The position numbers and the translations under genes were made by a program. A DNA stretch of 35,035 nt from Methanolobus sp. GTDB taxonomy: Archaea > Halobacteriota > Methanosarcinia > Methanosarcinales > Methanosarcinaceae. The notes beneath the pieces are model-generated. The model saw only the letters and a program-made list of their open reading frames with translations, was not told the origin of the DNA and did no database searches. Numbering within the stretch: the first letter of the stretch is position 1; every line of letters begins with the position of its first letter. Positions 1 through 35,035 of the stretch are shown piece after piece. Where the stretch lies: positions 1-35,035 of the forward strand of contig JARVGJ010000024.1 of the NCBI GenBank assembly GCA_029762595.1, in the 5' to 3' direction.

Positions 1-396
1 CCTGCTATAATGCTTGCACACGGTTCACCATATGTGGCTACCACATCCATTGGTTTCCCCAAGGATATGATCAACAAGGTCAAAAAAGCTACCGAGATCG
101 TAGGGCCTACCTATATACATGCACATGCCCCATGTACAACAGGATGGGGATTCGATACTTCCAAGACCGTAGAGGTTGCAAAGATGGCAGTTCAGACAGG
201 ACTATGGCCACTTTACGAGATGGAGGATGGAGAGCTCACAAAGGTTAAGAAGATAGGCAAGAATGTAAAGCCTGTAGAGGAGTACCTCAAAATGCAGCGT
301 CGTTTCAAGCACCTCTTCACCATGGAAGGCGGCGAGGAAGAGATCGCAAAGATCCAGGCAATTGCTGATAAGAACATTGAGTTTTACGGGTTGTGA
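1..396 (+). CDS. porB: Pyruvate:ferredoxin oxidoreductase, beta subunit (PorB), 3' part only
   Basis: The reading frame is open from base 1, so the gene starts outside the window; 131 C-terminal residues are visible. The run HAHAPCTTGWGFDTSKT followed by VEVAKMAVQTGLWPLYEMEDG is typical of the C-terminal part of the thiamine-diphosphate-binding beta subunit of archaeal pyruvate:ferredoxin oxidoreductase (PorB). That enzyme interconverts pyruvate plus CoA and acetyl-CoA plus CO2 with ferredoxin in the cytoplasm. The preceding alanine- and histidine-rich stretch (IMLAHGSPYVATTSIGFP) also fits this family. The ThDP-binding and cluster-binding N-terminal half is not visible, so a related 2-oxoacid oxidoreductase beta subunit is the main alternative. 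The TGA stop lies inside a terminator hairpin. Confidence 0.88.
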   Translation, partial: PAIMLAHGSPYVATTSIGFPKDMINKVKKATEIVGPTYIHAHAPCTTGWGFDTSKTVEVAKMAVQTGLWPLYEMEDGELTKVKKIGKNVKPVEEYLKMQRRFKHLFTMEGGEEEIAKIQAIADKNIEFYGL

Positions 397-417
397 CCCG
401 TAAATTTTTACTTTTTT
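383..417 (+). terminator. Intrinsic terminator overlapping the porB stop codon
   Basis: TTTACGGGT (383-391), a four-base loop and ACCCGTAAA (396-404) make a perfect 9-bp hairpin, followed at once by T-rich sequence to 417. The TGA stop (394-396) sits in the loop and first base of the right arm. A second, weaker inverted repeat (420-426 with 434-440) follows. Confidence 0.75.
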
Positions 418-492
418 ACTCCATTTAGGTGAAAAATGGAATTAGACCGAAGAGTCTTCTGGAGCCTTGTCTTTTTTGAAAAATAAAAAAGA

Positions 493-509
493 GACCGGTA
501 TAACCGGTC
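493..509 (-). terminator. Terminator of the fpo operon
   Basis: GACCGGT (493-499), loop ATA and ACCGGTC (503-509) form a perfect 7-bp hairpin two bases after the fpoO stop. Read on the minus strand it is followed by a run rich in T (about 492 down to 470). This is the end of the convergent fpo transcript. Confidence 0.75.
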
Positions 510-511
510 AT

Positions 512-874
512 TTAATGATGTGCGTGCTCGTCTTCTTCCTTCTGCTTTTCCCATGCCTTAGCTGCCTCATCTATTGAGCTGAGGCATTTTTTGCAGAGTT
601 GTACAGTATCTTCCTCAGCACCCTTTGAGAATGATGGCCTGCTGATGGTCACATCGTACAACTGTGCAATGGCACCACAAAACTCACATTTACCTGCTGT
701 GCCACAGCTTGGCGACTCTGCCAGTTTATCATGGGTTTTCTTTCCTGCATCAATGCATCCTTCGCATAGTCCCTGCCACATACCATGTGGATAGGAATGT
801 TCATATTTTGGCTTGAACACCCTGACAGGAACCACTGTTGGAATAGCAACTCCACAAAGATCACAGTCTGCCAT
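512..874 (-). CDS. fpoO: F420H2 dehydrogenase subunit FpoO
   Basis: 120-residue cysteine-rich soluble protein at the 3' end of the fpo operon. Four CxxC pairs are visible: CDLC at 4-7, CEGC at 37-40, CEFC near 63-66 and CKKC near 93-96, a double zinc-ribbon or iron-sulfur-like pattern. The C-terminus is charged and ends in histidines. FpoO is specific to the methanosarcinal complex and has no counterpart in bacterial complex I; its exact role (extra cluster or electron relay) is not settled. The ATG lies one base beyond the fpoN stop, with GGAGGA inside the end of fpoN as ribosome binding site, so translation is probably coupled. Identification rests on position and the cysteine pattern. Confidence 0.88.
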   Translation of the reverse strand: MADCDLCGVAIPTVVPVRVFKPKYEHSYPHGMWQGLCEGCIDAGKKTHDKLAESPSCGTAGKCEFCGAIAQLYDVTISRPSFSKGAEEDTVQLCKKCLSSIDEAAKAWEKQKEEDEHAHH

Positions 875-875
875 C

Positions 876-2330
876 TTAAATTCCTCCTGGGATAAGAAGT
901 ACCTTTGCAGCTTCCATTGACCAGTAGATGAATGGCTCTGACCAGAAACCTATAACAAGTACACCGATCACAGCAATAATCAGTGCAATGGTGTATGGAA
1001 GAGGTTCTGATATCTTCTCACTGTTCGTTGGAAGGAAGTACATGTATTTAACAACCTTTGCATAGTAGTACAGGGAGATTGCACTGTTCAGTATGGCTAT
1101 CACTGCAAGCCACACAAATCCTGCCTGTATGGTTGATGAGAACAGGACGAACTTGCTAATGTAACCTGCTGTAAGCGGGATACCTGCCAGTGCAAATACG
1201 AATATTGTCATAGACAGAGCCGTTACAGGCATTCGCTTTCCAAGACCCCTGAAGTTGTCTATGTGGTCCGGGTCAGTCGAATCCTTGTTCTCAGAAAGCA
1301 CCATGTATACTACCGCTGCAGTTGCAATGAAAGCTCCTGCCTTCATGAAACCATGTGAGAGGGCATAGAGTATGCCACCTCCAAGTGCCATGGGGGTGAG
1401 CACCACAAATGCCATGGATATGTAGCCTGCCTGGGCAAGTGAGGAGTATGCGAGCATCCTCTTGACACTTGTCTGGTTAAGGGCCACAATATTACCATAT
1501 GTCATTGTGATAACTGCAAGTATTGCAAAGGCTATCTGCCATTCTGCCTGGAGGGCTATCAGTGCAACAATGAATACCTTGAAAGCTGCTACGATACCCA
1601 TCTTCTTTGAACCGGCTGCAAGAAGTGCTGATACCACAGAGGGAGCACCCTGGTATGTATCAGGTGCCCACATATGGAAAGGTACGAGTGCTATCTTGAA
1701 ACCGAATCCTGCAATCAGGAGAACTACTGCAACCAGTCCCATCGGACTTGAGACAAGCACGTCCATGTTGGCTGCTATTGCAGGAATACTGGTCGTACCT
1801 GTTGCCCCGTAGATATAGGATATACCAAAGAGCAGTAAAGCCGCTGAGAGGGAGCCGATGATGAAGTATTTCATTGCAGCTTCAAGTGACCTTGGATTCT
1901 TCTTTTCAAAGCCTGCCAGTGCATATGTTGCAAGACTTGCAAGCTCGAATGCAACAAACAGTACCACAAGATCGTTTGCAGATGCAACGAACATCATACC
2001 AATTGTTGCGAATATACCAAGAGTGAAGAACTCCTCTGTGTGGCTGTTACCTTCTGTATACTTGATACCTGATATCGCAAATAACAATGCAACCACAAGG
2101 AATACTATTTTGAAGAACTGGGAAAGAGCATCTATGGACACTGTGCCATAGAAAGCTGTTGCCTGGGTTCCAAGACTTGATACCGTGAATAACAGGGCGA
2201 TGAGAATACCCAGACTTGCCAGGTAACCCAGTATGTTCTTAGAGCCTGTCGGAAGGAAAAGTCCGATCAGCAATACTGCCAGCCCTGTTAACACAAGGGT
2301 GATCTCTGGAGCGAATAACATCAGATCCAT
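876..2330 (-). CDS. fpoN: F420H2 dehydrogenase subunit FpoN (NuoN-like)
   Basis: 484-residue hydrophobic protein with about 14 predicted membrane helices, one of the three Mrp-antiporter-like proton-pumping subunits of the Fpo complex. The proton_antipo_M core is recognisable: a helix-5 glutamate in VAFELASLATYALAGF and the lysine/histidine helix GFKIALVPFHMWAPDTYQGAP, then SVVSALLAAGSKKMG. These are the usual NuoN channel residues. Length matches NuoN. It starts at ATG three bases after the fpoM stop, with GGTGTGAT as a partial ribosome binding site. It acts in the cytoplasmic membrane with FpoL and FpoM. Confidence 0.96.
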   Translation of the reverse strand: MDLMLFAPEITLVLTGLAVLLIGLFLPTGSKNILGYLASLGILIALLFTVSSLGTQATAFYGTVSIDALSQFFKIVFLVVALLFAISGIKYTEGNSHTEEFFTLGIFATIGMMFVASANDLVVLFVAFELASLATYALAGFEKKNPRSLEAAMKYFIIGSLSAALLLFGISYIYGATGTTSIPAIAANMDVLVSSPMGLVAVVLLIAGFGFKIALVPFHMWAPDTYQGAPSVVSALLAAGSKKMGIVAAFKVFIVALIALQAEWQIAFAILAVITMTYGNIVALNQTSVKRMLAYSSLAQAGYISMAFVVLTPMALGGGILYALSHGFMKAGAFIATAAVVYMVLSENKDSTDPDHIDNFRGLGKRMPVTALSMTIFVFALAGIPLTAGYISKFVLFSSTIQAGFVWLAVIAILNSAISLYYYAKVVKYMYFLPTNSEKISEPLPYTIALIIAVIGVLVIGFWSEPFIYWSMEAAKVLLIPGGI

Positions 2331-2333
2331 ATA

Positions 2334-3821
2334 TCACACCCCCATTGCAGCCATAAGGCTTACTATTTGTTCTGAACTTGTCAACATCATTTCAAGCACC
2401 GGGCTTGGATTAAGTCCGAAGTACAGTATGAGGATTGCAATGACACCCATGGAAAAGGTCTGGTATCCATTGATATCCAAAACAGTACCGAGTTTTTCAT
2501 TAAATACACCAAACATTGCCCTCTGGAGAGCCCACAGGTGATAAGCAGCAGTTATCACAATTGCCATCAGTGCAATAATAACGTATGCAGGCAGGTTCAC
2601 AAAGGCTCCTGCAAGTACAGATACCTCTGCAATGAAACCGCTAAGTCCCGGAAGGCCCAGAGATGCCATGAATGCCAGTACCATTATCACTGCTAGTTTT
2701 GGCATCTTCTGTGCAAGGCCACCAAGATCGTTTATTATCCTTGTGCCGGTTGCATTGTTGATAATACCACATGACATGAACATAACACTCATTATCAGGC
2801 CGTGTGAGAACTGCTGGAACATGGCTCCTGAAACAGAGAGGGATACCAAACCTGCTGCACCCAATGTTACGTAGCCCATATGACTTACACTGGAGTATGC
2901 AACCATCCTCTTGAGGTCTTTCTGTGAGAGTGCCAGGAATGCACCGTAGATTATGCTCACTGAACCCAGGACTGCCATGATGCTTATCATCAGGTTTGGA
3001 GATGCAGTGAATGGCAATATCGGCAACATTATCTTAAAGAGACCATATCCACCGATCTTAAGCATTACAAAGAGCACACTTCCGGCAGTTGGTGCCTCAG
3101 TGTATGCATCCGGAAGCCATGAGTGGAACGGGAAACTTGGGATCTTCACTATGAAACCAAATAGCAGGGCAAGGAATATCATATCCTTTGCAATTCCGGA
3201 TTCAATGAACTGGAACTGTGCAAGAAGGTATGGAATATCCATGCTTGGTGTTCCTGTCAGGTTCCATGCTGCAAAGTAAATTCCGAATATACCAAGCAGC
3301 ATCACAAGGGAAGCCACGTGGGTGTATATGAAGAACTTAATTGATGCATGGTGTTTGTTGGGTCCTCCCCATATGCTCACCAAGAAGAAGAGCGGTATGA
3401 GTGTAAGTTCCCAGAATACATAGAACAGGAAGAAATCAAGAGCTGTGAATACACCAATGACTGCACCTTCTGTTGCAAGTATCAGTGCATAGAACTTGTT
3501 AGGCGATTTCCTCTCATCATTCCATGTAAAGATGATCAGCAGCGGAAGGACAATTGCATTGAGAAGTATCAATGGCATTGATATTCCGTCAACACCGAGG
3601 TGGTAAGATATACCAAGGGAAGGTATCCATTGAATAAATTCCACGAACTGGTTGTCTGCTATGGTGCTGTCGAAGTTAAAGTACATATATACTGTCAGTA
3701 ACAGTACGATAACAGTACCTGTAAGGGCAAGGAATCTTGCCTGTTCTTTTGTTTTTGTAAGTAATATAAGTGCTGCAATTATCAGAGGTATCAGCACGAT
3801 CATAGATAATATCGGCATCAT
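2334..3821 (-). CDS. fpoM: F420H2 dehydrogenase subunit FpoM (NuoM-like)
   Basis: 495-residue integral membrane protein with about 14 helices and the NuoM form of the antiporter core. The key glutamate is in FYVFWELTLIPLFFL, and the pumping lysine and histidine are in FIVKIPSFPFHSWLPDAYTE, followed by APTAGSVLF. It is one of the proton-translocating subunits that couple F420H2 oxidation to methanophenazine reduction. The ATG overlaps the fpoL stop by one base (TAATG); a second in-frame ATG follows directly. Length is normal for the family. Confidence 0.96.
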   Translation of the reverse strand: MMPILSMIVLIPLIIAALILLTKTKEQARFLALTGTVIVLLLTVYMYFNFDSTIADNQFVEFIQWIPSLGISYHLGVDGISMPLILLNAIVLPLLIIFTWNDERKSPNKFYALILATEGAVIGVFTALDFFLFYVFWELTLIPLFFLVSIWGGPNKHHASIKFFIYTHVASLVMLLGIFGIYFAAWNLTGTPSMDIPYLLAQFQFIESGIAKDMIFLALLFGFIVKIPSFPFHSWLPDAYTEAPTAGSVLFVMLKIGGYGLFKIMLPILPFTASPNLMISIMAVLGSVSIIYGAFLALSQKDLKRMVAYSSVSHMGYVTLGAAGLVSLSVSGAMFQQFSHGLIMSVMFMSCGIINNATGTRIINDLGGLAQKMPKLAVIMVLAFMASLGLPGLSGFIAEVSVLAGAFVNLPAYVIIALMAIVITAAYHLWALQRAMFGVFNEKLGTVLDINGYQTFSMGVIAILILYFGLNPSPVLEMMLTSSEQIVSLMAAMGV

Positions 3822-5836
3822 TAGAGTACCTCCATTACCACTTTAACAAGAATCACCAGAAGACTTACCCCGATGATAACGGCAGTGGCATAGTTCTGTA
3901 CTGCTCCTGTCTGGAACTGGCGTAGTGACTCTCCAGCCTCCAGCATGATTTCACCTGTCCATTTGACCAGCCAGTCAAAACCTCTGTCAATGAAACTTCC
4001 TGCAAAGGCAAGTCCTTCATAGATAACCTTGACTGAGAAGAAATTGGTGAAAACTGCGTTCTGGTAGTACCTGTTATACAGGAGCTTGTAAATGGCATTG
4101 TTCCTGGATACAAGGCTGTCCATGTTGACGACCTTCAGTCCATAGATAAGGAAAGCTATCAGCAAACCGGCAAGTGCCACGATCATTGGCATCCAGAGTA
4201 TAAGTGTTGGCTCATGATGATGCCCGTGTGATGCAAGATGATAACCGCCAATAGTTGCAAGTTCATTGATATCCATGTTCACGAAATTGTTAACGAAGGT
4301 TCCGCTGACAAATTCATTGAATACCTTGGACGTAAGACCACCGAAGAACAGTGCAAATACTGCAAGTATGGTCAATGGTACTGTCATGGATGCAGGTGAT
4401 TCATGTCCGCCGTAATTGGTACGTGGTTTTCCATAGAATGTCATGAAAAGCAACCTGAATATATACAGGGATGTCAGGAGTGCTGCGACAATGGCCAGTA
4501 CATATGGTATCCATGTACCCGTCGTTTCCCCGAACAGGTATGCATTTTCTATGATAGCATCCTTACTGAAGAAACCACTGGTACCAATGGATGTTCCGGG
4601 GATACCTATACCTGCAAGTGCCAGGGATGCGGCGAGCATAGTTGCCGCTGTTAATGGCATTACTTTGGCAACACCACCAAGCTGCCTCATATCATGTGTA
4701 CCTACTGCATGGATCACACTACCTGCACACAGGAAGAGCAGGGCCTTGAAGAATGCATGGTTGACAAGGTGGAAGAGTGATATACCAATTGCTTCCGCAC
4801 CGATCACTGCACCAATACCAAGACCCAGCATCATATACCCGAGCTGGCTTATGGTAGAGTATGCAAGCACACGCTTAAGATCGTTCATCACAATTCCCAT
4901 GGTCGCTGCAAATATTGCAGTGAAAGCACCAACATATGTCACTATCATCAGTGAATCAGGAGCAGCTATGAACATCGGGAATGTCCTTGCTACCAGATAG
5001 ACACCAGCAGTGACCATGGTTGCTGCGTGTATGAGAGCGGAAACGGTCGTTGGACCTTCCATTGCATCAGGAAGCCACACATGAAGCGGGAACTGACCTG
5101 ACTTACCAACAGCACCACCGAAGAACAGGAGTGTTATCAGTGTGATGTGGCTTACCTCCATTCCGAGGATGTTTGCATTCATTGCTGCAATTTCCGGAAT
5201 GTGAGTAAATATCTCGTCAAACCGTAGTATATAAACTCCTTCCGGAATGGTACCATTGAATATCTTGAACAGGTCAGAGAACAAAATAACGATACCTGCA
5301 AGGAACATCACATCACCGATCCTAGTTGTCAGGAAGGCCTTCTTTGCTGCAGATGCAGCAGATGGCTTCTCATACCAGAAACCGATGAGCAGGTACGAAC
5401 ATACACCTACAAGTTCCCAGCAAATGAAGAGCTGGAGGATATTGTCCGAAAGGATCAGACCCAGCATTGAAGCTGTGAACAGTGCTGTTTCGGCAAAATA
5501 CCTGGAAGGTGCTTTGTCATGAGACATGTAGCCTACTGAATATATATGGATAAGCAGACTTACAAATGTCACCATTGAAAGCATAACAGCTGCCAGCGGA
5601 TCAACAAGGATACCTATGTTGAACATTGCAAACCAGTTGTATGACTGGTGTATCACCATTTCAGGATTTGCAAGTAGTTTTAGTGTTATTGATATTGATA
5701 TCAAGAATGATAATGAAATAGCTGCTATTGGAATTATAGCGCCGCCAGTTGGCAGTTTCTTCCCCAGGAAGAACGTAAGCACAAAGGCCAGCGCAGGCAG
5801 GAGTGGTATTAAGAATGCAAGATCTTCTACTGCCAT
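3821..5836 (-). CDS. fpoL: F420H2 dehydrogenase subunit FpoL (NuoL-like)
   Basis: 671-residue membrane protein and the largest pump subunit. The conserved glutamate is in FICWELVGVCSYLLIGFW, and the lysine and histidine in GGAVGKSGQFPLHVWLPDAM, then EGPTTVSALIHAATMV. The C-terminal extension (after about residue 500) includes a histidine-rich loop (HLASHGHHHEP) and hydrophobic segments, matching the long lateral helix of NuoL. A GTG start three codons earlier (5845) is possible, but ATG at 5836 has GAGGTGG at proper spacing and lies two bases after the fpoK stop, so I prefer it. Confidence 0.95.
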   Translation of the reverse strand: MAVEDLAFLIPLLPALAFVLTFFLGKKLPTGGAIIPIAAISLSFLISISITLKLLANPEMVIHQSYNWFAMFNIGILVDPLAAVMLSMVTFVSLLIHIYSVGYMSHDKAPSRYFAETALFTASMLGLILSDNILQLFICWELVGVCSYLLIGFWYEKPSAASAAKKAFLTTRIGDVMFLAGIVILFSDLFKIFNGTIPEGVYILRFDEIFTHIPEIAAMNANILGMEVSHITLITLLFFGGAVGKSGQFPLHVWLPDAMEGPTTVSALIHAATMVTAGVYLVARTFPMFIAAPDSLMIVTYVGAFTAIFAATMGIVMNDLKRVLAYSTISQLGYMMLGLGIGAVIGAEAIGISLFHLVNHAFFKALLFLCAGSVIHAVGTHDMRQLGGVAKVMPLTAATMLAASLALAGIGIPGTSIGTSGFFSKDAIIENAYLFGETTGTWIPYVLAIVAALLTSLYIFRLLFMTFYGKPRTNYGGHESPASMTVPLTILAVFALFFGGLTSKVFNEFVSGTFVNNFVNMDINELATIGGYHLASHGHHHEPTLILWMPMIVALAGLLIAFLIYGLKVVNMDSLVSRNNAIYKLLYNRYYQNAVFTNFFSVKVIYEGLAFAGSFIDRGFDWLVKWTGEIMLEAGESLRQFQTGAVQNYATAVIIGVSLLVILVKVVMEVL

Positions 5837-5838
5837 TT

Positions 5839-6144
5839 TTACCACCTCAGTATGTTAATGGAATCAAGGTTTATGGTATCCTTCATTCTGTAGAGAGACA
5901 TCAGTATAGCAAAACCGATTGCTGCCTCTGCAGCTGCCAGTGCAATGGAGAACAATGTGAACACCTGTCCTGTAAGATCACCATTGTAGCTTGAGAATGC
6001 CACAAGATTGATGTGAGCTGCATTCAGCATGAGTTCCACGCACATTAGGATACGTATACCACTGCGCTGTGTCATCAGCCCATAGAGACCTATGGAAAAG
6101 ATGATTGCAGCAAGAGCAAGGTAAAAGACGATCGGTATCATCAT
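5839..6144 (-). CDS. fpoK: F420H2 dehydrogenase subunit FpoK (NuoK-like)
   Basis: 101-residue protein with three membrane helices. Both glutamates known to matter in NuoK are present: Glu37 in [16 protein letters not shown] and Glu73 in [13 protein letters not shown]. It belongs to the membrane arm of the Fpo complex. The start overlaps the stop of the upstream fpoJ part (ATGA); two adjacent ATGs (6144 and 6141) are possible. The final codons contain the ribosome binding site of fpoL. Confidence 0.95.
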
Positions 6145-6446
6145 TTATCATCTCCTTTTGCCATGTAGATGGCACCCATCAATGCGGATAACAAAACGAT
6201 AGCTAATATTTCGAACGGAACCACAAACTCGGTGAATATGAGCACACCAATGCCCTGTATATTACTCTGGTCTTCCAGATTTTGGGGAATCTGGTCCAGT
6301 GAAGGCCATGCGGTTGAAAAAACAGCAACCAGTATGACCGCCAGGAACAGAAATGCAACCATCATACCCAGGATACGTGGTTTCAGGTAGTTATACACAG
6401 ATGTGATAACACCCATCAATGTGAATGATACCTCTTTATTCAGCAT
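6141..6446 (-). CDS. fpoJ: F420H2 dehydrogenase subunit FpoJ, C-terminal part
   Basis: 101-residue protein with two membrane helices (about 24-46 and 70-94) that corresponds to the C-terminal half of NuoJ ([20 protein letters not shown] is the NuoJ-like segment ahead of the last helix). The N-terminal half is encoded by the preceding, overlapping gene. A TTG at 6455 is in frame, but ATG at 6446 has AAGGAG about ten bases upstream. Splitting of J into two genes is, as I recall, also seen in Methanosarcina fpo operons, so this is a lineage trait rather than a fresh frameshift. Confidence 0.9.
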
Positions 6447-6714
6447 CTGTACCAAACTCCTTCTTCGTAAGCATTACAGCGAACAGTATCAGTACGCCTA
6501 TTGCACCAATGTAGACAAGAACCTGGACAACACCAAGGAACTGCGCATTGAGCAGTATGTAAAGCGCTGCAACAACAAACATCGTGACTACCAATGCAAT
6601 GGCTGCCCTTACTACATCCCTGGCAGTTACCACAAACAGTGAGAATACTATCGATACAAGCGCCAGGATCGCAAAAACGATCATTTCAATTATTGAGCCT
6701 ATTGTGGTGTCCAT
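6436..6714 (-). CDS. fpoJ: F420H2 dehydrogenase subunit FpoJ, N-terminal part
   Basis: 92-residue protein with three membrane helices, matching the N-terminal half of NuoJ. The stretch LGVVQVLVYIGAIGVLILFA is the NuoJ signature on helix 3, whose pi-bulge is important for coupling in complex I. The gene overlaps the end of fpoI by 16 bases and has a GAGGTGAG ribosome binding site within fpoI. It runs into the second fpoJ part in a different frame with an 11-base overlap. Confidence 0.92.
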   Translation of the reverse strand: MDTTIGSIIEMIVFAILALVSIVFSLFVVTARDVVRAAIALVVTMFVVAALYILLNAQFLGVVQVLVYIGAIGVLILFAVMLTKKEFGTDAE

Positions 6715-7142
6715 CTGCTCACCTCGTCACCAGCTTCTTCTTCAGCATTAATATCAACTTCTCTTGCCAGCATATCAGGCGTAAAGAGAAGATCTTCGTG
6801 GTTCCAGCGAATTACACCCGTCAGATACACATTTGAACTTGACAGCGCATCCTTTGGACACTGGTCGATGCATAGCCCGCAGAACAGGCAGTGACCGACA
6901 TCTATTGCAGGGAACCATCTTTGTTTTTCACTTTCCGGACCAATGCGTGCCCTGACTATTTTGATAGCATTGTTGGGACATGTGTTAGCACATATTCCAC
7001 AACCGATACATTTACTTTTATCAAGTTTCTGTAAGCCCCTGAATCGGTCTGAAAGTTTTGTGGCTACTTCCGGACACATCCTTGTAACAGGAGGACCGAA
7101 GTAAATGTTTTTAACTGCTGTGATAATATTTTTTATAACCAT
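6699..7142 (-). CDS. fpoI: F420H2 dehydrogenase subunit FpoI (2[4Fe-4S], NuoI-like)
   Basis: 147-residue electron-transfer subunit with two complete [4Fe-4S] motifs, CIGCGICANTCP (about 45-56) and CLFCGLCIDQCP (about 85-96). It carries electrons from the F420H2-oxidising FpoF towards cluster N2 in FpoB, on the cytoplasmic side of the membrane. The stop is TAG with an in-frame TAA two codons later, so read-through as pyrrolysine would add only two or three residues. The start is four bases after the fpoH stop. Confidence 0.96.
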   Translation of the reverse strand: MVIKNIITAVKNIYFGPPVTRMCPEVATKLSDRFRGLQKLDKSKCIGCGICANTCPNNAIKIVRARIGPESEKQRWFPAIDVGHCLFCGLCIDQCPKDALSSSNVYLTGVIRWNHEDLLFTPDMLAREVDINAEEEAGDEVSRWTPQ

Positions 7143-7146
7143 TCAT

Positions 7147-8178
7147 TCACACCCCCAGCAGGCCCAATACAACTACCCATCCAAGGTTCAGGAGGGATAA
7201 TGGGAGAAGCTTTTTCCAGCTTAGGTCTACCACCTGGTCTATCCTGTACCTTGGAAGAGCCCACCTGATCATTATGATCGTGAGTATTACCAGCACTACC
7301 TTACCCATGAAGAAGGCAGTCGGAAGAATTATACCAAGGATAGTGTTCGCAGTCAGTGCTGCAGGCAGATTCCATCCGCCAAGGAATAACAGAACAATAA
7401 GCATTGAACCCAGAATAAGGTGAATATATTCTGCAAAGAAACCCAGACCGAATCTCATACCTGTATATTCAGTGATCCACCCGGCAACGAGTTCTTCCTC
7501 TGATTCGTTCTGGTCAAAGGGAAGACGACCCATATCAGCCATGATAGCAACGAAGAATACAATGAATCCTATTGGTTGCATGAATATAAACCACAGAGGA
7601 CTCTGTGCCTGGGCTATTTCCACTATGTTCAATGAGCCGGCCATTACAGCAACACTCACTATACAGATACCAAGAGGCACCTCATATCCTATCATACGTG
7701 CAAAGTTCCTGAAAGCACCAAGTACTGAATACTTGTTGTTTGCACTGTATGCGACCATGAAAATACCAATAATGGATATAGCGGACATAGCTTCAATGTA
7801 AAGCACACTGATATCCATATCAGTTGCTGCAATTGGATATGTTTCTCCGTTAATGATTATCGCACCGAAAGGAATTGCCACAAGCATCAGGAAAACGGAA
7901 CCCATGAGAATGATAGGTGCTGATACGAACAACAACCTGTCAGCGTTCTTGGGAATAATGTCCTCTTTGGTGAACAGTTTGATAGCATCGGCAAAAAGCT
8001 GGAGCAAACCATGCGGACCAGCCCTCATAGGACCGTATCTCTGCTGGATATCTGCAGAAAGTTTACGTTCAAACCACACAGCAGCCATTGCACCAAGGAA
8101 AATGGCACCCATAAGGACCAGGCCAAGTATACCTCGTAAAAGCGGATTGTAGATAATATCATCTAAATGCATCATCAT
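7147..8178 (-). CDS. fpoH: F420H2 dehydrogenase subunit FpoH (NuoH-like)
   Basis: About 343-residue membrane protein with eight helices, the subunit forming much of the quinone/methanophenazine pocket. Family signatures are visible: LLQLFADAIKLFTKEDIIP, the arginine- and glutamate-rich loop around MADMGRLPFDQNESEEELVA, and a C-terminal WALPRYRIDQ. The start is ambiguous among GTG 8184 and ATGs at 8178, 8175 and 8172; AGGTGA within the end of fpoD best serves the ATG cluster. Confidence 0.95.
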   Translation of the reverse strand: MMMHLDDIIYNPLLRGILGLVLMGAIFLGAMAAVWFERKLSADIQQRYGPMRAGPHGLLQLFADAIKLFTKEDIIPKNADRLLFVSAPIILMGSVFLMLVAIPFGAIIINGETYPIAATDMDISVLYIEAMSAISIIGIFMVAYSANNKYSVLGAFRNFARMIGYEVPLGICIVSVAVMAGSLNIVEIAQAQSPLWFIFMQPIGFIVFFVAIMADMGRLPFDQNESEEELVAGWITEYTGMRFGLGFFAEYIHLILGSMLIVLLFLGGWNLPAALTANTILGIILPTAFFMGKVVLVILTIIMIRWALPRYRIDQVVDLSWKKLLPLSLLNLGWVVVLGLLGV

Positions 8179-8180
8179 TA

Positions 8181-9305
8181 TCACCTGTCAGCCTCACTGG
8201 TACATGTATCCATACTTCCGGCAATAGCCACGATATCTGCAACGTTGACACCTTTAAGAAGTGGCGGCAGCGTTTGCAGAGTAGGGTAAACAGGTCCTCT
8301 TATCTTAACACGATGTGGCTTTTCAGAACCATCTGAGACCATATAGAATCCCATTTCCCCCCTGGGAGATTCCACACGGTGGAAAACCTCTCCTGCAGGT
8401 ATCCTCATAACAGGTGATCTTTTTCCATAGGGAGTGTTTTCGGGAAAGATAGGACCGGATGGTATCTGGTCAAGGCACTGCTCTATTATGTGCATGCTTT
8501 CACGCATCTCATCAAGACGTACCTGGATCCTTGCGTAGACATCACCATCTCTATGTGTACAGACCTTAAAATCCAGATCATCATAGACAAGATAAGGTTC
8601 ATCCTTGCGTATATCAAAGTCAACACCTGTTGCCCGAAGAGGTGGACCGGATACTCCCATATCCTTGGCAACATCTGCTGTTAGCACACCTATACCTACA
8701 GTCCTTGCCTTGTAGATCGAATCGCTACTGTACTGATCCTCATAACTATCAATGGCTTTGCGGAGGTTTCCAAATACATATTTAACATCATCCTTAAAAC
8801 CTTCAGGAAGGTCATCCTTCACGCCACCAAAACGCAGGAAACTATGGGTTATACGTGCGCCTGTAACAGAATCCAAAAGAGTGAGCACATCTTCCCTATC
8901 CCTTATAGTGTACATGAACATACTCACAAAACCCACAAAGGATGCATATTCACCCATACCAAGCAGGTGGCTCTGTATCCTGGAAAGTTCTTCCACTATT
9001 ACACGGATGTACTGTGCCCTTTCAGGTACTTCTATACCTGCCAGTTTCTCAACACAACCTACATATGCCTCTTCATTGGTAAGGGCTTCAAGATAACATA
9101 TTCTGTCAACAATGGTTATTCCCTGAAGATATGTCTTGTTCTCAAGTATCTTCTCGATACCTTTGTGGATCCAGCCCAAGTCTACCTCCGAATCCACAAC
9201 CGTCTCACCTCTTAATTTCGCATTCAATCTGAATGGTCCTGGCATCATGGGGTGCTGTGGGCCAAGGTGCACTATCATTTCAGAAGGTCCAACTGTTTCT
9301 TCCAT
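8181..9305 (-). CDS. fpoD: F420H2 dehydrogenase subunit FpoD (NuoD-like, 49 kDa)
   Basis: 374-residue soluble subunit of the connecting module, homologous to the large subunit of [NiFe] hydrogenases but without metal ligands. The N-terminal MIVHLGPQHPMMPGPFRL motif and the later DVYARIQVRLDEM region are diagnostic for NuoD. I chose ATG at 9305 (MEETVGPSEM) because the longer frame would start inside fpoC and add 25 residues not found in the family; GAGG lies about nine bases upstream of 9305. Confidence 0.95.
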   Translation of the reverse strand: MEETVGPSEMIVHLGPQHPMMPGPFRLNAKLRGETVVDSEVDLGWIHKGIEKILENKTYLQGITIVDRICYLEALTNEEAYVGCVEKLAGIEVPERAQYIRVIVEELSRIQSHLLGMGEYASFVGFVSMFMYTIRDREDVLTLLDSVTGARITHSFLRFGGVKDDLPEGFKDDVKYVFGNLRKAIDSYEDQYSSDSIYKARTVGIGVLTADVAKDMGVSGPPLRATGVDFDIRKDEPYLVYDDLDFKVCTHRDGDVYARIQVRLDEMRESMHIIEQCLDQIPSGPIFPENTPYGKRSPVMRIPAGEVFHRVESPRGEMGFYMVSDGSEKPHRVKIRGPVYPTLQTLPPLLKGVNVADIVAIAGSMDTCTSEADR

Positions 9306-9315
9306 AATATAATCC

Positions 9316-9792
9316 TCACACCAAATTCTTAGCCGTTTTGTTGGGGAAGCCTTTATAATCCTTACGCAGTGGCCACTCACCGAGCATCTCTATAGGGAGT
9401 ACAAGAGGTTTAAGGTCGGGGTGGTTAAGGTACTTCACACCATAAAGTTCGTACGTTTCTCTTTCGTACCAGTTCGCATTCCAGTATACAGGCACTACGG
9501 ATTCTATCTCCGGTTCATCCCTTGAAAGGAGAGCCTTCATTGTAAGTATGACCGGATGTTCGTAGGAACCTAGCATATATATAACTTCGATCTCATTCCT
9601 GTCCGGATAGTCAACTCCGAATTCACAGCAGAGGTGTCCAAAAGACAGTTCCTCCTTGAGGTAGCGGCATACATCCACCACATTTTCAGGCTTCACTTTG
9701 GCAGCGGTCCTTATGGCAGATTCGATGTCTGCATCATATACATCGTCAGGGAACCTGTCTGTAAGTGAAGCGATCATAGATTCAGCGTCCAT
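9316..9792 (-). CDS. fpoC: F420H2 dehydrogenase subunit FpoC (NuoC-like, 30 kDa)
   Basis: 158-residue soluble subunit. The 30-kDa signature is clear near the C-terminus: NWYERETYELYGVKYLNHPD followed by PLVLPIEMLGEWPLRKDY. It packs against FpoD and FpoB in the connecting module. The ATG lies nine bases after the fpoB stop, with GAGGTGAAT as ribosome binding site. Confidence 0.95.
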   Translation of the reverse strand: MDAESMIASLTDRFPDDVYDADIESAIRTAAKVKPENVVDVCRYLKEELSFGHLCCEFGVDYPDRNEIEVIYMLGSYEHPVILTMKALLSRDEPEIESVVPVYWNANWYERETYELYGVKYLNHPDLKPLVLPIEMLGEWPLRKDYKGFPNKTAKNLV

Positions 9793-9801
9793 TTATTCAC
9801 C

Positions 9802-10362
9802 TCAATAATCGGTACCTTTATCCTTCTTCGTTTCTATCTTCTTCTGAAGCTCAACAAATCCCTGGATCAAAGCCTCACATCGTGGAGGACACCCGGGTAC
9901 GAAAACATCAACAGGGAAGATCTCATCAATATTCTGATGTGTGCTGTATGATTCATAGAAAGGGCCACCACTTATAGCACAATCACCAAAGCAAATGATC
10001 CACTTGGGTGCAGGCATCTGGTCCCAGATCCTTTTCAGCGCAGGAAGATACTTCTTTGTCACATATCCACTGATGATCATAACATCAGCATGTCTTGGTG
10101 AATTACGTGGAATGATCCCAAAACGATCAGTGTCATAGTGAGCCATACCTGTAGAGAGCAGCTCAACACCACAACAACCCATTGCATTAACCATGAACCA
10201 CAAAGAATTCTTGCGACCCCAGTTCAGCACATCCTGGACTTTTGTTTTCTTAATGAAGTCACTGATGACATTCGAATCGGTCAGCGCTACACCAGGGATA
10301 TCAGCATATCCCACATTTTGGACTTCACTTTGTTCGACTTGTGTCTGCTCTACTTCATCCAT
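9802..10362 (-). CDS. fpoB: F420H2 dehydrogenase subunit FpoB (NuoB-like, cluster N2)
   Basis: 186-residue subunit that binds the terminal [4Fe-4S] cluster N2, which reduces methanophenazine. The four ligands are visible: the adjacent pair in MGCCGVELLS, one in FGDCAISGGP and one in VPGCPPRCEA. The first 30 residues are acidic and variable. The start overlaps the end of fpoA by 13 bases; GGAGG upstream serves as ribosome binding site. Confidence 0.96.
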   Translation of the reverse strand: MDEVEQTQVEQSEVQNVGYADIPGVALTDSNVISDFIKKTKVQDVLNWGRKNSLWFMVNAMGCCGVELLSTGMAHYDTDRFGIIPRNSPRHADVMIISGYVTKKYLPALKRIWDQMPAPKWIICFGDCAISGGPFYESYSTHQNIDEIFPVDVFVPGCPPRCEALIQGFVELQKKIETKKDKGTDY

Positions 10363-10742
10363 TTGAGAGCCTCCTTCTTGACCAGATACACGTAGCCAAA
10401 CAGTACAATGAAAATAAAGACTGACATTTCAATGGTTGCTATTTCAGTGATACCATGTCCTTTGAAGATAGCAGCCCAAGGATAGAGGAAAAGGACCGCA
10501 ATATCAAAAAGAACAAAAGCAATGGCATATAGATAATACTCGACATTGAACTGTATCCTGGCACTTCCTTTGGGAAGAGAACCAGCTTCATATGTCGTGT
10601 ACTTTGCTGATGATTTACTCCTCGGACTTAATGTTTTAACAAGGAACATTGTCAGAGGTGGCATCAAAAGCGCCACGATAAGAATGATTGCAACCGGTAT
10701 GTAACTATTGGCTATGTTACTAATATCGATTATTCCTGACAT
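10350..10742 (-). CDS. fpoA: F420H2 dehydrogenase subunit FpoA (NuoA-like)
   Basis: 130-residue membrane protein with three helices (about 14-36, 68-90, 96-118) and the NuoA loop YTTYEAGSLPKGSARIQFNV, followed by EYYLYAIAFVLFDIAVLFLYPW. First gene of the fpo operon; AGGAG (10750-10754) lies eight bases upstream of the ATG. The 264-base gap upstream carries the operon promoter. Confidence 0.95.
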   Translation of the reverse strand: MSGIIDISNIANSYIPVAIILIVALLMPPLTMFLVKTLSPRSKSSAKYTTYEAGSLPKGSARIQFNVEYYLYAIAFVLFDIAVLFLYPWAAIFKGHGITEIATIEMSVFIFIVLFGYVYLVKKEALKWMK

Positions 10743-10783
10743 AAACTATTCTCCTGAAAGTTATAAATGTAGATAGGCTATTT

Positions 10784-10791
10784 GTATAAAA
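10784..10791 (-). promoter_or_regulatory. Promoter of the fpo operon (TATA box)
   Basis: On the minus strand TTTTATAC (10791 to 10784) is preceded by the purine-rich CGAAGGTG, a plausible BRE. The expected start of transcription about 25 bases downstream is near 10762, giving a leader of roughly 20 bases that contains AGGAG. No clear operator was seen in the remainder of the gap (to 11006). Confidence 0.55.
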
Positions 10792-11006
10792 CACCTTCGT
10801 GTAAGGGACTAATACAAACGCTTCTAAACCAGTGCAGCTAGATAAGACAGGTCTCTCATAATATTTTTCAATAGACCGTGTCGGCTATTAATGATATTAA
10901 TTCATCATATTTAAATTGTATCAAAGTCGCGACTATAGCCTAAGTTAATCATTAAAACCAGACAACAAAAAATAATAGGATTACAAATGTTCTTTCAAAA
11001 AATGTG

Positions 11007-11513
11007 TCAGACACTTTTTGGTGAAAAATATTTTTTTATTACACTGTCGCACTCCAAACATGATATGACCATCCAGTCACCCACATCACTGCGGACGTAC
11101 TTATCAAAGATAGAAGCACCACATGTGGGACACACATAGTAATCCTTGAAGTAATAGTGATAAAAATGAGGCGTTGTTTCAAGCCACTCAAGAACCTGCT
11201 GCATGCGCTCGAAATACCTTCTTCTTGAGGGATCATTTCCTTGCACATCCATTGCGTTGGAAACACGGGCACTGACATCTTTTGTATGCTTTTCAGACCT
11301 TTGTGATATCTTTTTGTAGTCAGAAACATACTTCGTAGTATTTGAAAGATAATTAAGATAAGCAGCATGTGCCTTAGGCTCCTTTTTCCAGATGGTTCGC
11401 AGGAAATATGCTCCCATGACATCCTCCATTATGTCCACACATGCAGTGCATATATCATATCCTTCATAATGCCTGAAGTCCTGCAACTCCCCGCATATAA
11501 TACAAGTTTCCAC
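11007..11513 (-). CDS. Zinc-ribbon protein of unknown function
   Basis: 168 residues if the GTG at 11513 is used (METCIICGELQDF). A TTG one codon earlier is also possible; both have GGGGG upstream, and the ATG at 11558 would overlap the upstream gene by 32 bases. Two CxxC pairs close to the N-terminus (CIIC at 4-7, CTAC about 22-25) and two close to the C-terminus (CPTC and CLEC) suggest two treble-clef or zinc-ribbon modules around a charged, probably helical middle. I do not recognise the family. It is 13 bases downstream of the next gene and probably in one operon with it. Confidence 0.75.
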   Translation of the reverse strand: METCIICGELQDFRHYEGYDICTACVDIMEDVMGAYFLRTIWKKEPKAHAAYLNYLSNTTKYVSDYKKISQRSEKHTKDVSARVSNAMDVQGNDPSRRRYFERMQQVLEWLETTPHFYHYYFKDYYVCPTCGASIFDKYVRSDVGDWMVISCLECDSVIKKYFSPKSV

Positions 11514-11526
11514 CAATAATCCCCCA

Positions 11527-11946
11527 TCAATCCACAGAGTGAGGAACCATAGCCTCACGGGTGAACATTATCGGAAAGATATTAAGCACCGCAAGCAGAT
11601 CACCTTCTGCAACTCTTCCTGTTTCCTGGCCTAGTACATAGGCGGAATCTATTATCCGTTCATTGTCTACAGGCCTGGAGCCTCCTTTTGTACCAACCTT
11701 GACAAGTGAAACAAGGGCATGATGAGAGAAAGTACAAGGGAGTGCAACCATATCAGGTTCCAGTGTTATTTCTTTCACTTTGATCTTTTTGAATTCACCA
11801 GCACGCATATCCAGATCTTCATCAGATATCACCATTTCCCATTTAGCACGCGTGGCGATAGTAAATTCATACGTAGAGGCCTCAACTTTTTTTGAGGTCA
11901 CCCCTCCACCATTCTTCGAGACTACCTGAATTATTTCATTCTTCAT
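11527..11946 (-). CDS. Conserved-looking small protein, family uncertain
   Basis: 139-residue soluble protein, beta-rich by appearance, with no cysteines, signal peptide or membrane segment. It resembles archaeal proteins of the DUF22 type, but I am not certain. Start at ATG with AGGTGG upstream; a TATA-like ATATATATG lies about 35 bases upstream. Its stop is 13 bases before the zinc-ribbon gene, so the two probably form an operon next to fpo. Function unknown. Confidence 0.7.
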   Translation of the reverse strand: MKNEIIQVVSKNGGGVTSKKVEASTYEFTIATRAKWEMVISDEDLDMRAGEFKKIKVKEITLEPDMVALPCTFSHHALVSLVKVGTKGGSRPVDNERIIDSAYVLGQETGRVAEGDLLAVLNIFPIMFTREAMVPHSVD

Positions 11947-11962
11947 AAGTCCACCTAAATAC

Positions 11963-12027
11963 TAAAACGAGTTTTACTCATATATATCTTGCGGATATTG
12001 ATCATGAATAATCATGAAGTATCATTG
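11963..12027 (-). promoter_or_regulatory. Promoter region with palindrome and 10-bp-spaced repeats
   Basis: A TATA-like ATATATATG (minus strand, about 11988 to 11980) is followed by the palindrome TAAAACGAGTTTTA (11963-11976) just where transcription should begin. Upstream, ATCAT recurs at 12001, 12011 and 12021 (ATCATGAA twice, then ATCATTG), i.e. on one face of the helix. This looks like activator and operator sites for the 139-residue protein gene, but only the sequence pattern supports it. Confidence 0.35.
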
Positions 12028-12064
12028 TAGCCTTGGAAAATAAGCCCATGTAATATATATCAAA

Positions 12065-12514
12065 TCACTTCTTAAGAATAGTACAACTTTTTTCTTTATG
12101 GCACTTGGTTGTCAGAATACTCTGTGAATCCTTTACACCATCCATATTCCCTATCACCTGAAGGACATTCTCTTTCAATGAATGTATATCGAATGTCCTT
12201 ACTTTCAAAAGAATATCATATGGTTCGAGCAATTCGTATATCTCAAGCACGTCATCGATATTCTTGAGACGGTTTATTATGTTGATCCTTTTACTCTGTT
12301 CAATATTAACCCCTATAAATGTCGTGACATTCAGACCAACCTCAGAGGTATCTACTTTAACCGTGAACTCACGGATAACACCGGTTTCACGCATTTTTTC
12401 AATTCTTTTGTGCACCGTAGAGGTAGCCAGATCAATGTCCGTTGCAATTTCAGTACTATGCATCCTTGAATTCTTGCAAAGGCGTTCTAAGATCGCAAGG
12501 TCAACTTCATCCAT
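12065..12514 (-). CDS. Lrp/AsnC-family transcriptional regulator
   Basis: 149 residues. Residues 4-55 form the Lrp winged helix-turn-helix (DLAILERLCKNSRMHSTEIA, then DLATSTVHKRIEKMRETGVI), and residues 65-145 form the alpha/beta RAM effector-binding domain. Such proteins bind DNA as dimers or octamers and respond to amino acids or similar ligands. It may regulate itself or the neighbouring operons; the ligand cannot be read from sequence. There is no Shine-Dalgarno motif before the ATG, and an A/T-rich TATA-like stretch (12532-12549) is centred about 26 bases upstream, so the mRNA may be leaderless. The C-terminus has three cysteines and many lysines. Confidence 0.93.
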   Translation of the reverse strand: MDEVDLAILERLCKNSRMHSTEIATDIDLATSTVHKRIEKMRETGVIREFTVKVDTSEVGLNVTTFIGVNIEQSKRINIINRLKNIDDVLEIYELLEPYDILLKVRTFDIHSLKENVLQVIGNMDGVKDSQSILTTKCHKEKSCTILKK

Positions 12515-12700
12515 GATAATATAATAATACGTCTATAATAATAAATATTTCTGTTTGAAGCAGAACATGAAATTAATATGCGATAATGTTCAAAATATAC
12601 CATCCTTGAAAATGACAAAAATATGAAATGCAGACAAATAAAGAACAGCAAGTCTTTTTATTATTGAAAACCTTATACAACACAATCCGGTGAAGATACT

Positions 12701-12856
12701 ATGAAAGTAAACATCAACTGTGTAGGATGCGGTCAGTGCGCTGCTTTTTGTAAGTTTGAAGCCATTGAAGTAAGGGGGAAAGCAATCATAACTTCTGCCT
12801 GTGTGGATTGCAGGTATTGCATCGCATACTGCCCGGTCAAAGCAATAGAGGCATAG
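12701..12856 (+). CDS. 51-residue 2[4Fe-4S] ferredoxin
   Basis: ATG at 12701 gives a 51-residue protein ending in TAG. It has two four-cysteine motifs, CVGCGQCAAFCK (about 7-18) and CVDCRYCIAYCP (about 34-45), the pattern of a bacterial-type 2[4Fe-4S] ferredoxin; in the first motif the usual proline is lysine. GGTGA lies eight bases upstream, and a T/A-rich TATA-like element (12653-12665) upstream of that. The next gene, a flavoenzyme, starts one base after the stop, so the two are almost certainly coupled and the ferredoxin probably feeds it with electrons. Confidence 0.9.
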   Translation: MKVNINCVGCGQCAAFCKFEAIEVRGKAIITSACVDCRYCIAYCPVKAIEA

Positions 12857-12857
12857 G

Positions 12858-14150
12858 ATGAAAGCAATTATTATAGGTTCTGGACTTGGGGGACTGTTGA
12901 GCGCTGCCAAACTTTCAAAAGCAGGACATGAAGTAGAGATATTTGAAAAACTTCCAATCATTGGAGGAAGGTTCACAAATATCCCTTACAAGGGATTTCA
13001 GCTGAGCACAGGTGCATTGCACATGCTTCCACACGGTCCTACAGGACCTCTTGCCCGGCTTCTGAAGGATATTGGTGCTGATGTGGATATCGTTCGCAGG
13101 AAACCCATAGCTGTTATAAGGATACCACGAAAGAGAGGAGATACAGACTATAAATTCGGACATAAGGACCTGCTCTTTGAGAATTTCAAAACACCCTTCA
13201 CACTTCTTAACCGTATCAAACTAATGTATTACGTAATCAGCACCCGGAAAAATCCTCCATCAGAACAGTCATTCAGACAATGGTGTGAAAAGCACCTTGA
13301 CCAGGACTGGACATACAGAATTTCAGATTCCTTCTTTGGATGGTCATTAAGCCTTAAAGCTGCTGACGTGCCTGTAGAAGAAGCTTTTGAGATTATCGAG
13401 AACCTTTACCGTAACGGAGGACCCGGGGTCCCTGTGGGAGGATGTAAGGGCATCACAGATGCACTTGTAAAGCTTGTGCAAACCCACAAGGGGACCATAC
13501 ACACTTCATCCGAAGTCACAGGAATCAAGATAAAAGAAGGAAAGGCAACTGGCGTAATAGTCAATGGTAAAGAACATGTCGCAGACATCATCATCAGTGA
13601 TATTGGCCATAATGCAACTGCAGACATAATATCTGAAAATGAGAACAACACTGCAATGGCAGAATATATTAACAAGGCAAGGGAACTCAGACCTTCTGCA
13701 GGAATAAAGATATGCCTTTCTTCAGACAAACCGCTCATAGGACACGGAGGAGTACTTCTCACACCCTACGCAAAGAGAGTCAACGGAATAAACGAGGTCA
13801 CAAACATCGACCCAAGCCTTGCACCAGAGGGGAAACACCTTACAATGTCACATCAATGTGTTCACTGGGATGATATCGATGATCTTGAAAAGGAGATAGA
13901 AATGGGACTAGAGGATCTCAAAGATATTTTTGCAGGAAAAGAATATGAAGTACTTCTCATACAATCATATTCAAATGAATGGCCTGTCAACAGATCACCT
14001 TCCGGAGCGGACCTTAATAACAGAACACCTGTACCAAACATATATGTAGTCGGAGATGGAGCAAAAGGTAAAGGTGGAATTGAAGTAGAAGGCATTGCAC
14101 TTGGGGTTCAAAACTCTATGAAGGAGATCATGACAAGAGATGAACTGTGA
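12858..14150 (+). CDS. CrtI/phytoene-desaturase-like FAD-dependent oxidoreductase
   Basis: 430 residues. The N-terminal Rossmann motif GSGLGGLLSAAKLSKAGHEV with EIFEK binds the FAD ADP moiety. The C-terminal YVVGDGAKGKGGIEVEGIAL is the second FAD-binding segment of the amine-oxidase/CrtI superfamily. Substrates of this family include isoprenoid chains, but the substrate here cannot be told from sequence. Directly upstream and coupled is a ferredoxin gene, suggesting a ferredoxin-dependent reduction or saturation rather than a desaturation. A small inverted repeat (14154-14159 with 14168-14173) follows the stop before cofG. Confidence 0.85.
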   Translation: MKAIIIGSGLGGLLSAAKLSKAGHEVEIFEKLPIIGGRFTNIPYKGFQLSTGALHMLPHGPTGPLARLLKDIGADVDIVRRKPIAVIRIPRKRGDTDYKFGHKDLLFENFKTPFTLLNRIKLMYYVISTRKNPPSEQSFRQWCEKHLDQDWTYRISDSFFGWSLSLKAADVPVEEAFEIIENLYRNGGPGVPVGGCKGITDALVKLVQTHKGTIHTSSEVTGIKIKEGKATGVIVNGKEHVADIIISDIGHNATADIISENENNTAMAEYINKARELRPSAGIKICLSSDKPLIGHGGVLLTPYAKRVNGINEVTNIDPSLAPEGKHLTMSHQCVHWDDIDDLEKEIEMGLEDLKDIFAGKEYEVLLIQSYSNEWPVNRSPSGADLNNRTPVPNIYVVGDGAKGKGGIEVEGIALGVQNSMKEIMTRDEL

Positions 14151-14203
14151 AATCATAAGCGATTAATCTTATGTAAATTGCTGCTTTAATCAAGGAACTG
14201 AAA

Positions 14204-15190
14204 ATGAATGATTTTGTAACATTCTGCCGTAATGTATTCATACCTGTGACAAATGTCTGCAGGAACAGATGCGGGTACTGTACATTCAGACGCGACCCTG
14301 TTGACCCCGGGGCAAAGCTCATGAAAATAGAAGAGATCGTACCGATCCTTGAAAAAGGAAAAAAAGCAGGATGTACAGAAGTTCTTTTTACTTTTGGAGA
14401 ATATGCGGAGGAAGTGCCCGCATATAGGGAATGGCTGCAAGAACTTGGATACCCCAGCACGATCGATTATATATGTGAATTATGCAGAATTGCCATCAAT
14501 AAAGGTCTATTACCACACACAAACGCAGGGGTTCTTAACTATTCAGAACTTGAACAGCTAAAATCCTTAAATGCAAGCATGGGCCTGATGCTTGAAACAA
14601 CTGCAGATATTGTCGCACATGAAGGTTCACCCGGTAAGACGCCTTCCAAAAGGCTTAAAACGATACGTTATGCAGGAGAACTGAATATCCCTTTTACAAC
14701 TGGGATACTTGTAGGAATTGGAGAGACATTGGACGACAGGATCAATTCCCTGCTGGCTATTGCAGAATTACATGAAGAATATGAGCACATACAGGAAGTT
14801 ATAATACAGAACTTCACACCAAAACCGGACACCCTTATGTCTGATATGCCATCTCCCAGTGAAGAAGAGATGATGCAGGCCATACTGATAGCAAGGGAAA
14901 TACTTCCCAACGATGTGGCAATACAGGTTGCTCCTAACCTGATCGACCCTTACACCCTGATACAGTGCGGGGCCAGCGATCTGGGAGGGATATCCCCGAC
15001 AACCATTGACTGGATAAATCCTGAGTCCGAATGGCCAGACGTCTCGGAACTCGTAGAGATGTTACAGGAGGTCGGGCTAAAGGAAAGACTTCCTATATAC
15101 CCACAGTACATTAAGAAAGAATGGTATAGCGATACATTAAAAGAGCTCATTGATGACCTTTCAGATAATGAAGGATACCGTAAGATCTGA
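14204..15190 (+). CDS. cofG: CofG, 7,8-didemethyl-8-hydroxy-5-deazariboflavin (Fo) synthase subunit 1
   Basis: 328-residue radical SAM enzyme. The cluster motif C19-x3-C23-x2-C26 lies in NVCRNRCGYCTFRRDP, as in CofG. With CofH it makes Fo, the chromophore of coenzyme F420, from tyrosine and 5-amino-6-ribitylamino-uracil; CofG carries out the second step, closing the deazaflavin ring. The C-terminal QCGASDLGGISPTTIDWINP segment is typical. AGGAA lies upstream of the ATG. It is 53 bases after the CrtI-like gene and about 50 bases before cofH. Confidence 0.96.
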   Translation: MNDFVTFCRNVFIPVTNVCRNRCGYCTFRRDPVDPGAKLMKIEEIVPILEKGKKAGCTEVLFTFGEYAEEVPAYREWLQELGYPSTIDYICELCRIAINKGLLPHTNAGVLNYSELEQLKSLNASMGLMLETTADIVAHEGSPGKTPSKRLKTIRYAGELNIPFTTGILVGIGETLDDRINSLLAIAELHEEYEHIQEVIIQNFTPKPDTLMSDMPSPSEEEMMQAILIAREILPNDVAIQVAPNLIDPYTLIQCGASDLGGISPTTIDWINPESEWPDVSELVEMLQEVGLKERLPIYPQYIKKEWYSDTLKELIDDLSDNEGYRKI

Positions 15191-15240
15191 TTTCATTTGG
15201 GCACATGGTTTAAATAGAAATGATAAGTATCGGAGAAAAT

Positions 15241-16359
15241 ATGAACCCTACTGTTATTCCTGATGATATAATAGAACGTGCCTACGAAGGTAAGACCACA
15301 AAAGAAGATGCACTCTTTCTGCTTGGAATACCACCGTTCAAACTTTACGAGCTTGCTGACAGATTACGTTCTGAAACAGTGGGCGACACTGTTACCTATG
15401 TGGTCAATCGAAATATAAACTTTACTAACCAGTGTGTTGGCAACTGCGGCTTCTGTGCATTCAGAGATAATACGGGTTATATTATGGATATTGCCCAAAT
15501 ACTGGAAAAAGTAAAGGAAGCAGAAGATCTCGGGGCTACAGAGGTTTGCATCCAGGGAGGATTGTTACCTGAAGTAGATATCGATTTTTATACAGACATA
15601 ATAAGATCTGTTAAAGCCGAGTACCCCCATATGCACACGCATGCATTCTCACCAATGGAGGTCTACCATGCTGCAAAGCAAAGCGACATTACGATTGAAG
15701 AGGCTTTAAAGCGCCTCAGGGATGCAGGGCTTGATACAATGCCCGGAACCGCTGCAGAGATACTATCAGACAGAGTCAGAGACATAATATGCCCAGGAAA
15801 GCTTAAAACCGATGAGTGGATGGATGTCATCACTCAGGCACACATGCTGGGAATAAACACAACCGCAACTATAATGTACGGACATATTGAAACCATTGAG
15901 GAGCGTATTGACCACATCATGCTTATACGGGACATACAAAAAAGAACAGGGGGATTCCTTGAATTTGTACCGCTCACTTTCATGCCTTACAATAACAGCA
16001 TAGGGTATGAAATGATCAAAGCAGGAAGATATGCCACTCCGGGAATACAGGACCTGCAATTGTATGCTCTTTCACGCATAATACTTAACACCCATATAAG
16101 CAATATACAGGCAAGCTGGGTAAAACTTGGAAAGAAACTTGCACAAGTGGCATTGTTCTGTGGCGTAAATGATCTTGGAGGGACACTTATGGAGGAAAAG
16201 ATATCAAGCTCAGCCGGTTCCACGAATGGTCAGTTCATGTCCGCACAGGAGCTTGAATGGTTTATCACCTCATCAGGAAGAAAACCACTTCAGAGAAATA
16301 CCACATATAAACCAATAATAAGCAGCAACCCGGCACATATGAAGTTAAAGATTGCCTGA
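15241..16359 (+). CDS. cofH: CofH, 5-amino-6-(D-ribitylamino)uracil-L-tyrosine 4-hydroxyphenyl transferase (Fo synthase subunit 2)
   Basis: 372-residue radical SAM enzyme that joins the tyrosine-derived hydroxybenzyl group to 5-amino-6-ribitylaminouracil, the first step of Fo synthesis. The motif C65-x3-C69-x2-C72 is in NQCVGNCGFCAFRD, followed by EVCIQGGLLP and the C-terminal GGTLMEEKISSSAGS typical of the MqnC/MqnE/CofH group. I chose ATG 15241 because GGAG lies six bases upstream; an in-frame ATG at 15220 would add seven residues. The TGA stop is followed closely by a second, internally deleted cofH. Confidence 0.95.
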   Translation: MNPTVIPDDIIERAYEGKTTKEDALFLLGIPPFKLYELADRLRSETVGDTVTYVVNRNINFTNQCVGNCGFCAFRDNTGYIMDIAQILEKVKEAEDLGATEVCIQGGLLPEVDIDFYTDIIRSVKAEYPHMHTHAFSPMEVYHAAKQSDITIEEALKRLRDAGLDTMPGTAAEILSDRVRDIICPGKLKTDEWMDVITQAHMLGINTTATIMYGHIETIEERIDHIMLIRDIQKRTGGFLEFVPLTFMPYNNSIGYEMIKAGRYATPGIQDLQLYALSRIILNTHISNIQASWVKLGKKLAQVALFCGVNDLGGTLMEEKISSSAGSTNGQFMSAQELEWFITSSGRKPLQRNTTYKPIISSNPAHMKLKIA

Positions 16360-16366
16360 GGACAAG

Positions 16367-16657
16367 ATGTATCTAAACGTTACTGATGATATTATTGACA
16401 GTGCATACAGTGGTGAGAACTGCAAGAAAGATGCTTTTGCCTTAATGGATGCAAATCCCCTAGAACTGAAGCTGGCACATACGGCATTGTTATGTGGTGC
16501 TGATTATCTGGGTGGAACCCTTATGGAAGACATGATCACTTTAGCTTCCGGTGGAACATGTGGAGAATATACCCCTGCAAAAGAGCTTGAATGGATAATA
16601 CGCCAGACAGGCAGGACACCACAAAAAAGAAATGCCCTTTATGAGGAAATCCAATGA
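16367..16657 (+). CDS. Internally deleted second CofH (mini-CofH) lacking the radical SAM core
   Basis: 96 residues. Residues 1-34 align with the CofH N-terminus (DDIIDSAYSGENCKKDAFAL against DDIIERAYEGKTTKEDALFL). Residues 35-96 align with the CofH C-terminus from about residue 299 (LCGADYLGGTLMEDM against FCGVNDLGGTLMEEK, then AKELEWIIRQTGRTPQKRN). About 263 residues, including the cluster cysteines and the whole barrel core, are absent, yet the frame is kept. It is probably what remains of a second cofH paralogue; some Methanosarcina species have two. ATG 16367 has GAGG five bases upstream, and the stop overlaps the cofC start (ATGA). It cannot be a radical SAM enzyme; it may be a decaying pseudogene or a retained small partner protein. 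Confidence 0.8.
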   Translation: MYLNVTDDIIDSAYSGENCKKDAFALMDANPLELKLAHTALLCGADYLGGTLMEDMITLASGGTCGEYTPAKELEWIIRQTGRTPQKRNALYEEIQ

Positions 16658-17289
16658 AAGCATTGATACCTTATAAAAAGAAAAACGCTAAGTCAAGACT
16701 TTCAGCAGTACTTACGCAGCAGGAACGTGAAGATCTTGTGGAGTTAATGCTCAGAGATGTTGCCTTCAGCCTCAGTGAAGCAGGAATCGATGAAATTGAT
16801 ATACTTACAACACCTGAGAACGGAGTTCCTACAGACCTGGGAGCAAATGTAATACTTGATGAGCATGATCTGAATGAAGCCATCAATGGCTATCTTGAAC
16901 ATGAGAGAAAACCTGTTTTGATAATCATGGCGGATGTGCCCCTGGCAAAGAGTGAGCATCTAAGAGAGATAAGTTCAAGATCAGAGGATGTTGTCATTGT
17001 TCCGGGAAAAGGAGGAGGGACGAATATTCTTTTCATAAAGGATCCTGCAAACTTCAGAGTCAAATATTACGGCCCCAGTTTCCTCAATCATTGTAGTATA
17101 GCAAAAGAAAGGAATTGTTCTGTGTACGTTTATGACTCCTTCCTATTAAGCACTGACATTGATGAGCCTCATGACCTTGTAGAGATAATGCTGCATGGGC
17201 ATGGAAATTCCCTTAGATATATAAATGAAAGATTTGATATTGAAACCGGAAGGTCAAGAGCTAAAATCAGCGCTCCGGGTAATGCATAA
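16654..17289 (+). CDS. cofC: CofC, 2-phospho-L-lactate guanylyltransferase
   Basis: 211-residue nucleotidyltransferase with the N-terminal signature ALIPYKKKNAKSRLSAVLT and the Asp-containing LIIMADVPLAK and IVPGKGGGTNILF motifs. It activates 2-phospho-L-lactate (or a related phospho-acid) with GTP, giving the donor used by CofD to build F420 from Fo. Its start overlaps the mini-cofH stop by four bases, so it belongs to the cofH operon. The TAA stop lies within the left arm of a perfect hairpin. Confidence 0.94.
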   Translation: MKALIPYKKKNAKSRLSAVLTQQEREDLVELMLRDVAFSLSEAGIDEIDILTTPENGVPTDLGANVILDEHDLNEAINGYLEHERKPVLIIMADVPLAKSEHLREISSRSEDVVIVPGKGGGTNILFIKDPANFRVKYYGPSFLNHCSIAKERNCSVYVYDSFLLSTDIDEPHDLVEIMLHGHGNSLRYINERFDIETGRSRAKISAPGNA

Positions 17290-17309
17290 GCCACATATAC
17301 TGCTTATGC
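17284..17309 (+). terminator. Hairpin over the cofC stop codon, possible terminator
   Basis: GCATAAGC (17284-17291) and GCTTATGC (17302-17309) form a perfect 8-bp stem with a 10-base loop; the TAA stop is part of the left arm. The sequence after it is only moderately T-rich, so termination is plausible rather than certain. Confidence 0.5.
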
Positions 17310-17351
17310 TATTATTGATTCCAGAATTGTGTGATACAATTGTTAAAAAAG

Positions 17352-17390
17352 AATATATTTTATCTTAATACATTAGGAACAATTTATACA
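17352..17390 (+). promoter_or_regulatory. Promoter of the ferredoxin-geranylgeranyl reductase operon
   Basis: Two TATA-like stretches lie upstream of the ferredoxin: ATATATTTTATC (about 17353-17364) and TTTATACA (about 17383-17390). The first would start transcription near 17380 and leave room for the AGGTGAT ribosome binding site (17397-17403); the second would give a very short leader. Confidence 0.45.
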
Positions 17391-17401
17391 ATTAATAGGT
17401 G

Positions 17402-17581
17402 ATGATGGTGACCGTCGTAGTAAATAAATTCAAATGCGGATATTGTGGTGCATGTGTAAGTGTGTGTCCGACAGGAGCACTTGAATTGGTCGAAACCTGG
17501 ATAGATGTCAGTGAGATGTGCACCGCCTGTGGCATATGTGTCAGAATATGCCCTGTTGGAGCCATTGAGGTGGAAAAGTGA
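17402..17581 (+). CDS. 2[4Fe-4S] ferredoxin, partner of geranylgeranyl reductase
   Basis: 59 residues with two complete cluster motifs, [12 protein letters not shown] and [12 protein letters not shown]. Start choice is uncertain among GTG 17399, ATG 17402, ATG 17405 and GTG 17408; AGGTGAT lies just upstream. The stop overlaps the start of the next gene (GTGA), so the two are coupled. As I recall, in Methanosarcina acetivorans a ferredoxin (MA1485) beside the geranylgeranyl reductase gene (MA1484) was shown to be needed for full lipid saturation; the same arrangement here suggests the same role. Confidence 0.92.
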
Positions 17582-18792
17582 AGAGCGAATATGATGTAGT
17601 GGTCATTGGTGCAGGTCCTGCAGGTTCCATTGCAGCAAAAACCGCAGCCAAAAAAGGTCTAGATGTACTTCTGATAGAAAAGAGGCAGGAAATTGGTGAC
17701 CCGGTCAGGTGTGCAGAAGGAGTCAGCAAAATATGGTTAAGAAAACATATCGAACCTGACCATCGCTGGATATGTGCAGATCTGAAAGGATCACGCATAT
17801 TCTCTCCGGATGGCACCATGATAGAAATGGCTGAGGAGATTGCAGGCGGGGAAGTAGGATATGTCCTTGAACGCAAGATCTTTGACAGGGCATTGGCCTA
17901 TGAAAGTGCAAAAGCTGGCGTAGAAGTGATGGTTAAAACACGTGCATTAGACCTTATAATAGAAAATGGTTTCATAAAAGGTGTTAAGGTGATGCATCTT
18001 GGAGAAACATATGATATCAGCTCAAAGATAGTTATAGCAGCTGACGGCGTGGAATCAAAAGTTGGCAGATGGGCAGGCATTGACACATCCATCAAACCTT
18101 CAGATATTGAGACCTGTGCTCAGTACCTGATGAGTGGTACAGGTATCGACCAGAACTATTGTTATTTCCATATTGGAAACGAAATCGCTCCCGGAGGCTA
18201 TGTATGGATTTTCCCAAAGGGTGGGGACCTTGCAAATGTAGGCATTGGCATCCTTGGAAGTAAGTCCGGGGAAAAACATGCTGTTGATTACCTCAATGAG
18301 TTCATAGAGAAGAACTATCCAAATGCCAGAACACTTGAGATGGATGTAGGAGGTGTACCGGTCTGCGGGTCTATTGACAAGACCATCACAAACGGACTCA
18401 TGCTTGTAGGCGATGCTGCCAGGCAATCCGACCCCATAACAGGAGGAGGCATAATCAATGCAATGGAAGCAGGTAAGATTGCCGGAGAGGTTGCATATAA
18501 TGCCATATCCAAAGGCGATGTGTCAATCAACGCATTAAAGGAGTACGAAGACAGATGGAGAGCGAAGATAGGCCACGAAATAGATAACAGCCTGATGGTC
18601 AAAGACATATTTATCAAATTCACCGATCCGGAAATAAATTCACTGGCCCACTCACTTGAGAAAGTTAATTTTTCAAGTATGAGTCTCCTTGATCTGCTAT
18701 ACGCACTTTTCAAGGCAAATAAGAAACTATTGTGGGACCTTAGAGTGCTTTTCAAGAATGTAATCAAATACGATATGGACTTTGAGCGCTGA
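17578..18792 (+). CDS. Geranylgeranyl reductase (digeranylgeranylglycerophospholipid reductase family)
   Basis: 404-residue FAD enzyme that saturates the isoprenoid chains of archaeal membrane lipids. The Rossmann motif [17 protein letters not shown], the family motif [11 protein letters not shown], the substrate-cavity motif YVWIFPKG and the C-terminal [20 protein letters not shown] are all present. It starts at GTG 17578 overlapping the ferredoxin stop; length is normal. The last 80 residues are probably helical. The stop codon adjoins a strong hairpin. Confidence 0.93.
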
Positions 18793-18811
18793 CCGGTGCA
18801 CATGCACCGGT
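18792..18811 (+). terminator. Terminator after geranylgeranyl reductase
   Basis: ACCGGTGCA (18792-18800) and TGCACCGGT (18803-18811) make a perfect stem beginning at the last base of the stop codon, followed by moderately T-rich sequence (ATTCATTCTATTTTA). Confidence 0.6.
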
Positions 18812-18913
18812 ATTCATTCTATTTTAAAGTATGAAAACTGTAAGATCCAATAAGTGGTTTGCAGGTTCATTGTACAAGGCTGTCACAAAGAGATAGCTGT
18901 GATTAACCATTTA

Positions 18914-20347
18914 TCAACGTTTCCAGAACTCCGGGGTCAGCAGCACTATAACTGTGAAGACCTCAAGCCTGCCAATCCACATATTCGATATGAGCAAGAG
19001 CTTTGCGGCCAATGGCATAACATCAAAGCTGGCCATCGGGCCCACAAGACCAAAACCCGGTCCGATATTTCCTAGCGTAGCTATGGAAGCCGTTATAGAA
19101 GTAATAAGATCGATCCCCATAAGAGACAGAATAATTGTGGACAGGGCAAATATCATAAAATAGATCACAACAAAGGAAACTATTGACTGCATCACATCTT
19201 CAGGTACCGTTCTTTGGTTGAACTTGATGGGTTTCACAGCCCGGGGATGTATCGATTTGAACAATGCACGTTTTGCATATTTGAGGAGTAAAAGGATCCT
19301 TACTACTTTGATACCTCCGGATGTGGAACCTGCACATCCCCCTATGAACATAACCACTAGCAGCACCATTTTTGCAGAGTCAGCCCACAGGTTAAAATCC
19401 ACGCTTGCAAAGCCAGTGGTTGTAGTAATAGAAACCACCTGGAAAACTGAATACCTAAAAGCGTTTGGGGCAGTTTCGCCCATGTATTTCCAGAGATCGA
19501 ATGCAAGGATCGATGTTGCGAAGACCAAAATAAAAACATAGAATCTGAATTCATCATCTTTCACCAAACTACAACGATTGGTATAAAGGGTTCTGTAATG
19601 AAGTGCAAAGTTAGCCCCGGCAATGAACATGAAAAAGGTAATTATCCCTTCGATAAGCGGACTTCCAAAAACAGCAATACCTTCAGAGTAAGGTGAAAAA
19701 CCACCACATGCCATTGTTGTGAAGGTGTGAGTGACAGCATCATATAAGGACAGACCCACAATCACCAGAACTATTACCTCTATAAGAGATATGAAAACAT
19801 ACACCATCCATAGTATCTTTGCAGTTTCCCTGATCCGCGGTTTGATCTTGTCCTCAGTTGGACCCGGAGCTTCCGCCCTGAACAGCTGCCTTCCGGCAAC
19901 GCCAAGTTTTGGAAGGATTGCAATGAAAAGCATGATGATACCCATCCCACCGAGCCATTGTGTCATACTGCGCCAGAAGAGAATACTTTTGGAATGATCT
20001 TCTATATCCACAAGGACTGTAGCACCGGTTGTTGTAAAACCAGACATGGATTCAAAAAAAGAATTTATTGGACTTATTCCGTCAAGCATGAAAGGAATAG
20101 AACCAAAAAATGCAGCTGCAAGCCAGCCAAACGCAACAATGGCAAAACCTTCCCTGACATTCCATTCGTCCGTTGACCTATAAAAATGTGAAAGAAGGAT
20201 GCCCGTAGTACCGGTAATAATAACAGGTACTAAAAAAGGGGATAATGGATCACCATAATAAAGTGCTACCAACAATGGCACTACCATAATAGCACCTAAA
20301 AACCTCAGAAGTCCTCCAAGGACGTTAAAGATGACCCCTTTATTCAA
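18914..20347 (-). CDS. trkH: TrkH-type potassium uptake channel subunit
   Basis: 477-residue membrane protein of the Trk/Ktr/HKT superfamily, with about eight or more helices in four M1-P-M2 units. The four selectivity-loop segments are visible: SGFTTTGATV, MACGGFSPY, TTTTGFASVD and LGNIGPGFG, and the loop GGCAGSTSGGIKVVR that forms the intramembrane gate. With TrkA it imports K+. Translation probably starts at TTG 20347, with AGGGG eight bases upstream; the next ATG would remove the first 20 residues. It lies 18 bases after trkA. Confidence 0.95.
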   Translation of the reverse strand: MNKGVIFNVLGGLLRFLGAIMVVPLLVALYYGDPLSPFLVPVIITGTTGILLSHFYRSTDEWNVREGFAIVAFGWLAAAFFGSIPFMLDGISPINSFFESMSGFTTTGATVLVDIEDHSKSILFWRSMTQWLGGMGIIMLFIAILPKLGVAGRQLFRAEAPGPTEDKIKPRIRETAKILWMVYVFISLIEVIVLVIVGLSLYDAVTHTFTTMACGGFSPYSEGIAVFGSPLIEGIITFFMFIAGANFALHYRTLYTNRCSLVKDDEFRFYVFILVFATSILAFDLWKYMGETAPNAFRYSVFQVVSITTTTGFASVDFNLWADSAKMVLLVVMFIGGCAGSTSGGIKVVRILLLLKYAKRALFKSIHPRAVKPIKFNQRTVPEDVMQSIVSFVVIYFMIFALSTIILSLMGIDLITSITASIATLGNIGPGFGLVGPMASFDVMPLAAKLLLISNMWIGRLEVFTVIVLLTPEFWKR

Positions 20348-20365
20348 ATTCAGGACCCCTGTCGA

Positions 20366-21700
20366 TTATTTGAAGAATTTTTCTACATCTTCGATTGCGG
20401 ATTGCATTACAAAAACAACAACCCTGTCACCATCTTCGATGACATATTCCCCACGAGGGACAACAGTATTACCTTTATGGACCACCATACTGACAATTGA
20501 ACCGGGAGGGAACTTTAAATTTTTCAAAGGTTTCCCAACGATCTTTGATTTTTTAGAGGCTATATACTCGATAATCTCAGCCTTTTCACCTTCCAAGGTC
20601 GTGACAGATTCTATACCCTGGCCTAAGGTCATTTTCAGGACCTCATTTACTGTTGCCTGTCTTGGACTTACGGCACTGTCCACACCCACCATCTCAAAGA
20701 GTGAAACATAATCTGACCGGTCCGATCTTGCAATTACCTTTTTCACCCCAAGCTGTTTGGCAAGCAGTGAACACAAAAGGTTCTTTTCATCACTATTTGT
20801 CACTGATATGACGACGTCCATTTCAGAAACCCCCTCTTCCTTTAAGAGATTGATATCCGTCCCATCGCCATTCAGGACAAGGACACCTGGAAGGTCTTCA
20901 GCTATAAGCGCGGACCTCTCCTTATCAGATTCTATTACCTTCAGGTCAAACTCGCTCTTTGCAACAAGCTTTGCCAGGTAGAAACCAACAACTCCACCAC
21001 CAATTATCATAACTTTGCTTCTTTTTCCGGTTTTTTTACCGAACAGGTCACGCACCTCTTTCATGGCAGAAGATTTTCCTATGACCACTATATGGTCGTT
21101 ACCTTTGATAGTATCCCCTCCATGAGGAATTATGACATCCGAATCCCTGAAGATAGCACTTACGATACAACAGTTCGCAAGATGGAGCTCATGCATCTGT
21201 TTATTTACAAGGGAGTGATCATCAGGAACTACGAATTCCATCATCTCGACCTTACCATCTGCAAAATATTCAGCATCTATGGCAGAAGGGATTGCAAGTA
21301 TCTGAGCCACCTCAGAGGCAAGTGACAGCTCTGGACACACCATTATATCTATACCTATCTGGGGACGTTTTGCAACAGGTTTATCGATATAATCAGGATT
21401 GCTTACCCTGGCTACAGTTTTAAATTTATCCTTGTCTTTGACTATAAGCTTTGAAGCCATACAGGCAACTATATTTACCTCGTCAGAGCCTGTCAGCGCC
21501 ACCAGAAGACCGGCACCATCAAGAACATCCTGGAGGATAGATGCATTTGCCCCGTTCCCGTGTATTACATGAACATCCAGCTCATCCACACGTTCACACG
21601 CTTCTTCATTCCGATCAATTACAACCACGTCATTACTCTGGTAAAGAGCTTTAGCAATATGATAACCAACCTCACCAGCACCGATTATTACAATCTTCAT
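20366..21700 (-). CDS. trkA: TrkA, NAD-binding regulatory subunit of K+ uptake
   Basis: 444-residue cytoplasmic protein with a duplicated RCK arrangement: two Rossmann folds (GAGEVGYHIAKAL near residue 7 and IGGGVVGFYLAKLV near 232), each followed by a TrkA-C domain. It gates TrkH in response to NAD(H) or ATP/ADP. First gene of the trkA-trkH operon; a TATA-like TTTTATAA (21748 to 21741, minus strand) with AAGGT before the ATG fits a leader of about 18 bases. Confidence 0.95.
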   Translation of the reverse strand: MKIVIIGAGEVGYHIAKALYQSNDVVVIDRNEEACERVDELDVHVIHGNGANASILQDVLDGAGLLVALTGSDEVNIVACMASKLIVKDKDKFKTVARVSNPDYIDKPVAKRPQIGIDIMVCPELSLASEVAQILAIPSAIDAEYFADGKVEMMEFVVPDDHSLVNKQMHELHLANCCIVSAIFRDSDVIIPHGGDTIKGNDHIVVIGKSSAMKEVRDLFGKKTGKRSKVMIIGGGVVGFYLAKLVAKSEFDLKVIESDKERSALIAEDLPGVLVLNGDGTDINLLKEEGVSEMDVVISVTNSDEKNLLCSLLAKQLGVKKVIARSDRSDYVSLFEMVGVDSAVSPRQATVNEVLKMTLGQGIESVTTLEGEKAEIIEYIASKKSKIVGKPLKNLKFPPGSIVSMVVHKGNTVVPRGEYVIEDGDRVVVFVMQSAIEDVEKFFK

Positions 21701-21740
21701 GATAATACCTTCAAATGGCCATATATGGGAAATAAACAGA

Positions 21741-21748
21741 TTATAAAA
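21741..21748 (-). promoter_or_regulatory. Promoter of trkA-trkH (TATA box)
   Basis: TTTTATAA on the minus strand lies about 45 bases from the trkA ATG; transcription would start near 21718. Between them is the palindromic CCATATATGG (21719-21728), a possible operator. Confidence 0.45.
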
Positions 21749-21828
21749 ACAAAACGCGTAAATGTTCCTATTGGTTTTTAAACCTTATCATCATTTAATT
21801 GGAGAAACAGCTAAACAGGTATCTGAGA

Positions 21829-21881
21829 AAAAAGAAATAGGAGAATAAAATGAAAAAAGAAATGGATGCTATTTAAAAAAA
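21829..21881 (-). terminator. Poly-T terminator region after dnaJ
   Basis: Read on the minus strand, a run of seven T (21881 to 21875) begins two bases after the dnaJ stop, with further T-tracts near 21858 and 21834. Archaeal RNA polymerase terminates at such tracts without a hairpin. Confidence 0.5.
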
Positions 21882-21883
21882 GA

Positions 21884-23062
21884 CTATATTCCGGTTTCAA
21901 AAGCACCCTTCATTTTCTCGAAGATACCTTTGCCACCTTTTGGACCTTTTGAATCAGGTCCGCCTTCAAGTTCTTGGAGTTTCTTGAAAAGTTCCTTCTG
22001 ATCATCCGTAAGTTTAACAGGAGTCTTCAAAATGATCTTGACAAGCTGGTCTCCATTTGAATTGCCATGGAGATGAGGCATACCTTTACCCTTCAGACGT
22101 AGTATGGAATGTGTCTGGGTGCCGGATTTAATGTTCATTTTCACTTTACCATGAAGTGTAGGCACCATCACGTCCCCACCAAGTGCAGCCATTGTGAAAG
22201 AAATTGGCTGCTCATAGATAATATCATCACCTACGCGCTGGAATTTGTCGTGGGGCTCCACATGCATTACCACATAAAGATCACCAGAAGGTGCCCCCGG
22301 ACTTCCTTCTTCCCCCTCGCCCCTTACCTTCAGGCGAAGGCCGTTATCAGTTCCTTTGGGAACTTTTACAGATATCTTGCGTACCTTCTTGATCTTGCCA
22401 GTACCCTTACAGGCAGGACAGGGATCATCGATAGTCTCACCCTGGCCGTGGCATGCCGGACATGTGCTGGTGGACATGAATGTTCCAAAAGGAGTCTTCC
22501 TGGCCTGTGTCATCTGTCCTGAGCCCTGGCATGTGGAACACCTGTGGGGGCTTGTACCTGCCTTTGCACCGGTTCCCCCACATGTATCACAATTCTCGGC
22601 CCGTGGGACATTGATAGTGGTATCCACACCTGTTGCTGCCTGCTCAAGCGTAATGCTCAGATCATAGCGAAGATCCGAACCTCGTGTCGGACCGCGGCGC
22701 CTCTGGCCGCCACCAAAGCCACCGAAACCTCCAAAGCCACCGAATCCGCCTCCGAATATACTTCCAAGTATGTCGCCAAGGTCTTCAAAGCCTCCAAAAT
22801 CCGCGCCTCTGAAGATATCTTCCTGGCTGTAGCGGCCATCGATACCCGCATGACCGAACCTGTCATATTGTTCCCTTTTCTCAGGATCGGAAAGTACAGC
22901 ATACGCTTCGGATATTTCCTTGAATTTATCCTCTGCATCAGCTTCCTTGTTCTTGTCCGGGTGATATTGTAGTGCCAGCTTTCTGTAAGCTTTCTTTATC
23001 TCAGACTCTGTGGCATCCTTGGATAAGCCTAGTATTTCGTAATAGTCGCGTGTTGTGGACAT
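21884..23062 (-). CDS. dnaJ: Chaperone DnaJ (Hsp40)
   Basis: 392-residue class I J-protein. J domain at 1-75 with the HPD motif in [12 protein letters not shown]; Gly/Phe-rich linker at about 90-130 (repeats of GFGG); four zinc-binding CxxCxGxG repeats ([32 protein letters not shown]); then the C-terminal substrate-binding domains. It stimulates DnaK ATPase and delivers unfolded clients. AGGAA lies upstream of the ATG. The stop is TAG, followed four codons later by another in-frame TAG. Confidence 0.97.
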
Positions 23063-23112
23063 GGATTATTCCTGTGTATATTAGATTTAAATTATAAGCC
23101 AAGATCAAGGTA

Positions 23113-23143
23113 GTAAGATACCTTAAAGATTAAAGTATCTTAC
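23113..23143 (-). other. Perfect hairpin between dnaK and dnaJ
   Basis: GTAAGATAC (23113-23121) and GTATCTTAC (23135-23143) form a 9-bp perfect inverted repeat with a 13-base loop, 21 bases after the dnaK stop. It is not followed by a T-tract on the minus strand, so it may be a weak terminator, an mRNA-processing or stability element, or an operator ahead of a dnaJ promoter (TATA-like sequence near 23085-23098). Confidence 0.5.
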
Positions 23144-23164
23144 CTACGACCTATATCCATGTTT

Positions 23165-25030
23165 TTACTTGTTGTTGTTGTTGTTTTCATCAACAACTTC
23201 ATAATCCGCATCTACGATAGTTTCGTCATCGGAGCCTGCCGCAGAATCTTCATCACTGGCAGTGGATGCAGCAGATGCAGCTTCTTCCTGTGCCTTCTGG
23301 TACATTGCAGCAGATACATCATAGATAGCAGTCTGGAGAGCTTCGGTCTTTGCTTTTATATCCTCTATATCGCTGCTCTCAAGTGCAGTCTTCAGATCAG
23401 CCAGCGCACCTTCAACCTTGGACTTCTGCTCAGGTGTTGCGATATCTTCCGCTTCCTTGAGAGTCTTTTCAGCAGCATTGACCAGAGATTCGGCTGTATT
23501 CTTTACCTCGACCTCTTCCTTGCGTTTCTTGTCCTCTTCGGCGTGTAGCTCTGCGTCCTTTACCATCTTGTCTATCTCTTCATCGGAAAGACCACCTGGT
23601 TTCTGGATGGAGATCGACTGTTCCTTACCCGTACCCTTATCCTTTGCAGTTACATGCAGGATACCATTTGCATCAATATCAAATGTCACTTCTATCTGCG
23701 GAAGTCCCCTTGGAGCTGGGGGGATACCATCAAGTGTGAACCTACCCAGGGTCTTATTGGCAGAAGCTATACCCCTCTCACCCTGTAGCACATGGATCTC
23801 CACAGATGGCTGGCTATCAGCTGCTGTTGAGAATATCTGGCTCTTCTTGGTAGGGATTGTCGTGTTCCTTTCAATAAGAGGTGTTGATACTCCACCAAGT
23901 GTCTCGATACCCAGGGTCAGTGGGGTAACATCAAGCAAGAGCACATCATGGACCTCTCCTCCAAGGACACCGGCCTGTATTGCTGCACCAACTGCTACAG
24001 CCTCGTCCGGATTGATGTTCTTGTATGGGTCCTTACCTGTTGCTTTCTTCACAAGCTCCCCAACTGCAGGCATCCTTGTAGAGCCCCCTACAAGAAGCAC
24101 CCTGTCTATGTCCTTGGATGAAAGTTTTGCATCTTTCATTGCCTGGTTAACAGAAACAAGTGTTTTGTCAAGCAGATCGGATACCATCTTCTCAAACTGG
24201 GCCTTTGTCAGGTCGATATCAATGTGTTTTGGTTGCCCGTTGGCATCAGCGGTTATGAACGGAAGATTAATGTTTGTAGAAGTCACACCTGAAAGTTCGA
24301 TCTTTGCTTTTTCAGCTGCATCCGTCAGACGCTGTAGAGCTGCCTTGTCTTTGGAAAGATCGATACCTTCGTTCTTTCTGAATTCTTCCACCAAAAAGTC
24401 AACTATCCTCTGGTCAAAGTCATCTCCGCCAAGCTTAGTATCACCACTTGTTGAAAGAACCTCGAATACGCCCCCTCCAAGCTCAAGGATGGATACATCA
24501 AAGGTACCGCCTCCCAGATCATAGATAAGGATCTTGTGTTCTTCATCATCCCTGTCAAGTCCGTATGCAAGAGATGCTGCAGTAGGTTCATTGATAATTC
24601 TCATGACCTCAAGACCCGCAATGGTACCTGCATCCTTTGTTGCCTGCCTCTGGGAGTCATTGAAGTATGCGGGCACAGTGATCACAGCCTGTGTGATGGT
24701 TTCACCCAGATAGGACTCAGCATCTTCCTTCAACTTGCGAAGGATCATTGCAGATATCTCCTGAGGAGAATATTCCTTTCCATTTAGAGTGACCTGATAA
24801 TCGGACTCCCCAATATGCCTTTTAATTGAACTTACGGTATTCTCGGCGTTGGTTATCATCTGCCTCTTTGCGACCTGACCCACCAGTTTTTCGCCCTTCT
24901 TTGAAAAGCCTACTACAGAAGGTGTTGTCCTGCCACCTTCAGCATTCGGAATAATGGTGGGTTCGCCACCTTCGATTACAGCCATACAGGAATTTGTAGT
25001 TCCCAGGTCGATTCCCAATATCTTTCCCAT
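23165..25030 (-). CDS. dnaK: Chaperone DnaK (Hsp70)
   Basis: 621-residue Hsp70. The ATPase domain begins [17 protein letters not shown], with [19 protein letters not shown] and [17 protein letters not shown] further on; the substrate-binding domain starts around residue 380 ([18 protein letters not shown]). The C-terminal lid ends in an acidic tail ([10 protein letters not shown]) and an asparagine run. This is the bacterial type, thought to have reached mesophilic archaea by transfer. AGAGG lies before the ATG; TATA-like sequences lie upstream. Confidence 0.98.
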
Positions 25031-25093
25031 ATTATTACCTCTTTAACCAATTAATTTAAGATACTCTGACGTTTCTGATAAATTATCCTATTC

Positions 25094-25148
25094 CATAAAT
25101 TTATCTGATTGCCATAATAATTTGTGTTATATTTTGCTTTTTAAATAT
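25094..25148 (-). promoter_or_regulatory. dnaK promoter region
   Basis: Two TATA-like elements on the minus strand, ATATTTAAAAAG (25148 to 25137) and TAAATTTATG (25103 to 25094), precede dnaK, giving leaders of about 85 or 42 bases. Which is used cannot be told. No CIRCE-type inverted repeat was seen. Confidence 0.35.
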
Positions 25149-25220
25149 CTCTGACCACACATTGCCTATGGAAGGTTATCGTATGATTCGCGAATTCTTC
25201 CCGGGACAGTGCATCCTTCG

Positions 25221-25772
25221 TTAAGCATCCTTTCCATTACTTTCGTTTTTTCCTGCATCTTCCGGCTTCTTTGATACGGCCACCATTGCCGGCCTTATAA
25301 CCTTTGTATGCAGACAGTATCCGGGTTTGCAGACATCAACCACAGTGTTTTCATCATGATCCGGGTGTTCAACATGCATCATTGCCTCGTGCATGTAAGG
25401 ATCGAACTCTGCACCTACACACTCGATCTTTTGAAGACCTTCTTTTTCCAGTATGCCAGCAAACTGCTTGAAGACCATCTCAACGCCCTTGACCACAGAT
25501 GCGACATCATCCGTCTGCTTTGCAGATTCCAGAGCACGTTCAAAGTTATCATAGACCTCAAGGAGCTCTATAACTATCTGCTCTACTGCAAACTTACGAT
25601 ATTCATCTCTTTCCTTTATGCTTCTCTTTCGGAAATTATCAAATTCTGCAGTCATGCGGAGAATTTTTTCCCGAAGCTGTGCAACTTCATCTTCGCAGGG
25701 GATATTTTCCGCCTTTTCTTCTTCATCATGTTTCGAATTAATGTCTTCACTGTTCTCTGGTCCATCAGCCAT
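25221..25772 (-). CDS. grpE: GrpE, nucleotide exchange factor of DnaK
   Basis: 183 residues from ATG 25772; a TTG at 25778 is a less likely start. The acidic N-terminus leads into a long coiled coil (LREKILRMTAEFDNFRKRSI), then the beta domain with the signature DVCKPGYCLHTKVIRPAMVA. It exchanges ADP for ATP on DnaK. Two cysteines in the usual 'QxGY' segment are unusual but do not affect the identification. It is encoded upstream of dnaK with a 190-base gap, so it may be a separate transcript. Confidence 0.95.
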   Translation of the reverse strand: MADGPENSEDINSKHDEEEKAENIPCEDEVAQLREKILRMTAEFDNFRKRSIKERDEYRKFAVEQIVIELLEVYDNFERALESAKQTDDVASVVKGVEMVFKQFAGILEKEGLQKIECVGAEFDPYMHEAMMHVEHPDHDENTVVDVCKPGYCLHTKVIRPAMVAVSKKPEDAGKNESNGKDA

Positions 25773-25837
25773 TCTCAATATCTCCGCATATTCTGTGTGT
25801 AGTAATGTGCACCCGAACTAGTGATTGTTTGTAGTTC

Positions 25838-25845
25838 TATAAATA
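25838..25845 (-). promoter_or_regulatory. grpE promoter (TATA box)
   Basis: TATTTATA on the minus strand, 66 bases from the grpE ATG. Transcription would start near 25813, giving a leader of about 40 bases. Confidence 0.45.
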
Positions 25846-25890
25846 CTTTTTGTATGCTTGCTTTGTTTTGCACATCCCGAATACCAAAAA

Positions 25891-25910
25891 TGAAAAAGCT
25901 TACTGTAAGC
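25891..25910 (-). terminator. Terminator after the four-helix membrane protein
   Basis: GCTTAC (25898-25903) and GTAAGC (25905-25910) form a perfect hairpin; on the minus strand it is followed by TTTTTCATTTTT (25897 to 25886). It ends the transcript of the membrane protein gene ahead of the grpE promoter. Confidence 0.55.
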
Positions 25911-25927
25911 ATAATATAAAAAGCATT

Positions 25928-26329
25928 TCAGAAAGTGCTGCTTAGCCTGTGCTGTAAAACACGTATCAAAAGCATACTCGCGATCATACACACGGCCATA
26001 GCAGAAATAATCTGCTCCCAGCCAAGTTCGGATATACCACCCTCAATGGCATATTTTACCCCACTGAAAAAAGCCGTTGCAGAAAACGTTGCAACCAAAG
26101 CAACTATTGCCCCGCCTGCCATGGAACCCATATAATCAGCACCGCGTGATTCAAAGAAGACCGAACCTGCTATGAAAAGGATTGCAAAGATCAGAAGCAT
26201 CAAGGGCATTGGTACCGCAGTAGAGCCGGTTTTAGCAATACTCATAAGCCCAAAAGCTACACCTACCATGAAAACTGCCATTGTAGTAGAAACTGTCAGC
26301 GCCTGCACAAATGGATTTTCTGTATTCAT
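25928..26329 (-). CDS. Small four-helix membrane protein of unknown function
   Basis: 133 residues with four clear hydrophobic helices (about 10-32, 40-60, 67-92 and 105-127). No signal peptide, enzymatic motif or charged pore residue stands out; the short loop FFESRGADYMGSMAGG is the most polar part. I do not recognise the family. It sits upstream of grpE in the same direction but has its own terminator, and a TATA-like sequence (26377-26387) lies about 50 bases before the ATG, so it is probably a separate transcript. Confidence 0.75.
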   Translation of the reverse strand: MNTENPFVQALTVSTTMAVFMVGVAFGLMSIAKTGSTAVPMPLMLLIFAILFIAGSVFFESRGADYMGSMAGGAIVALVATFSATAFFSGVKYAIEGGISELGWEQIISAMAVCMIASMLLIRVLQHRLSSTF

Positions 26330-26361
26330 CGATATTCATCCCAGTCCTTATCGGCAATCAT

Positions 26362-26387
26362 AGTATATATTCATTGTTAATATATAG
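26362..26387 (-). promoter_or_regulatory. Promoter of the four-helix membrane protein
   Basis: The minus strand shows CTATATATTAA (26387 to 26377) and AATATATACT (26371 to 26362), two TATA-like boxes in inverted arrangement. The first would start transcription near 26357. The rest of the gap to 26539 shows nothing further that I can support. Confidence 0.4.
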
Positions 26388-26539
26388 TTCCAAACCCTAT
26401 ATATTCTGTGAGCCCGGAGTACATCCCATATAAGCGAAACATCGAAAACTTAACCCATATCAAGGAATAACAAAGATTATAATTTAAACAATATGTTTCC
26501 AGGAAACAAAAGAAAACACCACAAAACACACGATCGTAA

Positions 26540-27325
26540 CTAAAGCCCTGTTATGCGATATGATCTTGTAAGGTAGTGCTCGAACAATTCAAGACCCCAA
26601 TTAAGTGCATCTGCACTGCAGAATACAAGATCTTTACGATCATATTTACCACTTTTGTCAAAAAGGCATATCATAAGGAATTCCTCTGCGATGAAAAGTG
26701 ATGCTAATTTCATGTGTTCAGGGTAGACATAAAGTTTACCCTTGACACTATGAAGAAATACGTCAAGCTCTTTGCCATAGGCCACCTTGTGTTTTTCCAG
26801 AGCATTCTTAGCAAGTATAATGGAAACATCGATATCACTCTTCACAAGGTCCAGAATAAATGACGGGAAAGAAGGATGTAGAAAAGCCGTAGCCCCCATT
26901 ATGAAATTCGATTCACGTGCACGTACTATCATATCTTTGTTAAGTTCAAACATATCATTAATATCTGGTTCGACCATTTTGCAATTTCTAAGTTCCCCGA
27001 TCCTCCTGAGAAGTTGAGGCGGAATTGCATCAAGTTCATGTTCGGTCCAGTAATCATAGTTTTCCTCAAGAACTATTAAAGTACTTATAAGAGGCACCAT
27101 ATCCTCCACAACGATACTACCTATTTCCGAAAGCCTGCATACATCCTTTTCTTTTACCACAAGGCCGTTTTCCGACAGGATCTTTATCTGTGGCAGCAGA
27201 GCATGTCGAGTGACGTCAAGAACCTCAAGTACTTCAATCATGGTCTTTGGACCATTTCTGAGAAGTAGCATCAAGTTCTTCCTTTTTTCTGACATGAATA
27301 TTGTGTCGATCATTGAACGTCTCAT
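26540..27325 (-). CDS. Winged-helix transcriptional regulator with FilR1 (former DUF1724) domain
   Basis: 261 residues. An ArsR/MarR-like winged helix occupies about residues 5-75 (KRKNLMLLLRNGPKTMIEVL, VTRHALLPQIKILSENGLV). A C-terminal domain of about 135 residues matches the FilR1/DUF1724 family found in many methanogen regulators, including those controlling methyltransferase genes in Methanosarcina. The target and signal are unknown. The ATG at 27325 has GGGGGAG eight bases upstream; TATA-like sequences lie 100-120 bases upstream. Confidence 0.88.
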   Translation of the reverse strand: MRRSMIDTIFMSEKRKNLMLLLRNGPKTMIEVLEVLDVTRHALLPQIKILSENGLVVKEKDVCRLSEIGSIVVEDMVPLISTLIVLEENYDYWTEHELDAIPPQLLRRIGELRNCKMVEPDINDMFELNKDMIVRARESNFIMGATAFLHPSFPSFILDLVKSDIDVSIILAKNALEKHKVAYGKELDVFLHSVKGKLYVYPEHMKLASLFIAEEFLMICLFDKSGKYDRKDLVFCSADALNWGLELFEHYLTRSYRITGL

Positions 27326-27536
27326 ATAATAACTCCCCCACCACCCGAGTTCTTAATTACTTAAGAGAACCTGTTCCAGAATATTGGAAATATGCTGCTG
27401 GCCTGCACGCATTCATTCCTTAATTGTAATATATGAACCCAGCAAGTATAAATGTTTTCCATCTGTTTGTATAATCCACATCCAGATTTTCAATATCAAG
27501 GAGAATATGTTAAAGATAATCACACACATCCTTTGA

Positions 27537-27592
27537 AAATAAATAAATTAATAAATAAATTAATAAATAAATAAATTAATAAATAAATAAAC
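27537..27592. repeat. AT-only tandem repeat of AAATAAATTAAT units
   Basis: About 56 bases composed of imperfect copies of AAATAAATTAAT with AAAT slippage variants, and no G or C. It lies in the gap between the FilR1 regulator promoter and the zinc micro-protein genes. It probably arose by slippage; a role in DNA melting or as a poly-T terminator on the minus strand is possible. Confidence 0.8.
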
Positions 27593-27612
27593 CTAGTTTC
27601 AAATTCTCCCGG

Positions 27613-27738
27613 TCATACAGATATTGCACTGGTCATGCATCCGCATTTAGGACAGTAATATATGATATTCAGACCCAGCTTTTGTTTTTTCAATGTGCCT
27701 CTGCAATATGTGCAAGACCTTTGTACATCAATTTCCAT
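27613..27738 (-). CDS. 41-residue zinc-ribbon micro-protein (second of a coupled pair)
   Basis: ATG at 27738, stop TGA at 27613. The 41-residue product carries CTYC (9-12) and CPKC-GC (29-34), a typical zinc-ribbon knuckle pair about 16 residues apart. GGTGAG lies five bases before the ATG, and the start is only two bases after the stop of the 47-residue gene. I do not recognise a family. The regular start, ribosome binding site and coupling support a real gene despite its size. Confidence 0.7.
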   Translation of the reverse strand: MEIDVQRSCTYCRGTLKKQKLGLNIIYYCPKCGCMTSAISV

Positions 27739-27740
27739 TT

Positions 27741-27884
27741 TTACTCACCCATACACATTATTGAATCTAACCTTGCAGTGTTTTTCTTTGTCCAGTACCC
27801 ACATATCTTACAAATCTGTACATCCTTTTTATCATCCGTATGTAGTGCGTTATGACATTTCGGACATTTTTTCAATAAACCCAT
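27741..27884 (-). CDS. 47-residue zinc-ribbon micro-protein (first of a coupled pair)
   Basis: ATG at 27884, stop TAA at 27741. The 47-residue product carries CPKC (7-10) and CKICGYW (25-31), a zinc-ribbon pattern, plus a single cysteine near the end. GGGG is eight bases upstream and a TATA-like TTATTATATTGC (27936 to 27925) fits a leader of about 20 bases. Its stop is two bases from the ATG of the next micro-protein. Function unknown; such small zinc ribbons in archaea often contact nucleic acid or protein complexes. Confidence 0.7.
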   Translation of the reverse strand: MGLLKKCPKCHNALHTDDKKDVQICKICGYWTKKNTARLDSIMCMGE

Positions 27885-28297
27885 ATATGTATCCCCTTTT
27901 GTAGATCATATTGACAAATCTATGCAATATAATAAGGAAGATAGAAGGATGAGGCCTTATCATCCCTCTTCTTTCAAACCGCTTCGGGACATCGCAGTAT
28001 TTCCACTCCCTCATGTGTCCCTATGCATTCCTTTTGCCATTATACCACGTTTTTCATAGAAACCCCCGTTTCCAACCCGTGTGCATATGCGATTAAGATT
28101 TTAATAACATCCCAATCGCAATTCAGTAAAATATCATCCCTTGTATTTAAGGCAAATCGAATGAAATTTACAATTCCAGCTCAAATTATAAAGCTATTAT
28201 AATTTATAGCATCATTTAACCGGCAATTAAGCAGAAAGAACTGACTTTCGGATCAACAATAGCAAAGGATATATCAAATAATGCACTTGCATCCAAC
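27885..28297. other. Gene-free divergent region
   Basis: 413 bases between divergently transcribed genes. The left part holds the micro-protein promoter (27925-27936, minus). The right part holds A/T-rich sequence and ATATATC (about 28270-28276), about 26 bases before the mfnD ATG. The middle (27960-28180) shows no convincing reading frame: one short minus-strand frame is interrupted by TGA after nine codons. Confidence 0.6.
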
Positions 28298-28298
28298 A
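28268..28298 (+). promoter_or_regulatory. Possible leaderless promoter of mfnD
   Basis: GATATATC is centred about 26 bases before the mfnD ATG and no Shine-Dalgarno motif precedes the ATG. This is the geometry of a leaderless archaeal transcript. An alternative TATA-like TTATAATTTATA lies near 28196-28207 and would give a leader of about 70 bases. Confidence 0.4.
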
Positions 28299-29236
28299 TG
28301 AAGATACTGCTTGCAGAATATGCTACAGGAATAGGCCTGGATGGCACGCTTTTAAAAGAGGGGAAAGCCATGCTGAGCACTCTTGTCAATAGTTTTCAGT
28401 ATCTTGGACATGATGTGACCTATCTGACCGCAGGCAGTAAAATAAAAAACGGGAATCCGATCATCTCAGATAAAAAAACATTTGAGCAAGTGCTTGAAGA
28501 AGCTGCAAAAGAAAGTGATGCAGGTCTTGTAATAGGACCCGATGAACTCCTTGGAGACATGACAGACATAATTGAGAGGAATACTATCAACCTTGGTTGC
28601 CCGGCAGATACAGTAAGACTTTGTGCGGATAAACTCCTGTGCACGCAAAGACTTGAGCTGAATTCTATCTGCGTCCCAAAGATACTGGATCCAGCCCATG
28701 AAGGTAAATCAGTTATTAAACCAAGATATGGATGTGCATCCGAAGGGGTCAGACTAAAACTTTCAAACACTGGGGAAAATGCAAGGGAAAAAGAACAGGA
28801 CTGCATATCAACCGAATATGTCGAAGGTGAACATCTGAGTGTAAGCATTATATGTGGGCAGAGAACACTCCCCCTGAGTCTTAACAAACAGTTCATTGAC
28901 ATTATAGAATATAAGGGTGAAACGATATTTGATTACAAAGGTAATCAGGTACCATACAGAACAGAACACGAAGAAGAAATAATTCAGGTTGCTACCAGAA
29001 CTGTTGAAGCATTGGGATGTAACGGCTATGCAGGAGTCGACATAGTTTTTGGTGACAAGGCATATGTAATTGATGTAAACCCACGCCCCACAACAGCGAT
29101 AATTGGTCTTGTAAAGACCCTCAAAGCCGAGATAGGAGATCTTATACTAATGAATATGTTTGGAAGACTTCCGGAGTCTGTAAGCCTTGAGGGAGAATGT
29201 ACTTTCACAAAAGATGATATAGAGGACATCATATGA
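28298..29236 (+). CDS. mfnD: MfnD, tyramine-L-glutamate ligase (ATP-grasp)
   Basis: 312-residue ATP-grasp ligase. The lysine-containing SVIKPRYGCASEGVRLK segment (nucleotide binding) and the metal-site segment GYAGVDIVFGDKAYVIDVNP with RPTTA are clear. In methanofuran synthesis MfnD joins glutamate to tyramine through the gamma-carboxyl. The identification is strengthened by mfnF and mfnE directly downstream. The stop overlaps the mfnF start (ATGA). Confidence 0.9.
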   Translation: MKILLAEYATGIGLDGTLLKEGKAMLSTLVNSFQYLGHDVTYLTAGSKIKNGNPIISDKKTFEQVLEEAAKESDAGLVIGPDELLGDMTDIIERNTINLGCPADTVRLCADKLLCTQRLELNSICVPKILDPAHEGKSVIKPRYGCASEGVRLKLSNTGENAREKEQDCISTEYVEGEHLSVSIICGQRTLPLSLNKQFIDIIEYKGETIFDYKGNQVPYRTEHEEEIIQVATRTVEALGCNGYAGVDIVFGDKAYVIDVNPRPTTAIIGLVKTLKAEIGDLILMNMFGRLPESVSLEGECTFTKDDIEDII

Positions 29237-30228
29237 GAATAATAGGTATCGATATTGGTGGTGCCAATACAAAAATAGCATCTTCTGACGGGGAGATTAT
29301 CGAGCTGCATTATATACCGTTGTGGAAAGACACAACATTGCCTTCATCCCTTGAAGACATTGCAGATAAGCTGCGACCTGATAGGGTCTGTGTGGTCATG
29401 ACCGGGGAGCTTGCCGATTGTTTTGAAGATAAGCTTCAAGGAATTGAATTTATCATGAGTTCTGTGAACAATGCCTTTGATTGCGAGGTGAAATATATCA
29501 ATAGTCGTGGGGATTTTTATGAGAGCTCTGAAAATATTCGAGATCTTGCTGCTGCAAACTGGGCAGCCTCAACAAGGCTGATAGGGACTGAGATCGGCGA
29601 CTGTATGTTTGTAGATGTTGGAAGCACCACCAGTGACATTATTCCCATAAAGAATGGAATACACCTTGCAGGACTAACGGATTTTTCCAGACTTATCCGT
29701 AAAGAATTGTTCTATGCAGGGATACTCAGGACAAACCTTGCATTCCTCCTTGAAAAAGTAAATGTTGCAGATGGTGATTGTAATATTGCATCCGAACTTT
29801 TCTCCACGACTGCGGATGCATATCTTCTGCTGGGAGACATATCCGAGGAGATATATACATGCGATACGGCTGATGGTGCCGGTAAAACAAGAAAAGAAGC
29901 CATGAGGAGACTGGCACGTATTGTCTGTGCAGATCTTACGGAAATATCCACAGATGAGTTGCAAAATATTGCCCGGCAGGTTAAAGAAAGACAAGTTGAA
30001 CTTTTAAGTGAGTCCATAGATATAGTTGCTAAAAGAAATAACCTAAACAGAATTGTCTCTGCCGGCATTGGGGAGTTCCTTATAGAAGAAGTTGCGGATA
30101 AACTTGGATTTGAATATATATCTGTTGCCCGAAAATGGGGATCTGATATCTCAAAAGTATTTCCAGCATATGCTGCAGCAAAAATCATGGAGAATGAACT
30201 GATGATGCTCAAATCAAGAAAAGAATAA
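29233..30228 (+). CDS. mfnF: MfnF, methanofuran intermediate (furanmethanamine) synthase
   Basis: 331-residue protein of the hydantoinase/oxoprolinase-like (actin-fold) group. The two phosphate-binding motifs are IGIDIGGANTKIA at the N-terminus and CMFVDVGSTTSDIIPI about residue 134. MfnF condenses the furan phosphate made by MfnB/C/E with gamma-glutamyl-tyramine made by MfnD. It overlaps mfnD by four bases and ends 43 bases before mfnE. Confidence 0.92.
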   Translation: MRIIGIDIGGANTKIASSDGEIIELHYIPLWKDTTLPSSLEDIADKLRPDRVCVVMTGELADCFEDKLQGIEFIMSSVNNAFDCEVKYINSRGDFYESSENIRDLAAANWAASTRLIGTEIGDCMFVDVGSTTSDIIPIKNGIHLAGLTDFSRLIRKELFYAGILRTNLAFLLEKVNVADGDCNIASELFSTTADAYLLLGDISEEIYTCDTADGAGKTRKEAMRRLARIVCADLTEISTDELQNIARQVKERQVELLSESIDIVAKRNNLNRIVSAGIGEFLIEEVADKLGFEYISVARKWGSDISKVFPAYAAAKIMENELMMLKSRKE

Positions 30229-30271
30229 GTGACAAAGACATATATTATAAAAAGAAGAAGTGTGAGCGAAT

Positions 30272-30901
30272 ATGAGAGCCGTTGTTAAAATAGGTGGAAG
30301 TCTCCTCAAAAGATCCCCGTCGATCATACGAACACTCCAATATTATCTAGGAGGAGATGATTCAGAATACAGCATATTGATAGTTCCGGGAGGAGGAATG
30401 TTTGCAGATTCTATTCGTAAGATATGCGAAAAATATTCAGTTGGAGATGATGCAGCACATTGGATGGCTGTTCTTTCCATGGAACAATATGCTTACTACA
30501 TGATAGACAAGACAGGAGCAAAGTCTGTTGAAACTTTTGCAGATGTGTCAGGAGTTTCTGTGCTGTTACCTTACAGAATATTAAAAGATAGTGACACGCT
30601 AGCCCATTCGTGGAAGGTTACCGCAGATACTATTGCAGCATGGGTTGCCAAAGAAACAGGATCACGTTTTATCAAAGTAACAGATGTGGACGGAATAATT
30701 GCAGATGACATTGTACAGGAAAGGATGACAGCAGAGGAACTATCAAAGATGGAAGTTACATGTGTTGACAGCTCAATGCCCGTTTTTCTGATGGAGAACA
30801 AGATGGATTGCATCGTGGTTAATGGGAGATATCCTGAAAGGGTAATAGATGCAGTTATAGGGGAAAATGTAGTAGGTACGTATATCAAGGGGAATATTTA
30901 A
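30272..30901 (+). CDS. mfnE: MfnE, [5-(aminomethyl)furan-3-yl]methyl phosphate kinase
   Basis: 209-residue amino-acid-kinase-fold protein: VVKIGGSLLKRS at the N-terminus, LIVPGGGMFADSIR near 40-55, and FIKVTDVDGIIADDI near 135-150. MfnE adds a second phosphate to the aminomethylfuran phosphate so that MfnF can use it. A possible separate promoter (ATATATTATAAAAAG, about 30240-30254) lies in the short gap after mfnF; GTGAG precedes the ATG. Confidence 0.9.
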   Translation: MRAVVKIGGSLLKRSPSIIRTLQYYLGGDDSEYSILIVPGGGMFADSIRKICEKYSVGDDAAHWMAVLSMEQYAYYMIDKTGAKSVETFADVSGVSVLLPYRILKDSDTLAHSWKVTADTIAAWVAKETGSRFIKVTDVDGIIADDIVQERMTAEELSKMEVTCVDSSMPVFLMENKMDCIVVNGRYPERVIDAVIGENVVGTYIKGNI

Positions 30902-30951
30902 ATTAGATACTGATTATGTACTGGAATCATCAACATGCTGATTTTTCAGTG

Positions 30952-30960
30952 TTTATATTA
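30952..30960 (+). promoter_or_regulatory. Promoter of the zinc protein-aEF1B operon
   Basis: TTTATATTA matches the archaeal TATA consensus; the start would be near 30983, just before AAGGAG (30990-30994) of the zinc protein gene. Confidence 0.55.
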
Positions 30961-31001
30961 ATAGATTACCCGTAAACCATTTCATAATAAGGAGATTCTA
31001 A

Positions 31002-31169
31002 ATGGCAAATAAAGTCGAAAATTGCACCACATGCAAAAAGAACCTTGTGGAAACCGGCTATGTACGTTTCCCATGCCCTGTTTGTGGTACCGAGCTTGGA
31101 AGATGTATAAGCTGCAGACAGCAGAGCAACCCATATAAATGCCCGAAATGCGGCTTTGTAGGAGCATGA
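31002..31169 (+). CDS. Small zinc-finger protein with four CxxC motifs (HVO_2753 type)
   Basis: 55 residues from ATG 31002 to TGA 31169. Four motifs of the CxxC type follow each other: CTTC, CPVCG, CISC and CPKCG, enough for two zinc sites. It matches the archaeal HVO_2753-like zinc-finger family, usually found next to the gene for EF-1 beta as here. GGAG lies before the start. Its stop is ten bases before aef1b with the ribosome binding site in between. A role in translation or stress response is inferred from context only. Confidence 0.88.
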
Positions 31170-31179
31170 GGTGAGCTAA

Positions 31180-31449
31180 ATGGGAGAAGTTGCAGCAACG
31201 ATCAAGATAATGCCTGTTGACGTAGATACAGATCTTGAAGAGCTTAAAGATAAACTGATAGCAGTATTGCCCGAGGGAGCAGAGTACGGCACCCACAAGT
31301 TCGAACCTATAGCTTTTGGACTGAAAGCCATTATCATGGTAGTAATTGTAGGGGATCTTGAAGGAGGCACCGAATCTGTAGAAGAGGCTTTCGCATCAGT
31401 CGAAGGTGCTGAAAGCGTAACAGTAACAGAAGTCGGAAGACCTGTTTAA
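31180..31449 (+). CDS. ef1b: Archaeal elongation factor 1-beta (aEF-1B)
   Basis: 89 residues, the usual length of the archaeal factor, which is just the guanine-exchange domain. Recognisable parts are VAATIKIMPVDVDTDLEEL, the core PIAFGLKAIIMVVIVGD and the end VEGAESVTVTEVGRPV. It exchanges GDP for GTP on EF-1 alpha during protein synthesis. AGGTGAG lies upstream of the ATG. T-tracts follow the stop. Confidence 0.95.
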   Translation: MGEVAATIKIMPVDVDTDLEELKDKLIAVLPEGAEYGTHKFEPIAFGLKAIIMVVIVGDLEGGTESVEEAFASVEGAESVTVTEVGRPV

Positions 31450-31451
31450 AC

Positions 31452-31468
31452 CCTTTTTTTCTTTTTTT
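31452..31468 (+). terminator. Poly-T terminator after aef1b
   Basis: Two runs of seven T separated by one C follow the stop codon; the stop itself lies in the palindrome GTTTAAAC (31444-31451). Confidence 0.6.
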
Positions 31469-31511
31469 GATTTTTGTATTCCCTATTCACCAGATCAATT
31501 CAATTATTCCT

Positions 31512-31583
31512 GGGCTCGTAGATCAGGGGGAGATCGTTACGTTCGCAACGTAAAGGCCGCGGGTTCAAATCCCGCCGGGTCCA
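31512..31583 (+). tRNA. tRNA-Ala (anticodon CGC)
   Basis: The 72 bases fold into a full cloverleaf: acceptor GGGCTCG with CGGGTCC, including G3-U70 as in alanine tRNAs; D stem GATC/GATC; anticodon stem TTACG/CGTAA around loop TTCGCAA, anticodon CGC reading GCG; T stem GCGGG/CCCGC with loop TTCAAAT. The discriminator base is A and the 3' CCA is not encoded. No intron. Confidence 0.95.
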
Positions 31584-31638
31584 CATCAGATTACTTCGAC
31601 AATTCTTATCAAGAAATGGGAGAATATGAAGCATAGTT

Positions 31639-31647
31639 TTTTATATG
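31639..31647 (+). promoter_or_regulatory. Promoter of the RGG protein and its leader (TATA box)
   Basis: TTTTATATG within a run of T. The predicted start, near 31670, coincides with the beginning of the first long-range stem of the leader. Confidence 0.5.
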
Positions 31648-31669
31648 TATGTACCCTAATGGGAAATTG

Positions 31670-31940
31670 ACAGTTAACTTACTTGCGGGTTAGGAAAGGG
31701 AGAATTCCATTTGGCTACTTCTTTTAGGTTAATTGCTAAACAAAGAGTGCATCGTATAGATTGCGGGATAAAGGTTCCCGTCTCAATAGAAACTGCTACA
31801 GAATCACTGCCCGTGTATTATTGAAATATGGTATTTCCGGGTTTGTGAACTCGTTCCGGCTGCAAAAATTGTAGACTTGGTAAGAATCAGAATGAACGGA
31901 TCGTGCGAATAATCTTAACCCGAAGTTAGGCGTCAAGAAC
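31670..31940 (+). ncRNA. Probable structured 5' leader RNA of the RGG/CxxC protein
   Basis: The stretch between tRNA-Ala and the RGG gene has no reading frame but shows RNA-like structure. CTTGCGGGTTA (31683-31693) pairs with TAACCCGAAG (31917-31926) apart from one bulged G, and the pairing can continue outward past one mismatch, closing a domain of about 240 bases. Inside, CGGGA (31764-31768) pairs with TCCCG (31776-31780) and is framed by ATTG (31760-31763) and CAAT (31784-31787). Near 31838-31859, CCGG...CCGG encloses GGGTT-TGTG-AACTC. AAAGGAAA then precedes the RGG gene. It does not look like RNase P, SRP or 5S RNA. It could be a regulatory leader, for instance temperature-responsive, or a free ncRNA. 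Confidence 0.5.
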
Positions 31941-31962
31941 AAACAACAAAGGAAAATCAAAC

Positions 31963-32229
31963 ATGAGAGACAATAAAAGCGGTGGCTTCAGAGGCGGTTC
32001 AAGAGAAGGGAACAACAGAAACGATGGTGGTTACAGAGGTGGCGCAAGAGGCGGAAGCGGACCCCGCGGTGGCGGAGGCGGAGGTTTCAGGCCAAGTGGA
32101 CCACGAGAGATGCACAAGGCAACCTGTTCAGACTGTGGCCAGGAAACAGAAGTACCTTTTGTACCTTCCGGCGAAAGACCCGTATACTGCAGAGAGTGCT
32201 TCCAGAAACACAGACCTAAGAGATATTAG
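31963..32229 (+). CDS. RGG-repeat protein with CxxC-x17-CxxC zinc ribbon
   Basis: 88 residues. The first 45 are Gly/Arg-rich with FRGG, YRGG, ARGG and PRGG repeats, an RNA-binding tail of low complexity. The C-terminal part has C55-x2-C58, 17 residues and C76-x2-C79 (CSDCGQ and YCRECF), the CxxC-x17-CxxC domain common in methanosarcinal proteins, then a basic end HRPKRY. It is most likely a nucleic-acid-binding protein, perhaps an RNA chaperone. AAAGGAAA upstream of the ATG serves as ribosome binding site. The long leader suggests post-transcriptional control. Confidence 0.88.
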   Translation: MRDNKSGGFRGGSREGNNRNDGGYRGGARGGSGPRGGGGGGFRPSGPREMHKATCSDCGQETEVPFVPSGERPVYCRECFQKHRPKRY

Positions 32230-32278
32230 GCCCATACCGTCCGCTATTCAACAAAATAACAAATATATATATATCAGC

Positions 32279-32321
32279 GGCAAAGCATTTTTCAGCTTTG
32301 CCCGGAATTTTTAGAAATTCC
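32279..32321 (+). terminator. Tandem hairpins between convergent genes
   Basis: GGCAAAGC (32279-32286) pairs with GCTTTGCC (32295-32302), and two bases further GGAATTT (32304-32310) pairs with AAATTCC (32315-32321). Each works on either strand; a T run (32340-32346) follows on the plus strand. The pair probably ends both the RGG transcript and the convergent regulator transcript. Just before them is an alternating AT run (about 32262-32274). Confidence 0.6.
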
Positions 32322-32344
32322 AAAGAGATTTCGTATTTCATTTT

Positions 32345-33106
32345 TTAACTATCATCAACAGGAATTAAATCAGTATAGATGCTGTTAACAGCTTCCATTA
32401 CTTTGAAACCCTTAGCAGTGATCATATAATCACCCCTTTCATGCCGCTGGATTATCATACCTTTATCTGCGAGTTTCTGGAGATGGAAAAGCAGATTTCC
32501 ACCCCTCAGACCTGTCAGGCCCGAAAGAGCAGAAAAACTTTTAGTTTCACCAGAAATGGCCTTCAATATATCGAAACGTTTTTGGTGACATAACGGATCA
32601 AGGATATCATCAACAACTACCTGTGATGGAAGTTTACTTATATCCTGCCTTTTTCCCTTGTTGGTCTCATATATTTTCATGGATCGCATGAGAGTTACCT
32701 GCCCGGACAATATGTCAGAAGCCTCTGCAAAGCATATATCACATTTGTCGTATGGCACCATTGTCCGAAGCTTTTTCAGTTCAAGGCGGTTCTCTTCTAT
32801 AGATGCCTCAGTTACCGAGCCATGCTTGATGAGCCCTGCGTTGTTTTGTAATACGTTTGAAAGAAGGTTTTTGCACTCCCCACGCATCTCACAGTTTTTC
32901 ACCATGTTCTTTTCAAGCCCCCTGCCCACATCCTCCATGAGATGCCGGACAATTGTCCCGGAATAATTATCCTTAAGGGCTGTAACCACCGAATCCAGAT
33001 GCTGGTGATTTGCAGATTCGATAAATGACCTTATATCGTTGTGAATATCAGATAGCTTATGCTTTATGTCAGACAGTTCTGACTCATAGTCCTGTTCTTG
33101 CATCAT
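32345..33106 (-). CDS. Winged-helix regulator with cysteine-containing N-terminal region
   Basis: 253 residues from ATG 33106. The N-terminal 60 residues look like coiled coil. A middle region has five or six cysteines (NCEMRGECKN, YDKCDICFAE), perhaps a metal or redox sensor. The C-terminal 85 residues are an ArsR-like winged helix (CHQKRFDILKAISGETKSFS, LLFHLQKLADKGMI). A longer frame starts at 33157, but ATG 33106 has TTTTTAAAT (33136 to 33128, minus strand) centred 26 bases upstream and no ribosome binding site, which fits a leaderless mRNA. Target unknown. Confidence 0.85.
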   Translation of the reverse strand: MMQEQDYESELSDIKHKLSDIHNDIRSFIESANHQHLDSVVTALKDNYSGTIVRHLMEDVGRGLEKNMVKNCEMRGECKNLLSNVLQNNAGLIKHGSVTEASIEENRLELKKLRTMVPYDKCDICFAEASDILSGQVTLMRSMKIYETNKGKRQDISKLPSQVVVDDILDPLCHQKRFDILKAISGETKSFSALSGLTGLRGGNLLFHLQKLADKGMIIQRHERGDYMITAKGFKVMEAVNSIYTDLIPVDDS

Positions 33107-33127
33107 AAAATAAAATAATCGGCAATC

Positions 33128-33136
33128 ATTTAAAAA
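33128..33136 (-). promoter_or_regulatory. Leaderless promoter of the winged-helix regulator
   Basis: TATA-like ATTTAAAAA on the plus strand (TTTTTAAAT on the minus strand) lies at the right distance to start transcription at the ATG itself (33106). Confidence 0.5.
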
Positions 33137-33312
33137 GGTTTTTGCAAAATACACCATAGTTATTTAGATATATTTGATTGTAGCAAGTATAATACAATGC
33201 CTATTAAGTATATATCAGAAACTGTCATATAAGATATTGCTGAAACACTCCGGAGAAAACAATAAAAGCAGCATCAAAACCTTTATGTGAAAGAATAAAA
33301 GGAGAGAACCTA

Positions 33313-33552
33313 ATGAGCGTAAAAGAAGACATTCACAGCCAGATAGTCGGCGGATTTGCAAATGCAACCTTCCCCATTAACACACCTGAAAAAATGCTTA
33401 CTGCATTCCCCGCAGGAGCAGATACTACATGCAGATCAGGAGATGTTTCTGTGACAGCAGGAGAAGCAGGAGGATTGCTTAAGGAGAGCGACTTCCCTTT
33501 CAAAAGTGCAAAAGAAGTAGCAGACGTAATCGTTGAAAGGGCCGGACTATAA
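33313..33552 (+). CDS. MTH865-family small protein
   Basis: 79 residues matching the MTH865 family of methanogens throughout: SVKEDIHSQIVGGFANATFP, then INTPEKMLTAFPAGADTTC and the C-terminal DFPFKSAKEVADVIVERAGL. A structure is known for the Methanothermobacter member (EF-hand-like helical fold) but, as far as I know, no function. AAGGAGAG precedes the ATG. It is a single-gene unit with a hairpin around the stop codon. Confidence 0.93.
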   Translation: MSVKEDIHSQIVGGFANATFPINTPEKMLTAFPAGADTTCRSGDVSVTAGEAGGLLKESDFPFKSAKEVADVIVERAGL

Positions 33553-33560
33553 GCCCTTTC
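33535..33560 (+). terminator. Terminator hairpin around the stop codon of the MTH865-family gene
   Basis: GAAAGGGC (33535-33542) and GCCCTTTC (33553-33560) form a perfect 8-bp stem; the TAA stop (33550-33552) lies at the 3' side of the loop. CACTTTTATTTC follows. Confidence 0.6.
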
Positions 33561-33641
33561 ATCACTTTTATTTCTATGTAGATATTACCCTTATTTTTAT
33601 CACCCATGCATTTTAAAGTTCACTACTGTCACATACTATAG

Positions 33642-33712
33642 GTATCCCAATCCCTCCTGCCTGAATTATGTCAAAACGTTTTTTTAATATAAAACAGATT
33701 CAATTGGGATAC
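33642..33712 (+). promoter_or_regulatory. Antiporter promoter flanked by a perfect 10-bp inverted repeat
   Basis: GTATCCCAAT (33642-33651) and ATTGGGATAC (33703-33712) are exact inverted copies. Between them is the TATA-like TTTTAATATAAAAC (about 33680-33693), centred some 26 bases before the antiporter ATG at 33715, which suggests a leaderless start, although GGGA could also serve as a short ribosome binding site. The repeat looks like paired operator half-sites around the promoter. Confidence 0.45.
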
Positions 33713-33714
33713 AA

Positions 33715-34737
33715 ATGGCAAGCAACATGGATCTGACATTGTTTACTGACATTGAAATAATCTTTGGGTTATCTATATTGATACTACTTCTATTCCACAG
33801 GGTCAGATTATCTCCTGTTCTTGGGTTCCTTGTGACTGGAATGATAGCAGGGCCACATATGCTTGGTATCATCAATGAAGTGGAACAGGTAGAGATACTT
33901 GCAGAGATAGGAATTATCCTGCTCTTGTTCACAATAGGTGTTGAGATGTCCATTAAAGAACTATGGGACATCAAGAGATTCGTATTGGTAGGTGGAGGCC
34001 TGCAGGTAGCGATAACTACTGCACTGGTGTATTACATATCCCTTTATATAGGACACAGCCCCAGTACTGCTCTTTTCCTGGGATTTCTTGTATCCCTCAG
34101 CAGCACTGCCATTGTTCTCAAATTACTTCAGGAAAAGGGAGAAACATACACACCCTACGGCAAAATATCCCTTGGTATACTCATATTCCAGGACATTGTC
34201 ATTGTCCCCATGATACTCCTGACACCCATACTGGCCGGCGTGCCATCCACTTCCGGTGACAGTGCCACCATGTTCCTTCTAAAAGGGCTTGGGATCATGC
34301 TGTTTGTAATTATCAGTGCAAGATGGATAATGCCTGCACTGCTTTTCAGAATAGCTAAGACAAGGAACAGGGAACTTTTCCTTTTGACCATCCTGTTCAC
34401 GGTCTTTGGGACAGCATGGCTTACATCCGAAGCAGGCCTTTCACTGGCCCTTGGAGCATTCCTGGCAGGACTGATAATATCAGAGTCGGAGTATAGTCAC
34501 CAGGCGATAGGAAATATGATGCCTTTCAAGGATGTATTCATAAGCTTCTTTTTCGTATCCATTGGAATGCTGATGGATGTCAGTTTCTTCCTGGGGAATG
34601 TCACCGTCCTTCTTGCACTTGCAGCTGTAGTCATATTACTGAAATCCATGACATCAGGGCTTGTTACATTCATACTGGGCTATCCGCTCAGGACAACGAT
34701 CATAACCGGACTTCATGTGTCATCGGTTAAGACATAA
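33715..34737 (+). pseudogene. Kef-type Na+/K+:H+ antiporter (CPA2), truncated by an insertion sequence
   Basis: The frame encodes 340 residues. About 333 belong to a CPA2 antiporter with ten or so membrane helices; typical pieces are SPVLGFLVTGMIAGPHMLGI, ILLLFTIGVEMS, SLSSTAIVLKLL and SLALGAFLAGLIISES. The family normally continues after GYPLRTTIITGL with a segment like AQIGEFSF, two or three more helices and often a C-terminal RCK domain. Here the homology stops at about 34713 and seven unrelated residues lead to a stop inside a transposable element. The protein lacks the last helices and is probably non-functional. The remainder of the gene should lie beyond the element, outside the window. 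Confidence 0.82.
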
Positions 34738-34806
34738 AAAGAGTCAGATGCTACTGTTTTTTCAATATAAACGATTTTGACTGGATTTCTACCCTATACC
34801 TAGTTA

Positions 34807-34815
34807 TTTATATAC
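34807..34815 (+). promoter_or_regulatory. Transposase promoter (TATA box)
   Basis: TTTATATAC fits the archaeal TATA box; transcription would start near 34838, followed by the AGGGG ribosome binding site (34841-34845). Confidence 0.5.
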
Positions 34816-34851
34816 TCTGCTACATTTCTTTTATTGTCTGAGGGGACAATA

Positions 34852-35035
34852 ATGGTAAACGATCCACAAATAATTGAGAAAAACCTTTGTGATATTTTTT
34901 CTCCTGATTGGCTACGCCAAACAGCTAATGAAACAGGTCTTGTAAAAAGGGAACGAAAAATCGATCCTGTGATAATGTTCTGGGTTCTGACCCTGGGTTT
35001 TGGTGTTCGTCTTCAGCACACCTTAGCTAGCCTTA
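34852..35035 (+). CDS. IS4-family transposase, N-terminal part
   Basis: ATG at 34852, open to the window edge (61 residues visible). The N-terminus, with FSPDWLRQTANETGLVKRE and then KIDPVIMFWVLTLGFG, resembles the N-terminal domain of IS4-group (ISH8-like) transposases of archaea. The DDE catalytic residues lie beyond the window. AGGGG is seven bases upstream. Confidence 0.8.
   Translation, partial: MVNDPQIIEKNLCDIFSPDWLRQTANETGLVKRERKIDPVIMFWVLTLGFGVRLQHTLASL

Follow-up and report, generated by a model that had tools for sequence, protein, structure and literature searches.

A 96-codon reading frame in a Methanolobus F420 operon is very probably a recent in-frame remnant of a second cofH gene

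Why should an F420 operon carry a reading frame of only 96 codons between its cofH and cofC genes? The window analysed here is an entire contig of 35,035 bases from the 2.43 Mb genome of a Methanolobus species, which is assembled into 58 contigs and is 99.99% complete. On its plus strand the operon runs cofG (FO synthase first subunit, 14,204-15,190), cofH1 (FO synthase second subunit, 15,220-16,359), the 96-codon frame with its stop (16,367-16,657) and cofC (16,654-17,289). Of its neighbours, cofH1 is full length, retains the CxxxCxxC motif and scores 511 bits against the TIGR03551 cut-off of 374, and cofC scores 196 bits against a cut-off of 105 for TIGR03552. The short frame is preceded by the ribosome-binding site GAGG within GCCTGAGGACAAGATG, at the same location as in relatives ahead of a full-length gene, and this site lies in the cofH1 stop region TGAGGACAAG (16,357-16,366). 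At the other end the final codons, TATGAGGAAATCCAATGA (16,640-16,657), contain the GAGG ribosome-binding site of cofC and an ATGA overlap with its start at 16,654-16,657. The preliminary description of this locus had reported the frame, start, ribosome-binding site and both couplings as intact, and this holds, with seven bases separating the end of the cofH1 stop at 16,359 from the ATG at 16,367. A scan for promoters and terminators found nothing above chance.

A codon-level alignment with full-length CofH2, the second CofH paralogue that lies between cofH1 and cofC in Methanosarcinaceae, accounts for the whole frame. Residues 1-34 align to CofH2 columns 1-34 and residues 35-96 to columns 298-359, as first described, with the junction at 16,466-16,471 between codon 34 (CTG, Leu) and codon 35 (AAG, Lys); MAFFT alone placed three residues, LEL, on either side of it. 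Missing are 263 of 359 codons, or 789 bp, including those for the cluster cysteines, relative to the cofH2 of 17 congeneric genomes. The preliminary description named CofH as the parent with no distinction between paralogues, which can now be made more precise. With the cofH2 of a relative, G009, the C-terminal block shares 80% identity, against 50% with the adjoining cofH1, and on sequence grounds the parent is cofH2 rather than cofH1. Over the 96 shared residues the identity to this nearest full-length CofH2 is 73%. The site, orientation, flanks, start and ribosome-binding site are those of full-length cofH2; the short form differs in having lost the core codons, the [4Fe-4S] cysteines and the barrel, and in its altered NDLGGT and NGE segments. 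We found no clear direct repeat at the deletion endpoints and, using the sequence of relatives, no convincing microhomology beyond one or two bases. A plasmid nucleotide search and an initial contig scan with the 96-residue query also gave no match.

The deletion cuts into both CofH domains. The product scores 61.4 bits against TIGR03551 (5-amino-6-(D-ribitylamino)uracil--L-tyrosine 4-hydroxyphenyl transferase), below the cut-off of 374.1, has no Radical_SAM match, the CxxxCxxC [4Fe-4S] motif being deleted, and covers only positions 62-118 of the 125 in CofH_C, about half the domain and again below cut-off. Lacking the radical-SAM cluster and barrel, it is, on its sequence, incapable of CofH chemistry. 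AlphaFold2 gave a pLDDT of 52 and a pTM of 0.27 for the fragment (18 sequences), compared with 82 and 0.84 for the full-length CofH2 of G009 as a control (17 sequences), and a search of solved structures found no relative of the fragment. The fragment is thus not predicted to fold, and the model gives no support for a function of the peptide.

Could the small protein nonetheless have been kept for a new role, for example as a dominant-negative modulator or dimer partner of CofH1? The open frame, intact start, ribosome-binding site and coupling would fit such a role, as would the low ratio of non-synonymous to synonymous change (omega) of 0.21 estimated over its whole branch. However, both domains are truncated, no stable fold is predicted, the N-D of NDLGGT and the N of NGE, otherwise invariant, have changed, and nine congeners dispense with cofH2 altogether. 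Searching related genomes with the 96-residue protein, a check suggested at the outset, returned no orthologous mini-gene among the matches listed in 112 family genomes. The idea of a retained CofH modulator, raised in the preliminary description, therefore found no positive support, and we consider this or any other new function highly improbable. A functional mini-CofH is unlikely. There is likewise only a slim chance that the two ends of CofH2 form a newborn translated mini-protein under selection, binding CofH1 or bridging to cofC.

The state of the locus across the genus points instead to gene loss. We read it in all 27 Methanolobus-type genomes except one, G013, where it is split over two contigs. 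Full-length cofH2 occupies the exact site in 17 genomes, nine have lost it, and only the present genome has the 96-codon form; it is thus not the case that all relatives carry the full-length gene here. The cofH1 stop and the cofC ATG are 1072-1086 bases apart in the genomes with full-length cofH2 and 294 in the present one, compared with 247 (G018), 62, 60, 60, 56, 26, 9 and 8 bases in those that have lost it. The remnant in G018 (L077, about 7024-7273) resembles ours, with both ends of cofH2 kept between an intact cofH1 and cofC and a similar length, 247 bp against 294. Unlike ours, which is in frame, it is frameshifted and shattered, its CofH2 pieces (NDDIIDN, FCSFKNERGYMLSSE, YTPADGLVWMIRQ and PILRNALYEEI) lying in three different frames. 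In G007, G010, G019 and G025 there remain tails of 56-62 bp with the last cofH2 codons and the cofC ribosome-binding site (TATGAGGAAATACAATG in G007), each carrying a frame-shifting loss of two bases immediately before that site. G020 retains 26 bases, G024 eight and G008 nine, and G013 reads the same as G008. We placed the genomes on a phylogeny of CofG, CofH1, CofC and the downstream reductase, several of whose nodes are weakly supported; the losers are scattered on this tree among cofH2 carriers, so cofH2 has been lost several times. The sister on this tree is G020, whose 26 bases are too few to trace passage through the same deletion.

These losses also bear on whether the frame, rather than the protein, is under selection, as a translational bridge from which ribosomes restart on cofC. 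Its ATGA overlap with cofC and the ribosome-binding site within its last codons are what such a bridge would look like. Yet the cofH2 frame is gone from G007, G010, G018, G019, G020, G024 and G025, where cofC follows only a short stretch with a local ribosome-binding site, so that a bridge is no general requirement; nor would it explain why 96 codons should be retained. The earlier suggestion that the frame keeps cofC translation coupled thus has no general need behind it, and we regard a bridge as very unlikely. The element kept by most losers is the cofC ribosome-binding site, whatever the frame, and not a mini-CofH. This stretch within the last cofH2 codons may be the one part that cannot readily be lost.

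The residues that remain show an excess of change at invariant sites, which may reflect relaxed constraint. The fragment differs at five of the 44 sites that are invariant in the 17 CofH2s of the genus (F32L, Q38H, N46D, D47Y and N65C), among them the N-D of NDLGGT, which becomes D-Y, and the N of NGE. DLGGTLME had been described as a conserved segment, but the sequence here is DYLGGTLME, and N-D precedes (L/M)GGT in all 20 full-length CofH2s compared. When each full-length CofH2 was left out in turn, 0-2 such changes were found, 6/754 pooled (Fisher p = 1.5e-4 against the 5/44 of the fragment). The same test on the cofH1 of this genome, using the same genomes, gave changes at 3/191 invariant sites (p = 0.007 against the fragment). 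Both values are rough because related sequences are not independent.

Several features nevertheless count against a remnant. Over 96 codons we found no frame-breaking lesion, neither stop nor frameshift, and the frame retains its start, ribosome-binding site and overlap with cofC. The species is represented here by one genome. A branch codon model gave the omega of 0.21 on the fragment's branch against 0.11 elsewhere, a rise that is not significant alone (equality not rejected, 2ΔlnL = 2.3). Full neutrality over the whole branch (omega of 1) was rejected (2ΔlnL = 14.3), and for this reason we dropped an old neutral remnant in favour of a recent one. Most of the branch probably predates the deletion. 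In a model in which normal constraint gives way to neutrality, the best fit put the neutral phase in the final 5-10% of the branch, and neutral fractions of up to about 35-40% were not rejected; with these fractions the frame would escape every stop codon with a probability of about 0.4-0.8. A young wreck therefore need not show the stops or frameshifts that the preliminary description expected of a simple one. With one chance in three that a deletion is in frame, a single in-frame survivor among several independent losses would be unremarkable. The possibility of a very recent deletion, which the preliminary description had also allowed, is supported by the repeated loss of cofH2, the changes at invariant sites, the lack of a mini-gene in relatives and the expectation of an open frame.

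We also considered whether the organism still has the 789 bp and only the sequence lacks them, since this is a draft assembly of 58 contigs and the question was judged from the assembled sequence. Exact matches between cofH1 and the fragment extend to no more than 12 bp, so there are no repeats prone to collapse and an assembly collapse is unlikely; the missing core was found on none of the 58 contigs of this near-complete assembly, and the changed invariant residues suggest that constraint had already relaxed. An assembly or sequencing artefact is accordingly extremely unlikely.

Taken together, the 96-codon frame is very probably a recent in-frame wreck of cofH2, a dispensable paralogue; an intact orthologue stands at the site in 17 of 27 genomes and the catalytic parts are lost, as in a pseudogene. 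An internal deletion of 789 bp struck cofH2, and because this length is by chance a multiple of three the frame stayed open. The frame is probably still translated, since its own ribosome-binding site is intact, into a product that is likely to be unstable, and F420 synthesis would be carried by the intact cofH1. Further decay is probable, as in the relatives. The fragment itself is ordinary, one stage in a series across Methanolobus species that runs from an intact cofH2 through internal in-frame deletion and a shattered gene to little more than the ribosome-binding site of cofC. This series indicates that CofH2 is dispensable in Methanolobus, and comparing species with and without it could show the role of the second CofH. 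A search for cofH2 in F420 operons gave no match among the papers covered; the genome paper of Methanohalophilus mahii lists cofH with its copies uncommented (PMC3017947).

Three further observations concern the wider family. The two-base loss in the cofH2 tail between cofH1 and cofC is common to L035, L076, L041 and L044 (in G007, G010, G019 and G025), which suggests a single common loss. G001, G005 and G022, in the same clade as these four, have an intact cofH2, which implies an error in the poorly supported branching or a regain of cofH2. In the sister genus g3, a third CofH-like gene of G091 (C1:1334626-1334817) is located well away from the F420 operon. Finally, in G100 the open frame that holds the C-terminus of cofH1 (C2:1497807-1498001) has only 133 codons, which may reflect a frameshift or a sequencing error.
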